Source: Steroidobacteraceae bacterium (GTDB taxonomy: Bacteria; Pseudomonadota; Gammaproteobacteria; Steroidobacterales; Steroidobacteraceae). From it: 64,000 nt of DNA. The position numbers and the translations under genes are program-made. The notes below the pieces were generated by a model. The model saw nothing but the letters and a program-made list of their open reading frames with translations. It ran no database searches and had not been told where the DNA came from. This document shows positions 1 through 64,000 of the stretch, in pieces; positions within the stretch are counted from its first letter, which is position 1, and each line of letters starts with the position of its first letter. The stretch is taken from assembly GCA_025458905.1 (NCBI GenBank), contig JALORN010000003.1, forward strand, positions 1-64,000. The letters are read 5' to 3'.

Positions 1-22
1 GCCCTCCGCGCGCGCGGAGGGC
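1..22. repeat. GC-rich perfect inverted repeat at window edge
   Basis: The first 22 bases form a perfect self-complementary hairpin (GCCCTCCGCG / CGCGGAGGGC around a CG centre). It may be the stem of a terminator for a gene lying before the window. No T-tract follows within the window, so the role is uncertain. Confidence 0.4.
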
Positions 23-134
23 CCGCTGCGGCGCGCGCCTCGTGCCGCTGCCCGCCGCCGTTTCGCTCGTCGCGACGCCGATCGGCACCGGGCGGGCGCA
101 GAATCGGCGCTCCAGACGTCGTCAGGGGCTCGTC

Positions 135-992
135 ATGACGCTCCCGCTCCCCGCCGATCTCGAGGACACCGTCGACCGCGCGCTCGCGGAAGACGTCGGC
201 ACCGGCGACCTGACCGCGCTGCTCGTGCCGGCGTCCGCTCAGTGCCGCGCGCGCGTGATCACACGCGAGAGCGCCGTGCTCTGCGGCACCGCCTGGGTCG
301 ACGCGGTGTTTCGTCGCCTCGATCCGGGCCTGCGCGTCCGCTGGGCCGCGCTCGACGGCGCGACCGTGGCGCCGGACCAGCTGCTGTTCGAGGTCGAGGG
401 GCCGGCCCGGCCGCTGCTGACCGGCGAGCGCACGGCGCTCAACTTCCTGCAGACGCTCTCCGCGACTGCCACGGCGACGCGCCGCTACGTCGACACGGTG
501 GCCGGCACGCGCTGCCGGATCCTCGACACCCGCAAGACCCTGCCCGGGCTGCGCGAGGCCCAGAAGTACGCGGTGCGCTGCGGGGGCGGGCGGAACCACC
601 GCATGGGCCTCTACGACATGGTGCTGGTCAAGGAGAACCACATCCTCGCCGCGGGCTCGATCGCGGCTGCGGTCGCCGCCGCGCGCCGGCTGTCGCCCGG
701 CGTGTCGGTCGAGGTCGAGGTCGAGTCGCTGGAGGAACTCGAGCAGGCCTTCGCGGCCGACGCCGACCTCGTGATGCTCGACGAGCTGGTCGACGCGGAC
801 CTGCGCGAAGCCGTGCGCCGCCGCGACGCCGGGGGACGGCGCGCCCAGCTCGAGGCTTCGGGGGGCGTTTCCCTCGAGACGGTACGCCGCATCGCCGAGA
901 CCGGGGTGGACTACATCTCGGTCGGCGGGCTCACCAAGCACGTCGCCGCCGTCGACCTGTCGATGCGCATCGAGTTCGTCTCCGGCCGCTGA
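135..992 (+). CDS. nadC: Nicotinate-nucleotide pyrophosphorylase (carboxylating), quinolinate phosphoribosyltransferase
   Basis: NadC makes nicotinate mononucleotide from quinolinate and PRPP in cytosolic de novo NAD synthesis, releasing CO2. The 285-residue product has the usual family length. The signature residues are in place: ERTALNFLQ (about 98-106), DTRKT (131-135), GGGRNHR (about 150-156) and KENH (166-169). A C-terminal ASGGV and VGGLTK phosphate-binding region closes the barrel. The ATG at 135 was chosen because AGGGG lies 6 nt upstream and the protein alignment begins there. An earlier in-frame GTG at 42 would add 31 residues of low-complexity, non-family sequence. The gene stands alone; the next gene runs convergently and ends 31 nt downstream. 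Confidence 0.96.
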
Positions 993-1023
993 GCCTGCGC
1001 GGCGGGCAGCCGCGGCGCGCGCC

Positions 1024-3554
1024 TCAGGTGTTGACGGCCTTCAGCACGCGCTGCGGCTGGGCGATGCCGTAGCCCTGGGCGTAGTCGACGCCGAGGCTGG
1101 TCAGCATCTGGATGATCTCCGCGTTCTCGGCGAACTCGGCGATCGTGAGCTTGCCCGTCAGGTGCCCGATCTCGTTGATCGAGCGCACCATCTCGCGGTC
1201 GATCGGGTCGTGCAGGATCTCGCGCACGAAGCTGCCGTCGATCTTCAGGAAGTCGACCGGGAAGTGCTTGAGGTAGCCGAACGACGACAGGCCGGTGCCG
1301 AAGTCGTCGAGCGAGAACTTGCAGCCGAGTTCCTTCAGCGCCTGGATGAAGCGGTTGGCCTGCGAGAAATTGGCAACGGCCGAGGTCTCGGTGATCTCGA
1401 AGCAGATCTTGGCCGCATCGATATCACCCAGCGGTCGATCGCGGGCATGATGTTGTAGCGCTCGGCCGCCGCCATGAAGTTGTCGGGCGCGACGATCTTG
1501 CCGTTCTCGTCGCGCATCCGCAGCAGCAGCTCGTAGTGCGCGCCGTGCTCGCTCTTCTGCAACGGCTGGATCGCCATCCGGTAGAGCTCGAAGCGGCCCT
1601 CCTCCAGCGCCGCGTTGATCCGCGCCGCCCACTGCATCTCGCGCCGGCGGCGCATCAGTTCGATGTCGTTCTCGGCAAAGCTGTGCACGCGGTTGCGGCC
1701 CGCCTCCTTCGCGGCCTGGCAGGCGCTGTCGGCCGCGGAGATGACCGACGCCACGTCCTCGTTGTCGGCGGTGATCGGCACCACGCCGATGCTGGCGCCG
1801 AGGCGGAACACGCGGTCCTCCCAGGTGAAGCGGAAGTTGCGCACCGCCTCGCGCAGCGTCTCGGCCATGCGCAGCGCGTCGTCGAGCGCGCAGGCCTCCA
1901 GCAGGATGCCGAACTCGTCGCCCCCGAGGCGCGACAGCGTGTCGCGCCAGCGCACCTTGGCCTTGAGCAGCGCGCCGACCTGGCCGAGCAGCGCGTCGCC
2001 GGCGGCGTGCCCGCAGCTGTCGTTGATGATCTTGAACTGGTCGAGGTCGAGGTAGCAGAGCGCGTACGAGGACTCGCGCGCCTTGGCGCTCTTCAGCGCC
2101 CGCTCCAGGCGGTTCTCGAACTCGCGGCGGTTGACGAGGCCCGTCAGCAGGTCGTGGCTGGACTGGTAGGAGAGCCGGCGGTTCAGCTCGCGGCTCTCGC
2201 TGACGTCGTGGAACACCAGCACGCCGCCCGAGACCTTGCCGGCGCCGTCGCGGATCGGCGCCGCGGTGCTCTCGACGTACAGCTCGTTGCCGTCCTTGCG
2301 GATCAGCAGCATCGGCCGCACCGACTTGATCGGCCGCACGCGCCGCACCGACTGCGTCAGCGGGTTCTCGAGCGGCTCGCAGGTCTCCTCGTGGAAGGTG
2401 CGGAAGATCTCGTCGACCGGCCGCCCCATCGCGTCCTCGAGCCGCCAGCCGGTGAGCTGCTCGGCCACGGGGTTGACGTAGTCGATGACCGAGTTGGCGT
2501 CGGTGGTGATCACGCCGTCGCCGATCGACTGCAGGGTGATCTGCGCGCTCTCCTTCTCGCGGAACAGCGCATCCTCGTAGAGCTTGCGCTCGGTGATGTC
2601 GAGCTCCACGCCGACCAGCCGCAGCAGGCGGCCGTTGGCGTCGAGGCGCGCCTTGGCGCGGCTCTGCACCCAGCGCCACTCGCCGTTGCGGTGGCGCATG
2701 CGGTGGATGCTCTCGAACAGCGGCGACTTGCCGGCGACGTGGTCGCGGATCGCCGCCTGCACCCGCGACATGTCCTCCGGGTGCACCAGGCCCCGCCAGT
2801 CGGGCGCGAGGTCCATGTCGGTGTCCGAATAGCCGAGCATCGCGCGCCAGCGCGGCGAGAAATACATCTCGTTGCGCTCGACGTCGAAGTCCCACAGCCC
2901 GTCGTTGGCCGCGTGCTTCGAAAGCTCGACGCGCTCCTCGAGCTTGGCGAGCCGCGCCTCCAGCCGCAGGCGCCCGAGCCCGGTCGCGAGGCTGGTGCCG
3001 AGCAGCTTCAGCAACAGCTGCAGGTTCACGTCCCAGGCGCCGCGCGGCAGCGAGTTCGCGAGCCCGAGGAACCCGGCCGGCGCGCCGCCGATGCGATAGG
3101 CCACCAGCAGCACCGAGCCGACGTGCAGTTCCGCGAGCCGGCGGGCCTCGACCAGCTGGTCGCGGCGCGGCGCCACGGTGTCGACGATCGAGGAGAGGCG
3201 CAGGTGGTCGAGGCGCCCGCGCAACCAGGCCCACTGCTCGATGCTGTCGCCGCGCAGCGCCTCGGGATGGCACTGCGCGAACGTGCCGCGCGAGACCGTG
3301 ACGGCGTCGAGCATCAGGCCTGAGGAATCGAGCGCGATCGTGAAGGCGGCGTCGCAGCCCGAGGCCTCGCGCAGGAGGTCGAGGTTCTGCCGGATGCAGG
3401 CCTCCGCGTTCTCGCGCGTCAGGTTCTGGAAGTCGACCGCGATCTTGGTGCAGGTGACGTCCAGCCCGGTGTGCTGGCGCTGCGCACGCGGCGGCGTCCA
3501 GGCCTGCGGTGACAGGATGTCGGACGCAGTGAACTCGGTCGCGGGGTCGATCAG
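1024..3554 (-). pseudogene. Broken GAF-PAS-PAS-GGDEF-EAL cyclic-di-GMP signalling gene
   Basis: This encodes a multidomain sensor for cyclic-di-GMP turnover, but it is not intact. One frame (continuous to about 1425) carries a GAF-like region, two PAS domains, an intact GGDEF motif (about 1911-1926, LGGDEFG) and the beginning of an EAL domain, whose signature reads ELL. After AIDRW (about 1428) the reading shifts to another frame that continues ICFEITET, DDFGTGLSS, FLKIDG and AQGYG to a stop at 1024. About 40-50 residues normally present between these blocks, including the metal-binding Asn strand, are missing, so this is a deletion with a frame change. The 5' end is also abnormal: coding sequence extends upstream of the first ATG (3314) to an in-frame stop at 3561-3563 without ATG, GTG or TTG. 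The only upstream candidate start is a CTG at 3554. A natural pseudogene or assembly errors are both possible. The GGDEF half might still act if expressed. Confidence 0.75.
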
Positions 3555-3612
3555 GGCCGGTCACCCGAGGTGTGCGCGCCACGCCCGGCGCGTGGCCCGA
3601 TTGTGGCACAGG

Positions 3613-3652
3613 ACTCTAGAAAAACAAGCTAACTGTCTGTTGCAAAAGACAG
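3613..3652 (-). promoter_or_regulatory. AT-rich upstream region with -10-like TAGAGT and a small inverted repeat
   Basis: In an otherwise GC-rich window this short stretch is AT-rich. On the minus strand a TAGAGT -10-like element (3613-3618) lies just before the disrupted GGDEF/EAL gene. An inverted repeat CTGTCT-N8-AGACAG (3633-3652) lies upstream of it and could be a regulator site. The assignment as a promoter is inference. Confidence 0.35.
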
Positions 3653-3676
3653 ATCGGGATAACCCGGACGCGCCGT

Positions 3677-5386
3677 TCAGCCGATGGGGTGCGCCGGGTA
3701 GCGAATCGCGCGGCCAGCGTCGCCGCGCGCCGCGCACTGCGGCGCCGGTGAGTTGCTGACCAGCCACCAGGCCTCGCGCGAGGTGCGACCGGCCTCGGTG
3801 CGCGCCGAGGCCTCGAAGCACGGCGCGAGCAGCGCCTCGGGCACCAGCAGGATCCGCGATCGCGGTGCCTGCGCGAGCCAGGCTGCGGCGTCGTAGGCCT
3901 CGGCCGGCCCCTCGCGCCAGCGCCCATGCCCGAAATTCACGGTTGCGCGATCCAGGCCCAGCAGGAATTGCTCCTTGTAGGCGACCAGGCCGAGCTCGCG
4001 CCCGGGCGGCACCTGGCGCAGTACGCCGGCCACGAACGCCGACGCCGAGCGCTGCGGGTTCAGCTGCGGCGCGATGCCATGGCCCCAGGCGAGCGTCAGG
4101 CAGGCGAGCACGGCCGGCCAGGCGAGCACGGGCGCGAACCGCGCGGCCACGAGCCAGGCGAGCGGCGCCGCGAGGCCGAAGGCGAGCACCGGCGTCGCGG
4201 ACTCGAGGCCCGCCTCGGACAGCAGGGACGCGACGCGCCCCAGGCCCGCGAGCTGCCCGACGGCCAGCAGCAGCCCGGGCAGCGCGAGCAGCGCCGCGAG
4301 CGCGAGGCTCAGGCGCCCGACGCTGCGGCGGCCGAGCAGTTCCTCGAGGTGGGCGGATGCCGCGATCGCGAACGCGGGCAGCGCCGGCAGCACGTAGATG
4401 CCCCGCTTGCCGGGACTCGCCGAAAAGAACAACACGACCGCCAGCACCCAGAACAGCGGCAGCCAGACCGCGCCGCGGCGCGCGGCGAAGTCGCGGCGCC
4501 AGCGCGGCACCAGCCAGAAGAGCAGCGCGCTCGCCGGCAGCCACAACGGCGGGATCACCTCGACGAGGAAGAAGTACCAGGGCTTCAGGTGGTGCCACGA
4601 GGACGCGTAGCGCTGCACCGTCTGCTGGAACAGGATCTCGTCGCGATAGGCCGCGAGCGCGGGGTCGGCGCTGCCGGCCACCGCGAGCAGCATCGGCACG
4701 AGCCAGAGGCTGGCGGCGAGCGCGAACCCCGCCGGCGCCAGCCCCCAGCGCCAGCCGCCGACGACGACCGGGGCGAGACCCCAGCGTGGACCCCGCATCG
4801 CGAAGTACAGCGGCACCAGCAGCAGCGGCAGGAAGCCCACCCCCTTGGTGATGGTGCCGAGCCCGGCGGCCAGGCCGCCGACGAAGTACGCGCGCCAGTC
4901 CGGCCCGAGCAGCAGGTGACGCGCGAAGGCCCAGAGCGCGAGCGTGCTGAAGAACAACAGCGTCGGGTCGATCTGCGCGCCGCGCATGACCTGCACGAAC
5001 TGCACGCTGCAGGCGACCAGCAGCGCGGCGGCGAGCCCGGCGCGCCGCCCGTGCAGCCGCGACGCGAGCGAGTAGACGAGCAGCAGCGTGCCGGTGGCCG
5101 CCAGCACCGAGGGCAGCAGGAACGACCAGCGGACCGAGCCGACCGCGGCGTAGGACAGCGCCAGCAGCCAGAAGTAGACCGGGGGCTTGTCCTGGTAGAG
5201 GTCGCCGCCGACGCGCGGGAACAGCCAGTCGCCACTCGCGACCATGTCGCGCGCCAGCGAAGCGAAGCGTGGCTCGTCCGCAGGCCAGGGGTCGCGCAGC
5301 CCATAGCCGCTCGCGATCAGCAGCCCGACTGCGAGCAGGATCCATGCGACGTCGCGCCAGTCGCTGCGCTGCGCCTCGCCCGCCAT
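3677..5386 (-). CDS. ArnT-like membrane glycosyltransferase (GT83/PMT superfamily)
   Basis: This is a polytopic inner-membrane enzyme of the ArnT / protein mannosyltransferase superfamily, which moves a sugar from an undecaprenyl-phosphate carrier to lipid A or another acceptor at the periplasmic face. The 569-residue product has about a dozen hydrophobic helices. It carries the family signature in the first periplasmic loop (DPWPADEPRF, about 32-41, acidic catalytic site) and a QDKPP motif (about 65-69). A soluble-looking C-terminal part follows. The upstream LABN and GT2 genes have the same orientation and probably supply the carrier-linked sugar. The substrate cannot be told from the sequence: aminoarabinose-specific neighbours (arnA, arnB, arnD) are absent, so 'ArnT' proper is not claimed. 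Confidence 0.82.
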   Translation of the reverse strand: MAGEAQRSDWRDVAWILLAVGLLIASGYGLRDPWPADEPRFASLARDMVASGDWLFPRVGGDLYQDKPPVYFWLLALSYAAVGSVRWSFLLPSVLAATGTLLLVYSLASRLHGRRAGLAAALLVACSVQFVQVMRGAQIDPTLLFFSTLALWAFARHLLLGPDWRAYFVGGLAAGLGTITKGVGFLPLLLVPLYFAMRGPRWGLAPVVVGGWRWGLAPAGFALAASLWLVPMLLAVAGSADPALAAYRDEILFQQTVQRYASSWHHLKPWYFFLVEVIPPLWLPASALLFWLVPRWRRDFAARRGAVWLPLFWVLAVVLFFSASPGKRGIYVLPALPAFAIAASAHLEELLGRRSVGRLSLALAALLALPGLLLAVGQLAGLGRVASLLSEAGLESATPVLAFGLAAPLAWLVAARFAPVLAWPAVLACLTLAWGHGIAPQLNPQRSASAFVAGVLRQVPPGRELGLVAYKEQFLLGLDRATVNFGHGRWREGPAEAYDAAAWLAQAPRSRILLVPEALLAPCFEASARTEAGRTSREAWWLVSNSPAPQCAARGDAGRAIRYPAHPIG

Positions 5387-5396
5387 GGCGCGCGCC

Positions 5397-5678
5397 TCAG
5401 GCCTCGGCCTTCTGCCGGCCGGTCTTCAGCAGCCAGAGGTTGCGCAGGTAGACGAACAGGCCGGCGGCCTGGCCGACGATGAACACCGGATCGCGCTTGT
5501 GGATCGCATACGAGAGCAGCGTCAGGCCGCCGAGCAGGCTGAAGTACCAGAAGGCCTGCGGGATGAGGCTGCGACGGGCGCGCTCGCTCGCGATCCACTG
5601 CACGATGAAGCGGGCCGAGAACAGCGCCTGGCCGAGGAAGCCGACCGCGATCCAGGTTGCCGATTCCGTCGAGCCCAT
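5397..5678 (-). CDS. Lipid-A-disaccharide synthase N-terminal-like (LABN) small membrane protein
   Basis: This is a small polytopic protein of about 93 residues of the LABN family (COG3952), typically found beside dolichol-phosphate-mannose-synthase-like glycosyltransferases and ArnT-like enzymes. Three hydrophobic helices are visible. Family features include GQALFSARF, VQWIASE and the IPQAFWYFSL stretch, ending in a short basic tail. The start at 5678 is preferred because GAGGAG lies about 9 nt upstream; an earlier ATG at 5687 would sit on top of that ribosome-binding site. The gene ends 11 nt before the ArnT-like gene begins, so the two are probably co-transcribed. The exact function of LABN proteins is not established; a role in carrier-lipid sugar handling is inferred from context. 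Confidence 0.8.
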   Translation of the reverse strand: MGSTESATWIAVGFLGQALFSARFIVQWIASERARRSLIPQAFWYFSLLGGLTLLSYAIHKRDPVFIVGQAAGLFVYLRNLWLLKTGRQKAEA

Positions 5679-5777
5679 CGCTTGCATCTCCTCGCCGCAT
5701 CGCGGCACGTGCCGCATGCTGCGGCGTGAGCCGCCCCGTGGCGGCGACCGCGGGCCGCGGCCCGATTGCGGTGGCGC

Positions 5778-6551
5778 CTATTCCTCGCGCACCGCGAGAC
5801 CGGCTTTGAAGCGGCGCTTCAGCCACATCACGCCGAGGATGTCGACGATGCCGACCCACAGGCGATCGAGCATCCCGTACTTCGACACGCCGCGCTCGCG
5901 CGGCCGGTGGTTGACCGGGACCGACACCACCCGTGCACCGGCGCGCTGGAACAGCGCCGGCAGGAAGCGGTGCATGTGATCGAAGCGCGGCAGGTCGAGG
6001 AAGGTGTCGCGATGCATCAGCTTGATGCCGCAGCCGGTGTCGGGCGTGCCGTCGCCGAGCAGGGCCGAGCGCACGCCGTTGGCGACCCGCGACTGCAGGC
6101 GCCGCAGCCAGGTGTCGCGGCGACGGCCCACGCGGTTGCCCATCACCAGTCGTGCGTCGCCGCGCGCCGCGACCAGGGCGGGGATGTCCGCCGGGTCGTT
6201 CTGCCCGTCGCCGTCGAGCGTGGCGATCCACTCGGCGCGCGCCTCCCGGACCCCGGTGCAGACGGCCGCGCTCTGGCCGTTGCGGAAGGAATGGCGCAGC
6301 AGGCGAACCTGGGGGATGCCACCGTCGCGCACCGCGCGCACCACGTCTGCGGTGCCGTCGGTGCTGCCATCGTCGACGAACAGTATCTCGAAGTCGCGAC
6401 CGGCCAGCGCGCCCGCCACCTCGGCCGCCAGCGGCGCGACGTTCTCGGCCTCGTTGCAGACCGGGATCACCACGGAGATCTCCGGCCGGTGCATGCGGTC
6501 GGTGTCGGAGGGCGTGTCGCTCGGGCCGCCGTCCGGGCCGGTGTCGGTCAT
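5778..6551 (-). CDS. GT2 family glycosyltransferase (DPM1/ArnC-like)
   Basis: This is a GT-A fold glycosyltransferase that would build a polyprenyl-phosphate sugar on the cytoplasmic side of the membrane. The 257-residue protein has the SVVIPVCNEAENV nucleotide-binding start (26-38), VDDGSTDGT (59-67), the DGDGQNDP metal-binding segment (113-120), GCGIKLM (173-179) and the HRPRERGVSKYG loop typical of DPM1-like enzymes (215-226). It lacks the C-terminal transmembrane pair found in ArnC/GtrB, as in soluble DPM1-type enzymes. The start at 6551 has a weak ribosome-binding site; ATG 6494 is an alternative. With the LABN and ArnT-like genes downstream it forms a three-gene set for transferring a lipid-linked sugar to an envelope acceptor. 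Confidence 0.85.
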   Translation of the reverse strand: MTDTGPDGGPSDTPSDTDRMHRPEISVVIPVCNEAENVAPLAAEVAGALAGRDFEILFVDDGSTDGTADVVRAVRDGGIPQVRLLRHSFRNGQSAAVCTGVREARAEWIATLDGDGQNDPADIPALVAARGDARLVMGNRVGRRRDTWLRRLQSRVANGVRSALLGDGTPDTGCGIKLMHRDTFLDLPRFDHMHRFLPALFQRAGARVVSVPVNHRPRERGVSKYGMLDRLWVGIVDILGVMWLKRRFKAGLAVREE

Positions 6552-6598
6552 CGCGTGCAGGCAGCAGGCCGTCAGGGGAAGGGCCGCGATTCTCCGCG

Positions 6599-6658
6599 AT
6601 CGGCCCCGCCGGGACAAGGACGCGGGAGCGCCCGCGTCCTCGTCCCGGCGGGGCCGAT
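6599..6658. repeat. 60-nt near-perfect palindrome between divergent envelope genes
   Basis: The segment folds back on itself. Positions 6599-6626 pair with 6631-6658, giving 27 of 28 base pairs (the single mismatch is A6616 against C6641) around an AGCG loop. It lies between the start of the GT2 gene (6551, minus) and the start of the acyl-AMP ligase gene (6693, plus). A terminator is unlikely there, and no T-tract is present on either side. It could be a binding site, an RNA hairpin in one or both leaders, or a palindromic mobile-repeat relic. Confidence 0.85.
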
Positions 6659-6692
6659 GCTGGGCGCGTCGATCGGCTAGAGTAACGAGCGC

Positions 6693-8660
6693 ATGAACGC
6701 CCCGACGACCCTGACGCAGATGTTCGACGGCCTGCGTAGCCTCGACCGCACGCTGACCTACATCGAGGGCGAGGACCGCGAACGGGCCCTGCCGTTCGCC
6801 ACGCTGCATGCCCGCGCACTCGGGCTGCTGCACCACCTGCAGGCGATGGGCGCGGCGCCCGGCGACACGCTGGTCCTCTTCCTGAACGACAACGAGCAGT
6901 TCGTCGACGCGTTCTGGGCTGCGATCCTCGGCGGCATCGTGCCGGTGCCGGTCGCTGTCGGCATCAGCGACGAGCACCGCCGCAAGCTGCTGCGCATCGC
7001 ACGCCAGCTCGGCCGTCCGTTCCTCTACACCGACCGCAAGGCCTACGAGCGCATCAGCCAGTTCAGCGCCCAGGCGCCCGGCGCCGAGCCCTTCCCCGTC
7101 CCGCGCGAGCGGGTGTTCCTCGCCGACCAGGTCGACGACGTCTCGCGCCCCGGCCGCCCGCGCGTCGCCTCGCCCTCGGACCTCGCCTTCATCCAGTTCT
7201 CCTCCGGCTCGACCAGCGACCCGAAGGGCGTGCAGCTCACCCACGGCAACGTGATGGCGAACACCCTGGGCGCGATCCGGGCGGCACGGCTGCGGCCGGA
7301 CGACGTCTCGCTGTCGTGGATGCCGCTGACCCACGACATGGGCCTGATCGGCCTGCACATCTTCATGCTGACCGCCGGCATGCACGTCGTGCAGATGCCG
7401 ACCGACCTGTTCGTCCGCCGGCCGCTGCTGTGGATGCAGGCCGCCTCGCGCAAGCGCGCGACCGTCCTCTGCTCGCCGAATTTCGGATACCGCCACTATC
7501 TCAAGGTGCTCGGCGAGCGCGCGCTGGACGGCCTCGACCTCTCGGCCGTGCGCATCATCTTCAACGGCGCCGAGCCGATCAGCGCCTCGCTGTGCGAGGA
7601 ATTCCTCGAGCGGCTGCGACCCGCGCGGCTGCCGCGCGAGGCCATGTACCCGGTCTACGGGCTCGCGGAGGCCTCGGTCGCGGTCAGCTTCCCCGAGCCC
7701 GGCAGCGCGCTGCGCATGCTATCGCTGGACCGTCACCGCCTCGGCGTCGGCGAACCCGCGCAGCGCGTGCCCCGCGCCTCGCGCGACGCGCTGACGCTGG
7801 TGGGCGTCGGCCGGGCGATCCCGAACTGCGAACTGCGGATCGCGGCGGACGACGATGCACCGTTGCCACCGGGACACATCGGCCACATCCAGATCCGTGG
7901 CGGCAACGTCACCGACGGCTACTTCGCAAACCCTGCGGCGAGTGCCGCATTGAAGACCGCGGACGGGTGGACCCGCACCGGCGACCTCGGGCTCGTCGAC
8001 GAGGACGCGCTGTTCATCACGGGGCGCGCCAAGGAGATCCTGTTCGTCAACGGCCAGAACTACTATCCCTACGACCTCGAGGCGATCGCGATCGCGGCCG
8101 AGGGCATGGATCTCGGCAAGCTGGTCGTGGCCGGGGTGCGCCCGCCCGACGCCGACACCGACCGGCTGGTCGTGTTCGTGCTGCACCGTCGCCCCGTGGC
8201 CGAGTTCGCGCCGCTCGCCGCCCAGGTGGCCCGGCTGATCAACGAGCACACCGGACTCGAGGTGGCCGAGGTGGTGCCTGTCGGCCGCATCCCCAAGACC
8301 ACCAGCGGGAAGGTGCAGCGCCACCTCCTGGAGGAGGCCTACCTCGCCGGCGAGTTCGATTCCGCGCTCGCCGAGTTGCGTGCGCTGCGCAGCGCGGGCG
8401 CCGCGGGCGCCGTGCCGGCGGCCTCGGAGATCGAGGCGCGCCTCAGGTCGATCTGCGACGCCGCCTTCGGCGGTCGCCCGATCGGCGTCGGCGACAACCT
8501 CTTCGAGCTCGGCGCGAGTTCGCTGAAGCTGATCGAGCTGCACGAGCAGCTTGACCAGGCATGGCCGGGAGCCGTCGACCTCACCGAGCTCTTCGACCAC
8601 CCGACGATCGCGCAGCTCGCACGCTTCATCGAGTCGCGCCTCGCCGCACGCCGGGCCTGA
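6693..8660 (+). CDS. Acyl-AMP ligase (FAAL/acyl-CoA-synthetase-like) fused to a C-terminal acyl carrier domain
   Basis: This adenylates a carboxylic (probably fatty) acid and is expected to load it on its own carrier domain. The 655-residue protein begins with an ANL-superfamily adenylation domain. The P-loop-like SSGSTSDPKGV (about residue 170) and the TGDLG motif (about 428) are present, followed by the C-terminal subdomain with the GKVQR lysine region. Residues from about 575 form a phosphopantetheine carrier domain whose attachment serine is in LGASSLKL (about 609). A TAGAGT -10-like element at 6678 lies so near the ATG that the mRNA may be almost leaderless. The gene diverges from the glycosyltransferase set and converges on an LpxL-like acyltransferase, which could use the activated acyl group. 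The cognate acid is unknown. Confidence 0.85.
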   Translation: MNAPTTLTQMFDGLRSLDRTLTYIEGEDRERALPFATLHARALGLLHHLQAMGAAPGDTLVLFLNDNEQFVDAFWAAILGGIVPVPVAVGISDEHRRKLLRIARQLGRPFLYTDRKAYERISQFSAQAPGAEPFPVPRERVFLADQVDDVSRPGRPRVASPSDLAFIQFSSGSTSDPKGVQLTHGNVMANTLGAIRAARLRPDDVSLSWMPLTHDMGLIGLHIFMLTAGMHVVQMPTDLFVRRPLLWMQAASRKRATVLCSPNFGYRHYLKVLGERALDGLDLSAVRIIFNGAEPISASLCEEFLERLRPARLPREAMYPVYGLAEASVAVSFPEPGSALRMLSLDRHRLGVGEPAQRVPRASRDALTLVGVGRAIPNCELRIAADDDAPLPPGHIGHIQIRGGNVTDGYFANPAASAALKTADGWTRTGDLGLVDEDALFITGRAKEILFVNGQNYYPYDLEAIAIAAEGMDLGKLVVAGVRPPDADTDRLVVFVLHRRPVAEFAPLAAQVARLINEHTGLEVAEVVPVGRIPKTTSGKVQRHLLEEAYLAGEFDSALAELRALRSAGAAGAVPAASEIEARLRSICDAAFGGRPIGVGDNLFELGASSLKLIELHEQLDQAWPGAVDLTELFDHPTIAQLARFIESRLAARRA

Positions 8661-8681
8661 GACGCGCGGCCGCGCGGCGGC

Positions 8682-9659
8682 TCAGCCGTAGAGCGGCTTG
8701 CGCAGGCGCCAGCGCTTGTGCGACCAGGGCCAGTCGGGCGGCGACTCGCGGATCTGCGCCTCCACCATGCGCGCGTAGCGCTCGGTGAACGCGCCGGGCG
8801 GCAGCGCCTCGCGGGCCTCCGCCAGCGGGACGAAGTCCACCACGTAGTGCCCGCGGGAGGTGCGGCGCATGGTGACGAACAGCGCCGGATAGCCGGTCTT
8901 GCGCGCGATCTCCTCGGCCCCGAGGTAGAACGCCGAGTCGCGGTTCAGGAAGCGCGTCCAGTGCTTCGACTCGCTCGCCACCGGTTCCTGGTCCGCGACC
9001 AGCGCGATCGCGCGCGGCAGGTTGCGCCGCCGCAGGATGTCGACCAGCAGCTGCTGCGCGGGCACGAGGCGCGCGCCGAAGCGGGTCCGCAGGCGCATCA
9101 TCTCGCGCTCGGCCCACGGGTCGACCAGTGGCTTGTAGGCCGCGTCGAGCGGTGCGTCGAGCGTCAGCGACAGCGCGAGCAGCATCCACTCCCAGTTGCA
9201 CTGGTGGGCGGCCAGCAGCAGCACCGGCCGGCCGGCGGCGATGCGCTCGCGCACCTGGGCGAGGCCACGCACCTCGACCCGCTGCAGCAGCTGCTCGGGG
9301 CGCAGCGCCGCGCTCTTGACGATCTCCACCAGCACGTCGGCGTGCCCTGCGTAGAACGCGCGCATGAGCTCGCGGCGCGCTCGCGCATCGAGCTCGGGGA
9401 AGGCGATCGCGAGGTTCTCCTGCACGACCTTCGGCCGGTAGGGAAAGACGCGGAAGGCCAGCCAGGCGAGCAGGCTCGCGAGCCCATACAGCAGCCGCAT
9501 CGGCAGCGCCGCGAGCGCCCGCACCCACCACGCCGGCGCCCCGGATGGGGCCTCGGCCGGCACGGCATCGGCAGGCTGCCTCGCCGCTGCGCCCGGGCCG
9601 GGCGGCACGACGCCGCCGGCAGCGGCACGCGGCGCGTCCGGGGACGACGGAGGGCTCAT
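8682..9659 (-). CDS. Lysophospholipid / Kdo2-lipid A acyltransferase (LpxL/HtrB family)
   Basis: This is an inner-membrane acyltransferase of the LpxL/HtrB/LpxM family, which adds a secondary acyl chain to lipid A or a similar lipid. The product has an N-terminal low-complexity stretch, a membrane anchor (LLYGLASLLAWLAFRVFP), and then the catalytic HX4E motif HQCNWEW at about residue 152. Downstream family elements include ADQEP and the FLNRDSAF region. It ends in LRKPLYG. Start choice is uncertain: ATG 9659 gives 325 residues, while ATG 9698 and TTG 9725 give longer N-termini and none has a clear Shine-Dalgarno. It converges on the acyl-AMP ligase, with 21 nt between stops. The neighbouring carrier-fused ligase may provide an unusual acyl donor. 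That link is inference. Confidence 0.82.
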   Translation of the reverse strand: MSPPSSPDAPRAAAGGVVPPGPGAAARQPADAVPAEAPSGAPAWWVRALAALPMRLLYGLASLLAWLAFRVFPYRPKVVQENLAIAFPELDARARRELMRAFYAGHADVLVEIVKSAALRPEQLLQRVEVRGLAQVRERIAAGRPVLLLAAHQCNWEWMLLALSLTLDAPLDAAYKPLVDPWAEREMMRLRTRFGARLVPAQQLLVDILRRRNLPRAIALVADQEPVASESKHWTRFLNRDSAFYLGAEEIARKTGYPALFVTMRRTSRGHYVVDFVPLAEAREALPPGAFTERYARMVEAQIRESPPDWPWSHKRWRLRKPLYG

Positions 9660-9763
9660 CGTGGCACGGGAAGCGGGTGCATCGGGAAAGCGGGGCATGC
9701 TACGCGCTGCCCGCAAGGCCCACAATGCGCCGGACCGGGACCCGCATCCTGCGCGGGGTAGGG

Positions 9764-9839
9764 TGGTGCCGACTCACGGGATCGAACCGTGGACCCCATC
9801 ATTACGAATGATGTGCTCTACCAGCTGAGCTAAGTCGGC
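9764..9839 (-). tRNA. tRNA-Thr (anticodon CGT)
   Basis: This is a 76-nt cloverleaf with an encoded CCA. The acceptor GCCGACT pairs with AGTCGGC, the D arm is AGCTCAGCTGGTAGAGC, and the anticodon stem ATCAT/ATGAT encloses TTCGTAA, giving anticodon CGT, which reads ACG threonine codons. The T arm contains GGTTCGATCC. It has its own promoter just upstream. Confidence 0.97.
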
Positions 9840-9851
9840 GTGGGGACGCGC

Positions 9852-9880
9852 ATTCTAGGGACCGCCCCGCGCCGTGGCAA
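9852..9880 (-). promoter_or_regulatory. Sigma70 promoter of tRNA-Thr
   Basis: On the minus strand, TTGCCA (9875-9880) and TAGAAT (9852-9857) are separated by exactly 17 nt. The tRNA begins about 12 nt after the -10 element. Confidence 0.75.
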
Positions 9881-9980
9881 CGGACCGCCCTCCGGACCCC
9901 GCCTGCCGCTCGTCGGGCCGTCGCTGCCGGTCGTCGGGAAGCGCTGGCCGGTCGCGCGACAGGACATATATTTGCCGCCC

Positions 9981-10610
9981 ATGGGGCACCCAGGCAACAC
10001 GTCGCGGCCTCCCGCGCGGCCGGCGTACGGCGCCCGCCGGCGCGGTTTCACGCTGGTCGAACTGCTGATCGTCATGGTGGTGGCGGCCGTGGTCCTCGCG
10101 ATCGGCGCACCCCAGTTCTCGGAGTTCCGGCGCAACAACCGCTTGTCGGGCGCGTCCAACGACCTGCTGGCCGCCCTGCAGCAGGCGCGCACCGAGGCCA
10201 TCAAGCGCCAGCGCCCCGTCGCGCTGTGCGGCACGGCGGACCCGGCGGCCGCCGAGCCGGCCTGCTCGGACGGCGCGGTCGCCGGCTGGATCGTCTTCGA
10301 GGATGCCGACGGCGACTGCCAGCGGGCGGCCGGCGAGCCGCCGGTGATCCGCCGCGAGGGGCCGATCGACGGCGCGCTGCGCACCGCGGCGGACGGCAAC
10401 TGCGTCACCTTCGCGCCGACCGGCTTCGCCGTCGACCTGCCCGACGGCGTCGAAGCGGGCCGCATGCTGATCTGCGACGACCGCGGCACCGGCCTGCAGG
10501 CCGGCACTGCGCTGTCCGCGGCGCGCGGCATCGCGATATCGCGTACCGGTCGCGCCTCGATCAACCGCGACCCCGACACCCTGAACGACTGGGACCTGCC
10601 ATGTTCCTGA
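9981..10610 (+). CDS. fimT: FimT/GspH-type minor pseudopilin
   Basis: This is a minor pilin that, with PilV, PilW, PilX and PilE, forms the priming tip of type IV pili in the inner membrane and periplasm. The 209-residue product has a prepilin-peptidase site at RRRGFTLVELL with glutamate at +5, followed by a hydrophobic alpha1 helix. A GspH-like beta domain follows, with paired cysteines (LCGT, ACSD, DGDCQ, GNCVTF). ATG 9981 follows a long basic leader of about 21 residues, longer than usual but present in some FimT proteins. It is the first gene of a seven-gene operon and overlaps pilV by 10 nt. Confidence 0.85.
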   Translation: MGHPGNTSRPPARPAYGARRRGFTLVELLIVMVVAAVVLAIGAPQFSEFRRNNRLSGASNDLLAALQQARTEAIKRQRPVALCGTADPAAAEPACSDGAVAGWIVFEDADGDCQRAAGEPPVIRREGPIDGALRTAADGNCVTFAPTGFAVDLPDGVEAGRMLICDDRGTGLQAGTALSAARGIAISRTGRASINRDPDTLNDWDLPCS

Positions 10611-11125
10611 GCGCGACCCGGCGCGCAGCGGGCTTTTCGCTGGTGGAGGCGCTCGTGGCCCTGCTGGTGCTCTCGATCGGCCTGCTCGGCATCGCCGGCC
10701 TGTTCGTCGAGAGCGTGCGCAACAGTCGCACCGCACTGCTGCGCACGCAGGCGATCACGCTCGTCGGCGACATGGCGGACCGCATCCGCGCCAACGCGGC
10801 CGCCCGCGATGCTTACGACGTCGACCTCTACGGTGGCGAGCCGGCCGAGCGCGGCTGCGCGCCGACGCCGGACGACGCCGGCGAGAACTGCTCGAGCGCG
10901 GCGCTGGCCGAGGACGACCTCGCGCGCTGGATCGCCGCAGTGCGCGCTGCCCTGCCCACCCTCGACGACGCGCCACCGCAGGCCGAGGTGCAGTACCTCG
11001 AGCCGGCGACGCCGGGTGCGCCGGAGCGCTACCTCATCACGGTGTCCTGGCGCGAGCCGGGCGAGGAGCAGCCGCTGTCCTACCGCAGCGACGTGCAGAT
11101 CGTGCCGCGGGAGCCGCTGTCGTGA
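10601..11125 (+). CDS. pilV: Type IV pilus modification/minor pilin PilV
   Basis: This is a minor pilin of the type IV pilus initiation complex. The 174-residue product has a prepilin cleavage motif RRAAGFSLVEALVALLVLS with the conserved glutamate at +5. The typical PilV sequence VLSIGLLGIAGL and the RTQAITLVGDMADRIRAN segment follow. A single disulfide-capable pair (RGCAP, ENCSS) is present. The ATG lies inside the end of fimT, and the stop overlaps the GTG of pilW by 4 nt (GTGA), so translation is coupled. PilV is known in pseudomonads and relatives to be required for pilus assembly; the same role is inferred here. Confidence 0.9.
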   Translation: MFLSATRRAAGFSLVEALVALLVLSIGLLGIAGLFVESVRNSRTALLRTQAITLVGDMADRIRANAAARDAYDVDLYGGEPAERGCAPTPDDAGENCSSAALAEDDLARWIAAVRAALPTLDDAPPQAEVQYLEPATPGAPERYLITVSWREPGEEQPLSYRSDVQIVPREPLS

Positions 11126-12237
11126 CGGCGCCGCTGCGCCGCGCGCGGGGCCTCAGCCTCGTCGAGCTGATGGTCGCGCTGGTGATCGGCTCGCTGCTGA
11201 TCGTCGGCGCGCTGACGGTGTACGCGAACAGTCGCGGCACCTATGCGGTGAACGAAGCCGTCGCGCGGCTGCAGGAGCGCGGCCGCTATGCGCTCTCGAT
11301 CGTCGAGCCCGACGTGGAGCTCGCCGGCTACTACGGCTTCACCAACTCCCCCGACACGCTGCGCCTGGTCAGCGGCGCGGCGCCGGAGACGGTGCTGGCG
11401 ACGGCTACGGCGCTGCGCCAGGTGCCGCTGCCGCCGGCGCCGCCGGACCCGGTGCCGGCGCCGGGGCTGGGCGGTGGCGCGCTCGCCTGCGGCACCAACT
11501 TCGCGGTGGACGTGCTGCGCCCCGTGCAGGGCTCGAACGACGGCTTCGAGCTCGGGCCGGAAGCGACCGGGGACTGCGCGCCTTTCGGCGCAGGTGCGGC
11601 CGAGGACAGCGACACCCTGACCCTGCGACGCGCCTCGAGCGCACCGGTCGAGGCGGCTGCGGGACGCATCCAGATCCTCGCCTCGCGGCTCACCAGCCAG
11701 AAGTCGCAGCTGATCTTCGCGGACGGCGTCGCGCCGGCCGCGCTCGACGACGACCACCGGGTGCACGACCTCTTGGTGCGCAGCTTCTACGTCTCGCGCG
11801 ATTCCGAGGGGCGGCCCGGCCAGCCCTCGCTGCGACTGAAGGCGCTGGCGGCCGAGGGCGGCGGGCCCGGCTTCACCGACACCGAGATCCTGCCTGGCGT
11901 CGAGGACCTGCAGGTGCAGTTCGGCGTCGACACCGGCGACTACGACGGCGACGGCGTGATCGACCCGCTGGCCGACGCCAACGAGGACGGCATCCCCGAG
12001 ACCGACGGCCGCGCGACGCGTTACGTGAACCCCGACTTCCCCGGCCTCGACCGGCTGCAGGTGGTCTCGGTGCGCGTCTGGCTGCGGTTGCGGGGCGAGG
12101 AACCGGAGCCGACGCTCGATGATCGCCGCACCTACCGGTATGCCGACGTCGAGTACACGCCGCAGGGCGAGGAGCGCCGCTACCGCCGCATGCTGCTCTC
12201 GAGGACCATCGCCCTGCGCAACGCGAGGATGCTGTGA
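11122..12237 (+). CDS. pilW: Minor pilin PilW
   Basis: This is a PilW-family minor pilin of 371 residues. The class III signal reads RRARGLSLVELMVALVIGS, with cleavage after Gly and Leu (not Phe) at +1 and Glu at +5. The rest is periplasmic: ERGRYALSIVEPDVELAGYYG matches the conserved block just after the helix. A later segment contains acidic DTGDYDGDGVIDP-type residues that resemble a calcium loop. The GTG start overlaps the pilV stop, and the stop overlaps the pilX GTG by 4 nt. PilW acts with PilX and PilY1 at the pilus tip. Confidence 0.9.
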   Translation: MTAPLRRARGLSLVELMVALVIGSLLIVGALTVYANSRGTYAVNEAVARLQERGRYALSIVEPDVELAGYYGFTNSPDTLRLVSGAAPETVLATATALRQVPLPPAPPDPVPAPGLGGGALACGTNFAVDVLRPVQGSNDGFELGPEATGDCAPFGAGAAEDSDTLTLRRASSAPVEAAAGRIQILASRLTSQKSQLIFADGVAPAALDDDHRVHDLLVRSFYVSRDSEGRPGQPSLRLKALAAEGGGPGFTDTEILPGVEDLQVQFGVDTGDYDGDGVIDPLADANEDGIPETDGRATRYVNPDFPGLDRLQVVSVRVWLRLRGEEPEPTLDDRRTYRYADVEYTPQGEERRYRRMLLSRTIALRNARML

Positions 12238-12731
12238 GACGCGACGTTCCCGCCCACCGCCCCGTCCGCGAGCGAGGCGCCGCGCTCGTGATCGCGCTGC
12301 TGATGCTCGTGATCCTGACGATCCTCGCGATCAGCGGCATCAACACCGCGACCACCGAGCTCGCGATGGCCGGCAACGAGCAGTACCGACGCAACGCGGC
12401 GCAGGCGGCCACCGCGGGCATCGAGCAGGCGATCACCCGCCTCGGCACCGTGCCGACCTCGGCGGTCGCCGCGCCGACGCTCGTCCCGGCGACGCTGCTG
12501 CCCGGGTCCACCAGCGACCGCTTCGCCACCGCGACGCGCTTCGTCGGCGACGAACTCGGGCTGCCGCAGTCGAGCGCGGACAAGTTCGTCGGCCTGCACT
12601 TCCAGATCGACGGCTCGGGCACGTCGCTGCGCAACGCCAGCGATGCCCAGTCGCAGGGTGTGATGGTGGTCGCCGCGAGCGGATCTTCGGGCGGCGCGAG
12701 CTTCACCCGGATCGGCGAGGGACTCGAATGA
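12234..12731 (+). CDS. pilX: Minor pilin PilX
   Basis: This is a PilX-like minor pilin of 165 residues. The N-terminus ERGAALVIALLMLVILTIL is the PilX variant of the prepilin signal, cleaved after Gly and lacking the +5 Glu, with alanine at +1. GxNTATTELAMAGNEQYRRNA is the conserved first periplasmic block. The remainder is a short beta domain. The start is GTG, overlapping pilW by 4 nt, and the stop overlaps the ATG of the next small gene by 4 nt. PilX works with PilW and PilY1 in priming pilus assembly. Confidence 0.88.
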   Translation: MRRDVPAHRPVRERGAALVIALLMLVILTILAISGINTATTELAMAGNEQYRRNAAQAATAGIEQAITRLGTVPTSAVAAPTLVPATLLPGSTSDRFATATRFVGDELGLPQSSADKFVGLHFQIDGSGTSLRNASDAQSQGVMVVAASGSSGGASFTRIGEGLE

Positions 12732-13105
12732 AGCGTGTCGGCCGTTTCCTGGCAGCACTGTCGCTCGCCCTGGTCGCCAGCCTCGGGTCGCCGACCACGA
12801 CCGTCGCGGCGGAACCGCCGATCCGCGCGCTCGAGCAGGCGATCGAGACGCGCAGCGGCGCGCTGTTGCTGCCGGGCGGCGGGCTCGGCACCGTCACCGT
12901 GACACCCTGCAGCGGCTGCCGCCCGCTCGGCCTGCTCGCGGGCGGCACGACGGCCTGGATGATCGGCGAGCGCGCAGTCGGCTACGACGACCTGCGGCGC
13001 GTGCTGCAGTCGAACCCGCGCGTCCCGGTGCTCCTGTTCTACGACGGGCGCAGCCGTTCTCTGACCCGGCTGGTCGCGCGCGCCGGCGCGCAGGCCGCGC
13101 CATGA
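12728..13105 (+). CDS. Small secreted protein of the minor-pilin operon, unknown function
   Basis: A 125-residue product with a clear signal peptide (MKRVGRFLAALSLALVASLG followed by a VAAEPP cleavage region). The mature part has a CSGC pair and ends with RSLTRLVARAGAQAAP. It is not recognised as a named family. It sits between pilX and pilY1 with ATGA overlaps on both sides, so it is translated with the pilus-tip proteins and is probably periplasmic. The CSGC pair could form a disulfide or bind a metal. A role in folding or anchoring PilY1 is speculation from position. Confidence 0.75.
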   Translation: MKRVGRFLAALSLALVASLGSPTTTVAAEPPIRALEQAIETRSGALLLPGGGLGTVTVTPCSGCRPLGLLAGGTTAWMIGERAVGYDDLRRVLQSNPRVPVLLFYDGRSRSLTRLVARAGAQAAP

Positions 13106-16100
13106 GCCGCGCGTCGCTGCACCGGCGCCTCCTCGCCCTCGCCTGCGGCGCGTTCGCGACCCTCGCCGGCGTGGCGCCGGCGCTGGCCGACGAGACCGAG
13201 GTGTTCCTGAACCAGGTCGACGCCCGCGGCGTGCGCCCGAACATCCTGTTCATCGTCGACACCTCCGGCAGCATGAACTCGCTGGTGCAGGTGCCGAAGG
13301 CACCGTACGACCCCACTGTGCGCTACGACGGTGGCTGCGTCGACGGTCGCCTCTACTACCAGCGTGCCTCGGACGGCGCCATCCCGCCACCCTGTGCCGC
13401 GGCCGCGTCGGTGGCGCTGGCGCAGAACCGCTGCGCCGCCGTGGAGGCCGCCCTGCGCGGCCGCTCGGGCTTCTGGACCGGCCGCATCGCCCAGTGGGAC
13501 GAGGCACGCGTCGGCTGGCGCGGCCTGCGCAACGGCGAGGAGCAGCCGCTCGAGTGCCAGGCGGATGCCGGCGTCCATGGTGCCGACGCCGACTCGCCGC
13601 GGCGCTGGGCGCGCAACGGGGACGTGCGCAACCGCTGGACCGGCGACGCGGCCGGCGCGCTCTCCTGGGGCGGCGCCGACGTGTACACCCTCTACGGGGC
13701 CAACTACCTCAACTGGTACCACGCCGCGCCGGTGGCGGCGGAAATCAGCCGGCTCGACGTGGTGAAGTCGGTCGGTGCAGCGATCGCCTACTCGGTCGAC
13801 AACGTCAACCTCGGGCTGATGCGCTTCAGTGCAGGCGCCCGGACCGACGACTTCTCCGAGGGCGGCATGGTCACGCACGAGGTCGCGGCGCTGCCCGGGG
13901 CGCGCGCCTCGATCGTCGAGCGCCTGTTCGACTACACGGCCGACGGGTTCACGCCGCTGTCGGAGACCCTCTACGAGGCGGGCCAATACCTCGCGGGCCG
14001 CGAGGTCGACTACGGCCTCGGCTCGACGATCGAGGACGCCGTGCCCTTCCCGAGCGTGCCCGAGTCGCGCCGGGCGGACGACCCGTCGCGCTATCGCTCG
14101 CCGGCCGAGTTCCAGTGCCAGCGCAACTTCGTGGTGCTGCTGACCGACGGCGAGCCGACCTCGGACTCGAGCGCGGACGAGAAGATCGCCGCCCTGCCCG
14201 GCTTCGGCCGGCTCGGCCGCGCCTCCTGCGACGGCGAGGGCGAAGGCCGCTGCCTCGACGACATGGCGCAGTACCTCAACGAGGCTGTCGACCTGGCACC
14301 GGCGGTGCCTGGACGACAGAACGCCATCACCTACACGATAGGCTTCGGGCCCGAGGTCGCCGGGTCGAGCTTCCTCGAGGCGGTGGCCACGCGCGGCGGC
14401 GGCCGCGCCTTCGCGGCCAACGACGTCGCGCAGCTCTCCGCGGCGCTGCAGACCATCTTCGGCGACATCCAGCAGTCGGGATCGACCTTCGTCGCACCGT
14501 CGGTGTCGGTCAACGCCTTCAACCGCACCCAGGCCAACAACGAGCTGTACGTCTCGGTGTTCAAGCCCGACGACACGCTGCGCTGGCCCGGCAACGTCAA
14601 GAAGTACGGCATCCGCGACGGCCAGATCGTCGACGCCACGGGCGCCGAGGTGGTCGACCCGGCCACCGGGTTCCTGCGCGACGGCACGCGCAGCCTCTGG
14701 TCCGAGACCCGCGAGCAGGACGCCGTCGAGTCCGGTGGTGCCGCCAGCCGGCTGCCCGAGCCCCCGCGCCGCCGTCTCTTCACCCACATCCCCGCGGCCG
14801 GCATCGCCGACCTGACGGCCGCCGCGAACGCCTTCGCGACCAGCAACACCACGGGCCTGACGGACGCCGTCCTGAACACCGGCGGCACCGGCCCGACCCG
14901 CGAGCAGGTGATCGAGTGGGCGCGCGGCATCGACCGGTCGGACGCCGACGGCGACGGCGATCGCGACGAGACCCTACGCCGCCTCGGCGATCCGCTGCAC
15001 GCGCGCCCGGCGATCGTCAGCTACGGCGGCAGCACCGCGCGGCCGGACGCGGCGGACGCGGTGGTCTACGTGCCCACCAACGATGGCTTCGTGCACGCGT
15101 TCGACGCCCGCAGCGGCGAGGAGCTCTGGGCCTTCATACCGCCCGAGCTGCTCGGGCGCCTGGCCGACCTGTACCGCAACCCGAGCGTCGCACGCCGCAG
15201 CTACGGTCTCGACTCCGACGTACGGGTGCTCAAGTTCGACGTCGACCAGGACGGCGTAGTCGATGCCGCGGCGGGCGATCGAGTCTGGCTGTTCTTCGGG
15301 ATGCGTCGCGGCGGCCGCCATCTCTACGCGCTCGACGTCACCGACCGCGAGCGACCGCGACTGAAGTGGAACCTCGGGCCGGCGCAGCTGCCGGGGGTCG
15401 GCCAGACCTGGTCGACACCGACCATCGCCCGCATGCGGATCGAGGGCGCGCAGCAGAACGGCGAGAACCTGGTGCTGGTGTTCGGCGGCGGCTACGACGA
15501 GGCGCAGGACGACTACGGCTTCACCACCGACACGTCGGGCAATCGCATCTTCGTCGTCGACGCCGCGAGCGGCCAGCTGCTGTGGTACGCCGGCGGCCCG
15601 GGGGCCGAGGGCACGCCCGACCTCGCCTTGCCGCGGATGACCCATTCGATACCCGGACGGATCGTCGCGCTCGACGTCACCGGCGACCAGTTCGCCGACC
15701 GCCTGTATGCCGCCGACATGGGCGGCAGGGTCTGGCGCTTCGACCTGTGGAACGGGCGGCCGCGCGCGCGCTTCGGCACCGGCGGCGTGCTCGCCACCCT
15801 CGGCGCCGGCGACACGGGCGCGACGTCGATCGAGGACAACCGCCGCTTCTACTCGGCGCCGGACGTCGCGCTCATCCAGCGGCGCGCCGCGGATCCCTAC
15901 TTCAACCTCGCGATCGGGTCCGGCTACCGCGGCCACCCGCTGCACACGGAGACCCGCGACCGCTTCTACTCGATCCGCGACCGCAATCCGTTCGGCGCGT
16001 TCACCCAGGAGCAGTACGACGCGAGCACCCCGCTGACCGACTCGCGCCTGGTGGACATCACCGACGACCCTGTGACGACGCCGGTGCCGACGAACGCACC

Positions 16101-16563
16101 CGGCTGGAAGCTCGAGTTGCGGCTCAACGGCGGCTGGAGCGGCGAGAAGGTGCTCGCCGAGGCCACCACCGTCGGCGGCACGATCCTCTTCACCACCTAT
16201 CAGCCGCAGTCGCGGGCCGACGTCGACCCCTGCCAGCCCGCGATCGGCGTGAACCGCGCCTACGCCCTCGGCGTCGACAGCGGCCGGCCGGTCATCGACT
16301 ACAACGAGGACGAGGCGCTCGACGCCTCCGACCTGTCGACCCGGCTCGCGCAGTCGGGCATCGCCGGCGAGGTGAGCATCGCGCTCGAGAGCGTGCGCAC
16401 GCCGGGCAGCGAGCCCGGCGGCGACGCTCAGGCCGGGCTCGACCCGCTCGGCCGCCGCGGCTTCTGCGTGGTCGGGGTCGAGGTGTTGCGGCGCTGCGTG
16501 ATCCCGGGGGCCGTGGTGCGTACCTGGTGGCAGCGCGTGGCGGACGACGGCAGCGCGCCGTGA
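13102..16563 (+). CDS. pilY1: PilY1-type pilus tip adhesin
   Basis: This is a large (1153-residue) exported protein related to PilY1, a calcium-dependent pilus-tip adhesin and retraction regulator. A signal peptide is followed by a von Willebrand A-like half with a MIDAS motif DTSGSMN (from about residue 52) and LLTDGEPTSD (about 346). The C-terminal half is the PilY1 beta-propeller: VYVPTNDGFVHAFDA, GEELWAFIPPELL, and a calcium loop DVDQDGVVD (about 712-720), followed by FFGMRRGGRHLYALD. Many cysteines are present, as expected for a periplasmic or surface protein. The ATG overlaps the preceding stop, and the pilE-like GTG overlaps its stop. In other bacteria PilY1 also feeds surface sensing into c-di-GMP; here that is only an analogy. 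Confidence 0.92.
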   Translation: MSRASLHRRLLALACGAFATLAGVAPALADETEVFLNQVDARGVRPNILFIVDTSGSMNSLVQVPKAPYDPTVRYDGGCVDGRLYYQRASDGAIPPPCAAAASVALAQNRCAAVEAALRGRSGFWTGRIAQWDEARVGWRGLRNGEEQPLECQADAGVHGADADSPRRWARNGDVRNRWTGDAAGALSWGGADVYTLYGANYLNWYHAAPVAAEISRLDVVKSVGAAIAYSVDNVNLGLMRFSAGARTDDFSEGGMVTHEVAALPGARASIVERLFDYTADGFTPLSETLYEAGQYLAGREVDYGLGSTIEDAVPFPSVPESRRADDPSRYRSPAEFQCQRNFVVLLTDGEPTSDSSADEKIAALPGFGRLGRASCDGEGEGRCLDDMAQYLNEAVDLAPAVPGRQNAITYTIGFGPEVAGSSFLEAVATRGGGRAFAANDVAQLSAALQTIFGDIQQSGSTFVAPSVSVNAFNRTQANNELYVSVFKPDDTLRWPGNVKKYGIRDGQIVDATGAEVVDPATGFLRDGTRSLWSETREQDAVESGGAASRLPEPPRRRLFTHIPAAGIADLTAAANAFATSNTTGLTDAVLNTGGTGPTREQVIEWARGIDRSDADGDGDRDETLRRLGDPLHARPAIVSYGGSTARPDAADAVVYVPTNDGFVHAFDARSGEELWAFIPPELLGRLADLYRNPSVARRSYGLDSDVRVLKFDVDQDGVVDAAAGDRVWLFFGMRRGGRHLYALDVTDRERPRLKWNLGPAQLPGVGQTWSTPTIARMRIEGAQQNGENLVLVFGGGYDEAQDDYGFTTDTSGNRIFVVDAASGQLLWYAGGPGAEGTPDLALPRMTHSIPGRIVALDVTGDQFADRLYAADMGGRVWRFDLWNGRPRARFGTGGVLATLGAGDTGATSIEDNRRFYSAPDVALIQRRAADPYFNLAIGSGYRGHPLHTETRDRFYSIRDRNPFGAFTQEQYDASTPLTDSRLVDITDDPVTTPVPTNAPGWKLELRLNGGWSGEKVLAEATTVGGTILFTTYQPQSRADVDPCQPAIGVNRAYALGVDSGRPVIDYNEDEALDASDLSTRLAQSGIAGEVSIALESVRTPGSEPGGDAQAGLDPLGRRGFCVVGVEVLRRCVIPGAVVRTWWQRVADDGSAP

Positions 16564-17027
16564 GCAGTGCGACGACGGCGCGGCCCGTCGCCGCGCCGCA
16601 GCACGGCGGCTTCACCCTGGTCGAGCTGATGATCGCGGTCGTCGTGGTCGCGATCCTGGCGGCGATCGCGATCCCGGGCTACCGCGGCTACGTGCTGCGT
16701 GCCGGGCGCGCCGAGGCGACCGCGGCCCTGCTGCGCACCCAGGCCGCGCAGGAGAAGTTCTTCGTGCAGTACGGGCGCTATGCCGCGGCGCTCGCCCCCG
16801 CGCCGCCTGCCGGCCTCGGGATCCCCGCGTCGACCGAGGGTGGCCGCTACGGACTCTCGCTCCTGATCGTCGAGGGTGGTGCCGGCTTCCGCGTCACGGC
16901 CACGGTGCGCCCCGGTGCGCCGCAGGCGGACGACGCGCGCTGCGCCAGCCTGACCATCGACCACAACGGGCTGCGCGGCGCGCGCGACTCGGCCGGCGAG
17001 GACAACGCCCGCGAGTGCTGGCGCTGA
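16560..17027 (+). CDS. pilE: PilE-like type IV pilin
   Basis: This is a short type IVa pilin of 155 residues and the last gene of the minor-pilin operon. The leader ends GGFTLVELMIAVVVVAILAAIA, with Gly/Phe cleavage, Glu at +5 and IPGYRGYVLRAGRAEA after the helix, as in PilE. The C-terminal disulfide loop is defined by RCASL and ARECW near the end. The GTG start overlaps the pilY1 stop by 4 nt. The gene ends 15 nt from the convergent ispH stop with no strong terminator visible. PilE-type minor pilins link the tip complex to the pilus shaft. Confidence 0.9.
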   Translation: MSSATTARPVAAPQHGGFTLVELMIAVVVVAILAAIAIPGYRGYVLRAGRAEATAALLRTQAAQEKFFVQYGRYAAALAPAPPAGLGIPASTEGGRYGLSLLIVEGGAGFRVTATVRPGAPQADDARCASLTIDHNGLRGARDSAGEDNARECWR

Positions 17028-17042
17028 GGCGCCGCCGGCGCA

Positions 17043-17981
17043 TCAACTGGCGCGCAGCGCCCGTGGCAGTCCGAAGACCACGTGCTCGACCTGGCCCGGC
17101 GTCTCGACCGGGCGCTCCGCTCCCCAGTCGACGAGGCGGGCCACCACTTCCTGCACCAGCACCTCGGGCGCCGACGCCCCGGCCGTGACGCCGATGCAGC
17201 GTCGCCCCTCGAACCACTCGCGCCGCAGGTCGGCAGCGCCGTCGACCAGGTGCGAGTCGACGCCGGAGCGCTGGCCGAGCTCGACCAGGCGGTTCGAGTT
17301 GGAGCTCGTGACCGAGCCGACGACCACGAGTACGTCGCAGTCCTGCACCAGCGCCTTGACCGCGTCCTGGCGGTTCTGCGTGGCGTAGCAGATGTCCTCC
17401 TTCAGGGGGCTCGCCAGCCCCGGGAAGCGCGCCTTGAGCGCCTCGACGATGTGCGCCGTGTCGTCGACCGACAGCGTCGTCTGGGTGACGAAAGCGAGCC
17501 TCGCAGGGTCGCGGACCTCGATCCGCGACACGTCCTCGACCGACTCGACGAGGATGATGCGGCCGCCGAACGAGGTGTCAAAGCGGCCGATCGTGCCCTC
17601 GACCTCCGGGTGCCCTTCGTGGCCGATCAGCAGCACGTCGCGACCCTCGCGCGCGAAGCGCCGCACCTCCATGTGTACCTTGGTCACCAGCGGGCAGGTC
17701 GCGTCGAACACGTTGAGGCCGCGGCGCGTCGCCTCCTCCTCGACCGCCCGGGACACGCCGTGGGCCGAGAAGATCACGGTGGCGCCGTCCGGCACCTCGT
17801 CGAGCTCCTCGACGAACACCGCGCCCATGGCGCGCAGCCGGTCGACGACGTGGCGGTTGTGCACCACCTCGTGCCGGACGTGGATCGGCGCCCCGAACAG
17901 CGCGATCGCGCGCTCGACGATCTCGATCGCGCGGTCGACGCCGGCACAGAAGCCGCGCGGGTTGGCGAGCCTGATCTTCAT
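17043..17981 (-). CDS. ispH: 4-hydroxy-3-methylbut-2-enyl diphosphate reductase
   Basis: The last enzyme of the MEP isoprenoid pathway, an iron-sulfur enzyme that makes IPP and DMAPP. The 312-residue product has the three cluster cysteines in their motifs: RGFCAGV (Cys12), DATCPLV (about Cys96) and [11 protein letters not shown] (about Cys197). HEVVHN and SAHGVS carry active-site histidines and TQTTLS is intact. The start at 17981 follows GAGAGGG and overlaps the lspA stop by 4 nt. In many gammaproteobacteria fkpB separates lspA and ispH; here it is absent. Confidence 0.96.
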
Positions 17982-18511
17982 GCGACAGCCCTCTCTCGCC
18001 GCCACTCGAGGAAGGCGTCGAGCAGCAGCAGCCCGGCGCCTGCCGTGATCGCGGCATCGGCGATGTTGAACGCGGGGAAGTAGGCACGACCCCAGTGCAC
18101 GTGGATGAAATCGACGACGAAGCCGTGCTCGATGCGATCGAGCACGTTGCCGACCGCGCCGCCGAGCACCAGGGCGAGCCCGGCGGCCAGCACCGCATGG
18201 CTGCGGGCCGGCAGGCTGCGCAGCCAGGCGAGGATGCCGATGCTGACCGCCAGCGCGAGGCCGGTGAACGCCCAGCGCTGCCAGCCACCGGCGCCGGCGA
18301 GGAAGCTGAACGCCGCACCCGGGTTGTGCAGCCGGGTGATGTCGAGCACCGGCAGCAGCGGCGTCGAGTCGTAGAGCGCGTAATTGCGCTCGATCCAGCC
18401 CTTCGAGAGCTGGTCCGCGACGATCACGCCGAGCGTGGCAGGCAGCCAGCGCCAGCCGCTCTCGCGTGCGGTGGGCCTGGTGACCCTCGCCTCGCGGCCG
18501 GCATCGCTCAC
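17978..18511 (-). CDS. lspA: Lipoprotein signal peptidase II
   Basis: This is an inner-membrane aspartyl protease that removes signal peptides from prolipoproteins. The 177-residue product has four hydrophobic helices and the family blocks [31 protein letters not shown] (first catalytic Asp) and the FNIADAAI segment (second catalytic Asp). The start is GTG at 18511, overlapping the ileS stop as GTGA. The stop overlaps the ispH ATG. The tight overlaps imply translational coupling in ribF-ileS-lspA-ispH. Confidence 0.95.
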
Positions 18512-21405
18512 GCGTGGTACCTCGCCTCGCCCGGGCCCTCGACGTTCGAGACGCAGCGCAGGCAGAGCTCGGGATGGCGACTGTCCCGGCCGACGTCGAC
18601 GCGCTGGTGCCAGCAGCGGACGCACTTCGGCGCGTCGCTCGCGGCCACGCGGATCCAGGCCCCGGCGCGCGAGGCGGCCGCGACCGTGCCCTCCGGAGCG
18701 GCCGCGCCTTCCGGCAACGGGGTGACCCGCGCGCCCGAGGTGATCAGCAGGAAGCGCAGCTCGTCGCCGAGCGCGCCGGCGATCCGGGCCGCCTCCGGCG
18801 TGCACAGCAGCTCGACCTCGGCCTGCAAGGTCGAGCCGATCCGCCCCGACTCGCGCAGGCGCTCGAGCTCGCGCAGCACGTCGGCCCGCAGGCCGAGCAG
18901 CGCAGGCCAGTCGATCGCGTTCGCCGCCGGCGCGGGAATCGCGTGCCAGGTGGCGTGGAACACCGACGCCTCGCGGGAGCCGGGCAGGTAGCCCCACACC
19001 TCCTCGCAGGTGAAGGACAGCACCGGCGCGAGCCAGCGCGCCATCGCCTCGGCGACGTGCCACATCGCCGTCTGCGCCGAGCGGCGCGCGACGTGCGCGG
19101 CCGGCATGGTGTAGAGACGATCCTTGGTCACGTCGAGATAGCATCCGCCGAGATCCACGACGCAGAAGTTGTGCACCTTCTGGTAGATGAGGTGGAAGTC
19201 GTAGCTGCGGTAGGCCGCCACGACCTCCTCCTGCAGCTCGCGCGCCCGCGCCAGCGCCCACTGGTCGAGCGCCACCATCTGCCCGACCGGCACGGCATCG
19301 CTCGCCGGGTCGAAGCCCGCGAGGTTGCCGAGCAGGAAGCGGAAGGTGTTGCGCATCCGGCGGTAGGAGTCGGACATGCGCTTCAGGATCTCGTCCGACA
19401 CCGCGATCTCGTTCGCATAGTCGGTCGAGGCCACCCACAGGCGCAGCACGTCGGCGCCGAGGCTCTGCATCACCTTCTGCGGCGCGATGGTGTTGCCGAG
19501 CGACTTCGACATCTTCCGGCCCTTCTCGTCGACCGTGAAGCCGTGCGTCAGCACGCCGCGGTAGGGCGCGCGCCCGTTCAGCGCCTCGGACATCAGCAGC
19601 GAGGAGTGGAACCAGCCGCGGTGCTGGTCCGAGCCCTCGAGGTAGAGGTCCGCGGGCTGGGCGACCTCGGGACGGGCCGCGCCGACGCACTCGAACGACA
19701 GGCCCGAGTCGGCCCACACGTCCATCACGTCGGTCACCTTGTCGTAGGCCGCGGCCTCGGCGCCGAGCAGGTCGGCGGGATCGAGCGCGAACCAGGCGTC
19801 GATGCCGCCCGCGGCGACACGCTCGGCGACGGCCTCGATCAGCTCGGCGGTGCGCGGGTGCAGCTCGCCGCTGGTGCGATGCACGAACAGCGGGATCGGC
19901 ACGCCCCAGGTGCGCTGGCGCGAGATGCACCAGTCGGGGCGGTTCTCGATCATGCCGGTGATGCGCTGCTCACCCCAGTCGGGCGTCCAGTCCACGCCCC
20001 TGATGTCGCGCAGCGCATTCGCGCGCAGCCCCTTCTGGTCCATGCTGATGAACCACTGCGGCGTCGCGCGGAAGATCACCGGCGTCTTGTGGCGCCAGCA
20101 GTGCGGATAGCTGTGGCGGTAGCTCGCAGCGGCGAGCAGGCGGTCGCGCCCGCGCAGCAGCTCGACGATCGCCGGCACGGCCTCCTCGACCCTCTGCCCG
20201 GCGACGAACGGCGTACCCTCGAGGAAGCGGCCGTTGCCGCCGACGGGGTTCTTCACCGGCAGACCGTAGCGCTGGCCGACGACGAAGTCGTCCTGGCCAT
20301 GTGCCGGGGCGGTGTGCACCGCACCGGTGCCGGTCTCGAGCGTGACGTGGCCGCCGAGGATCACCGGCACCTCGCGCTCGTGGAACGGATGACGCAGCCG
20401 CAGGTGCTCGAGCGCCCCGCCCTTGAAGCGCGCCACCACGCGCGTGGTGGCGAGGCTCGCGCCGTAGCGGCCGAGGCAGGCCTCGGCGAGGCCCTCGGCA
20501 AGCACCAGCCAGTCGCGGGTTGCGGCGCCCCGTCCGGCCGCCTCGTCGGCAGCCGGCGCAGCCGCGGCGGCCGACGCCCCGTGAGCGGCCGTGCGCGACA
20601 CTTCGTAGACCGCGTAGTCGAGCTCGGCACCGAGCGCGACCGCCTCGTTCGCAGGCAGCGTCCAGGGCGTCGTCGTCCAGATCACGACGGCCACGCGGCC
20701 GACCGCCGGCGGAGGCAGCGGCGCGCCGGCGCGACCCGCGAAGTCGGCACGGTCGGCCACGACGAACGGCACGTCGACCGCGGTCGAGGTCTTCTCCTCG
20801 TATTCCACCTCGGCCTCGGCGAGCGCCGAGCGACAGTCGAGGCACCAGTGCACGGGCTTGGCGCCCTTGTAGAGGTGACCGTTGCGGACGATGCGGCCGA
20901 AGGCGCGGATCTGCTGCGCCTCGTACTGCGGGTCCATCGTGAGGTAGGGCCGGTCCCAGTCGCCGAGCACCCCGAGGCGCTTGAAGTCGGTGCGTTGCAG
21001 CGCGACCTGCTCGGCGGCGAACTGCCGGCACGCGGCGCGGAACTGCGTGGCGTCGAGCTTGCCGCCGGGCCGGCCGTGCTTCTTCTCGACCGCGAGCTCG
21101 ATCGGCAGGCCATGGCAGTCCCAGCCCGGCACGTAGGGCGCGTCGTAGCCGTCGAGGCCGCGCGACTTGACGATGATGTCCTTGAGGATCTTGTTGACCG
21201 CGTGGCCGATGTGGATCGCGCCGTTGGCGTAGGGCGGGCCGTCGTGCAGCGTGAAACGCGGCCGGGCGCGGGCCAACTCGCGCAGCCGCGCATAGGTGCC
21301 CTCGTGCTCCCAGCGCTCGAGCATCTTGGGCTCGCGCTGCGCGAGGTCGGCCTTCATCGGGAAGTCCGTCTTCGGGAGGTTGATCGTCTGCTTGTAGTCG
21401 GCCAC
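18508..21405 (-). CDS. ileS: Isoleucyl-tRNA synthetase
   Basis: This charges tRNA-Ile, with editing of valine. The 965-residue length is normal for bacterial type I IleRS. The HIGH signature (HIGH, 65-68, within [11 protein letters not shown]) and the KMSKS signature ([10 protein letters not shown], about residue 630) are present, as is the editing-domain [15 protein letters not shown]. The C-terminal zinc knuckle CVRCWHQR ... CLRCV is complete. A GTG start at 21405 is chosen because AGGAAA lies about 5 nt upstream and the typical MADYKxTINLP start follows. An extra stretch ([16 protein letters not shown]) inserted in the editing domain looks like low-complexity expansion. Confidence 0.97.
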
Positions 21406-21436
21406 TGCGTTTCCTGTCGGTCGCCCGTCCGCCCCC

Positions 21437-22360
21437 TCAGGCGGCGAGAATGCGGCGCGCCGCGTGCGCGTCCCGGTCCATCTGTTCCACCAACGCGTCG
21501 AGGCCATCGAACTTCGCCTCGTCGCGGATCTTCTGCACGAACTCCACCTCGATCTCGCGCCCGTAGAGGTCGCCGGCGAAGTCGAACACGTGCGTCTCGA
21601 GCAGCGGCTCGACGCCCCCGACCGTCGGCCGCGTGCCGAGGCTCGCCACGCCGCGCAGCGGCGCCTCGCCGACCCCGTGCACCCGCACCGCGAAGATGCC
21701 GCCGATCGGCACACGCCGCCGCCCCATTCGCAGGTTGGCGGTCGGGTAGCCGAGCTGGCGGCCGAGCCGCTGGCCCGCGACCACGCGCCCGCGCATCGCG
21801 TAAGGCCGCCCCAGCAGGCGCGCGGCCTGCCCGAGGTCGCCCTTCGCGAGCGCCGCGCGCACCCCGCTGCTGCTCACCCGCTCCGCGCCGACCAGCACCG
21901 GCGGCATCACCTGCACCGCGAAGCCGCGCTCCCGGCCCGCCTCCCGCAGCATTGCCGCCGAAGCCTCGCCCTGGTGCCCGAAGCGGAAGTCGTAGCCGAC
22001 CACCAGCGCCTCCGGCCGCATCGCCTCGTGCAGCAGGGCGACGAACTCGGCGCCCGGCATCGCGCGCAGCGCCTCGCCGAAGCGCAGCAGGCAGAGCGCG
22101 TCCAGCCCGGCGCGCTCGAGCAGCCGCCAGCGCTCGCGGAAGTTCGTCAGGCGAGCCGGCGGCGACTGCGGCTGCAGGAACTCCCGCGGCATCGGCTCGA
22201 AGCTGAGCATCAACGCCGGCCGTCCGAGGCGCCCGGCGAGCGCGAGTGCCTCCCCCACCAGGCTGCGATGGCCGAGGTGCAGGCCGTCGAACGTGCCCAG
22301 CGTGACGACACCTCCCCGGTGCCGTTCCCGCAGGTTGCCGAGACCGCGGACGAGCTCCAT
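21437..22360 (-). CDS. ribF: Bifunctional riboflavin kinase / FAD synthetase
   Basis: This phosphorylates riboflavin and adenylates FMN in the cytosol. The 307-residue protein has the N-terminal nucleotidyltransferase signature [13 protein letters not shown] (22-34), then [10 protein letters not shown] and [12 protein letters not shown]. The C-terminal kinase carries the [11 protein letters not shown] and GIFAVRVHG motifs and the [10 protein letters not shown]-like segment ETHVFDF. It is the first gene of the ribF-ileS-lspA-ispH operon, with 31 nt before ileS. The promoter at 22396-22424 lies about 36 nt upstream. Confidence 0.95.
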
Positions 22361-22395
22361 CGATTCATCCCGCCCAAACGCTTGAAAATCATAAA

Positions 22396-22424
22396 ATTAT
22401 AGGCGAATGCGCGCGCCATTCCCA
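22396..22424 (-). promoter_or_regulatory. Sigma70 promoter for ribF-ileS-lspA-ispH
   Basis: A perfect TATAAT on the minus strand (22396-22401) is followed by an AT-rich stretch unusual for this genome. TGGGAA at 22419-22424 is the -35 candidate, with exactly 17 nt between. Initiation is expected near 22389, giving a short leader before the ribF ATG at 22360. Confidence 0.75.
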
Positions 22425-22510
22425 CGTCCGCCGCATGACCCTCGCGGCGGCCGGCTTGAGCCTCACCTCCGGCGGCGGGCGGCATCCGGCTCGCGGTGGC
22501 CGACGACCGT

Positions 22511-24121
22511 TCACGGCTGCGGGCCGTCCGCCTCGCTCCGGCCGCCGTCCGCTCGTACCGCGGGCGGGGCGGTGCGCAGGTGCGCCGGTCGCAGCCCGGC
22601 GGCGAACAGCACGGCGAAGTACACGCCGGCCCCGGCCAGCACCGAGAGCGCGAGCCGCAGCGCACGCTCCAGCGGCTTCGCTTGCAGCCAGCTCCCGAGC
22701 TCCCCACTGCTCCACCACAATACGACGGCCATCACCGCGCTCGCGACGAAGATGCGCGCCAGCAGCGGCCACCAGCCCGGTCCGGGCCGATAGACGCCCT
22801 CGCGCCGCAAGCCGCGCCACAGCAGCACCGTGTTGACGGCGGCCGACACGCAGGTCGAGGTCGCCAGCAGCACGTGCGGCACCGGGAAGCCGAGGTATTT
22901 CGCGGGTAGCACCACTGCGACGTTCAGCGACATGTTGGCGCCGAGTGCGATCAGGCCCACCCGCACCGGAGTCCGCGTGTCCTGGCGGGCGAAGTAGCCC
23001 GGCGCGAGCACCTTGACGAGGCTGAACCCCAGCAGTCCCCAGGAGTAGGCCATCAGGCCGTACTGGGTCATCCGTACGTCGCGGTCGCTGAACTCGCCGT
23101 AGCCGAAGATCGTGGCGGTGATCGGGCCGGCGAACGCCAGCAGGGCCACCGCTGCGGGCGTGACCAGCAGCATCACCAGCCGCAGCGCCCAGTCGAGGGT
23201 CGCCGAGAATCGCTCCGTCGAGCCCTCCGCATGGTGCCGCGACAGGCCCGGCAGGATCACGGTCGCGAGGGCGATGCTGAACACCCCGAGCGCGAACTCC
23301 ATGAGGCGGTCCGCGTAGTAGAGCCAGGCGATGCTGCCGGTGACGAGGAACGAGGCGATCAGGGTGTCCAGCAGCAGGCTCACCTGCGCCATCGACGAGC
23401 CGACGATGCCCGGCACCATCAGCTTGCCGATCCGCCGCACGCCCTCGGCCGCCGGCTGCCAGCGCGGCCGGGCCAACAGCCCGAGCCGCGCGACGAACGG
23501 CAGCTGGAAGGCGAGCTGCAGCACGCCCGAGACGAACACGCCGATCGCGAGCGTGACGCCGGGGCGGGCGGTCTGGCTGGCGATGCCGACGGCGAACAGG
23601 ATCATCACCAGGTTCATGATCACCTGCGTGAAGGCGGGCACTGCGAAGCGTCCGTAGCTGTTGAGCACGCCGCTGAACAGCGCCGTCAGCGAGACGAAGA
23701 ACAGGTAGGGAAACGTCCAGCGCAGCATCGACACCGCGAGCTCGTACTTGTCGTCCTGCTGGGTGAAGCCCGGGGCGAACACCAGGATGATCAGCGGTGC
23801 GGCGACCACGCCGACGGCCGTCACCAGGGTCAGCAGCCCACCGAGCGTGCCGGCGACCCCACCGACGAGCTCGCGCACCTCCTCCGGGGCCCGGCGCACC
23901 TTGTATTCCGAGATCACCGGCACGAAGGACTGCGAGAACGCGCCCTCGGCGAACAGCCGGCGCAGGAAGTTCGGGATCTTGAAGGCCACCAGGAAGGCGT
24001 CCATCAGCGTGCCCGCGCCGAAGGCCTGCGAATAGACCATGTCGCGCAGCAGCCCGGTGACGCGCGACAGCAGGGTCGTGAGCCCGACGACCGAGGTGCT
24101 CTTGAAGATCGCGCGGCTCAT
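22511..24121 (-). CDS. murJ: Lipid II flippase MurJ
   Basis: This is an inner-membrane flippase that moves the peptidoglycan precursor lipid II to the periplasm. The 536-residue product has about 14 hydrophobic helices and begins with the family block STSVVGLTTLLSRVTGLLRD. YSQAFG, the AEGAFSQSFVPV block and the repeated G/P-rich helices follow. The C-terminus is a charged tail. The gene diverges from rpsT, as in many gammaproteobacteria, and runs in the direction of ribF, from which it is separated by 150 nt holding the ribF promoter. Confidence 0.96.
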   Translation of the reverse strand: MSRAIFKSTSVVGLTTLLSRVTGLLRDMVYSQAFGAGTLMDAFLVAFKIPNFLRRLFAEGAFSQSFVPVISEYKVRRAPEEVRELVGGVAGTLGGLLTLVTAVGVVAAPLIILVFAPGFTQQDDKYELAVSMLRWTFPYLFFVSLTALFSGVLNSYGRFAVPAFTQVIMNLVMILFAVGIASQTARPGVTLAIGVFVSGVLQLAFQLPFVARLGLLARPRWQPAAEGVRRIGKLMVPGIVGSSMAQVSLLLDTLIASFLVTGSIAWLYYADRLMEFALGVFSIALATVILPGLSRHHAEGSTERFSATLDWALRLVMLLVTPAAVALLAFAGPITATIFGYGEFSDRDVRMTQYGLMAYSWGLLGFSLVKVLAPGYFARQDTRTPVRVGLIALGANMSLNVAVVLPAKYLGFPVPHVLLATSTCVSAAVNTVLLWRGLRREGVYRPGPGWWPLLARIFVASAVMAVVLWWSSGELGSWLQAKPLERALRLALSVLAGAGVYFAVLFAAGLRPAHLRTAPPAVRADGGRSEADGPQP

Positions 24122-24231
24122 GGGGCGGCAGTCATGGGGCGGGCAGCACTATACAGAACCCGCCCCGCGCCACCGCCGACGCGCCTCCCGCTCCGCGCCG
24201 CTGGCGCCGCCGCCCGACGCGCTCCGCGCCG

Positions 24232-24260
24232 TTGACAAGCCACCAGCCGGTGCGCAAACT
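24232..24260 (+). promoter_or_regulatory. Likely rpsT promoter
   Basis: A perfect TTGACA (24232-24237) is followed after 17 nt by CAAACT (24255-24260), a weak -10. A pyrimidine-rich stretch and the rpsT leader follow. Confidence 0.5.
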
Positions 24261-24317
24261 ACGCGCCCTTTTTGCGGCCGTACCGCGCGGCCGCCCTTGA
24301 TTCGACCGGAGTTTTTC

Positions 24318-24581
24318 GTGGCCAACACCAAGTCCGCCGAGAAGGCCGCCCGCCAGGCCGACAAGCACCGCGCCCGGAACGTCACGCTCCGGTCCCGCGC
24401 CCGCTCGGCGATCCGCAAGGTCAACGAGGCGATCGGCGCCGGCAAGAAGGACGACGCCCAGGCCAGCTACCGCGAGGCCGTGGCGCTGGTCGACTCCCTG
24501 GTCAACAAGCGCATCGTCCACCGCAACAAGGCGTCGCGGCACAAGAGCCGCCTGGCCGCCAAGCTGAAGGCACTCGGCTGA
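24318..24581 (+). CDS. rpsT: 30S ribosomal protein S20
   Basis: A small basic ribosomal protein of 87 residues that binds 16S rRNA early in 30S assembly. The sequence is rich in Lys, Arg and Ala. It starts at GTG 24318 (ANTKSAEKAARQ), has the S20 segment LRSRARSAIRKV, and ends RHKSRLAAKLKALG. CGGAG lies about 8 nt upstream of the start. Many S20 genes use a non-ATG start, which fits autoregulation in other bacteria. It is divergent from murJ and followed by a terminator that overlaps the convergent gene. Confidence 0.97.
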   Translation: MANTKSAEKAARQADKHRARNVTLRSRARSAIRKVNEAIGAGKKDDAQASYREAVALVDSLVNKRIVHRNKASRHKSRLAAKLKALG

Positions 24582-24582
24582 G

Positions 24583-24625
24583 CCCAGCCCGGTCTGGCCC
24601 AGCCCGGTCTGGCCCAGCCTGGCCC
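24583..24625. repeat. Short tandem repeat after rpsT
   Basis: Just after the rpsT stop, a 15-nt unit (AGCCCGGTCTGGCCC) occurs twice in tandem, followed by a shortened third copy (AGCCTGGCCC). It is non-coding and lies ahead of the terminator. Confidence 0.7.
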
Positions 24626-24657
24626 GCCGGGGGATCCGTCCGAGGGGTCCGAGTCGC

Positions 24658-25245
24658 TCAGGAGCCGGCCTTGCGCCGGCTTCTCGTTTTTCGGGCCGGT
24701 ACGACGCGCGACGCGGCGCCCGTCGCCGCCTCCCCCTCGTCTGCCTCGGGCGCGTCGGGGACGCCAGCCGTGCCGCCCGGATCCACCGCATCGTCGAACG
24801 GCAGGCCAGGCGCCCAGGCGCCGAGCACGGGGTGCGCCCCGCCAGAGGCGCCGCCCGTGCCAGAAGGTGCGCCGCGACCGCCTCGGCGCCTTCGCGGTGA
24901 CCGCGCCTGCCTGGATGCCGGCGGGCCGCCCGGCTCTGCCGCGTCGACTGCCAGCAGCAGCGCCAGACGCTGCTCGCCGGCGGCCACGTCGCGCCAGTCG
25001 CAGCCCTCCGGCCAGGGATCGAGCGCGCCGGCCATCGCCCAGAGCATGTTCAGCGAGCGCGTGGCCCCGATGCGCCGCAGGGCCACGTAGGCCTCGACGG
25101 CACCGCGGCGACGCAGGGCCTCGACGCTGCGCACCCCGATCCGCTCGAGCAGGGTCTCGCTGCGGGGCCCGAGGTTGCGCAGGTCGCGGATCCGCAGGCG
25201 CAGCTTTCCCGCCGCGATTCGCCGGCGCACCTTGGAGTTGCGCAT
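24658..25245 (-). CDS. TfoX C-terminal-domain protein with long basic tail
   Basis: A 195-residue protein whose first half matches the TfoX/Sxy C-terminal domain, a helix-hairpin-helix-like fold: LRNLGPRSETLLERIGV, VEALRRRGAVEAYVALR, then SLNMLWAMAGAL and DWRDVAA. The usual TfoX N-terminal domain is absent. The second half is a disordered Gly/Arg/Pro-rich extension ending RSRRKAGS, which would be strongly basic. The ATG overlaps the obgE stop by 1 nt (TGATG), so it is translationally coupled to obgE. Its last codons contain the rpsT terminator on the opposite strand. TfoX proteins affect competence or DNA binding in some species; the function here is not known. Confidence 0.75.
   Translation of the reverse strand: MRNSKVRRRIAAGKLRLRIRDLRNLGPRSETLLERIGVRSVEALRRRGAVEAYVALRRIGATRSLNMLWAMAGALDPWPEGCDWRDVAAGEQRLALLLAVDAAEPGGPPASRQARSPRRRRGGRGAPSGTGGASGGAHPVLGAWAPGLPFDDAVDPGGTAGVPDAPEADEGEAATGAASRVVPARKTRSRRKAGS
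24663..24691 (+). terminator. rpsT rho-independent terminator
   Basis: Stem AGCCGGC (24663-24669) and GCCGGCT (24675-24681) with a 5-nt loop, followed by TCTCGTTTTT. It lies inside the last codons of the convergent TfoX-C gene. Confidence 0.85.
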
Positions 25246-26423
25246 CAGGCGCGAGGCTTCGGCTGTCGCGTCCGCGCCGGGGCGGGCGCCCTGGCCCTGC
25301 CGTCGCGCTCAGCCGCGCGTCGACGGGCCGGCCGGGCCGCACCCGCCTCGCCGCCGGCGGCCTCGCCCTCGGCCGGGAGGTCGCCGCCAGCCTCCGCCTC
25401 GCGGCGCCGGGCGGCCTCGGCCTCGAGGAAGCGCATCACTTCTTCCGCGAGCTCCCGCGTACCGATGCCGGTGGCACCGGAGATCAGGAACCAGGGCCCC
25501 TTGTGGCGCAGCCGGCGCACCATCGCCTTGGCGGCCGCCTCGGCCTCCTCGTCGGGCAGCAAGTCGCGCTTGTTGATCACCAGCCAGCGCGGCTTGCCGA
25601 GCAGGTCGTCGCTGAACTTGCCGAGTTCGGCGACGATCGCGCGCACGTCGCGCACCGGATCGGCATCCTCGTCGGGCGGCGCGATGTCGACGAGGTGCAG
25701 CAGCACGCGGGTGCGCTGCAGGTGGCGCAGGAAGCGGTGCCCCAGGCCGGCGCCCTCGGCCGCGCCCTCGATCAGCCCCGGGATGTCCGCCATCACGAAG
25801 CTGCGATGCTCGCCGCAATAGACCACGCCGAGGTTCGGGTGCAGCGTCGTGAACGGATAGTCGGCGACCTTCGGCCGCGCCGACGAGACCGCGCGGATCA
25901 GCGTGGACTTGCCGGCGTTGGGCAGGCCCAGCAGGCCCACGTCCGCGATCACCTTCAGCTCCAGCTCGAGCAGCCGCTTCTCGCCCGGAAGCCCGGTACC
26001 GAACTGGCGCGGCGCACGGTTGGTGCTCGACTTGAAGCGCGCGTTGCCCCACCCGCCCTTCCCGCCCTGGGCGACCTGCAGCACCTGGCCCTCGCGCGCC
26101 AGGTCGCCCAGCTGCTCGCCGGTCTCGGCGTCGCGCACGACCGTGCCGACGGGCACGGCCACGTACAGGTCGTCGCCGCCACGGCCGGTGCAGTCGTTGC
26201 CACTGCCGCCCTCGCCGGATTTCGCCTTGTAGTTGCGCTCGACCCGGAAGTCCGCGAGCGTGTTGATGCCCTCTGCGGCGCGCAGGAACACGCTGCCGCC
26301 ATGGCCACCGTCGCCGCCGTCGGGCCCGCCGAAGGGCACGAACTTCTCGCGGCGGAAGCTGACGCAGCCGCGCCCGCCGTTGCCGGCCTGGACCCTGACG
26401 CGTGCCTCGTCGACGAACTTCAT
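25245..26423 (-). CDS. obgE: Obg-family GTPase
   Basis: An essential ribosome-associated GTPase acting in 50S maturation and stress response. The 392-residue protein starts with the glycine-rich Obg domain ([23 protein letters not shown]). The G domain follows, with G1 GLPNAGKST (about 165), G3 DIPGLIEGA (about 213) and G4 NKRDLL (about 288). A long Arg/Pro/Ala-rich C-terminal tail of about 60 residues follows. The start at 26423 is the MKFVDEA common to all ObgE; an upstream ATG/GTG frame only adds non-family residues. It lies in the classic order rplU-rpmA-obgE, but a terminator separates rpmA and obgE. Confidence 0.96.
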
Positions 26424-26481
26424 GCTTGCGACCCCGGTTCGCGGATCATCCCGACACGGCCCCGTCGCCCGGCGGCCTCCC

Positions 26482-26510
26482 AAACGAAAACCCCGGCGCG
26501 AGGCCGGGGT
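26482..26510 (-). terminator. Terminator between rpmA and obgE
   Basis: On the minus strand the stem ACCCCGGC / GCCGGGGT with a 5-nt loop is followed by TTTCGTTTG. It would end most rplU-rpmA transcripts, with read-through or a separate promoter supplying obgE. Confidence 0.8.
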
Positions 26511-26535
26511 CTCGAGGCGAACGCCGCGGCGACGC

Positions 26536-26793
26536 TCAGTCCGCGACGACGTTGACGAACGTCTTCTGGTCGGCGCCCTTGCGCTGGAACTGCACCTTGC
26601 CGTCGCTGAGCGCGAACAGCGTGTGGTCCGTGCCGATGCCGACGTTGACGCCCGGGCGGTACTGCGTGCCGCGCTGGCGGATGATGATGTTGCCCGCGAC
26701 GACCTGTTCGCCGCCGAACGCCTTCACGCCGAGACGCTTGCTGTGGGACTCGCGGCCGTTCTTGGTGCTGCCGCCTGCCTTCTTGTGTGCCAT
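26536..26793 (-). CDS. rpmA: 50S ribosomal protein L27
   Basis: An 85-residue L27, the ribosomal protein whose N-terminus reaches the peptidyl-transferase centre. The sequence begins [16 protein letters not shown] and contains the diagnostic LGVKxFGG-type block, [10 protein letters not shown] and [15 protein letters not shown]. It is 45 nt downstream of rplU and clearly in the same operon. No leader cleavage motif of the Firmicutes type is present, as expected. Confidence 0.98.
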
Positions 26794-26838
26794 GAGGGTG
26801 TGCTCCGGATAGGGTGCCGAGGACGCGGGGACGGGCGA

Positions 26839-27153
26839 TCAGCCCGCGCTGATGCCCGTGACCTTCACCTCGGTGAACTTCTGACGGTGGTTCTTCATCC
26901 GCAGGTAGTGCTTGCGGCGGCGGAACTTCACCACGCTGACCTTGTCGCCCTGGCCGTGCTTCTCGACCGTGGCGCGCACGGAGGCACCGCCCACCAGCGG
27001 CGCACCGACCTTGACGGACTCGCCGGAGCCGACCAGCAGCACCTGGTCGAACGTGACCTCCGCACCCGGCTCGGCCGCGAGCTTCTCGATCCGCAGGACG
27101 CTGCCCTGCTCGACCCGATACTGTTTGCCGCCCGTGGCGATGACCGCGTACAT
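26839..27153 (-). CDS. rplU: 50S ribosomal protein L21
   Basis: A 104-residue L21 that binds 23S rRNA. It starts [14 protein letters not shown], contains [11 protein letters not shown] and ends with the hallmark [25 protein letters not shown] 27153 follows GGAGCG at good spacing. It is the first gene of rplU-rpmA, with a well-formed promoter at 27182-27210. Confidence 0.98.
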
Positions 27154-27181
27154 GCTGCGCTCCAATGCGAAAAGGCCGCGC

Positions 27182-27210
27182 ATTCTACGGCTTGACCCGG
27201 CCCCGGTCAA
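27182..27210 (-). promoter_or_regulatory. Sigma70 promoter of rplU-rpmA
   Basis: On the minus strand, TTGACC (27205-27210) and TAGAAT (27182-27187) are separated by 17 nt. The expected leader is about 22 nt. Confidence 0.8.
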
Positions 27211-27409
27211 ACGTTGATTCGCTTTTCTTTCAACGACTTGCGCCGCCGGCAATGGCGGGGCCCCCGGAGGGTCCGCACGGGAGCCGCGGCCGGGTCCGGG
27301 GCATGTCCGGTAGCGCCGGCCGGGCGTCGGGCACGCACCGACGCGTCGCCCGGCCGGGGCGCGCACCGGCATTCTCCCGGCCGCCGCGCTCCGCTAGGAT
27401 GCGCGCGGC

Positions 27410-28381
27410 ATGACACTCAACGAGATCAAGGACCTGGTGCGCCCGGACCTCGGTGCCGTCGACGCGGTGATCCGCGTCCGGCTCAAGAGCGCGGTGGGCC
27501 TGGTCGACCAGGTCGCCGAACACATCGTCGCGGGCGGCGGCAAGCGCCTGCGGCCACTGATCGTGCTGCTCGCGGCGCGCGCCTGTGGCTACGGCGGCAG
27601 CAGCCACATCGACGCCGCTGCCTTCATCGAGTTCATCCACACCGCCACGCTGTTGCACGACGACGTCGTGGACGGCTCCTCGCGCCGCCGTGGCCGGCTC
27701 ACCGCCAACGCGATCTACGGCAACCAGGCGAGCGTGCTGGTCGGGGACTTCGTCTACTCGCGCGCCTTCCAGATGATGGCCGCGATCGGCTCGCAGCGTG
27801 TGATGGAGATCATGTCCGAGGCGACCAACGTGATCGCCGAGGGCGAAGTCCTGCAGCTGATGAACGCCAACGACCCGGAGACCACGCAGCAGCGCTACCT
27901 CGAGGTCATCTACCGCAAGACGGCCAAGCTGTTCGAGTCGGGTTCCGAAGTGGCCGCGGTGCTCGCCGGGGCGAGCCCCAGCCTGCAGCGCGCGCTCGCG
28001 ACCTACGGCAAGCACCTCGGCACCGCCTACCAGCTGATCGACGACGTGCTCGACTATCGCTCCGACCCGCAGGAGCGCGGCAAGAACCTTGGCGACGACC
28101 TCGCCGAGGGCAAGCCGACCCTGCCGCTGATCCAGGCGCTGCGCCAGAGCGACGACGCCGCCGCGCGCGAGCGCATCCGGCGCGCCATCGAGCAGGGCGG
28201 GCTGGAAGAGATGGACTCCATCCTCGCCACAATTGAATCGACTGGTGCCCTTGAGTACACTCGCCGGCTCGCTCAGGACGAGGCGGATCAGGCTCTGACG
28301 GCGCTGCACGCGCTGCCCGAGTCCCCGTACAAGAAAGGCCTCGCCGCGCTCGCACGGTTCACCGTCGAACGCACCTCCTGA
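27410..28381 (+). CDS. ispB: Octaprenyl/polyprenyl diphosphate synthase
   Basis: A trans-prenyltransferase that makes the isoprenoid side chain of ubiquinone. The 323-residue product has the GGGKRLRP motif (about 43-50), the first aspartate-rich motif LLHDDVVD (about 81-88), GDFVYSRAF, and the second aspartate-rich motif LIDDVLDY. It ends PYKKGLAALARFTVERTS. A TAGGAT -10-like element at 27395 sits only 10 nt before the ATG, so the mRNA may be leaderless. It is divergent from rplU. Its last third contains a good promoter for the tRNA-Pro downstream. Confidence 0.95.
   Translation: MTLNEIKDLVRPDLGAVDAVIRVRLKSAVGLVDQVAEHIVAGGGKRLRPLIVLLAARACGYGGSSHIDAAAFIEFIHTATLLHDDVVDGSSRRRGRLTANAIYGNQASVLVGDFVYSRAFQMMAAIGSQRVMEIMSEATNVIAEGEVLQLMNANDPETTQQRYLEVIYRKTAKLFESGSEVAAVLAGASPSLQRALATYGKHLGTAYQLIDDVLDYRSDPQERGKNLGDDLAEGKPTLPLIQALRQSDDAAARERIRRAIEQGGLEEMDSILATIESTGALEYTRRLAQDEADQALTALHALPESPYKKGLAALARFTVERTS
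28233..28261 (+). promoter_or_regulatory. Promoter inside ispB for tRNA-Pro
   Basis: TTGAAT (28233-28238) and TACACT (28256-28261), 17 nt apart, lie within the ispB coding sequence. Codons here (ATT, GAA, ACT, GGT, CTT) are unusually AT-rich compared with the rest of the gene. The tRNA starts about 120 nt downstream. Confidence 0.55.
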
Positions 28382-28389
28382 GACCGCTT

Positions 28390-28466
28390 CGGGGTGTAGC
28401 TCAGCCTGGTAGAGCACTACGTTCGGGACGTAGGAGTCGGAGGTTCAAATCCTCTCACCCCGACCA
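28390..28466 (+). tRNA. tRNA-Pro (anticodon CGG)
   Basis: A 77-nt cloverleaf with encoded CCA. The acceptor CGGGGTG pairs with CACCCCG, the D arm is AGCTCAGCCTGGTAGAGC, and the anticodon stem CTACG/CGTAG encloses TTCGGGA, giving anticodon CGG, which reads CCG. It lies 8 nt after ispB. Its 3' end is the left junction of a small island. Confidence 0.97.
28448..28465 (+). repeat. attL-like copy of the tRNA-Pro 3' end
   Basis: AAT-C-CTCTCACCCCGACC, inside the tRNA. The same 18 nt with one change recur at 31158-31175. The shared core is 14 nt (28452-28465). Confidence 0.65.
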
Positions 28467-28568
28467 ACTATTTCAGGAACTTGCGCAGCTTTTTGAGCAC
28501 TGAGAAAGCCGGCGCGTAGCGGATTAACTCCAAGGTAACTCCGCTCGATCGGCGCGCTGAGGACCCGC

Positions 28569-29401
28569 ATGGCCACCGAGTCCGCTGAACCTAAAGCGTC
28601 GAAACCGGGCAACCCTGCCTCGCGCGTCTATGCCGTGTTGCTCGCAGCCGAGCAGCACTCGCCCTACCCGATGTTTCCTCGCTAGAAGGGTGGGCATTCG
28701 TCGCCGGAGCGCAGAATGCCCTTGCGCAGCCGTGGTAGCGCGAGGAGTTGGTCACGTCATTCCTCGGCGACCTTCGCGGACAGATCGCCCTCGTCGAGCG
28801 GCAATGCTCCCTCGACGTCCGCATACCCGACATGCGAAGCGCGGTTGACCAGGCACGCACGCTGACCTCGCCGTTGAACCTCGGGGTTCTGTGGAGATCG
28901 CTCAAAGGCAATTACCTGCGCCCCCAGGACCTCACGCACTGGCAATGGGCTGGCGCGATGGTGGCGCCAGAGCAGGCGCCGCTTGAGCAGGCGGACCTCG
29001 ACGATCTGGTACGCGCGATCGATGAGCTTGAGGCAGCGGCGAACTCCCCTGGCGTACCGCTTGAACTGCAGGCCTTCTTCCTGCGCAACGCTCTCGAGCT
29101 GCGGCCGGCGGTATCGCGTTACCGCGTTCTCGGAGCTCGCGCGCTCGCAGATGAAATCGATCGGTGGCTGGGCGAAATATCGAGGCACGGGGCGAGGCTC
29201 GCAACCGCCGCGGAGCGCGCACCCGAGGCCTCGCAGACGGTAGTCGAAAAGGCGCAGGCGGCGTTCGACAAGTTCGCCAGCGTCTGCGGTAAGGCCGAGG
29301 ACATCTACAAGTGGGGCGAGCGCGCCTATCTCTTCGTACTCACGCACGATGCGAAGATCGCTCCGCTCATGAAGATGATCGGGCAGCTCACCGGCGGCTA
29401 G
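28569..29401 (+). pseudogene. Decayed gene in the island (frameshift and stop near the 5' end)
   Basis: A protein-like frame starts at ATG 28569 and runs to a TAG at 28683. Just before, another frame continues with GWAFVAGAQNALAQPW, is interrupted by a TAG at 28736, and then runs REELVTSFLGDLRGQ to a stop at 29401. The three pieces read as one ancestral protein of about 275 residues broken by one frameshift and one nonsense codon. The last piece can still be translated from a TTG at 28748 (217 residues, AGGAG-like GAGGAG just before). It is helical and charged, ends MKMIGQLTGG and matches no family I recognise. If the first piece is not truly coding, the 3' ORF alone would be the gene. Confidence 0.55.
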
Positions 29402-29406
29402 GTGAG

Positions 29407-29802
29407 CTAGCCGGGTGCCTGAGCTGCCGCAGCGTCATAAATGCACGTACCGAACTCGATCACGTACTCCCGCACATGCGGCGAGCTCCACGGATCCAGG
29501 TGCTGAAAATCCAACTCCAACGGGATCAGCGCTTCGAGCTCCGACTTCCATGCATGAGAAACGTCCGACCAGTGCCATTCGCCCGGGCCCATGGGCCGCA
29601 TTCCGCAGTCCATCCGCTGCGGAGGATCGCGAAACGGTTCCGTGAAGAGGACGGCGACGTCCAAGTCGCTATCCAGGCGACTCGTGCCTTTCGCTCTGCT
29701 TCCGAACAGGTACACCCGGAGAACGTCCGGCTTCGCACGGGCCCAAGCAGCGATCACTCTGGCAGCTTCATCGGCTTCCAAGTAGTACCCTCTAGGCCGC
29801 AA
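29407..29802 (-). CDS. MNT-type nucleotidyltransferase
   Basis: A 131-residue minimal nucleotidyltransferase of the DNA polymerase beta superfamily. The hallmark GS-x10-DxD motif reads GSRAKGTSRLDSDLDVAV, and the fold ends with the ALIPLELDFQHL strand. Such proteins are often antitoxins that AMPylate a HEPN toxin, or are parts of antibiotic-resistance families. No HEPN gene with an RxxxxH motif lies beside it, so a complete pair cannot be claimed. The start at TTG 29802 is a guess; the frame is open further upstream without ATG. It runs convergently to the decayed gene, 5 nt away. Confidence 0.72.
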   Translation of the reverse strand: MRPRGYYLEADEAARVIAAWARAKPDVLRVYLFGSRAKGTSRLDSDLDVAVLFTEPFRDPPQRMDCGMRPMGPGEWHWSDVSHAWKSELEALIPLELDFQHLDPWSSPHVREYVIEFGTCIYDAAAAQAPG

Positions 29803-29849
29803 CGACGGCGGCCGGCCTATTGCAGCTGGAAAGCTGGCGCCGGTGAAGG

Positions 29850-30050
29850 TCAGGAATTCTTTCCCTGCGCTAAAGCCGCGGCGAGCGCATCGGCCAAGGA
29901 CGCCTCGTTTTCGAGCGCCTCCGGAAGACCGCTCAAGGGATCGCTGACCGCCGTGCTCAACAGTTCCGCCACAGCCATGTCAGCGTTGCAAGCCTGCTCC
30001 TGCAGAGCCAACGTGCAGACCCACAGCGAACGCATTTCCTTGTCGAGCAC
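29850..30050 (-). CDS. Tiny acidic ORF upstream of the nucleotidyltransferase, unknown
   Basis: A 66-residue helical, acidic product starting at GTG 30050 and ending LAQGKNS. It has the same direction as the nucleotidyltransferase, 47 nt before it, so they may be co-transcribed. It contains a hydrophobic patch and alanine-rich ends but lacks the RxxxxH signature of HEPN toxins. It may be a partner, a fragment or a chance ORF. No family is recognised. Confidence 0.4.
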   Translation of the reverse strand: MLDKEMRSLWVCTLALQEQACNADMAVAELLSTAVSDPLSGLPEALENEASLADALAAALAQGKNS

Positions 30051-30180
30051 CTCAATTCCGGTTTGCCGTCAGGCGACTTCCCGCGAGCGCGACAATCGCA
30101 TCGATCTTCTGGTTGCGGGAGGAGTCCACACATGACGCTAGGCGGGCACGATGCCGAATCCGGACGAGGGCGGCACCTAC

Positions 30181-30717
30181 CTAACAGTCCTCCTCTTGCC
30201 CCAGGGTCTCCAAGAGCGCTACTTCTAGCCCGGCGGTGCTAAGGTCGTTAAACACCTTTAGCTGCTGCTCGGAAGACACTCCAGAACATACGCCGCGAAC
30301 AACGGCAATCTTCTTGCCGCGAATAAGATCGGGACGGTCCCGGAGATAAGGCACCACATCCTTGCATACCATTCGATCTAGCCCGACTTCGCAGAGTCCC
30401 GCTCGAGCGAGCAAATGCACATCCACTCTCTTGTCGCTCGTGGGGTACTGCCACCCTGTCGGTCCTTGCAAACCGTGGAGTCTTTCGAATAGCAGTACAG
30501 GCATGAGCAACAGAAGCGAGAAAACCCAGAACGACCAAGGCGCCGAGCGCCGTGCTGACACCCAGAACGCTGGGGCCGTGAAGAGCACACCCGCTACCAC
30601 GGTCAATGAAGTCGGCGCGCGGACCACGAAGGTCAGTAGGCAAAAGAGCGGTACTCCGCAAAGGGCGGGCCAGTACCTCTCAATCGCGACGTTGAATGGG
30701 ACTCGCTCCTGACGCAT
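30181..30717 (-). CDS. Small membrane protein of unknown function in the island
   Basis: A 178-residue product starting at ATG 30717. The N-terminal half has three to four hydrophobic helices (LCGVPLFCLLTFVV, SLTVVAGVLFTAPAFWV, FWVFSLLLLMPVLLF). The C-terminal half is soluble, with several cysteines (GLCEVG, MVCKDV, GVCSGV) and a final EEDC. The codon use and GC content differ from the flanking chromosome. No family is recognised. Its place in the remnant suggests cargo rather than a core function. Confidence 0.6.
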   Translation of the reverse strand: MRQERVPFNVAIERYWPALCGVPLFCLLTFVVRAPTSLTVVAGVLFTAPAFWVSARRSAPWSFWVFSLLLLMPVLLFERLHGLQGPTGWQYPTSDKRVDVHLLARAGLCEVGLDRMVCKDVVPYLRDRPDLIRGKKIAVVRGVCSGVSSEQQLKVFNDLSTAGLEVALLETLGQEEDC

Positions 30718-31157
30718 CTACAACCCTAGCGCCAAACGCTGAGGTCAACGGCCGGCTGCCGTCGCCTCGGTTTGCACTTTATCCCACCCGGTCCGTTGCC
30801 CGACTCTGGGCGACGTGCCGTGACCATGCTCGGGCCCGTTGTCCAAGGGTCACGTCGAAAAGTTTCCACTCGCTAAGGCAACCCACGCGGTCCAGTCCAT
30901 TGATCGAATGTGCCTCGGTACATCGTCTCTGGCATCGGCGGGTAGGGATGTACCCCGCTTGGCGCCAATGCAGGCAAGACTTGCGGAGACGCACCAAAAT
31001 CCTATTGCCTCGTCCTCAGATCGCGTGTCGCGCCCTGCGTTGCTGAAGATCCAACGGGTGATGCCCGAAGGCCTAGGTTGACACAGTTTAGTCGAAACTA
31101 TTTGTCTCTAGATCATAGGCTTGCACGTGTTTTCATAGGCCTTGGCGCAGTAGTCTG
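30718..31157. other. Non-coding part of the island, no gene seen
   Basis: About 440 nt of lower-GC sequence between the membrane protein and the right repeat. Short open frames exist on both strands but none has protein-like composition or a start with a ribosome-binding site. It may hold remains of lost genes. Confidence 0.55.
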
Positions 31158-31175
31158 AATTCTCTCACCCCGACC
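31158..31175 (+). repeat. attR-like copy of the tRNA-Pro 3' end
   Basis: AAT-T-CTCTCACCCCGACC repeats the tRNA-Pro end (28448-28465) with one mismatch. No tRNA body precedes it, so it is not a second tRNA. It marks the right edge of the low-GC segment. Confidence 0.65.
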
Positions 31176-31234
31176 TTACCGGCGATCTAGGGTGCCCTTG
31201 GGGGACCATGGCCGCGGGATCGGGTGGTTCGCGT

Positions 31235-32107
31235 TTATGGCACCGCGCTCGATCCGCGCCTCGATCGCGACCTCCCGCCCCGCCCTGCAGCGCGGCGGCT
31301 CGCCACTACGCCGTCTCCGACGATCCGGGTTTCGAACCCGGCCCGTTCCAGTCGCGTCGCGACCTCGCGCGGCACGTCGCGTCCGCTGGTCAGGCGATTG
31401 GGGGTGCCCGTGTAATGGAACAGGCGGCCCCTGGGCCCCAGCAGCCGCGCGAACGCGTCGTAGACGCGCTGTGAATAGAGCTCGCCCGCGATGCCGAAGC
31501 GCGGCGGGTCGTGCAGGATCGCCTCGTAGCCCGCATCCGGCAGGTCGGCCAGCCGCGCCGTCACATCCGCCTCCTCGAGGCGCAGCCTGGCGCCGTCTGC
31601 GGCAGGCGACCAGGGGTTGAGCGTGCGCAGCCAGAGGACGGCCGGGCTCTTCTCGAACGAGTGCACGGAGGCGGCGCCGGCCTCGAGACAGGCGGCCGCG
31701 AAGTAGCCGAGGCCGCCGCAGGTGTCGAGCACCCGGCCACCGCGCGGCACGACCAGCGCGACCTTGCGTCTGGCGTCCTCCCACGGGGAGACCTGCGCGG
31801 TCGGCAGCATCTTGATGCCGTCGATCTCGAAGGTCGGCGGACCCCAGTCGGTCGGGACCAGCTTGACCAGCGCCCCGTCATACCGCGCCACGGGCTCGAA
31901 GGCCGAGCCCGTGAAGCGATAGACGGTGCGCTCGCGGCAGGGATCGATCCATTCGAAACGTCGACCGGCGAGGCACCAGCCGGCCGCGTCGACCTCGACA
32001 CGCGCCTGCGTGCGGCCGAGATCGAGCGAGCACATCACCTCGCGCTCGCCCGCCGCGGCGGCGGCGCGCAGGCGGGCCTGCAGGGCGGCGGTCAGGAGCG
32101 GCAGCAT
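31235..32107 (-). CDS. Class I SAM-dependent methyltransferase (COG2521-like)
   Basis: A 290-residue putative methyltransferase of the type often annotated as a predicted archaeal methyltransferase (COG2521). The Rossmann motifs are visible: motif I VLDTCGGLGYFAAACLEAGA, motif II SFEKSPAVLWL and the catalytic-like HDPPRFG, followed by FHYTGTPNRLTSG. Residues before motif I carry the conserved IDGIKMLPT and SPWEDARRKV blocks. The target is unknown; DPPR resembles motifs in RNA base methyltransferases. It ends with an Arg/Ser-rich tail just outside the island, and the ATG at 32107 faces the divergent SnoaL-like gene. Confidence 0.75.
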   Translation of the reverse strand: MLPLLTAALQARLRAAAAAGEREVMCSLDLGRTQARVEVDAAGWCLAGRRFEWIDPCRERTVYRFTGSAFEPVARYDGALVKLVPTDWGPPTFEIDGIKMLPTAQVSPWEDARRKVALVVPRGGRVLDTCGGLGYFAAACLEAGAASVHSFEKSPAVLWLRTLNPWSPAADGARLRLEEADVTARLADLPDAGYEAILHDPPRFGIAGELYSQRVYDAFARLLGPRGRLFHYTGTPNRLTSGRDVPREVATRLERAGFETRIVGDGVVASRRAAGRGGRSRSRRGSSAVP

Positions 32108-32235
32108 CGACGACTTGTGCCACAGCCACGCACCGGCCGTCCATCCGCCGCCGATCGCGCGAACCCCGGGCTAGAATCGGCCGCGCCGGCGCCGTCTCGC
32201 TGCGACGTGCCCGACATCCCAGCAGGAGGCTCCAG

Positions 32236-32817
32236 ATGCGTCTTCCGATGCCCGCGCTCGCCGCGTCCCTCGTCGCCCTCGCCACCCTCCCGGCCGCCAC
32301 GCCGGCGGCCGCCGCGGACGGCGCCGCGCCCGGCAAGCCGGTGATCGCCTGCGAGGGCAACGAGAAGAACCTGCAGACCTACCTGCAGATCCACAAGGTG
32401 CTCTTCATGGAGCGCGACGCGTCGCGCGTCGGCGAGTTCTATGCCCCGGAGGTCATCTCGCACAACCTCGACAGTGGTGGCGGCGGCGCGCGCAAGGTCA
32501 AGAACTCGGACATGGCGAAGATGTGGGCCGCCTCGAAGAAGTACAACCCGGACCGCGTTCTCGCCGACGACCTCATCATCTGCCAGGGCCCCTACGTGGT
32601 GGTGCGCACCACGTTGATCAACAGTGACACGACGGGCTACGAGGGCAACGCACCGACCGGCAAGTCCTACTCGATCAGCGCCACCGACATCTATCGCTTC
32701 CAGGACGGCAAGGTCGTCGAGCGCTGGGGCAATGCCGACCTCGTCAGCATGTACAAGCAGCTCGGCTACACGCTGACGCCGCCGGAGTCGGCGCGCCGCA
32801 AGAGCGCGGCGAACTGA
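32236..32817 (+). CDS. Secreted SnoaL-like / NTF2-like protein
   Basis: A 193-residue exported protein with a strong signal peptide (ALAASLVALATLPAATPAAAAD). The mature part matches SnoaL-like polyketide-cyclase/NTF2 folds: YLQIHKVLFMERDASRVGEFYAPEVISHN and DIYRFQDGKVVERWGNAD. GGAGG lies 8 nt before the ATG, and a TAGAAT -10-like element is at 32172-32177. Such proteins are usually ligand binding or small-substrate isomerases; the location here is the periplasm. No operon partner is visible. Confidence 0.72.
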   Translation: MRLPMPALAASLVALATLPAATPAAAADGAAPGKPVIACEGNEKNLQTYLQIHKVLFMERDASRVGEFYAPEVISHNLDSGGGGARKVKNSDMAKMWAASKKYNPDRVLADDLIICQGPYVVVRTTLINSDTTGYEGNAPTGKSYSISATDIYRFQDGKVVERWGNADLVSMYKQLGYTLTPPESARRKSAAN

Positions 32818-33055
32818 GCGGCTCGCCGCGTCGCGGGCCTGCACCGGATCGTGGCCCCCGGGCGCCCGGCGGCCACCCCGGTGCGCAACCGACGGGCGAC
32901 AGGACACGACCGCCCTGCGACGCGGATCACGTCCGGCCGACCTCCCGCATGCGGTGACCGTGGCAACTGTGCGGTCGCGCAGCACCCCATCTGCTCGACG
33001 GGCATAACCTGCCGCTCGGGCGGACCGGGCTGTGCCCGGCACGAGGATCGCGACG

Positions 33056-34555
33056 GTGAATTCGGCGGCATGGTTGCCCATCGGGGCAGATGAACTGCGG
33101 GTCGGGCACTACGTGCGGATCGGCGACCGCTGGTTCGAGCATCCGTTCCTCAAGAGCACGTTCATGATCTCGAGCGCCGAGGAGATCGCCGCGATCCGCG
33201 CGGCGGGCCTCGCGCAGGTGTTCTTCGACCCCGGCCGCTCGAACGTCGCTCCGCCCTCGATCCCGGTGCTGCAACCGGCCGTGTTGCCGGAACCCCCCGT
33301 ACTCCAGCCTGCCGGACGGCCGGCGCCGGAACCTGCAGCCACTACCTCCGCCTCCGCGCCCGAACCTGCCCCGGAGCCCGCTCCCGGTCCCGCTCCCGCG
33401 CCCGAACCCGCGCCTGCGCTCGAGCCCGCTACCGCCCTCCCGCCCGCCCCGCCCCCGGCTCCTGCACCGGCCCCGGCGCGCGCCGTCGCGACGCGGGTGC
33501 CTCCGGGGCCGACGCCGCTGGCCTGGCACGCACCCGTGGACCTTGGGGCGCTGCGTGCCAACCTCGCGCAGTCGCGTGAGGACTATCGGGCGGCCGTCGA
33601 CGGCGCGGCACGCGCCCTCGCGATGCTCGATGCCGGCGACGCCCTCGGCCAGGAGGCGACGCTCGGCGCCGTGCGCCAGGTGCTCGCGCTCGCGGCAGGC
33701 CGGGAGCGCCCCCTGACGCTCGCCCCGGTCGCGGCCCCTGTGGGCACGCAACGTCGCCAGGCCTTCCTGTCCATGGATGCGGCCGCACTGGCCGCTGCGG
33801 TCGGCCGGCGGCTGCGCCTCGACGCGGCCGACCTGCAGGCCCTGACCACGGCCGCGATGGTGCATGCAGTCGGGCTAGCCAGGCTGCCCCCGCGACTGCG
33901 CGACGAATCGCGCGTGCAGGGCCGTGACGAGCTGGCCGAGTTCCGGCAGTACCCGCGACTCGGCGCGACGCTGCTGCGCGAGTACGTCGGTTTCGCGCCG
34001 GAAGTGATCCGCATCGTCGAGCAGCATCGCGAGCGGCTCGACGGCAGCGGCTTCCCCTCGGGGGCGCGCGGCGACCGCATCCACCCCCTGGCGCCGGTGG
34101 TCGGGGCGATCCGCGAGTTCCAGGTGCTGGCCTGCCGCGACGGGCCGCCGATGCCCGCCGCGGCGCTCGCCCAGCTGTACCTGAAGCTGCGCGGCGCGTA
34201 TGGCGCGGCCATCGTCGAGCACGTGATCGCCGCCCTGACGGTATACCCACCGGGAGCCTTCGTTGCGCTGTCGGACGGCCGGATCGCACGCGTGGCGCGC
34301 GTCAGCGACCGCGCGCGGCTCGCGCCCCTGGTGTGGCTGTACGACGCAGCGACACCCCCGAACCAGGCACAGCTCGTCGACCTGTCGGAGCCGGGTGGCG
34401 CGAGCATCGAGCGGGTGCTCGATCCCCGTACCCTCCCCGAGGAGGTCCGAGGCCGCCTCGGCGGCGACTGGGCAGGCCTCACCTTCCCGGCACCCGTCGC
34501 TCCGCCGATGGGCGCGCGCCCGCCCGCGCTGCGGGTCGCCGGCGATGCGCGCTGA
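33056..34555 (+). CDS. Degenerate HD-GYP-like protein with DUF3391 N-terminus
   Basis: A roughly 499-residue protein. The N-terminus (ELRVGHYVRIGDRWFEHPFLKSTF) is the DUF3391-type domain seen before HD-GYP phosphodiesterases. A 90-residue linker made almost only of Pro, Ala and Glu follows. The C-terminal half aligns to HD-GYP but has lost key residues: the HD pair reads HAVGL, the HHERLDGSGYP motif reads QHRERLDGSGFPSG, and the GYP stretch is changed. The metal site is therefore probably incomplete, suggesting a c-di-GMP or protein-binding role rather than hydrolysis. GTG 33056 has GAGGA 8 nt upstream; an earlier GTG at 33032 is possible. Confidence 0.75.
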   Translation: MNSAAWLPIGADELRVGHYVRIGDRWFEHPFLKSTFMISSAEEIAAIRAAGLAQVFFDPGRSNVAPPSIPVLQPAVLPEPPVLQPAGRPAPEPAATTSASAPEPAPEPAPGPAPAPEPAPALEPATALPPAPPPAPAPAPARAVATRVPPGPTPLAWHAPVDLGALRANLAQSREDYRAAVDGAARALAMLDAGDALGQEATLGAVRQVLALAAGRERPLTLAPVAAPVGTQRRQAFLSMDAAALAAAVGRRLRLDAADLQALTTAAMVHAVGLARLPPRLRDESRVQGRDELAEFRQYPRLGATLLREYVGFAPEVIRIVEQHRERLDGSGFPSGARGDRIHPLAPVVGAIREFQVLACRDGPPMPAAALAQLYLKLRGAYGAAIVEHVIAALTVYPPGAFVALSDGRIARVARVSDRARLAPLVWLYDAATPPNQAQLVDLSEPGGASIERVLDPRTLPEEVRGRLGGDWAGLTFPAPVAPPMGARPPALRVAGDAR

Positions 34556-34714
34556 CCACCGCGCGCGACCCGTCCCGCACCGACGCCGCGCGAATCGCCG
34601 TGGCCGGCGAACGGGCCGGCGCCGAGGCAGGGAGGTCGCGCGAGGCCGCGACGGCTACAGTCGTGCCTTGCGCGCCGCCGCCGCGTGCGGCGCACGGCCC
34701 TGCGGGAGACCTCT

Positions 34715-35221
34715 GTGCCCAGCCCCCTGATCCGCGCCGCCCTGATGGTCCGGGACCTCGAGCGCAGCCGTGCGTTCTACGAGGCCGTGCTGTCGTTGCA
34801 CGGCCTCTACCTCGACGCCGACCTCACGGCGACGCTCTCCTGGAAGCTGCTCGGGCTCGCGCCCGGCACCCGCATCCGCGCCGCGATCCTCAAGCCGCGC
34901 CGCATCGACGACCGCCCGGCACCGGACTTCGGAATGCTCGGCCTGTTCGAACTCGCCGATGCACGGCCGTCCGCGGCGGCGCCACCGGACGCGGTCCGCT
35001 TCGGCGAGGCCGTCCTCGTCTTCTACGTCGCCGACCTCGACGCGGCATTGCGCGCGGTGGTGGCCGGCGGCGGCCGCGTCCTGTCGGGCCCGGAGCGTTT
35101 CCGCATGCCCGAACTCGACGTCGACGTCGCCGAGGCGATCGTGCGCGATCCGGAGGGTGTGGCGCTGAACCTCGTCCAGACTCCCGAGTCGCTCGCCTGG
35201 GAGACGACCGAGCGCGCCTGA
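34715..35221 (+). CDS. VOC (glyoxalase/bleomycin-resistance) family protein
   Basis: A 168-residue vicinal-oxygen-chelate fold protein with two beta-alpha-beta-beta-beta halves: PLIRAALMVRDLERSRAFYEAVL and AVLVFYVADLDAALRAVVAGG, then VRDPEGVALNLVQTP. Expected metal ligands are not all evident: the second half ends with a Glu in DPEG, but no histidine is obvious at the first position. The start is GTG with GGGAG 6 nt upstream. It stands alone between the HD-GYP-like gene and the ferritin-like pair. The substrate is unknown. Confidence 0.75.
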   Translation: MPSPLIRAALMVRDLERSRAFYEAVLSLHGLYLDADLTATLSWKLLGLAPGTRIRAAILKPRRIDDRPAPDFGMLGLFELADARPSAAAPPDAVRFGEAVLVFYVADLDAALRAVVAGGGRVLSGPERFRMPELDVDVAEAIVRDPEGVALNLVQTPESLAWETTERA

Positions 35222-35450
35222 GCGGTGCGCTTCGCGGCGACTCGAGGCTCGCCCGACCGCCTCGCTGCAAAGCTTGCGGCCTCGCTGAAAATCGTGCGCG
35301 CGGCGCGCGGGTGGCCCCGGGCGTCGGCCACCGCGGAGCGCCGCAACCCCGGGCCCTGCCAGGCAGGGACGCACCCCGACCGCGCGACCCTCGATGGCAT
35401 GCGCATTGCAACACCCTGCACCCGACCCAGCGACCGCGCAGGAGACTCCC

Positions 35451-36623
35451 ATGTCCCTAGACCTGTTCGCCGAACGCGGCATGCCGCTCGCGCGCCAGCG
35501 CTTCACCTGGCGCGAACTGGTGCAGTCACCGATCAGCAAGCTCGACGACGACGCCTTCACGCGGGTGCGCGTGATCCTGATGAACGGGATCGAGCTCGAG
35601 GCCGTGCGCTTCGGTCACGCGTGCGCGCGGCTGGACGGGCCGCTGCGGCTGCCGCTCGCCGAGGTGCGCAGGGTCGAGCAGCACCAGGCGACGATGATCA
35701 ACTGGCTGCTCGGCGCCGATCACTCGCCGCTCGAGACGACGATCGCCTACGAGCAGGTGGCGATCGAGGTGACCGCGGCCGTCGCGCGCCTGGAGCCCGA
35801 CCCGTACCTCGCGCAGGTCTATCGCTTCGGGCTGCTCGAGGACTTCGACCACATGCACCGCTTCTCGGCCCTCCTCGACCGCCTCACCGGCATGGACGCG
35901 AACAACATCCTGCAGTGCTACACCGACATCCTCCCGGGCCGTCCGACGATGCTCGAGCACCGCGCGCCGCAGGACGACCTGCGCCGCCCCTTCGACGCCG
36001 GCCGCGCGCACATGCTGAGCCGGCTGCACGCGCTGACGATCACCGCCAGCGAGCAGCAGACGCACGACTTCTACATGAACATCGGGCCGATGTTCGCGGA
36101 CCCGCTCGCCCGCCAGCTCTACGCCGAGATCGCCTCGATCGAGGAGCAGCACGTCACGCAGTACGAGTCGCTGCTCGACCCGCGCCAGGCCATGCTCGAG
36201 CAGTGGCTGATGCACGAGGCCAACGAGGCCTGGCTCTACCACGGATGCGCCGCGCAGGAGGCCAACCCGCGCATCCGGGCGATCTGGGAGCGGATGCGCG
36301 ACTACGAACTCGGGCATTTCCAGGCGGCCGCCGCGGTGCTCCACGAATCCACGGGCCGCGACCCGCGCGAGCTGTTCCCCGCGCCGCTGCCCGAGCCGTT
36401 CCCCTACGAGAGCAACCGCGGGTTCGTGCGCGAGGTCCTCGGCCGCGAGGTCGGCTACCGCGCCATCGGCACCGATATCGTCACCGATCCTGGCCAGGAG
36501 AGTGCCGCGACGCTCGCCTACCGCACACACCTGAATTCGGAAGGCTCGCCCAGCGCGATCGTCGCGCAGGACTGGCGCTGGCAGCCCGGTACCGAGCTCA
36601 GCCGCCGCGCCGCGGCGGCTTGA
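35451..36623 (+). CDS. Ferritin-like diiron protein, double-domain (unknown family)
   Basis: A 390-residue, all-helical protein. Carboxylate and ExxH motifs typical of ferritin-like diiron proteins recur in two halves: YEQVAIEVTA and LLEDFDHMHRF in the first, IASIEEQHVTQYE and MRDYELGHFQAA in the second. The protein therefore appears to be two four-helix bundles in tandem, in the rubrerythrin superfamily. No C-terminal rubredoxin domain is present. The start ATG has AGGAG at good spacing. It is followed after 76 nt by another ferritin-like gene in the same direction. Possible roles are peroxide or iron handling, or a diiron oxidase. This is inference from motifs. Confidence 0.7.
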   Translation: MSLDLFAERGMPLARQRFTWRELVQSPISKLDDDAFTRVRVILMNGIELEAVRFGHACARLDGPLRLPLAEVRRVEQHQATMINWLLGADHSPLETTIAYEQVAIEVTAAVARLEPDPYLAQVYRFGLLEDFDHMHRFSALLDRLTGMDANNILQCYTDILPGRPTMLEHRAPQDDLRRPFDAGRAHMLSRLHALTITASEQQTHDFYMNIGPMFADPLARQLYAEIASIEEQHVTQYESLLDPRQAMLEQWLMHEANEAWLYHGCAAQEANPRIRAIWERMRDYELGHFQAAAAVLHESTGRDPRELFPAPLPEPFPYESNRGFVREVLGREVGYRAIGTDIVTDPGQESAATLAYRTHLNSEGSPSAIVAQDWRWQPGTELSRRAAAA

Positions 36624-36699
36624 GCGCGGGCCGACCCGCCCCGGCCTCGCCGCGCCCCGCTGCCGCGGAGCCGCATCCATCTGACAGAGGAATCCCAAG

Positions 36700-37530
36700 A
36701 TGCAGCAATCCAGCCAGATCACGCTCAGGAACCGCACCGGCATGCAGATCTCGCCGGTCCAGGGACGCGAACTGCTCGAGTCGCTCGAGATCGTCGTCAC
36801 CGACCCCGCGCCGGATGCCGATGGGGCGCCGGGCGACGGCAACCCCGGCATGCGCGACGACGTGTCGATGCGGCGCGACTACATCCTGGCTGCCGGCCCT
36901 CTCGGCACGATCCCGCCGCCGCTGACGGTCAAGGGGATGGCCAAGAGTGCCGCGAAGATGCTGACCGGCAACCGTCCGCAGGTGCTGCTCGACAAGCTCG
37001 CCGAGCGCGCCGTGTACGAGCGCGGCGGCACCCGTCTGTATGACGCGGTGCTGGTGAAGTACGTCGCGACTCGCGCGACCCCGGCCGCGCAGCAGGCTGC
37101 GGACGCTCCACCGCAACCCTCGGCCGTCGACGCGCTCAGCGAGGGTGCATTGCTGGAGATCCGCAACCAGGAGGCCGAGCACTACCAGCTGCTGGTCGAG
37201 TGCATCGGTGAGCTCGGGGGCGACCCGACCGCTGAGACACCCAGCGCGGACCTGGTCGGCGTGCAGACCCTCGGCCTGCTGCAGATCGTCAGCGATCCGC
37301 GCACCACGCTGACGCAGAGCCTGCACGCGGCGCTGGCCGCGGAACTGGTCGACGTCGCCGGCTGGGAACTGCTGATGGACCTCGCCGAGGCGATGGGCCA
37401 GGACGCGATGGTGCAACGCTTCCGCGTCGCGCTGGACGAAGAGGAAGAGCACCTGCGGCTGACCCGGGCCTGGTACTCGGCGCTCACGATGGCCGAGAGC
37501 GGCAACCCCGTGAGCTACGTCGAGCGCTGA
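36700..37530 (+). CDS. Ferritin-like protein, partner of the preceding gene
   Basis: A 276-residue protein. The N-terminal ~110 residues are unlike known domains (RDYILAAGPLGTIPPPLTVKG). After a Pro/Ala-rich break, the C-terminal half has ferritin-like helices with EIRNQEAEHYQLL and LDEEEEHLRLTR, the two halves of a diiron site. AGAGGAA lies in front of the ATG. It forms a tandem with the double-domain ferritin-like gene upstream. The two together look like a small oxidative-stress or oxygen-consuming unit, but the reaction cannot be read from the sequence. Confidence 0.68.
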   Translation: MQQSSQITLRNRTGMQISPVQGRELLESLEIVVTDPAPDADGAPGDGNPGMRDDVSMRRDYILAAGPLGTIPPPLTVKGMAKSAAKMLTGNRPQVLLDKLAERAVYERGGTRLYDAVLVKYVATRATPAAQQAADAPPQPSAVDALSEGALLEIRNQEAEHYQLLVECIGELGGDPTAETPSADLVGVQTLGLLQIVSDPRTTLTQSLHAALAAELVDVAGWELLMDLAEAMGQDAMVQRFRVALDEEEEHLRLTRAWYSALTMAESGNPVSYVER

Positions 37531-37565
37531 GCGGCACCTCGCGGCGGCCGGGGAGCGGCGCGGCC

Positions 37566-38963
37566 TCAGACGGTCGCTTCCGCGCCGGCTTCCGGGACGA
37601 CCACCTGCCATCCGAGTTGCGACTCGAGGCGGCCGGCCAGCGCGAGCGACGCCGACGCCTCGCCGTGGACCACGAAGGCGCGCTGCGGCGGTGGGTCGAA
37701 ATGACGGGCCCAGCCGAGCAGCGCCGGCTGGTCGGCATGTGCCGACAGTCCGCCGAGCGTGTGGATCGAGGCGCGCACCGTGATCTCCTCGCCGAAGATG
37801 CGCACCCGGCGCGCACCGTCCACCAGCCGCCGGCCCAGCGTCCCCTGTGCCTGGAAACCGGTGATCAGCACGCAGCATTCCGCGCGTCCGAGGTTGTGCC
37901 GCAGGTGGTGGCGGACCCGGCCGGCGTCGCACATGCCGCTCGCGGCGACGATCACCGCACCGCTGCGGACGTCGTTGAGCGCCATCGACTCCTCGGCGCG
38001 TTCGACGTAGCGCAGCCACGGCGTACCGCCGCCGAGGCGGCGCCAGCTCTCGAGCTCCCGCGCCTCGGCGTCGAACAAGGCCGTATGCCGCATCGTGATC
38101 GCGGTCGCGGCCACTGCCATCGGCGAGTCGACGTACACCTGCATCGGCGGCAGCCTGCCGAGACGCGCAAGCTGGTGAAGGTGGTAGAGCACTTCCTGAG
38201 TGCGGCCCACCGCGAAGGCCGGCACGATCACGTTGCCACCCCGGCGCAGCGTGCCGGACATCACCTGCTCCAGCTCCACCAGGGTCGCCGGCAGGTCACG
38301 GTGCGGACGATCGCCGTAGGTGGACTCGATCAGCACGACGTCGGCGGAGCGGACCGGCGTCGGATCGCGCACGATCGGCCGGCCGGGCTGGCCCAGGTCG
38401 CCGGAGACGACGAGTTTCCGCATGCGCCCGGCCTCGGTCGCGACGATCTCGAGGATCGCCGAGCCGAGGATGTGGCCGGCATCGCGGTAAGTGCACTCGA
38501 TGCTCGCTGCCGGGTGGAACGGCCGGTCGTAGTCGACCACCCGCAGCAGTCGCAGGCACTCCTTGGCCTCCTCTGCCGTGTAGAGCGGCGGTGGTGCACG
38601 CCGTCCGTCGCGACCCTTGCCGCCGCGGCGCGCGGCGCGCCGATGCTCCGATTCCTGGATGTGCCCGCTGTCGGTCAGCATCACGCCCGCGAGCTCGACC
38701 GTCGGGCCGGTCGCGTACACCGGACCCGTGAACCCTTCGCGCGCGAGGCGTGGCAGCAGGCCACTGTGGTCGATGTGCGCATGGGTGAGCAGCACGAAGT
38801 CGATGCCCGCCGGCTCGAACTCGAAGCGCCGGCGGTTGCGCCCCGGCGCCTCGCGACCGCCCTGGAACATGCCGCAATCGACCAGGAAGCGGCACCGGTC
38901 CGTCTCGACCAGCACGCACGAGCCGGTCACCTCGCGCGCGGCACCGAGGAAGCGGATCTTCAT
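37566..38963 (-). CDS. Metallo-beta-lactamase fold RNase-like (beta-CASP) protein
   Basis: A 465-residue protein of the beta-CASP branch of metallo-beta-lactamases (YSH1/CPSF-like). The metal motif is HAHIDHSG (about 61-68). Downstream elements are YRDAGHILGSA, VVSGDLGQPGRPI and VLIESTYG, with the beta-CASP block SPMAVAATAITMRH and ASGMCDAGRVRHHL, then GGLSAHADQPALLGW. All catalytic His/Asp residues are present. Members cut RNA in archaea and bacteria; in proteobacteria the role is often unknown. The gene is convergent with the ferritin-like pair. Confidence 0.85.
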   Translation of the reverse strand: MKIRFLGAAREVTGSCVLVETDRCRFLVDCGMFQGGREAPGRNRRRFEFEPAGIDFVLLTHAHIDHSGLLPRLAREGFTGPVYATGPTVELAGVMLTDSGHIQESEHRRAARRGGKGRDGRRAPPPLYTAEEAKECLRLLRVVDYDRPFHPAASIECTYRDAGHILGSAILEIVATEAGRMRKLVVSGDLGQPGRPIVRDPTPVRSADVVLIESTYGDRPHRDLPATLVELEQVMSGTLRRGGNVIVPAFAVGRTQEVLYHLHQLARLGRLPPMQVYVDSPMAVAATAITMRHTALFDAEARELESWRRLGGGTPWLRYVERAEESMALNDVRSGAVIVAASGMCDAGRVRHHLRHNLGRAECCVLITGFQAQGTLGRRLVDGARRVRIFGEEITVRASIHTLGGLSAHADQPALLGWARHFDPPPQRAFVVHGEASASLALAGRLESQLGWQVVVPEAGAEATV

Positions 38964-38982
38964 GGCAACGAGGGTCGCGCGC

Positions 38983-39789
38983 TCAGCGCGCGCCCGACAG
39001 GAAAGCCGTCACGACCTCGACCCAGGGGCCGGGCTGCTCGTCGACGATGTCGTGCGTACCGCCCTGGAGCTCGGTGTACGCGAAGAACCCGGGCCGCAAC
39101 TCGCGCGAGCGCCGGGTGGCGTCGTACAGGTCCTCGCCGGTGTTGGTCAGCAGCAGGGTCGGCACCTGCAGAGCCTGCAGCAGCCCGCCGAGGTCGACCC
39201 CGATGATCAACGGGAACGCGCGCCAGTTGGTGTCACCGCGATGCAGCCCCTCGACCGTGTAGCGATGCATCAGGCGCAGGTCGGTCCAGCCGGGCGTCGA
39301 GCGCAGCCGGTTCTCCCAGGCCGTCAGCAGGTGCCTGCCATCGGGCACCGGCGCCTTCGGCCCGAAGTAGAAGGTGCCGAAGTGCTCGCGCTCGGCCTGG
39401 GTCAGCAGCGGGAAACCGTTCAGCACCAGCCGGCGGACGCGCCCTGGCTGCGCGACCGCGAACACCGTGCCGACCACCGCGCCGGTGTGGTGCCCGACGA
39501 GGTGCGCGTCGGCCCAGCCCAGCGCATCGAGCGCGGCAGGGAGGATCGAGGCGTAATCGTCGAGCGTGGCGCGCTCCGGGGCGTCGTCCGACATTCCGAA
39601 GCCCGGCATGTCGAGCGCGACCGCGTCGAAGCCCGCAGCCTGCAGCCCCGGCAGCACCGCCTCGAACTGCACCGAGGACAAGGGCGACTGGTGCAGCAGC
39701 AGCAGCGGCACGCCGCCCGGCGTGGCCGCCCGACGGTAGTGCACCTGGCCGGTCGGGGCCTCGAGATATCCTCGCGGGATTCGCTGCAT
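38983..39789 (-). CDS. Alpha/beta hydrolase with atypical nucleophile elbow
   Basis: A 268-residue alpha/beta-hydrolase-fold protein. The lid and core motifs are normal (LLLLHQSPLSSVQFEAVLPGL, DMPGFGMSD, and a final GGTHDIVDEQP with the catalytic His). The nucleophile elbow, however, reads LVGHHTGAVVG. The usual Ser of GxSxG is replaced by His, so a classical serine esterase mechanism is doubtful. Such GHHTG proteins are known as a sub-branch of the superfamily. The ATG at 39789 has only a weak ribosome-binding site. It may be co-transcribed with the beta-CASP gene, starting 19 nt downstream. Confidence 0.8.
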   Translation of the reverse strand: MQRIPRGYLEAPTGQVHYRRAATPGGVPLLLLHQSPLSSVQFEAVLPGLQAAGFDAVALDMPGFGMSDDAPERATLDDYASILPAALDALGWADAHLVGHHTGAVVGTVFAVAQPGRVRRLVLNGFPLLTQAEREHFGTFYFGPKAPVPDGRHLLTAWENRLRSTPGWTDLRLMHRYTVEGLHRGDTNWRAFPLIIGVDLGGLLQALQVPTLLLTNTGEDLYDATRRSRELRPGFFAYTELQGGTHDIVDEQPGPWVEVVTAFLSGAR

Positions 39790-39857
39790 GCTCGCTCCGG
39801 TCGCGGGTCGACGCCGGCCGCGCCGGCGCCGTGCCCAGTGTAGCCGAGCGGCTGCGA

Positions 39858-40781
39858 TCAGCTGCCCGGGGGACGGTCGCCGGAATCTCCGGGAAACGCC
39901 GGAACGTGCCGGCCGAGCAGCCGGCTCTTGATGCGGAACGCGCGATCGCGCAGGAACTGGAAGAGACGGATCGCACGGTCGGCCGCGACGACGAGGCCGT
40001 CGCCGACCGCGGTGCCGGGCAGCACGCGCGAGACGTGGCCACGCCGATGGGTGCGGATGCCTCCGAACCCCCCGTAGCGCGCCTGGTGCTCGCGCATCTC
40101 CGCCGCCGCATCGACCCCCATCGCCTTCAACTTGACGTAGAGCGGCCCGCCCGACCAGTCGACCGGGCGCAGGTGATCGACGCGGATGTCGTCGACGACG
40201 TGGATCGCCGAGCGCCCGGCGAGCAGCGCCCCCCAGGCCCAGTCGATGCCGAAGGTGCTGACGGAACCGCCGAAGGTCGGCACCAGCTCGCGCAACGTCG
40301 CGGCGTCGAAGCACGGCGTCATGACCTCGACGAACGACACGTTGCGCACGCGCGCCATCGGGTTCCACTGGGTCACGACGTGGTTGACGTGGGTGCCCCA
40401 GCGCAGCGCCGGCTGGCTGAGGCGCAGCGCCTGGCGCTCGCAGATCTCGAAGTAGCGCGACAGGTCGCCCGGGCGGAAATAGACGTCGTCGTCGGCCAGC
40501 AGCACGTAACGGTAGCCCCAGTCTTCCCGCAATGCGCGCGCGAAGAACGCCGCGAACCCGTCGTACTTGTTGTGGCCCCCTTCGAACGCGAGTTCCTCGG
40601 GCGCGGGCGAGCCGTCGTCCTCGGGCGGCTGCCACCAGTTCACCGCACAATCCCAGTTGCGGCCGGGATCCTCGGCGAGGATGCGGCGGTGCACGCTGCG
40701 GCGGGCGGCCCGGAACACCGCGAGGTACGGACGGCGCGAGGTCGCCGCCGCCGTCGAAGGATCCGCCGGTCCCGGGTCCAA
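39858..40781 (-). CDS. DUF707-like putative glycosyltransferase
   Basis: A protein of about 307 residues resembling DUF707/GT-A-like proteins: VLLADDDVYFRPGDLSRYFE gives a DxD-type metal motif, then LRLSQPAL, STFGIDWAWGALLAG and AIHVVDDIRVDHLRPV are the conserved blocks. The preferred start is TTG 40781, because AGGAG lies 9 nt upstream; longer GTG starts up to 40865 would run into the promoter of the divergent transporter gene. The acceptor is unknown. It is the first of three genes in the same direction (glycosyltransferase-like, hydrolase, beta-CASP protein). Confidence 0.7.
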   Translation of the reverse strand: MDPGPADPSTAAATSRRPYLAVFRAARRSVHRRILAEDPGRNWDCAVNWWQPPEDDGSPAPEELAFEGGHNKYDGFAAFFARALREDWGYRYVLLADDDVYFRPGDLSRYFEICERQALRLSQPALRWGTHVNHVVTQWNPMARVRNVSFVEVMTPCFDAATLRELVPTFGGSVSTFGIDWAWGALLAGRSAIHVVDDIRVDHLRPVDWSGGPLYVKLKAMGVDAAAEMREHQARYGGFGGIRTHRRGHVSRVLPGTAVGDGLVVAADRAIRLFQFLRDRAFRIKSRLLGRHVPAFPGDSGDRPPGS

Positions 40782-40876
40782 GGTGCCTGTCTCCTGCCGC
40801 GCGACGACCCTACGGCAGGAGCGCACGGCCACCCGATTCTGCCTAGAATCCGCCCGATCCGTCACCCGAGTCGCCG

Positions 40877-42535
40877 ATGAGCCAGCCCAGCAGCGTCAGC
40901 CGTCACACCGAGACCGCCCCGGTCGCGACCACCCCAGGCGCGACCGAGGAGGGGGCAGTCACGCCGATGTCCCGCGTCGTGCTCGCCGCCTCCACCGGCA
41001 CGGTCTTCGAGTACTACGACTTCATGCTCTACGGCACGCTCGCCACGTTCTTCGGGTCGCTGTTCTTCCCGGCGGGCAACGACACCGCGGCCCTGCTGGC
41101 GAGCCTCGCGACCTTCGGCGCCGGGTTCGCGGTGCGCCCGCTCGGCGCGCTGGTCTTCGGGCGCCTCGGCGATCGCGTCGGCCGCAAGCGCACCTTCCTG
41201 GTCACGATCCTGCTGATGGGCGCCTCCACCGCACTCGTGGGCGTCCTGCCGACCTTCGAGTCCATCGGCTGGTGGGCGCCCGGCCTGCTGGTCACGCTGC
41301 GGCTGGTCCAGGGGCTTGCGCTCGGCGGCGAGTTCGGCGGCGCTGCCGTGTACATTGCCGAGCACGCCAGCAAGGAGCGGCGCGGCTACTACACCAGCTG
41401 GATCCAGACCACCGGCACGCTGGGACTGGTGTCGTCGCTGCTCGTGATCCTCGCCTGCCGTGGCGTGCTCGGCGACGAGGCGTTCCGCGCCTGGGGCTGG
41501 CGGATCCCGTTCCTGGTCTCGGTGGTGCTGCTGGCCCTTTCGGTCTACATCCGGCTGAAGCTGCACGAGTCACCGCTGTTCGCCGAACTGCAACGCACCG
41601 GCCAGCTGTCGCGCTCGCCGATCGTCGAGAGCCTGTTCAGGCGCGAGAACGCACGGCGCATGGTGGCGGCGATCGTGGTCGCGGCGGCGATGGCGATCAG
41701 CTGGTACACGGCCCAGTTCTACTCCATGGTGTTCCTGCAGACGGCGCTGTCGATCGACTCCAGCACCACCTCGGTGATGATCGTGTTCGCGCTGCTGCTC
41801 GGCGTGCCGATCTACGCCGCGGCCGGCGCGCTGTCCGACCGCATCGGTCGCCGGCCGGTGATGCTGGCGGGCATGCTGCTCGCGACGCTCGCGGTGATGC
41901 CCGCCTACCGCGGCCTGCTGGCGATCGGCAGCCCGCAGCTCGCGGCCGCACAGCAGTCCGCGCCAGTGGTGGTCCGCGCCGAGCCCACCCGCTTCGACCC
42001 GTTCGCCGACACCGCCGCCCTGGATGACGCGACGCGCGCGCGGGACTTCCTCGCCAAGCGCGGCATCTCCTACGAGAACGCAGCGCCGCTGCCGGATGCG
42101 CCGCTCACCATCGAAGTCGCGGGCCAGCGCATCACGGGCTTCGACCGCGAAGCGCTCGCGGCGGCGCTCGCCGGCGCAGGCTACCCGACCACCGCGGCGA
42201 CGCCGCGGATCGACTCCCTGGCCGACCTCGGGGCGACCCACTTCAAGCTGATCGCCTTGATCGTGGCGATGATCGTCGGCGCGGGGCTCACCTGCGGTCC
42301 CGGCGCGGCCTGGCTGTCCGAGATCTTCCCGACCCGCATCCGCTATACCGCCCTGTCGGTGCCCTACCACCTGACCAGCGCGTGGTTCGGGGGCTTCATG
42401 CCGCTGACGGCTGCCTGGCTGGTCGCCCGCACCGGCAACGTGCTCTCCGGCCTCTGGTACCCGATCGTAGTGATGGGCACCTGCTTCCTGCTGTCGCTGT
42501 TCCTGATGAAGGAATCGCGCGGCAACGACCTCTGA
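40877..42535 (+). CDS. MFS transporter, MHS (metabolite:H+ symporter)-like, with large loop insertion
   Basis: A 552-residue inner-membrane transporter of the metabolite:H+ symporter branch. Typical signatures are GTVFEYYDFMLYG (41-53), GRLGDRVGRKRTF (about 95-107) and GGEFGGAAVYIAEHA (150-164). The second half starts with DRIGRRPVM. Between the helices of the second half lies an insertion of about 100 mainly hydrophilic residues (about 352-455). It includes repeated proline/aspartate-rich and beta-strand-like stretches, predicted to be extramembranous. A TAGAAT -10-like site lies at 40848. The substrate is unknown; MHS transporters often carry organic acids. Confidence 0.88.
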   Translation: MSQPSSVSRHTETAPVATTPGATEEGAVTPMSRVVLAASTGTVFEYYDFMLYGTLATFFGSLFFPAGNDTAALLASLATFGAGFAVRPLGALVFGRLGDRVGRKRTFLVTILLMGASTALVGVLPTFESIGWWAPGLLVTLRLVQGLALGGEFGGAAVYIAEHASKERRGYYTSWIQTTGTLGLVSSLLVILACRGVLGDEAFRAWGWRIPFLVSVVLLALSVYIRLKLHESPLFAELQRTGQLSRSPIVESLFRRENARRMVAAIVVAAAMAISWYTAQFYSMVFLQTALSIDSSTTSVMIVFALLLGVPIYAAAGALSDRIGRRPVMLAGMLLATLAVMPAYRGLLAIGSPQLAAAQQSAPVVVRAEPTRFDPFADTAALDDATRARDFLAKRGISYENAAPLPDAPLTIEVAGQRITGFDREALAAALAGAGYPTTAATPRIDSLADLGATHFKLIALIVAMIVGAGLTCGPGAAWLSEIFPTRIRYTALSVPYHLTSAWFGGFMPLTAAWLVARTGNVLSGLWYPIVVMGTCFLLSLFLMKESRGNDL

Positions 42536-42543
42536 CGGCCGCC

Positions 42544-43566
42544 ATGCTGGACGCGACCAACCGCCAGTGGGTGCTCGCCGGGCGCCCCAGCGGCCCGGTG
42601 CGCGAGAGCGACTTCCGCCTCGTCGAGACGCCACTCGCGCCACTGCAGCCCGGCCAGTTCCGCATCCGCACGCTCTACCTGGGCGTCGCCGCCGTGATGC
42701 GCGGCTACATGCTGAACACCGAGAAGTTCGAGCGGCCGCTGCAGATCGGCGACGTCATGCACGGCCGGGGCGTCGGGCGAGTCGTCGAGTCCCGGCATCC
42801 CGACTACGCCGTCGGCGAGATCGTGCACGGCAAGCTCGGCTGGCAGGACTATGCGGTCGCCGATGGTTCGGCCTACTACCTGATGTACAAGGTGCGCCAG
42901 CGCGTGGCGCCCGTGTCCACGGCCCTCGGCGTCCTGGGCCTCACGGGCTTCACCTCTTACCTCGGCCTCGTCGACGTCGGCGCAGTTCGCCCCGGCGACA
43001 CCGTGCTGGTATCCGGGGCGGCCGGCGGCGTCGGCTCGAACGTCGGGCAGATCGCGCGCAACCTCGGCGCCTCCGCCGTCGGGATCGCCGGCAGCGCGGC
43101 CAAGTGCCGCCTGCTGACCGAGAGCCTCGGCTACCGTGCGGCGATCGACTACCGGAACGAGGACGTCGGGCGCCGCATCGGCGAGCTGTGCCCGGAGGGC
43201 ATCGACGTGTACTTCGACAACGTCGGTGGCCAGATCCTCGATGCCGGCCTCGCGCACCTGCGCCGGCACGCCCGCGTCGTGCTCTGCGGGGCGATCTCGC
43301 AGTACGTCGACGGGGTCGAGCGCCCCTACGCGCTGCAGAACGCGTTCGCGATCTTCAAGAGGATGGCGCGCATGGAGGCCTTCTTCATCTACGAGATGGC
43401 CGAACACTTCCCGCGCGCCGAACAGGCCTTGGCCAGCTGGATCGCCGCAGGCCGCCTGCACTACCAGGAGGACGTGCTCGAAGGGCTCGGGCAGATGCCG
43501 CGCGCGTTGATCCGCCTGTTCGAGGGCCGCAACGTCGGGAAGCAACTCGTCAAGGTCGCCGACTGA
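42544..43566 (+). CDS. NADP-dependent MDR oxidoreductase (CurA/leukotriene B4 dehydrogenase-like)
   Basis: A 340-residue member of the zinc-free medium-chain dehydrogenase/reductase family that reduces alpha,beta-unsaturated ketones or acyl-CoAs using NADPH. Motifs are RNRQW-like NRQWVLAGRP at the start, GGxxGxxG NADPH-binding SGAAGGVGSNVGQIA, and FDNVGG. RMEAFFI and GKQLVKV close the protein. The ATG follows the transporter stop by 8 nt, so both may form an operon. The substrate is unknown, but co-expression with an MHS transporter suggests processing of an imported compound. Confidence 0.85.
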   Translation: MLDATNRQWVLAGRPSGPVRESDFRLVETPLAPLQPGQFRIRTLYLGVAAVMRGYMLNTEKFERPLQIGDVMHGRGVGRVVESRHPDYAVGEIVHGKLGWQDYAVADGSAYYLMYKVRQRVAPVSTALGVLGLTGFTSYLGLVDVGAVRPGDTVLVSGAAGGVGSNVGQIARNLGASAVGIAGSAAKCRLLTESLGYRAAIDYRNEDVGRRIGELCPEGIDVYFDNVGGQILDAGLAHLRRHARVVLCGAISQYVDGVERPYALQNAFAIFKRMARMEAFFIYEMAEHFPRAEQALASWIAAGRLHYQEDVLEGLGQMPRALIRLFEGRNVGKQLVKVAD

Positions 43567-43576
43567 GGCCTGGATC

Positions 43577-44200
43577 GTGGACCTCGCCGAGCTCCCCTTC
43601 TCAGAGGCCTGCGAGCGAAACCGTGGGCCGATCCTCGCGATCCTGCGCACGGCGTTCGCCGATCGCAGCCGGGTTCTCGAGATCGGCAGCGGCACCGGCC
43701 AGCATGCCGTCTACTTCGCCGCCTCGATGCCCTGGCTCCAGTGGCAGCCGAGCGAGCGCAGGCCGCTGCTGAAGGACCTCGGCGCCCGCATCGCGCTGCA
43801 GGGCACGCCCAACCTGCTGCCGCCGCTCGAACTCGACGTGGCCGACCGTGCCTGGACACGCCCCACGGACGTGCCGCCGCCCGGCTGGGATGCGGTGTTC
43901 ACGGCCAACACGCTGCACATCGTGTCGCAATCCGAGGTGGAGCAGTTGTTCCTCGGCGCGCGCCGGGCGCTCGGGCCTCGGGCCCTGCTCGCCGCCTACG
44001 GGCCCTTCCGCTACCGGGGCCACTACACCAGCGACAGCAACGCGCGCTTCGACGCCATGCTGCGCGCCCGTGACCCCGACAGCGGCATCCGCGATGCGGA
44101 ATGGGTCGACTCGGTCGCCGGCGGGCAGGGCTTCACGCTGCTCGCCGACCATGCGATGCCGGCCAACAACCAGCTGCGGCTCTGGCGCCGCGGAGCCTGA
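43577..44200 (+). CDS. DUF938 SAM-dependent methyltransferase
   Basis: A 207-residue DUF938 protein. SAM-binding motifs are VLEIGSGTGQHAVYFA and WQPSERR, and the DUF938 hallmark FTANTLHIVS is present. GPFRYRGHYTSDSNARFD and the C-terminal MPANNQLRLWRR match the family. The start is GTG 43577. It follows the MDR gene by 10 nt and probably ends the MFS-MDR-DUF938 transcript, near a hairpin at 44283. The substrate of DUF938 is not established. Confidence 0.87.
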   Translation: MDLAELPFSEACERNRGPILAILRTAFADRSRVLEIGSGTGQHAVYFAASMPWLQWQPSERRPLLKDLGARIALQGTPNLLPPLELDVADRAWTRPTDVPPPGWDAVFTANTLHIVSQSEVEQLFLGARRALGPRALLAAYGPFRYRGHYTSDSNARFDAMLRARDPDSGIRDAEWVDSVAGGQGFTLLADHAMPANNQLRLWRRGA

Positions 44201-44274
44201 ACGCGCAGGGGATGCCGGCAGGCGTGCGGCCGACCGGGAGCCTACCCCAGGACCGTGACCCGAGGCCCCGCCCA

Positions 44275-44306
44275 AACGAAGAAAGGCCCGTCGCGAGACG
44301 GGCCTT
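44275..44306 (-). terminator. Terminator of the RRM gene
   Basis: Stem AAGGCCCGTC / GACGGGCCTT with a GCGA tetraloop (44283-44306), followed on the minus strand by TTTCTTCGTTT. The same hairpin may also halt transcription coming from the DUF938 gene. Confidence 0.85.
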
Positions 44307-44337
44307 CCTATGGAACCCACGGTCAGGTTCGATGGGC

Positions 44338-44736
44338 TTACCAGCGGCCACCGCCACCGCCGCCACCACCGCCACCGCCGCGATAGCCACCACCGCCACC
44401 GCCGCCGCTGCCGCCGCGATAGCCACCGCCACCGCCGCCGCCGCCGCCACCGCCGCGATAGCCACCGCCGCCGCCGCCCGGACCACCGGTGCGGGGACGA
44501 TCCTGGGCCTCGTTCACGCGCAGCGGGCGACCCTGCATCGAGTAGCCGTTCAGCGACTGGATAGCCCGGGCGGCGTCCGCCTGGGACATCTCGACGAACC
44601 CGAAGCCGCGGGGACGGCCCGTGTCACGATCGACCGGCAGCGACACGGACTCGACCGTGCCGTGCTGCGAGAACAGGTCACGCACCGCAGCTTCGTCAGC
44701 CGAAAAAGGCAGGTTGCCTACGTAGATTTTCGCCAT
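44338..44736 (-). CDS. Glycine-rich RNA-binding protein (single RRM)
   Basis: A 132-residue protein. Residues 1-78 form an RRM domain: RNP2 IYVGNLPF, RNP1 RGFGFVEM, and AIQSLNGYSMQGRPLRVNEA. The rest is a glycine-rich tail with repeated GGYRGG blocks, like plant and cyanobacterial glycine-rich RNA-binding proteins. Bacterial proteins of this type are often cold- or stress-induced RNA chaperones; that role is inference. The leader is long: the best promoter lies about 185 nt upstream, so a 5' UTR element (thermosensor or autoregulation) is possible. A strong terminator lies downstream. Confidence 0.9.
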   Translation of the reverse strand: MAKIYVGNLPFSADEAAVRDLFSQHGTVESVSLPVDRDTGRPRGFGFVEMSQADAARAIQSLNGYSMQGRPLRVNEAQDRPRTGGPGGGGGGYRGGGGGGGGGGGYRGGSGGGGGGGYRGGGGGGGGGGGRW

Positions 44737-45128
44737 CTCTGAGAACACCAAATGTAGAACACAAACACGGCCGGACTTCGATCGGGGCCGCGCGAACGGC
44801 GTGAGGCCGAATCGCGAATCCCCGGGCGGCGTCCAGGCCACCTGATCGATGACGATTCGGCGATGCAGACAGGCGCGGGCGGCGCCAGGAGATGCAGACG
44901 GAAGGGCAACGATCGGCCACGAGAATAGCATAGGGCGCCAAAAGGCAAGACCCTTTCAGCGCCGCTACCACCCGTCTTGTGTACTGCACCGCACGAAGGA
45001 CGGTGTAGGCCAATTCTTACACGAGCCCGACGCCCCGCGAAAGGACTTGGTCGGTGCCGTGCGCAGCCCGCATGCCGACCGGCTCCCCCCTCAGCCAGTG
45101 GCAGGGCGCGCAGCGGATGCCGGGCTGT
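44737..45128. other. Intergenic region holding the RRM gene leader
   Basis: About 390 nt without a gene. It holds a minus-strand promoter near 44922-44949 and the long leader of the RRM gene. The RND operon ends at its right edge. No RNA gene was recognised. Confidence 0.5.
44922..44949 (-). promoter_or_regulatory. Possible promoter of the RRM gene
   Basis: Minus strand CTTGCC (44944-44949) and TATTCT (44922-44927) with 16 nt between, in an unusually AT-rich patch. It implies a leader of about 180 nt. Confidence 0.45.
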
Positions 45129-48100
45129 TCAACCGGCCGGCCGCACCGCGGACCCGGGCGAACCGCCTGCGTCTCTTCGCCCGGCGCCGAGCAGCGCCCC
45201 GAGCCGGGGGCCGAGCCAACGCTCGAAGTCGTCGACCAGCGTGAACAGTGCCGGCACGATCACCAACGTCAGTGCGGTCGACGTGATGAGCCCGCCGATC
45301 ACCGCGATGCCCATCGGGGAGCGGAAACCGCTGTCGCCGCCGGTGCCGAGCGCCACCGGCAGCATGCCCGCCACCATGGCGACGGTCGTCATCACGATCG
45401 GACGCGCTCGCTTGTGGCCGGCCTCCAGCAGCGCGGCCGTTCGCGAGCGTCCCGCCCGGATCTCCTCGATCGCGAAGTCCACCAGCAGGATCGAGTTCTT
45501 GCCGACGATCCCCATCAGCATCAGGAAGCCGATCACCACCGGCAGCGAGAACGGCTGGCCGACCAGCATCAGCGCGATGATCGCGCCACCGATCGACAAT
45601 GGCAGGGCGGAGAGGATGGTCAGCGGCTGGAACACGCGCTGGAACAGCAGCACCAGCACCGCGAAGACCATCAGCACCCCCGAGGCCATCGCGAGCAGGA
45701 AGTTCTCGAACAACTCGCGCATGAACTCTGCATCGCCCTTCTCCACCAGCCGCACGCCGTCCGGCAACTGGCGGATCGCCGGCAGCGCATTGACCTTGTC
45801 CATCGCCGGCCCGAGTTCCACGCCGTTGAGGTCGGAGGTGATCATGACCCGCCGCTGCTGGTTGTAGCGGCGCACGGCCGAGGGACCCTGCGCGAAGGCG
45901 ATGTCCGCCACCGCCTTCAGTGGCACCGTGCCGCCGGCCGCGGTCGGCACCGGCAGGTTCTCGAGGGTCGCGATGTCGCGGCGCGACCCCTCTACGAGGC
46001 TGACGCGTATCGGGATCTGCCGGTTGCTCAGCGAGAACTTGGCGGCGTTCTGCGGGATGTCGCCGATGGTCGCGATGCGTATCGTCGAGCCGATGCTCGC
46101 GACCGACACCCCGAGGTCGGCCGCGAGGTCGAGCCGCGGGCGCACGACGATCTCGGGCCGCTGCAGGTCGCCGTCGATGCGCGGCTCGCGCAGCTCCGGC
46201 AGCGTCTGCATCGCGGCCACCACGGACTCGGCGGCCCGCTGCAGCGCGACCGGGTCACTGCCCGTAAGATAGAGGGTGATCGGACGGCCGCCGCCGCCGG
46301 CGCCCTGCCCGCCCTGGAAGGACACGCGCGCATCCGGCACGCGCGCGAGCTCGGGGGCGACCCGGTCCTCCCATTGCTTCTGCGTCAGCCGTCGCTGCTC
46401 GCGCGGCACCAGGGTGATGTACAGCGTCGCCTTGCGGACCTCGCCGTCCTCGCCGCCCCCGATCGACTCGACGACGTCGGACACCTCGGGATGGCGCGAG
46501 ACGATGCCCGCGGCGATCTCCGTGATCCGTGCCGTCTCCTCGAGGCGCACGCCGGGCGGCAACTCGACGTTCAGCTGCGAGGTCGAGAAATCCGGGTTCG
46601 GTACGAACGACTTGGGGATGACGACGAAGAGACCCACCGACACCAGCAGGAAGGCGACCCCGGCGGCGAGCGTCGCGCGCCGGTGGTCGAGGCACCAGCG
46701 CAGCATCTCGAGGTAGCGCGCCATCATCGGCCCGTCGGCAGAGCGGATCTCGTCGTGCGGCTTCAGCGCGTACGCGGCCACCAGCGGGGTGATCAGTCGG
46801 GCCACCAGCAGCGAGAAGAACACGGCGGCGGCCACCGTCAGGCCGAACTGCTTGAAGTACTGTCCGGTGAAGCCGCCCATGAAGCTCACCGGCAGGAACA
46901 CCGCGATGATCGTCGCGGACGTGGCGACGACCGCCAGGCCGATCTCGTCGGCGGCGTCGATCGCTGCCTGGTAGCCCGACTTGCCCATGCGCATGTGGCG
47001 CACGATGTTCTCGATCTCCACGATCGCATCGTCGACCAGCACGCCGGCCACCAGCGACAGCGCCAGCAGGCTGATGGAGTTGAGCGTGAAGTCCATCGCC
47101 TGCATGAAGGCGAAGGTCGGGATCGCCGACAGCGGGATCGCCAGCGCGGAGATCGCGGTGGCGCGGAAATCGCGCAGGAACACGAACACCACCAGCACCG
47201 CCAGCACCGAGCCCTCGAACATCGCGATCAGCGCCGAGCGGTAGGCACGCTCGGTGTTGTCGACGGTGGTGAACACCCGCCGCACCTCGATGCCCGGGGT
47301 CTCCGCGCGGATCTTCTCGATCTCCCGCTCGACGGCGCGCAGCGCGCTGACGTCGGAGAAGCCGCGCGCGCGGTAGACGCCGAAGCTGGTAGACAGCCGG
47401 CCGTTCAGGCGCGACATCGAGCGCACCTCGCCGACGCCGTCGCGCACCTCGGCGATGTCCCGCAGCCGCACCAGCCGCCCGCCCGGCAGCGCCAGCTGCG
47501 TCTCGGCGAGCGCCGCCGCCGAGCGGGCACCGCCGAGCACGCGGATCGCCTGCTCGCCGCCGCCGACCTGGGCACGGCCGCCGGCGACGTCGAGGTTCAG
47601 CTGGCGGATCTGCTGGTTCACCTCGACCGCGGTGAGCCCCAGGGCCTGCATCCGCGCCGGGTCGAGCTCGATGCGGATCTCGCGATCGACGCCACCGGTG
47701 CGCGACACCTGCGCGACGCCCGGGATCGAGGCGAGGCGCCGGCTGATGGTGTCGTCGATGAACCAGCTGAGCTGCTCGGGGGTCTTGGCGGAGGTGGTCA
47801 CCGCGTAGAACGCGATCGCCCCGCCCTCGACGTCGATGCGGCGGATCTGCGGCTCCTGGATGCCCTCCGGCAGGTCACCGCGAACCTTGGATACCGCGTC
47901 GCGGACGTCGCTGACGGCCCGGTCCACCGGGGTGCCGATCTGGAACTCCACCGTGACGTTGGTATAGCCCTCGATCGCGCGCGAGGTGAGGCTGCGGACA
48001 CCGCCGACGCTCGCGATGGCGCCCTCGAGCTTCTGCGTCACCTGCGTCTCGATCTCGCTCGGTGCCGCGCCGGGCTGCGACACCGAGACGTTCACGACCG

Positions 48101-48230
48101 GGAAGCTGACGTCGGGGTTGAGGTTGATCGGCAGCCGCACGAACGAGACGATGCCGACGAAGGTCAGCACCACGAACAGCACGATCGGCAGGGTCGGGTG
48201 GCGGATCGCCCATGCCGAGATGTTGTTCAC
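45129..48230 (-). CDS. RND multidrug efflux permease (AcrB/MexF-like HAE1)
   Basis: This is the inner-membrane pump of a tripartite RND system that exports hydrophobic compounds using the proton gradient. The 1033-residue length is normal. It begins with the helical start NNISAWAIRHPTLPIVLF. LVAGVLVDDAIVEIENI (about 395) carries the paired Asp of TM4, and GIVGKNSILLVDFA is the second-half equivalent. Porter-domain repeats QPGAAPSEIETQV and the docking-domain GGxDREI-like segments are present. The start overlaps the membrane-fusion protein stop by 4 nt. No outer-membrane factor is encoded nearby. Confidence 0.92.
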   Translation of the reverse strand: MNNISAWAIRHPTLPIVLFVVLTFVGIVSFVRLPINLNPDVSFPVVNVSVSQPGAAPSEIETQVTQKLEGAIASVGGVRSLTSRAIEGYTNVTVEFQIGTPVDRAVSDVRDAVSKVRGDLPEGIQEPQIRRIDVEGGAIAFYAVTTSAKTPEQLSWFIDDTISRRLASIPGVAQVSRTGGVDREIRIELDPARMQALGLTAVEVNQQIRQLNLDVAGGRAQVGGGEQAIRVLGGARSAAALAETQLALPGGRLVRLRDIAEVRDGVGEVRSMSRLNGRLSTSFGVYRARGFSDVSALRAVEREIEKIRAETPGIEVRRVFTTVDNTERAYRSALIAMFEGSVLAVLVVFVFLRDFRATAISALAIPLSAIPTFAFMQAMDFTLNSISLLALSLVAGVLVDDAIVEIENIVRHMRMGKSGYQAAIDAADEIGLAVVATSATIIAVFLPVSFMGGFTGQYFKQFGLTVAAAVFFSLLVARLITPLVAAYALKPHDEIRSADGPMMARYLEMLRWCLDHRRATLAAGVAFLLVSVGLFVVIPKSFVPNPDFSTSQLNVELPPGVRLEETARITEIAAGIVSRHPEVSDVVESIGGGEDGEVRKATLYITLVPREQRRLTQKQWEDRVAPELARVPDARVSFQGGQGAGGGGRPITLYLTGSDPVALQRAAESVVAAMQTLPELREPRIDGDLQRPEIVVRPRLDLAADLGVSVASIGSTIRIATIGDIPQNAAKFSLSNRQIPIRVSLVEGSRRDIATLENLPVPTAAGGTVPLKAVADIAFAQGPSAVRRYNQQRRVMITSDLNGVELGPAMDKVNALPAIRQLPDGVRLVEKGDAEFMRELFENFLLAMASGVLMVFAVLVLLFQRVFQPLTILSALPLSIGGAIIALMLVGQPFSLPVVIGFLMLMGIVGKNSILLVDFAIEEIRAGRSRTAALLEAGHKRARPIVMTTVAMVAGMLPVALGTGGDSGFRSPMGIAVIGGLITSTALTLVIVPALFTLVDDFERWLGPRLGALLGAGRRDAGGSPGSAVRPAG

Positions 48231-49468
48231 TGCGGCGCCACCGCGCGCACGGGCGCCGCCGCCCCGCCGCCCCCGGTGAGCGGCACCGCGTCGATCTTCT
48301 CGCCGAGCCGCAGGAACGGGCCTGCGGTCAGCACGATGCGCTCGCCACCCTGCAGTCCGGCGGAGATCACGAGGCCTTCGCGCTCCGAACCCGCGACCGT
48401 CACCGGGCGCCGTGCGACCGTGTCGTCCGCACCGACCGTCAGCACATAGGTGCCCTCGACATCCGAGAGCACGGCGCTCTGCGGCAACACGGGACGGCGA
48501 GCGCGACCGATCGCCACCTCGGCGCGGGCGAACGCGCCGGGCCGCAGGTTCGGATGCGGCTCGAGATCGACCCGCACGCTGCCGAGCCGGGTCTTGGCGT
48601 CGATGACCGCGCCGAGCAGCCGCACCTGGCCCACGAACGGCGCCTCGACGCCGGTCACGCGCACCCGCACCGGCTGGCCCGGGGCGAGGCGTGGCAGGTC
48701 CTGCTCGGCCACCTGCCCGCGCAGCTCGACCTGCCCGCCGCGACTCAGCCGGAACAGCGGTTCGCCGGAGCCGGTGGCGGTCTGCCCGACCTCGGCCGCC
48801 CGCGTCAGCACCAGCCCCGCCTCGGGCGCGCGGATCTCCGTGCGCCTCAGCCGCGCGCGCGCCTCCTGCAACTGCGCGGCGGCTACCTTGACCTTGGCGT
48901 CGGCACCGATCGCGGCCGAGCGCCGGCGCTCGATCTCCTCGGCCGACAGTGCGCCCGAGGCGGCAACCGCAGCCGCCCGGCGGTAGTCCGCCCGCGCGAG
49001 CTCGGCACTGGCGCGTGCCTCGTCGAGCGCGGCGGCGAGGCTGCCGACCTGCGGCTGCAGCACGGAGGTGTCGAGGCGCGCCAGCACCTGGCCGGCGCGC
49101 ACGCGCTCGCCGACCTCGACCAGCACCGCGGAGATGCGACCGCCCTCGCCCTCCACGGTGATCGGCATTTCGTCGCGCGCGGCGATGGTGCCCGTGAAGG
49201 ACACCGTGTCCTCGATCTCGGCGACGGCGGGCGTCACCACGGTGACGCGCGGCGGCCCGCTCGCCTGGCGCGGCGCACCCGCACTGCCGAGCGTGCGCCA
49301 GAGCGCGAACGCGACCAGCACCGCGAGGACGCCGGCGATGACCAGAAGGCCGTTCGGCGGACGCCGGACGCGGGGGCCCGCAGGCCGCGCCGCGCCACCG
49401 TCGGTGTCGTCGGCCGCCGGCGACGGGTCGCCTGCAGGTGGGGAGTCGTGGAAGGAATCGGCCGGCAT
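48227..49468 (-). CDS. RND periplasmic adaptor subunit
   Basis: The membrane fusion protein of the RND pump, 413 residues. A cytoplasmic Pro/Asp-rich N-terminus is followed by one transmembrane helix (NGLLVIAGVLAVLVAFALW). The two lipoyl half-motifs flank a coiled-coil hairpin rich in Ala/Arg/Glu (DEARASAELARADYRRAA). A beta-barrel follows with SFTGTIAARDEMPIT-like strands. It is translated just before the permease gene with a 4-nt overlap. The outer-membrane channel must come from elsewhere in the genome. Confidence 0.9.
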   Translation of the reverse strand: MPADSFHDSPPAGDPSPAADDTDGGAARPAGPRVRRPPNGLLVIAGVLAVLVAFALWRTLGSAGAPRQASGPPRVTVVTPAVAEIEDTVSFTGTIAARDEMPITVEGEGGRISAVLVEVGERVRAGQVLARLDTSVLQPQVGSLAAALDEARASAELARADYRRAAAVAASGALSAEEIERRRSAAIGADAKVKVAAAQLQEARARLRRTEIRAPEAGLVLTRAAEVGQTATGSGEPLFRLSRGGQVELRGQVAEQDLPRLAPGQPVRVRVTGVEAPFVGQVRLLGAVIDAKTRLGSVRVDLEPHPNLRPGAFARAEVAIGRARRPVLPQSAVLSDVEGTYVLTVGADDTVARRPVTVAGSEREGLVISAGLQGGERIVLTAGPFLRLGEKIDAVPLTGGGGAAAPVRAVAPQ

Positions 49469-49520
49469 CGCCAGGTAGCCTCGCGCCCTCGGCCCGAAAG
49501 GGCGCGCATTGTACCCGGTT

Positions 49521-50837
49521 TCAGCCGCGCGGCTGGGGTGCCGGCATGACCGTCCCGGGCGCTCGCCGGATGCCGCGGATCAGCAGGTTCGGCAGGTAGG
49601 AATTGTCCCACTCCTGCCCGGGCTTGCGCGGCGGCGCCTCGCCGACGCGCAGGATCACGAGCTGCTCGGAGGGCACCACGTAGACCACCTGGTTGGCGTT
49701 GCCGTCGAACATGAAGAGGTCGGCGGCGAGGTACGGCTCGGAGTGCAGCACGCGCCGGGCCTCGGGCTCGCGCTCGGGATTGGCGAAACCGCGGCGCGCG
49801 GTGTAGGGACCCGCGACATAGACACCGAGGCCGTAATACGGATTCTGCGGCGTCCCCCTGCGCATCTGCGCGACGTAGCCGGGCGACAGCAGGCGCCGCC
49901 CGTCCCAGACGCCATCCTGCAGCAGCAGGATGCCGAGGCGCAGCCAGGTCTCGGCCGGCAACATCAGGCAGCAGCCGGAATGCGCGACGCCGCCCGGACG
50001 GTTGACCCAGACCTCCCCACCGAGCGCGCCGAGGGGCCGCAGGATCTCGGTGGACAGGAACTCCGCGTAGCGGCGTCCCGTGGCGCGCTCGATCAGCAGC
50101 GCGACCAGCTCCGAGGTCGCATTGTTGTATTCGTAGCGCGTGCCCGGCTCGTCGACGACCGGGTACTCGCGGACGATGATGTCCTCGTGCCGCGGATGCA
50201 GGTAGGCGCGGTTGAGGATGTCGCCCGCGGTCGGCGCGAAGGCCTGCGGCAGGAAGCCCGAGCGCATGTCGAGCAGGTGCCGAACCAGGATCTTCGAGCG
50301 GCGTGCGTCGCCACGCCACTCCGTGAAGAAGTCCGCCACCGGCTGGTCGAGCGAGCGCAGCTTGCCGAGCTCGAGCGCCCGCCCCACCGCGACGGCGGAC
50401 ATCGGCTTGGCCAGCGAGCGCGACGGGAAGGTCGCCGTGCGACCGGCATCACCGAAATACGCCGCCTCCTCGATGCGGCCGGCCCGCCAGACGACCAGCG
50501 CGCGCGAGTTGTTGCGCGCCGCGTAGTCGCGAGCGGCCGCGAGCGCGTCGTCCGACACGGTGCGCTCGCCAGGTGCGGCGACCGGCAACGGCCGGTCGCG
50601 CGGCGCACCCGGCACAGGCTCCAGCGGCTCGTAGTACTCGAGCGCGCCGGCGCCCTTGAACGCCTGCTCGAGGCGGCGGAAGCGCTCGAGGTACACGGCC
50701 TCCTCGGCCGCGGTGTAGTTCGCGGGTGCGGTCACCGGGCGCGCCCCATCGGCGGCGAGGCCCGCACCCTGGATGCACACGCCCGCCGCGACGAGCAGCG
50801 CGCCTGCGGGGCCTCCCAGCTTTTTTCTCGCGACCAT
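49521..50837 (-). CDS. Serine hydrolase of the class C beta-lactamase / DD-peptidase fold
   Basis: A 438-residue protein with a signal-like hydrophobic N-terminus (LLVAAGVCIQGAGLA), so likely periplasmic. Catalytic motifs of the beta-lactamase-related family are SxxK (SLAK, about 139-142) and YxN (YNN, about 236), and LLDMRSGF is conserved. Such proteins are more often esterases or peptidases than true beta-lactamases. ATG 50837 is preferred; a longer start at 50873 would add 12 non-conserved residues. It is divergent from the small membrane gene. Confidence 0.85.
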   Translation of the reverse strand: MVARKKLGGPAGALLVAAGVCIQGAGLAADGARPVTAPANYTAAEEAVYLERFRRLEQAFKGAGALEYYEPLEPVPGAPRDRPLPVAAPGERTVSDDALAAARDYAARNNSRALVVWRAGRIEEAAYFGDAGRTATFPSRSLAKPMSAVAVGRALELGKLRSLDQPVADFFTEWRGDARRSKILVRHLLDMRSGFLPQAFAPTAGDILNRAYLHPRHEDIIVREYPVVDEPGTRYEYNNATSELVALLIERATGRRYAEFLSTEILRPLGALGGEVWVNRPGGVAHSGCCLMLPAETWLRLGILLLQDGVWDGRRLLSPGYVAQMRRGTPQNPYYGLGVYVAGPYTARRGFANPEREPEARRVLHSEPYLAADLFMFDGNANQVVYVVPSEQLVILRVGEAPPRKPGQEWDNSYLPNLLIRGIRRAPGTVMPAPQPRG

Positions 50838-50957
50838 GCCCGCGAGACTAGCCGTCGCGCGCCGCCGCGGCAATGCGGCCCGCGCCGCTGAAGCTGCGGC
50901 GCGCCTGCGCTAAGCTGCGCGCCCGCCGCGAACCGCGGCGCTCCGCCGGGGCTCGCC

Positions 50958-51140
50958 TTGCGCATCGCCAAGCCCATCCTGATGGTGTCGACACCGGTCG
51001 GCGTCGGCTGGGGCCTGTACGAGGCGGCCAAGGTGCGCTGGTGGCTCGCCGTGCTCATGGGACTGCTGGTCGGGGTGATCGGCGCGTTCTTCTGGATGAC
51101 GGTGCGGCGGATCCGAGCGGAGCGTGTTCCGCCGGCCTAG
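50958..51140 (+). CDS. Small two-helix membrane protein, unknown
   Basis: A 60-residue product starting at TTG 50958. Two hydrophobic segments (ILMVSTPVGVGWGLYEA and WWLAVLMGLLVGVIGAFFW) and a basic tail (VRRIRAERV) are seen. It converges on ppc and overlaps its 3' end by 4 nt. Codon use is typical of the genome. No family is recognised; it would sit in the inner membrane. Confidence 0.55.
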   Translation: MRIAKPILMVSTPVGVGWGLYEAAKVRWWLAVLMGLLVGVIGAFFWMTVRRIRAERVPPA

Positions 51141-53866
51141 CCGGTGCTCTGCAGCCCCTGGGCGATGCCGCTGATGCTCGCCTGCAGCGCATCGAACAGG
51201 TCGCGGTCCACGCGCCCACCGTCGCGCCAGCGGCGCAACAGGTCCACCTGCATCAGGTTCATCGGGTCGACGTAGGGGTTGCGCAGCTGGATGCCGCGCT
51301 GCAGCGTCCGGTCGCCGTCGAGCAGCTCCGCCTGCTGCTTGATCGCCAGCACGTGGCGGCTGGCGAGTGCGTGCTCGGCGCGCAGTTCGTCGAAGAAGCG
51401 GTGCAGCGGGACCGGCGCCAGCGCGTTGTAGGCCGACGCGACCTCGAGGTCGGCGCGCGCCAGCATCGTCTCGACGTCGTCGACCAGGCTGCGCAGGAAC
51501 GGCCACCCGGAGAATGCGGTCTGCACCCGCGACGGGCCGTGGGCCTCGAGGGCCGCGGCGAGGCCCGCCCCGGCCCCGAACCATCCCGGCAGCAACACCC
51601 GCGTCTGCGTCCAAGCGAACGCCCAGGGCACTGCGCGCAGAGCGTCGATGCCGTCGACCTCGGCGCGCGAGGCCGGCCGCGCCGCGATCTGCATCCGCTC
51701 GATCACGTCGATCGGCGTGACGCGCCGGAAGTATTCGTAGAACTGCGGCTCCCCCCAGACCAGCTGGCGGTAGCGGCGGCGGCTCGCCTCGGCGAGCGTA
51801 GCGCCGACTTCGAGCACCTCCTGCGAAGGCTCGACGGCCGCCGTGCCACGGCCCGCCTGCGTGGCGAGTGCCAGGGCGCTGAACGCCCGCTCCAGGGTGC
51901 GCATCGCGATCGGTGCCAGCCCGTAGTTCTGCGCCAGCAGTTCACCCTGCTCCGTCAGCCGCAGCAGCCCGTTGACGGTGGTCGGCGGCATCGCGCGCAC
52001 CAACGCGTCGATGCGCCCGCCGCCACGTGCGATGCTGCCGCCGCGCGCGTGGAAAACGAGGTGCTGCTCCCCGGCCGCGGCGAGCGAGGCGGCGATCGCG
52101 CCCTGCGCGCGGTACGCCGCATGGCGCGACGCGCACATGCCGCTCTCCTTGCTGGTCTCCGAGTAGCCGATCAGCACCACCTGGCGCCGGCCGCGGCGGT
52201 CGACGTGCCGACGGTAGAAGGGGTCCGCGAGCAGGTCGCGCATCACGTCGCCGCAGCGCTCCAGCGTCTCGACCGAGTCGAACTGCGGCGCGAGGTCGAG
52301 CGCGATGGTGTCCTTGCGCTTGTCGTAGGCCTCGGCCCACTGGGCCAGCAGCAGGGGCGCCAGCACGTCGTCGGGGCTGCGCGCGCCGCCGACGCAGTAC
52401 AGGCCGACCGCATCCGGCCCGTACCGGCGGCGGCACTGCAGCATGGTCTCGAACACCGCGAGCGTGCGCTTGCCGAGCGCGTCGAGCTCGCCGCGCGGGC
52501 CGAGGTCGCGCTGGATCGCGTCGACGAGCAGCCGCTGGCGCTCACCAGGGGCGCGGCGCGTCCAGTCCGGGTCGTCGAGCCCGCGGGCGAGCACCTGGTG
52601 GTGGACGTCGGAGTGCTGGCGCACGTCCACGGTCGCGAGGTGGAAGCCGAAGGTCGCGATCCGCCGCAGCAGGCGCTGCACGGAGAAGTAGCCGGCGTTG
52701 CGGCCGCGGTTGGCGAGCAGGCTGTCGGCGATCACCTGGATGTCGCGCCGGAACTGGTTCGGGTTCTCGTAGCCGTTCGGCCGACCGTCGTAGGTGTAGC
52801 GCAGCCGCTCGGCGACCTGCCCGAGGAACACGCGATAGGGCATCCGGTCGTGGCGCGACGGCGTGATCGCCTGCGCACTCGGGATCAGCGTCGCGTACTC
52901 GTCGATGCGCTGCACCAGGGCAGCCGAGACGCCGATCCGGCTGGCGCTCTGAGAGAGACCTTGCGCCAGCGACTGGCAATCGGTGAAGTACGCGTTGACC
53001 ACCACCTGCTGCTGGCGGGCGAGCGTCTCGCGCAGCGTCTTGGCGTGCACGTCGGGGTTGCCATCCATGTCGCCGCCGACCCAGCTGCCGAAGCGGATGA
53101 TGGTCGGCAGGACCAGCGACTCGGCCTGCACCCCGTAGGCCTTCTCCAGCGCCTGGGCGATCTCGTCGTAGAACGCGGGCACCAGCCGGTACAGCACCTC
53201 GGCGAGATAGAAGATCGCATGCTCGCGCTCGTCGGCCACGGTCAATCGCTCGCGCGGGTGCTCCTCGGTCTGCCACGCCGTCGTCAGCTCGGTGCGCAGG
53301 CGGCCACGGATGCTGCGCCGCTCGTTCGGTGCCAGCGTCGGGTCGAGGCGGTCGAACAGCAGGCCGGCGACCCGCTGCTGCTTGCGAAGGATCGTGCGGC
53401 GCGCCGACTCGTTCGGGTGGGCGATCAGTACCGGCTCGATGCGCAGGCCGTCGAGCAGCGAGAGCACCTCCTCGAGTGGCAGCCCCGCGGCCTTCAGCTG
53501 CCCGATGGCGTCCTCGACGCCGCCCGGCTGGGGCTTGTCGCCATCGCTCAGGAAATACTCGCGGCGGCGGCGGATGCGATGCACCTGCTCCGCGAGGTTG
53601 ACGGACTGGAACCACATCGAGAAGGCCCGCTCCAGGTCGCGCGCGACGCCCGGCGGGCGGTCCCGCACGCGCAGGGCGAGCTGCGCGCCGGCGGCTGCAT
53701 CGCCGTTGCGGCGCCGGATCGCGAGGGTGCGATCCAGCTCGACCATGTCGAACAGGGTCTGCCCGCCCTGCTCGAGGAGCACCTCGCCGACCAGGCCACC
53801 GAGCAGGTGGACGTCGTCGCGCAGTGCCGCGTGCTTCGGCGGGAACTGGATGTCGTTGCGGTTCAT
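51137..53866 (-). CDS. ppc: Phosphoenolpyruvate carboxylase
   Basis: A cytosolic anaplerotic enzyme that makes oxaloacetate from PEP and bicarbonate. The 909-residue product has the family length. Signature regions are present but altered: LIAHPNESARRTILRK (His near 147; the usual reading is AHPTE), GYSETSKESG (Lys about 565) and FHARGGSIARGGG (about 605, usually HGRGG). VPWAFAWTQTR, the IQLRNPYVDPMN block and the C-terminal QSTG (usually NTG) are also seen. Catalytic His, Lys and Arg residues appear kept. The start at 53866 fits the conserved N-terminus; longer frames add unrelated residues. Confidence 0.93.
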   Translation of the reverse strand: MNRNDIQFPPKHAALRDDVHLLGGLVGEVLLEQGGQTLFDMVELDRTLAIRRRNGDAAAGAQLALRVRDRPPGVARDLERAFSMWFQSVNLAEQVHRIRRRREYFLSDGDKPQPGGVEDAIGQLKAAGLPLEEVLSLLDGLRIEPVLIAHPNESARRTILRKQQRVAGLLFDRLDPTLAPNERRSIRGRLRTELTTAWQTEEHPRERLTVADEREHAIFYLAEVLYRLVPAFYDEIAQALEKAYGVQAESLVLPTIIRFGSWVGGDMDGNPDVHAKTLRETLARQQQVVVNAYFTDCQSLAQGLSQSASRIGVSAALVQRIDEYATLIPSAQAITPSRHDRMPYRVFLGQVAERLRYTYDGRPNGYENPNQFRRDIQVIADSLLANRGRNAGYFSVQRLLRRIATFGFHLATVDVRQHSDVHHQVLARGLDDPDWTRRAPGERQRLLVDAIQRDLGPRGELDALGKRTLAVFETMLQCRRRYGPDAVGLYCVGGARSPDDVLAPLLLAQWAEAYDKRKDTIALDLAPQFDSVETLERCGDVMRDLLADPFYRRHVDRRGRRQVVLIGYSETSKESGMCASRHAAYRAQGAIAASLAAAGEQHLVFHARGGSIARGGGRIDALVRAMPPTTVNGLLRLTEQGELLAQNYGLAPIAMRTLERAFSALALATQAGRGTAAVEPSQEVLEVGATLAEASRRRYRQLVWGEPQFYEYFRRVTPIDVIERMQIAARPASRAEVDGIDALRAVPWAFAWTQTRVLLPGWFGAGAGLAAALEAHGPSRVQTAFSGWPFLRSLVDDVETMLARADLEVASAYNALAPVPLHRFFDELRAEHALASRHVLAIKQQAELLDGDRTLQRGIQLRNPYVDPMNLMQVDLLRRWRDGGRVDRDLFDALQASISGIAQGLQSTG

Positions 53867-53948
53867 CGTCTGCCAGTGCGCCACGGCGGGGGCGGGCTCG
53901 TCCGCACCGCACGGGTCCGGTCGCCCACCCCGCCCGACGGCGGGAGCC

Positions 53949-53981
53949 GCAACGGAAAGCGCCGGCACGAGGCCGGCGCTT
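53949..53981 (-). terminator. Terminator after the TonB receptor gene
   Basis: Stem AAGCGCCGGC (53957-53966) and GCCGGCGCTT (53972-53981) with a 5-nt loop. On the minus strand it is followed by a TCCGTT run. It lies between the receptor stop (54012) and ppc. Confidence 0.75.
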
Positions 53982-54011
53982 CCCGCTCGAGCGGCCGAGA
54001 TCAGCCTACCA

Positions 54012-56573
54012 TCAGAACCGGTAGCCGACCTCGATCGAGACGCGGCGTTCCGCGCCCGGGTGGATGAACGCGCCGCCGAACTCAGGGGCCGGGATGACCT
54101 CCTGGAGGAACTTCTCGTCGGTCACGTTCCGGCCGACCAGGGCCACCGACCAGCTGTCCGAGACGACGCCGAAGCGCGCATCCACGGTGCCGAAGCGATC
54201 GCGCTCGGCGTTGGTGTAGTTGCCGACGCCGAAGGCCACGGTGTTGTTATCCTGCGCCTGGATGACGTGGAACCACGTCGGCCCGACCAGGTTGTAGTAG
54301 GCGCTCGCCTGCAGCCGCCAGGCCTCGCCGACCGGCACGTCGAGCTCGGCGCCGAGGGTGGCGGTGTAGTCCGGCGTGTACGGCGACTCGTTGCCGACCG
54401 AGGCCGGGCGCGAGCTGTTGGCCTTGATCTCGCTGATCACGCGGCTGTAGCCGGCGACCAGGCGCAGCTCGTCGGTCACCTTGAAGTTCGCCGCGAGCTC
54501 GGCGCCCCGCAGGTTGACCTCGTCGATGTTGTTGACGACGCGCAGCAGGCCGAACTGGCCGACCAGGAACTCGAAGAACTGCATGTCGTCCACCGACGTG
54601 TAGAACAGCGCGGCCTCGAGCGACAGCCGGCGGTCGAGCAGGTTGGCCTTGAAGCCGAGTTCCGCGGCGCTGGAGCGCTCCTTCTCGTAGTCGTCACGCA
54701 CCACGACCGACCGGAACTGGGGGCGCGGGTTGGCCGCCGAGCAGTTGTTCGACTGGCCGGCCGGGCCACGGCCCGTGATGCAGTTGATGAACAGGTCGAC
54801 CGTGGCCGCGCTGCCGGTGTTGTTGAAGCCGCCGCTCTTGAAGCCGACGCCCCAGTTCGCGTACCACGTCCACTCCGCCGTCGGCTCCCAGGTGAGCGAG
54901 ACCTTGGGCTGGAACTGCGAGAACGTGCGCTCGCGGTCCGGGATGACGCCCGAGGGGTTGATCACCGGGTTCAGCGCCGGGTTCAGCGGGGCATTGCCCG
55001 TGAACACGCCATCGAACGGGTTGTAGTCGAAGAACGTGGTGCGGGCCGTGGTCGGCACCAGGTTGCTGACCTGCCGCTCCTCGGTGTCGTAGCGCAACGC
55101 GACCGCGGCCTCGACCTCGTCGGTGACGTCGTAGGCGAAGTTCGCGAAGCCTGCGTACACGTCGCTCTTGAAGTTGTCCCACACCAGCTGCTCGGTCGAG
55201 TTCGGCAGGCCACGCGGGATGAACAGCGACGGGATCACGCGCCCGGCGTTCTCCACGCCGGTGGCGATGCCGACCTCGCGGTCGATGTTGAGGTAGTAGA
55301 GGCCTGCCAGCCAGCGCAGGCGCTCGTCGCCCGACGACGCGATGCGCAGCTCGAAGCTGATGTCCTCCTGGTTGCGGACCTGGTACTGCGTGCCGTCGCA
55401 CGACGTCGCGGTGTACGGGCCGAGCACCGAGCCGGCGGGCGTCGGGCCGTAGAACTGCGGCGCCGGCGCCGAGAAGCCGGCTACGCCGTTCGGCGGCGCG
55501 GTGCGCAGCGAGTTCTGGCAGGTCGGCTCGCCCCAGAAGAAGCCGTACGTGGCGCTGGTGCCGTCGGAACCGAACTCGTTCTGGATGTCGCTGTAGAGCG
55601 TCCAGGCGGTCAGCTTGCCGAAGGACAGGTCCTGGTCCCACTTCAGCGAGACGTCGAGCGCCTCCTGGTTGTTGTACGGATCGATGTTGTTGACGAAGTT
55701 GAAGTTGTGCTGGTTCACGTCCTCGTTGAACAGCGGGTTGCGGAACGCCGCCGCCACACCGGGCACGAGGAAGTTCGCATTGAAGGCGATCGAGGCCGCC
55801 TCGACCTCGCCGTAGTGCGCCTTGAAGTCGAGGGTCGAGCTGTCGGTCGGCTCGAAGATCACGCGCGCATTGACGTTCCAGCCCTCGAAGTCGTCGACGT
55901 TGTTCTGGCGGACGAACGAGTTGAAGAAGAAGCCGTCCGTCTTGCGGTAGTCGCCCGTGATCTTCCACCCGGCGCGGTCGGTCGCCGGGCCCGACAGCAC
56001 GAACGAGCCGATCTGCGTGTTGTCCTCGCCGAAGCCGACCTTGGCCGAGCCGCCGAACTCCTCGCCAGGCTTGGTGGTCGTGACGATGATCGCGCCGGCC
56101 GCGGCATTGCGGCCGTAGATGGCGCCCTGCGGGCCCTTGACGATCTCGATCTGCTGCAGGTCGGCGTACTCGCGGTTGAACGCGGCAGGGTTGGTCTGCA
56201 GCACGCCGTCGATGATCAGCGCGAAGCTGTTCTCGGCGTCGCGCGCGCCGTTGATGCCGCGGATGTTCACCTGCGCGTCGGCGACCTCGGCGGTCTGCAC
56301 CAGCGAGACGCCCGGCGTCAGGCGGATGAAGTCGCCGGCGCGGTCGACGGCCGCGGCCTCGAGGGTGTCGGCGGTGAGCGCCGTGATCGACGCCGGCACG
56401 TCCTGCAGGTTCTCGGCGCGCTGGCGCGCGGTGGTGACGACCACTTCCTCCAGTGCCTCGCCGGCGGCGTCGGCTTCCTGCGCGAACGCGACCTGGCCCG
56501 ACGCGGAAGCCGCGGCCGCCGCCAGTGTCAGGCTGACAAAACGCGAGACCTTGCTCGCCCGGATGGTGTACAT
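54012..56573 (-). CDS. TonB-dependent outer-membrane receptor
   Basis: An 853-residue receptor for energised uptake across the outer membrane. A signal peptide (LTLAAAAASASGQVAFAQ) is followed by a TonB-box-like EEVVVTTARQRAENLQDVP and the plug (about 45-160: LTPGVSLVQTAEVADAQVNIRGI, VDGVLQTN-like DGVLQTNPAAF, and GPQGAIYGRNAAAGAI). A large beta-barrel ends with Phe (VGYRF), the outer-membrane insertion signal. The family resembles Sphingomonas/Caulobacter-type receptors for organic nutrients rather than classical siderophore receptors. It is divergent from the amidohydrolase gene, suggesting the ligand feeds the catabolic genes to the right. Confidence 0.92.
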   Translation of the reverse strand: MYTIRASKVSRFVSLTLAAAAASASGQVAFAQEADAAGEALEEVVVTTARQRAENLQDVPASITALTADTLEAAAVDRAGDFIRLTPGVSLVQTAEVADAQVNIRGINGARDAENSFALIIDGVLQTNPAAFNREYADLQQIEIVKGPQGAIYGRNAAAGAIIVTTTKPGEEFGGSAKVGFGEDNTQIGSFVLSGPATDRAGWKITGDYRKTDGFFFNSFVRQNNVDDFEGWNVNARVIFEPTDSSTLDFKAHYGEVEAASIAFNANFLVPGVAAAFRNPLFNEDVNQHNFNFVNNIDPYNNQEALDVSLKWDQDLSFGKLTAWTLYSDIQNEFGSDGTSATYGFFWGEPTCQNSLRTAPPNGVAGFSAPAPQFYGPTPAGSVLGPYTATSCDGTQYQVRNQEDISFELRIASSGDERLRWLAGLYYLNIDREVGIATGVENAGRVIPSLFIPRGLPNSTEQLVWDNFKSDVYAGFANFAYDVTDEVEAAVALRYDTEERQVSNLVPTTARTTFFDYNPFDGVFTGNAPLNPALNPVINPSGVIPDRERTFSQFQPKVSLTWEPTAEWTWYANWGVGFKSGGFNNTGSAATVDLFINCITGRGPAGQSNNCSAANPRPQFRSVVVRDDYEKERSSAAELGFKANLLDRRLSLEAALFYTSVDDMQFFEFLVGQFGLLRVVNNIDEVNLRGAELAANFKVTDELRLVAGYSRVISEIKANSSRPASVGNESPYTPDYTATLGAELDVPVGEAWRLQASAYYNLVGPTWFHVIQAQDNNTVAFGVGNYTNAERDRFGTVDARFGVVSDSWSVALVGRNVTDEKFLQEVIPAPEFGGAFIHPGAERRVSIEVGYRF

Positions 56574-56637
56574 CGATGCTTCCCCAGGATGTGGTTGGTT
56601 GCCTCGGGCTGCGACCCTGCTGCCCGCCAGCGCGCGG

Positions 56638-56643
56638 ATCCTA
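56638..56643 (-). promoter_or_regulatory. Putative -10 of the TonB receptor gene
   Basis: TAGGAT on the minus strand with TTGGTT/TTGCGC-like sequence 15-19 nt upstream. It lies about 65 nt before the receptor ATG. The exact -35 is unclear. Confidence 0.4.
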
Positions 56644-56806
56644 ACATGGGTGGCTTGGGCGCAACCAATAAGCCGCGGCAATCCGTGTTTTGTTGCCTGA
56701 AAGCTACACTTGCGCCTGCAGGCTTTGGGCAGCCCTCCTCGGCAACGGGGCTTTTGCGGCCCGAGTTCGGCATCATCGCCGCCTGTCCACGCCGAGGAGC
56801 CCGAAC

Positions 56807-57682
56807 GTGACCGTCCCTGCCATGCCTCCCGTCCCCGCGATCGACATCGTCTCCGGCATCTGGACGCAGGAGGCACTGTCGTTCCGCCCGGGCTGGCAGG
56901 AACAGTTCTTCGCAGGGAAGATGAAGTCCAAGACGGACATGGGCGGCGTCACGCTCGAGCAGCACCTCGCGCAGATGGACGCGGCGGGGATCGAACGCGC
57001 CTTCTTGTTCGCCCCGAAGGTGGGCCGCAAGGGACTGCCCGGCAGCTTCCACCTGCCCTACGAGATCGTCGCCCGCGCCGTCGAGCGATACCCGGGGCGC
57101 TTCCATGCGATGGCCGGCATCGACCCCTACGAGGGCATGAACGGCGTGCGTGCGCTGGAGGACGCGGTGCGCAACTTGGGGTTCATCGGTGCGCACGTCT
57201 ACCCGCACTGGTACGACCTGCCGCCGGACCACGCCAAGTACTATCCCTTCTACGCCAAGTGCTGCGAGCTCGGCGTGCCGATCCAGATGCAGGTCGGCCA
57301 GTCGATGGTGTACTCGAAGGAGGCACCGATGCGCAGCGTCGGCCGCCCGATCCTGCTCGACGGCATCGCCTGCGACTTCCCGGAACTGAAGCTGGTCGGC
57401 ATCCACGTCGGCATCCCCTGGACCGACGAGATGATCGCGATGGCCTGGAAGCACGAGAACGTGTTCATCGGCTCGGATGCGCACAGCCCGAAGTACTGGC
57501 CCGAGTCGTTCGTGAAGTACATCGACTCGTACGGCCAGGACAAGGTGCTGTTTGGCACCGACTTCCCCGTGCTCGGTTTCCGGCGCACGATGGACGAGGT
57601 GCTGGCTCTCGGGCTGCGCCCGGACCCGCTGCGCAAGTTCCTCCGCGACAACGCGCTGAAGGTCTACGGCATCGTGCCCTGA
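56807..57682 (+). CDS. Amidohydrolase-related metal-dependent hydrolase (amidohydrolase 2)
   Basis: A 291-residue TIM-barrel protein of the amidohydrolase_2 family, which includes decarboxylases such as ACMSD/5-carboxyvanillate decarboxylase and hydrolases. Blocks are VERYPGRFHAMAGIDPY, GFIGAHVYPHWYDLP, LVGIHVGIPWTDEM and VLFGTDFPVLGFRR, with Asp in GTDFP. The usual N-terminal HxH metal pair is replaced by IDIVSGI, so the metal site may differ. The start is GTG 56807, with GAGGAG 8 nt upstream. It diverges from the TonB receptor and probably degrades the imported compound or a product. Confidence 0.82.
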   Translation: MTVPAMPPVPAIDIVSGIWTQEALSFRPGWQEQFFAGKMKSKTDMGGVTLEQHLAQMDAAGIERAFLFAPKVGRKGLPGSFHLPYEIVARAVERYPGRFHAMAGIDPYEGMNGVRALEDAVRNLGFIGAHVYPHWYDLPPDHAKYYPFYAKCCELGVPIQMQVGQSMVYSKEAPMRSVGRPILLDGIACDFPELKLVGIHVGIPWTDEMIAMAWKHENVFIGSDAHSPKYWPESFVKYIDSYGQDKVLFGTDFPVLGFRRTMDEVLALGLRPDPLRKFLRDNALKVYGIVP

Positions 57683-57693
57683 GCAGCGTGCCG

Positions 57694-58923
57694 TCAGTCG
57701 CCGCCCTCGGCGACCGTGCCCGCGGCCTGCTCCGCCGTCATCGCCGCGCCGCTCGCGGTCAGTGCGGCCACCTGCTCGACGCTGAGGCCCGCCTCGCGCA
57801 GTACCTCCTCCGTGTGCTCGCCGAGGCGCGGCGCGTGGCGCCGGATCGAGGCGGGCGTGGAACCGAAGTTCACCGGGAACTTCGGCATCCGCAGCGTGCC
57901 CTCGGTCGGGTGCTCCACGGTCTGCCAGAACCCGGTCGCCTGCAGGTGCGGGTCGACGGCGAGATCCTCGAGGGAGTTCACGACGATCGTCGGCACGCCG
58001 GACTTGTCGAACAGGTCGAGCCACTCGCGGGTGGTCCGCGTCGCCATGATCTCGCCGGTCTTGGAGTAGGTGTCGTCGATGTTGCGGACGCGGTCGGCGA
58101 GCGTCCTGAAGCGCGGGTCGTCGATGAGCTCCGGGTGCCCGGTGAGCCTGCAGAACTTCTCCCAGTGTGCGTCGAGGTACGGCAGGATCGCGATGTAGCC
58201 GTCAACGGTCCTGTAGGGCTTGCGGTGGTGGCTCATCAGCCGCGTGTAGCCCGGCGCACCCTTGGGTGGCTCGAAGGTCATGCCCCAGAGGTGCTCGGCC
58301 ATCACGAAGTTCACCATCGTCTCGAACATCGGCACCTCGAGCTCCTGGCCCTCGCCGGTGCGCTCGCGGTTGAACAACGCGGCCAGCACGCCGTAGACGA
58401 CCGTGAGCGCCGTGGTCTTGTCCGCGACCACGGTCGGCAGGTAGCGCGGCTCGCCGAGCAGCATCTTGTTCAGCATCGCGATGCCGCTGACGGCCTGGAT
58501 CGAGTCGTCGAGCGCGCCGAGCGCACCATAGGGCCCGTGCTTCGAGTAACCGTAGGCCCCACAGTAGATGATCCGCGGGTTGACCTTCTTCAGGTCGGCG
58601 TAGTCGAGCCCGAGCTTGGTCATGACCTGCGGGCGGTTGTTGTGCACGAAGACGTCCGCGTCCTTCACGAGCGCCAGCAGCGCGTCGCGCGCGCCCGCCT
58701 TGCGCAGGTCGAGCACGAGGCTGCGCTTGTTGCGGTTGCAGGTGAGGTAGAGGGCGGACATGCCGGGGTTGCGGCTCGCCCCGAGCGTGCGGTTGCTGTC
58801 GCCGCGGGGCTGCTCGATCTTGATGACCTCCGCACCCATGTCGGCGAGCATCTGGCAGGCCCAGGGACCGAGCACGACGCTGGTCATCTCGACGATCTTC
58901 ACCCCATGCAGCGGACCTGGCAT
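57694..58923 (-). CDS. CaiB/BaiF (class III) CoA-transferase
   Basis: A 409-residue class III CoA-transferase, which moves CoA between carboxylic acids. The N-terminal block LHGVKIVEMTSVVLGPWACQMLADMGAEVIKIE has the family shape. The RNKRSLVLDLRK stretch and the catalytic-region NNRPQVMTKLGLDY follow. The domain-swapped hairpin FNRERTGEGQELEVPMFETM is seen, and the C-terminal tail is PKFPVNFGSTPASIR. It is convergent with the amidohydrolase gene. Together with the CitE-like, MaoC and dehydrogenase genes it suggests activation of a dicarboxylate as its CoA ester. The acid is unknown. Confidence 0.93.
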   Translation of the reverse strand: MPGPLHGVKIVEMTSVVLGPWACQMLADMGAEVIKIEQPRGDSNRTLGASRNPGMSALYLTCNRNKRSLVLDLRKAGARDALLALVKDADVFVHNNRPQVMTKLGLDYADLKKVNPRIIYCGAYGYSKHGPYGALGALDDSIQAVSGIAMLNKMLLGEPRYLPTVVADKTTALTVVYGVLAALFNRERTGEGQELEVPMFETMVNFVMAEHLWGMTFEPPKGAPGYTRLMSHHRKPYRTVDGYIAILPYLDAHWEKFCRLTGHPELIDDPRFRTLADRVRNIDDTYSKTGEIMATRTTREWLDLFDKSGVPTIVVNSLEDLAVDPHLQATGFWQTVEHPTEGTLRMPKFPVNFGSTPASIRRHAPRLGEHTEEVLREAGLSVEQVAALTASGAAMTAEQAAGTVAEGGD

Positions 58924-59079
58924 CGGCGGACTCCCGTTCCTGTCGAAAGTGCGGAGGATCAGGCAAAGTAGCCGCCGCCTCCGCAGGGTGGCAAGGGTAT
59001 TCCACGGCCGCCGGCACGGTGCGGCCAGAACCACGATGTGCGGCCGCGTCGCGCGACTCGGGCCGCCAGGGAGCGTCCG

Positions 59080-59790
59080 ATGTACACCAACCTGTTCCTG
59101 GTCCAGGCCCTGGTGCAGCTGCTGCTGCTCGCCTGGCTGGTGCGAATCTGGCGGCGCACCGGGCTCGCGGTCGCGCTCGCGCTGCTGGTGCCGCAGTTCG
59201 GGCTCGTCTGGGACAACCTGGTCGTCGGCCTCGGCGCCTACATCGGCTTCGGCGACTTCCTGGAGGCGATCTCCTGGCCGCGCTTCTGGATCCACTGGTT
59301 CTTCGGCGCCTGGCTGATCATCGCCTGCGGCGCGATCCTGCGGCTCGCCGGCATCCCCTGGGCGCAGCACCGCGGTGTGATGGTCGCGTTCTGCGCGCTG
59401 ACGACCGCGATGATGGTGATCGACCTGCCCTATTTCTGGACCCTGACCGAGCTGCATCCGGTCTGCGAGTTCGACCTGGTGCGCTATTCCGTGCAGGTGC
59501 CGCGCGAGGCACTGTGCCACCCGGACCAGCAGCCGGTGCCGGGACAGGGGCCGCCCATCCCGCAGATCGTCACCTGCCTCGTCGTGATCGCCAGCGGCGT
59601 CGTGCTGATGGTCAAGCGCCGCTTCCCTTGGGTGTTCGCCGGCGGCCTGCTGATGCTGCTGTCGGCGATGCCGCCGCTCAGCACCTACAAGCTCGACAAC
59701 TTCGGCGAGATCCTGATCGCCGGCGGCTGCATCTGGGGGATCGCACACTTCTCCAGCGGGCGGCGCGCGTGGGTGTCGCGGGCTGCCTGA
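59080..59790 (+). CDS. Polytopic membrane protein of unknown function
   Basis: A 236-residue protein with six to seven hydrophobic helices (LVQALVQLLLLAWLV, VALALLVPQFGLVW, WFFGAWLIIACGAIL, MVAFCALTTAMMVI, IVTCLVVIASGVVLM, AGGLLMLLSAM). Cysteines in CEFD and LCHPDQQP lie in a periplasmic-looking loop. The start ATG has AGGGAG 8 nt upstream. It precedes the EamA transporter by 15 nt and probably shares its transcript. No family is recognised. Confidence 0.65.
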   Translation: MYTNLFLVQALVQLLLLAWLVRIWRRTGLAVALALLVPQFGLVWDNLVVGLGAYIGFGDFLEAISWPRFWIHWFFGAWLIIACGAILRLAGIPWAQHRGVMVAFCALTTAMMVIDLPYFWTLTELHPVCEFDLVRYSVQVPREALCHPDQQPVPGQGPPIPQIVTCLVVIASGVVLMVKRRFPWVFAGGLLMLLSAMPPLSTYKLDNFGEILIAGGCIWGIAHFSSGRRAWVSRAA

Positions 59791-59805
59791 CGCCGGAACG
59801 AGCCC

Positions 59806-60735
59806 TTGCAGCACGACCCGCCGCGCCCCTCGCCGGGGTATCTCGTCGTCGGCGCACTGCTGGTCGCCGGCGGGGCCATGCTGTTCGCCTCCAAGGGCAT
59901 CATCGCCAAGCGGCTGTACGCGATGGACGTCGGCTTCGAGGCGCTGACGGCGATCCGCGCCGCGATCGCCATGCCGTTCTTCTGGGCGTTCGCCGCCGCC
60001 CGCGAGGGCGTGGCGATCGTGCGTGCGACACGCGGCCGCGCGGTGCTCGCAGCGGCGCTTGCGGGCTTCGTCTGCTACTACGTCGGCGCCCTGCTCGACT
60101 TCGCCGCCCTGACCATGATCGACGCCAGCATCGAGCGGGTGCTGATGTTCAGCTACCCCGCGATCGTCGTGCTGTTCGTGGCCGTCCAGCAGCGGCGTTG
60201 GCCCCAGGGCCCGGTGCTGGCCGCGGTTGCGCTGACCTACGTCGGCATCTTCCTCGCCGTGGGCGGCCTGGACCACCGCGACTTCCGCGCCGATCCCCTC
60301 GGTGTCGCCCTGGTGCTGGGCTCGGCGGTCACCTACGCGATCTACTTCATGATCGGCGCGCGCTACACCCGCGAGATCGGCAGCTCGCGCTTCACGCTGT
60401 TCGCGATGTCGGCCGCCGCCGTGGCACTGGTGCTCCACCACGTGGCCCGGCACGGCGTCGAGGTCGTCACGCGCATTCCGCCGGACGGCTGGCTGTGGCT
60501 CGCGGTGCTCGGGGTGTTCGTGATGTTCTTCCCGGCCCTGATGCAGGCCGAGGGCATGCGCCGCATCGGCGCGCAGCGCGGGGCGCTGGTGTCCACCGCC
60601 GGTCCGCCGACGACGATCCTGCTCGCCTGGCTGTTCCTCGACGAGCGGATGACGGCCTGGCAGCTCGGCGGCGTGGCCCTGATCGTCGGCGGCATCCTGG
60701 TGCTGGACCTCGCCCGCGGCGCCAGGCCCGCCTGA
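59806..60735 (+). CDS. EamA/DMT-type transporter
   Basis: A 309-residue inner-membrane transporter with ten helices, two EamA repeats of five. The first repeat starts GALLVAGGAMLFASKGIIAK and the second DPLGVALVLGSAVTYAIYFMIGARY. TAGPPTTILLAWLFLDE is the conserved end of the second repeat. The start is TTG 59806, 15 nt after the previous stop. EamA transporters export or import small metabolites; here the neighbours suggest an organic acid or intermediate. Direction is unknown. Confidence 0.85.
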   Translation: MQHDPPRPSPGYLVVGALLVAGGAMLFASKGIIAKRLYAMDVGFEALTAIRAAIAMPFFWAFAAAREGVAIVRATRGRAVLAAALAGFVCYYVGALLDFAALTMIDASIERVLMFSYPAIVVLFVAVQQRRWPQGPVLAAVALTYVGIFLAVGGLDHRDFRADPLGVALVLGSAVTYAIYFMIGARYTREIGSSRFTLFAMSAAAVALVLHHVARHGVEVVTRIPPDGWLWLAVLGVFVMFFPALMQAEGMRRIGAQRGALVSTAGPPTTILLAWLFLDERMTAWQLGGVALIVGGILVLDLARGARPA

Positions 60736-60768
60736 GCGGGCGCTGCGCGCCGCGCACCGCCGGCGCCA

Positions 60769-61698
60769 TCAGCGCGGGGCCTCCGCCGACGCCACCGCGG
60801 CCGGCGCGCCGCCGGCCTCGACCCGCGCCACCAGCGCGAGCACGCGCTGCGCCTTGTAGACGATCGGGTAGTCGATGAACTGCCCGTCGAGCTGGATCGA
60901 GGCCGACCCCTGGGCCTCGGCCTGCTCGAACGCCCGGATCACCGCGCGCGCGTGCTCGACCTCCGCCCGCGTCGGCGTGAACGTCTCGTTGCAGGGCAGC
61001 ACCTGGTCCGGGTGGATGCACAGCTTGCCCGCGAAGCCCATGCGCCGTCCGTTCTGCGCCGAGCGTCGGAAGCGCTCGATGTCCCGCACCTGGATCACGA
61101 CCGTGTCGACCGGCGGCTCGATGCCCGCGACGCGCGAAGCGTGGGCGAGCTTGGCGCGCGCGTACGCGAGTTCGTGCTCCTCGGCGGTCCACTCGAGGTC
61201 TAGGTCGTTGGTGTAGTCGCCGCCGCCGAACGCGAGCCGCCGGACGCGCGGTCCCGCCGCCGCGATCGAGGCACTCGCCTCGACGCCGCGCGCCGTCTCG
61301 ACGATCGGCATCAGGTCGAGGGTGCCGGGCCTCATCCCCGCCCGACGCTCGCACTCGCTGATGCGATCGCCGACCGCGCGCAGCTGCTCCCCCGACTCGG
61401 TCTTCGGCAGGACGATGCCGTCGAGCCACGGGCCGACCACCGCCTCGAGGTCGCCCATGCACCAGCGCGACTCGAGGGAGTTGACCCGCACGTAGCCGAG
61501 CGAGTGCCGCGGGGCCTTCATGGCGGCGGTCACCACGGCACGCGTCGCCTCCTTCTCGGCCACGGCGACGGCGTCCTCGAGGTCGAGGATCACCACGTCG
61601 GCACCCGCAGCGAACACCTTCTCGACCTTGCGGGGATGGTTGCCCGGGGCGAACAGGAAACTGCGCAGCCCCGAGGGCTGGACTCGACGACTCTCCAC
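60769..61698 (-). CDS. HpcH/HpaI aldolase/citrate-lyase beta-like (CitE-like) lyase
   Basis: A 309-residue CitE-like enzyme, probably a beta-hydroxyacyl-CoA (malyl- or citramalyl-CoA) lyase. The catalytic segments are LRSFLFAPGNHPRKVEK, VILDLEDAV, MPIVETARGVE (Glu for Mg) and FGGGDYTNDL (Asp for Mg), then GFAGKLCIHPDQV. The start GTG 61698 has GGAGG 8 nt upstream. It runs opposite to the EamA transporter and 26 nt after the GntR gene stop, so the two may be co-transcribed from the GntR side. With the MaoC hydratase it fits cleavage of a hydrated acyl-CoA. Confidence 0.88.
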   Translation of the reverse strand: MESRRVQPSGLRSFLFAPGNHPRKVEKVFAAGADVVILDLEDAVAVAEKEATRAVVTAAMKAPRHSLGYVRVNSLESRWCMGDLEAVVGPWLDGIVLPKTESGEQLRAVGDRISECERRAGMRPGTLDLMPIVETARGVEASASIAAAGPRVRRLAFGGGDYTNDLDLEWTAEEHELAYARAKLAHASRVAGIEPPVDTVVIQVRDIERFRRSAQNGRRMGFAGKLCIHPDQVLPCNETFTPTRAEVEHARAVIRAFEQAEAQGSASIQLDGQFIDYPIVYKAQRVLALVARVEAGGAPAAVASAEAPR

Positions 61699-61723
61699 TC
61701 GATGTTCCTCCGTTGCGCGGCGT

Positions 61724-62500
61724 TCAACCAGCCGTCCAGCCCTCGCCGGAGCCCCAGCCACGCCGCAGTTCGAGAGAGTAAGTGAAACGACCGGCGGGAT
61801 GCTCGGACACGGAGACCTCGAACACGCGCCGGTTGCGGCCCGTGTACCGGCGTACCACGCTGAGCGAAGGCGTGCCGGGTTCGACACCGAGCGGCCCTGC
61901 ACGATCCTCGCCGATCAGGCCGGCGAACAGATCGACGTTGACCGTCGCCACGCGCTCGTCGAAGCGTTGCTCGATCAGCTCGTAGATCGGCGGGGCCCGC
62001 CGGCCGACGGCATCGACGATGCCGGCGTACTCCGGGAGCACGTAGATGTCGGACCAGCAGATCGCCGCGCCGTTGGCCTTCAGCCGCCGGATGCTGCGGA
62101 TGCGGAACCAGCGCGTACCGGTGGTGCAGCCGAGCAGGCGCGCGGTCGCGCGGTTGGCGACGACCTCGCCCGACGACAGCAGCGCCAGCCGGCTGTCGGG
62201 GGGGTACTGCATCAGCTGCTCCGGGGAGCGCACCCGATGCACGTAGGACTCGGTCGACTCCCGCGCCGTGACCACGGTGCCCACGCCCTGCTGGCGGGCG
62301 ATCAGGCCGAGCTCCTCGAGCATGCGCAGCGCCTCGCGGACGGTGTGGCGGCTGACGCCGAAGGCCTCGCCGAGCTCGAGCTCGCCCGGCAACGTCTGGC
62401 CGATGCGCAGGCGACCGGCGCGGATCTCGCCGATCAGCTCGTCGGCGAGCTGCCGGTAGCGCGGCGGCTGCGCAGGGCGTGACTCGCGCTCTTTCCTCAT
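61724..62500 (-). CDS. GntR-family regulator (HutC-type effector domain)
   Basis: A 258-residue transcriptional regulator. The N-terminal winged helix is typical: RYRQLADELIGEIRAG, LPGELELGEAFGVSRHTVREALRMLEELGLI. The C-terminal UTRA (HutC) effector domain carries TGTRWFRIRSIRRL and ADRAGPLGVEPGTPSLSVVRRYTG-like strands. It is divergent from maoC and the dehydrogenase gene. Its likely operator TGTCCGGACA lies in the shared promoter. A longer start at 62563 is possible but would cover the operator. The ligand is probably a pathway CoA ester or acid. Confidence 0.88.
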   Translation of the reverse strand: MRKERESRPAQPPRYRQLADELIGEIRAGRLRIGQTLPGELELGEAFGVSRHTVREALRMLEELGLIARQQGVGTVVTARESTESYVHRVRSPEQLMQYPPDSRLALLSSGEVVANRATARLLGCTTGTRWFRIRSIRRLKANGAAICWSDIYVLPEYAGIVDAVGRRAPPIYELIEQRFDERVATVNVDLFAGLIGEDRAGPLGVEPGTPSLSVVRRYTGRNRRVFEVSVSEHPAGRFTYSLELRRGWGSGEGWTAG

Positions 62501-62522
62501 GACCGTCCGGGACTTCCTCGCG

Positions 62523-62551
62523 TTGACACCCGCTTCCCGGAAACCTAGCAT
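62523..62551 (+). promoter_or_regulatory. Sigma70 promoter of the MaoC-dehydrogenase pair
   Basis: TTGACA (62523-62528) and TAGCAT (62546-62551), separated by exactly 17 nt. Transcription would start about 62558, inside the GntR palindrome. Confidence 0.7.
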
Positions 62552-62552
62552 T

Positions 62553-62562
62553 TGTCCGGACA
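62553..62562. promoter_or_regulatory. Probable GntR operator palindrome
   Basis: TGTCCGGACA is a perfect 10-bp palindrome placed right after the -10 element, overlapping the predicted start point and 22 nt before the maoC ATG. Such a position suits repression by the divergently encoded GntR protein. Confidence 0.6.
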
Positions 62563-62583
62563 TTTGACCATCTCGGAGCCCGC

Positions 62584-63117
62584 ATGAGCCAGAGCGCCGT
62601 CCAGGTCGGCCCGCAGCGCTACAGGGAGTCTTTCGGCCGCCACTACGAGGACTTCGTCGTCGGCGACGTCTACGAGCACCGTCCGGGGCGCACCGTCACC
62701 CAGAACGACAACATCTGGTTCACGCTGCTGACGATGAACACCCATCCGCTGCACTTCGACGAGGAGTACGGCAAGGCATCGGAGTTCGGTCGCTGCATCG
62801 TCGCCTCCCCGCTGACCGTGGCGATCGTCGTCGGGATGAGCGTCACCGACGTCAGCCAGAAGGCGATCGCCAACCTCGGCTGGAAGGACATCCGCATGCC
62901 CGCACCGGTGTTCCCGGGCGACACGCTCTACGCGGAATCCGAGGTGCTCGACAAGCGCGACTCGGCCTCCCGGCCCACCGCGGGCATCGTCACGGTGCGC
63001 ACCATCGGGCGCAACCAGCATGGCACCGAGGTGTGCCGCTTCGAGCGGACGATCCTGGTCGCGCGCCGCGGCCACTCGGTCGACGACAAGCTGGCGCAGC
63101 AGAAGGCGCCGGCATGA
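62584..63117 (+). CDS. MaoC-family acyl-CoA dehydratase/hydratase
   Basis: A 177-residue single-hotdog (R)-specific enoyl-CoA hydratase/dehydratase. Catalytic-region motif NTHPLHFDEEYGKASEFG gives the Asp/His pair of MaoC proteins, and MPAPVFPGDTLYAESEVLDKR matches the second block. A GGAG lies 7 nt before the ATG. The stop overlaps the dehydrogenase ATG by 4 nt, so the two are translated together. In a pathway it would hydrate an unsaturated acyl-CoA such as a mesaconyl- or itaconyl-like ester. Confidence 0.92.
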   Translation: MSQSAVQVGPQRYRESFGRHYEDFVVGDVYEHRPGRTVTQNDNIWFTLLTMNTHPLHFDEEYGKASEFGRCIVASPLTVAIVVGMSVTDVSQKAIANLGWKDIRMPAPVFPGDTLYAESEVLDKRDSASRPTAGIVTVRTIGRNQHGTEVCRFERTILVARRGHSVDDKLAQQKAPA

Positions 63118-64000
63118 GCGCGCCCGCACCCGGCACCGGCCCCTCGGCAGACGAGGAGCGCGAGATCCTCGAGGCGATCGAGCGTTGGGCCGAGCGCGAG
63201 CTGCGCCCGGTCGCGAGGCGGTTCGACCACGCCGACGAGTACCCGCAGGAGATCGTCGAGCAGATGAAGGAGCTCGGGCTCTTCGGCGCGACGATCCACG
63301 TCGAGCACGGTGGCCTCGGCCTCTCGGCCTCCACCTACGCCCGCCTCGTGATGGCGATCTCGTCGGTGTGGATGGCACCCGTCGGCATCTTCAACAGCCA
63401 CCTGATCATGGCCGCCTGCGTGCAGCGCCACGGCACCGAGGCCCAGAAGCGGCAGTGGTTGCCGCGCTTCGCGAGCGGCGAGCTGCGCGGCGGCATCGGG
63501 CTGACGGAGCCGAACGCCGGCACCGACCTGCAGAGCATCCGCACCGTGGCCCGCCGCGATGGCGCGCACTACGTGGTCAACGGCACCAAGACCTGGATCA
63601 CCAACGGTGTCCATGGCAGCTGCTTCGGCGTGCTGGTCAAGACCGACCCGGAGGCACAGCCGCGACACCGCGGCATGAGCATGCTGGTGTGCGAGAAGGG
63701 CGAGGGCTTCCGCGCCGCGAAGAAGATCCGCAAGCTCGGCTACAAGTCGATCGACAGTGCCGAGCTGGTGTTCGAGGACTACCGCTGCCCGGTCGAGAAC
63801 CTGGTCGGCGGCGTGGAGGGCCACGGCTTCAAGCACGCAGTCGGAGGCCTCGAGCTCGGGCGCATCAACGTCGCCGCACGCGGCGCCGGCATCGCGTCGG
63901 CCGCGCTGCGCGACGCGCTGCGCTACGCGCAGGAGCGCCAGACCTTCGGCAAGCCGATCGCGCAGCACCAGGCGATCCAGCTCAAGCTCGCCGACATGGC
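63114..64000 (+). CDS. Acyl-CoA dehydrogenase (3' end outside window)
   Basis: At least 295 residues of an FAD-dependent acyl-CoA dehydrogenase. Conserved blocks are GIGLTEPNAGTD (near residue 127), WITNG, KLGYKSIDSAELVFEDYRCP and the later YAQERQTFGKPIAQHQAIQ. ATG 63114 overlaps the maoC stop by 4 nt. It would oxidise a saturated acyl-CoA to its enoyl form, which MaoC could hydrate. The protein continues past base 64000, so the catalytic Glu region cannot be checked here. Confidence 0.93.
   Translation, partial: MSAPAPGTGPSADEEREILEAIERWAERELRPVARRFDHADEYPQEIVEQMKELGLFGATIHVEHGGLGLSASTYARLVMAISSVWMAPVGIFNSHLIMAACVQRHGTEAQKRQWLPRFASGELRGGIGLTEPNAGTDLQSIRTVARRDGAHYVVNGTKTWITNGVHGSCFGVLVKTDPEAQPRHRGMSMLVCEKGEGFRAAKKIRKLGYKSIDSAELVFEDYRCPVENLVGGVEGHGFKHAVGGLELGRINVAARGAGIASAALRDALRYAQERQTFGKPIAQHQAIQLKLADM

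Follow-up and report, generated by a model that had tools for sequence, protein, structure and literature searches.

In this study, we revisited a 2.7-kb stretch of DNA that lies directly behind a tRNA-Pro(CGG) gene in a window of 64 kb (the window being the whole stretch of DNA that was analysed). The features found at this locus are collected in the table below. On the left, the intact tRNA gene, the putative integration target, is preceded by a polyprenyl diphosphate synthase gene, which we take to be ispB; the count of close matches to this gene includes the window's own genome, and the remaining six genomes hold distant matches at the level of paralogues only. On the right, beyond a second copy of the tRNA tail, lies a class I methyltransferase-like gene, for which homologues at E values of 2.5e-95 or lower were found in 7 of 59 other relatives and whose final 10–20 codons fall outside the matches to these homologues. 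An Rfam search over positions 28300–31300 returned nothing besides the tRNA.

Features at the tRNA-Pro(CGG) locus, with their positions in the window
Feature	Position	Strand	Basis
ispB-like polyprenyl diphosphate synthase gene, conserved left flank of the tRNA	27410..28381	+	E<1e-80 in 54/60 genomes
tRNA-Pro(CGG), intact, putative integration target	28390..28466	+	ARAGORN; Rfam RF00005, 65.2 bits
Proximal repeat copy, attL-like, part of the tRNA	28448..28465	+	direct-repeat search
ORF1, probable remains of one gene (as listed 28748-29401, 217 aa)	28569..29401	+	homologue comparison
MNT-type nucleotidyltransferase, MntA-like, 131 aa	29407..29802	-	PF18765 4.7e-12, PF01909 5.4e-8, above cut-off
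Small ORF, 66 aa, without family	29850..30050	-	family searches
ORF, 178 aa, without family	30181..30717	-	family searches
No convincing gene, segment preceding the distal copy	30718..31157		one weak 80-aa ORF kept; no Rfam match
Distal tRNA-Pro tail copy, attR-like, 17/18 nt	31158..31175	+	core-match and repeat searches
Class I methyltransferase-like gene, right flank	31235..32107	-	homologues; weak Pfam Methyltransf_23, below cut-off

A previous sequence-only reading of this DNA had claimed that an 18-nt copy of the tRNA end, with one mismatch and a 14-nt exact core, recurs 2.7 kb away, and this is borne out by our analysis. The two copies form a direct repeat with a spacing of 2710 bp, the repeat unit consists of the final 18 nt of the tRNA preceding its terminal A, and no tRNA surrounds the distal copy. 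Such a repeat is far beyond chance. When the 14-nt core was searched with up to one mismatch in the 64-kb window, the two repeat copies were the only matches, with 0.04 matches expected and two reached in 0 of 100 shuffles, and the sense 18-mer was found at up to one mismatch in 0 of 400 Markov-simulated 5-kb sequences. As controls, no further copy of the tRNA-Thr tail was found in the window at up to three mismatches, and the tRNA-Ile tail has one further copy, which carries three mismatches and lies on the tRNA's own strand 27 kb away.

The lower GC content claimed for the DNA between the two copies was confirmed, with 61.4% at positions 28466–31158 compared with 69.7% on the left (26000–28466) and 73.0% on the right (31176–34000). 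A fit of two change points on a 5-bp grid placed the changes at 28205 and 31190. The right change is located 15 bp past the distal copy; the left one is located 260 bp upstream of the tRNA end, within ispB, and therefore the right edge alone coincides with the repeat. The GC profile, together with the presence of homologues of the methyltransferase-like gene in the 7 relatives mentioned above, is also in agreement with the proposal that core sequence resumes after the distal copy.

A codon-position filter kept five ORFs in the stretch, four of which are gene-like. The nucleotidyltransferase scored 45.7 bits against the NCBIfam model MntA_antitoxin, which is under the cut-off of 60 bits, and no HEPN partner was recognised among the other island ORFs that were scanned; an assignment as type VII toxin–antitoxin system MntA/HepT is therefore not supported. 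Weak partial matches to the nucleotidyltransferase were present in 7 of 149 other family genomes. The 178-aa ORF likely encodes a protein with a membrane N-terminus, as judged from its translation. No integrase, phage or transfer genes were recognised among the island ORFs scanned, the single PHROG match at E<1e-3 was to a nucleotidyltransferase family, and plasmid searches with ORF1 and the 178-aa ORF gave no match.

ORF1 has no Pfam or PADLOC match, and its NCBIfam and PHROG matches are weak (E 0.011 and 0.045). Homologues of this gene were found in none of the 97 other relatives, so that the segment is not one shared by all relatives, which would have been expected had it been old core sequence. 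One homologue (E 2.9e-4) was found in a class sample with 368 other genomes, and with this homologue as the query one match was obtained among 216 other family genomes. The two homologues are 252 and 277 aa in length, and in comparison ORF1 starts approximately 50–60 residues late. The search with the class-sample homologue matches the window at 28673–29188, a region with one in-frame TAG inside. A piece further upstream, which lies in a different frame, is similar to the beginning of the homologue in genome G126, with a score of 46 that was reached in 0 of 1000 shuffles. For the more distant homologue in G527, 180 of 1000 shuffles reached the score of this upstream piece, and the middle piece is weak, with 22 of 500 and 77 of 500 shuffles reaching its scores. 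These findings suggest that a frame change together with an in-frame TAG has most likely disrupted the 5' part of ORF1, which would mean, as far as ORF1 is concerned, that the cargo is decaying. No tRNA-Pro is present in the 16 kb around the G126 homologue. The fold predicted for ORF1 by single-sequence AlphaFold2 had a mean pLDDT of 52 and was unusable.

The same locus was then compared between relatives. Of 30 ispB loci that were fetched, the window's own among them, 25 contain tRNA-Pro(CGG), and the sequence following this tRNA varies from relative to relative. The methyltransferase-like gene follows the tRNA in none of the relatives' fetched downstream stretches; in genome G035 it is located on the same contig as ispB and tRNA-Pro at a distance of approximately 130 kb, and in other genomes on a different contig. 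A close ispB match was not found in genome G025. Genome G017, which is among the best ispB matches of the genus, carries other genes and no tail copy in the 9.3 kb after the tRNA, and therefore does not provide a direct empty site. A comparison of this junction in related strains had been proposed as a check of the sequence-only reading, and in the fetched stretches no direct empty site was found.

The same architecture is nevertheless found at tRNA-Pro in relatives. In the same-genus genome G007, a 1041-bp cassette has the tRNA 3' half as a perfect copy on either side, and of its two genes one is of the Gp49 type (PF05973) and the other is presumably an antitoxin-like ORF. Further examples are present in G192, G102, G071, G065, G035 and others. 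An exact tail copy lies 33 kb away in G020, a genome that is 99% complete and has only two Phage_integrase hits, and in G004 and G009 a second tail copy is present on another contig. The tail itself, with the tRNA included, is matched in 127 of 150 family genomes, and a second copy with no more than two mismatches is present in 4 of 14 sampled genus genomes. Among the 32 loci that were fetched before the copies were known, some of them short, two have a downstream copy and 30 have none in the stretch; in a set of 69 tRNA-Pro(CGG) loci that is enriched for copies and in which each locus has 2.5 kb or more downstream, a sense copy is present in 10 loci and an antisense copy in 0. The window's distal copy has the core alone in common with the family array sites described below. 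It lacks the 45-nt tRNA half that is seen in the same-genus genomes G007, G020 and G004 as well as the ~40-nt motif upstream of the tail that forms part of the ~60-nt distal-site motif of the arrays, and with the distal-site profile of the family arrays nhmmer returned 9.4 bits and an E value of 0.67.

Based on the repeat, the right GC edge, the sporadic genes and the recurrence of this architecture at tRNA-Pro in relatives, an insertion without an integrase at the 3' end of the tRNA is well supported. Of the minimal integrative element or satellite that had been suggested from the sequence, the insertion is thus the part that holds; a phage satellite is not supported, as integrase, phage-hijacking and capsid-related genes were not recognised among the island ORFs scanned and the sole PHROG match at E<1e-3 is a nucleotidyltransferase family. 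Going one step further, we propose that the stretch is probably a relic, left by a small cassette of the CIME type (an att-flanked cargo without an integrase of its own) that had integrated site-specifically. According to this proposal, a tyrosine recombinase would have inserted a circular molecule, which carried the acceptor-stem end of tRNA-Pro, into the tRNA gene of the chromosome. This would have restored the tRNA and left a tail copy at the far end, where the repeat and the right GC edge are seen, and the integrase may have been supplied in trans or may have been lost since. The original cargo would have consisted of an accessory gene, the nucleotidyltransferase and two ORFs without a family, and would now be decaying. 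The shortness of the distal copy, the position of the left GC edge off the tRNA end, the lack of an empty site, the low identity of the genome's Phage_integrase hits to the integrases at tRNA-Pro (in an incomplete assembly) and the 30 of the first 32 relatives' loci without a copy speak against the relic, which we still regard as the likely origin of the stretch.

CIMEs are introduced as cis-mobilizable elements in the IME literature, where tandem accretion is described as well (PMC5704250, in the excerpt considered here). In line with this description, no integration or transfer genes were recognised in the window stretch, att-like copies are located at both ends, and relatives show tandem rows at one tRNA. 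In contrast to the elements described there, the window stretch is very small and only putatively mobilizable, and integrase searches of its contig and of the window brought up no ICE or IME beside it.

A somewhat unlikely alternative, which overlaps with the relic proposal, is that a phage or integrative element of much larger size shrank by internal deletion to the present stretch, whose small size would then be secondary. Intervals counted between neighbouring sites on one fetched stretch bear on this idea. We obtained 28 such intervals, a count that includes neither the window itself nor the long spans of G020 and G129 and from which two tandem intervals of 134 bp in G152 had been dropped. 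Of the 28, 23 are 783–2885 bp and one is 4200 bp in size. The remaining four, of 10.9–13.1 kb (L186, L187, L188 and L194), are in favour of a larger element, as are the integrase fragments that persist beside some sites (L109 and L110). However, small size is common at tRNA-Pro, as seen in the 23 of 28 intervals, and the window stretch yielded no recognisable trace of a phage, of conjugation or of an integrase. With stricter boundaries, that is after dropping the two inner L181 boundaries, which match the motif only in part and lack the tail core, 21 of 26 intervals are 2.9 kb or smaller. Using an integrase profile that was purpose-built from few integrases and may miss others, we detected one integrase ORF (L181) and one fragment (L109) within the intervals; a flag at L110 was rejected as an overlap artefact caused by an open frame running past the site. 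The tandem 134-bp repeats of G152 follow tRNA-Pro(TGG) and were set aside.

By itself the island in the window is an ordinary one, and it led to a family-wide hotspot at one tRNA, where very small cassettes without an integrase, some with toxin–antitoxin genes, accumulate and recur between genera. A Pfam search with ten cassette proteins assigned one each to PIN, Phd/YefM, Gp49 and radical SAM, three to AbiEii and two to AAA_14/DUF4143, with one protein remaining without a family; some cassettes thus carry toxin–antitoxin genes or an AAA/DUF4143 ATPase. From reading the translations, we presume that some cassette ORFs encode Fic, DUF72, SIMPL, GST, YidB and HTH-type antitoxin proteins. An AbiE cassette matches between G156 and G071, which belong to different genera, at 89% over 1629 bp (cassette DNA alone compared), and between G071 and G198 at 95% over 1146 bp. 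A DUF4143 ATPase cassette matches at 88% over 1652 bp between G197 and G063, again genomes of different genera with the cassette DNA alone compared. The G063 cassette begins right at the tRNA, and the G197 cassette at a detached half-tRNA copy; in the two genomes alike, the similar sequence sets in within the tRNA half. The far site of the G063 cassette is unrecognisable, and ispB is absent from the fetched pieces of G197 and G071.

An alignment of 17 distal sites revealed, to a varying degree, a motif of approximately 40 nt upstream of the tail copy, and with a profile built from these sites another five sites of full length were detected, of which four are in G156 and one is in G198. The additional G156 sites scored 41–43 bits, with one of 20 bits, and array sites as a whole, 17 of which had built the profile, scored 35–67 bits, with one of 20 bits. 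When the half-tRNA copy is counted, the G156 contig has seven sites in a row. In a scan of genome contigs with the array pattern, which is not that of the window's tail, 10 stretches were found, nine of them in five Proteobacteria/Gammaproteobacteria MAGs and one in a Christensenellaceae MAG. The tRNA-Pro half had 0 matches in viral contigs with a pattern that represents the tail common in other genera rather than the window's.

Tyrosine-integrase ORFs are located directly at tRNA-Pro in G026, where the open frame enters the tRNA, and in G136. Others adjoin distal copies, namely in G198 and in G060, where the fetched stretch ends within the ORF; a truncated one is present in G197. The integrases of G026, G136 and G198 have no mutual BLASTP match at E<=1e-5. 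Six Phage_integrase hits were obtained in the window's own genome (G000), an assembly that is 86% complete. NCBIfam identified one as XerC, one as XerD and two as integron integrases, both of the latter on contigs other than the island's, and the remaining two hits are near tRNA-Met and tRNA-Glu. None of the six is more than 35% identical to the integrases found at tRNA-Pro. No Phage_integrase hit is present on the island's own contig, and none was found when the window was scanned with the purpose-built profile. The search for an integrase of matching specificity elsewhere, which had been proposed along with the sequence-only reading, therefore did not yield one close to the tRNA-Pro integrases in this 86%-complete genome.

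For the family as a whole, we advance with considerable doubt the idea of a cassette system anchored on tRNA-Pro(CGG), in which integrases acting in trans would add small cassettes serially and of which the window would hold a lone decayed cassette. In such a speculative system, the cargo would often be a toxin–antitoxin pair or an ATPase, the 60-nt ends would share only the tRNA acceptor-stem end, and the arrays would grow downstream of the tRNA in an integron-like manner, with the tRNA in the role of attI. Integron gene cassettes are small, include toxin–antitoxin genes and are arranged in rows with a recurrent end site, attC, which is marked by the boxes GTTRRRY and RYYYAAC. The family cassettes are alike in outline, being small, arranged in rows, provided with recurrent ends and in part with toxin–antitoxin genes; however their sites are tRNA tails and not attC, as paired attC-type boxes on one strand were found in 0 of the 17 family sites, a set to which the window's distal copy does not belong. 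With this result and with the integron integrases located on other contigs, an integron cassette is not supported as far as the family sites are concerned. If it is true that integrases acting in trans move the cassettes, tRNA genes would be platforms on which arrays are built in the manner of integrons, and the recurrent ends offer a concrete substrate for testing integrases of the same family. None of the literature titles searched concerned tRNA-anchored arrays of such small cassettes.

A further step would be to regard the window's island itself as a living cassette of such a trans-acting system, still mobile and subject to tRNA-Pro integrases that insert, excise and shuffle cassettes lacking an integrase. 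The arrays in relatives, in which small cassettes follow one another and ~60-nt distal sites recur, with as many as seven sites on one contig, would be consistent with this, as would the cassette that adjoins the tRNA in one genus and a detached copy in a second one, and the 99%-complete genome G020 with its distant tail copies and two Phage_integrase hits. For the window we consider it improbable, as its main cargo gene is most likely broken and its distal site is without the array motif. Finally, it is very improbable that the repeat is a coincidence next to an unrelated low-GC insertion: only 14 nt are exact and the left GC edge is 260 bp off, but the chance estimates, the location of the distal copy at the right GC edge and the recurrence of this arrangement in relatives all argue against it.

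Returning to the relic proposal and to the hotspot in relatives, two known groups of islands are of particular interest. As described in the excerpt considered, the ssrA islands of Dehalococcoides are arranged in tandem downstream of one RNA gene with a 20-bp repeat of its 3' end that is immediately preceded by a conserved motif of 15 bp, and 15 of 31 lack an integration module; they use a serine recombinase and a tmRNA target, and the vcrABC islands are approximately 12 kb in size (PMC3146451). The tandem position after one RNA gene, the 3'-end repeat, the upstream motif and the frequent lack of an integration module are shared with the arrays described here. In contrast to what that excerpt reports, the integrases here are tyrosine integrases, the target is tRNA-Pro, the intervals are mostly 0.8–3 kb, and the window copy is without the upstream motif. 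The tRNA-SSR islands of Burkholderia have 3'-end tRNA repeats of 14–56 bp, and one of them is located at tRNA-Pro with two repeats of 49 and 23 bp (PMC2612704, in the part considered). They resemble the present islands in these repeats and in the one island at tRNA-Pro, but their inserts are large and, according to the same part of the source, more than 80% have a transposase gene (PMC2612704).

In 8 of 86 tRNA-Pro loci, the assembly ends within 150 bp of the tRNA, and these breaks may reflect variation between strains.

An identical sequence of about 35 nt lies upstream of the detached copy of the tRNA-Pro 3' half in two species of the window's own genus (genomes G020 and G004; loci L185 and L189), so the two loci seem to have the right end of one element in common. 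Within the portions of these two loci that were retrieved, no tyrosine integrase was detected. At locus L110 of the related genome G197 (G197:C4), a tyrosine-integrase reading frame is apparently truncated right where the half-tRNA copy begins, and a longer relative (76% identity over 155 aa) adjoins a distal copy at L178 (G198:C107).

The tRNA-Pro tail also recurs in series. In the related genome G156, a row of seven tRNA-Pro-tail sites spaced 1.0-1.9 kb apart (L109; C39:44000-59800), separated by AbiE-type genes and others, resembles an integron in its layout. The window's genome, G000, encodes two different integron integrases (419.8 and 397.2 bits against a cut-off of 265), which share 49% identity over 316 aa.

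Positions of the integron integrase loci in the window's genome (G000)
Locus	Contig	Positions	Profile
L003	C1	116478-117074	TIGR02249
L004	C104	1698-2285	TIGR02249

Tandem repeats are found at L115 (G152:C26; oriented positions 1016, 1149 and 1283), where two 134-bp units follow tRNA-Pro(TGG) inside a GC-rich repeat, each terminating with the tRNA tail. Outside the family Steroidobacteraceae, one match to the array-site pattern, which follows the family's cassette arrays rather than the window's tail, lies at 6120-6160 in a Christensenellaceae MAG (L173; MSGV01000023.1) and scores 21.4 bits against the site profile.

Contig ends at tRNA-Pro would be expected if strains within a sample differed in the sequence after the tRNA; at eight loci (L092, L094, L127, L129, L134, L137, L161 and L192) the contig stops 0-142 bp past the tRNA-Pro 3' end.
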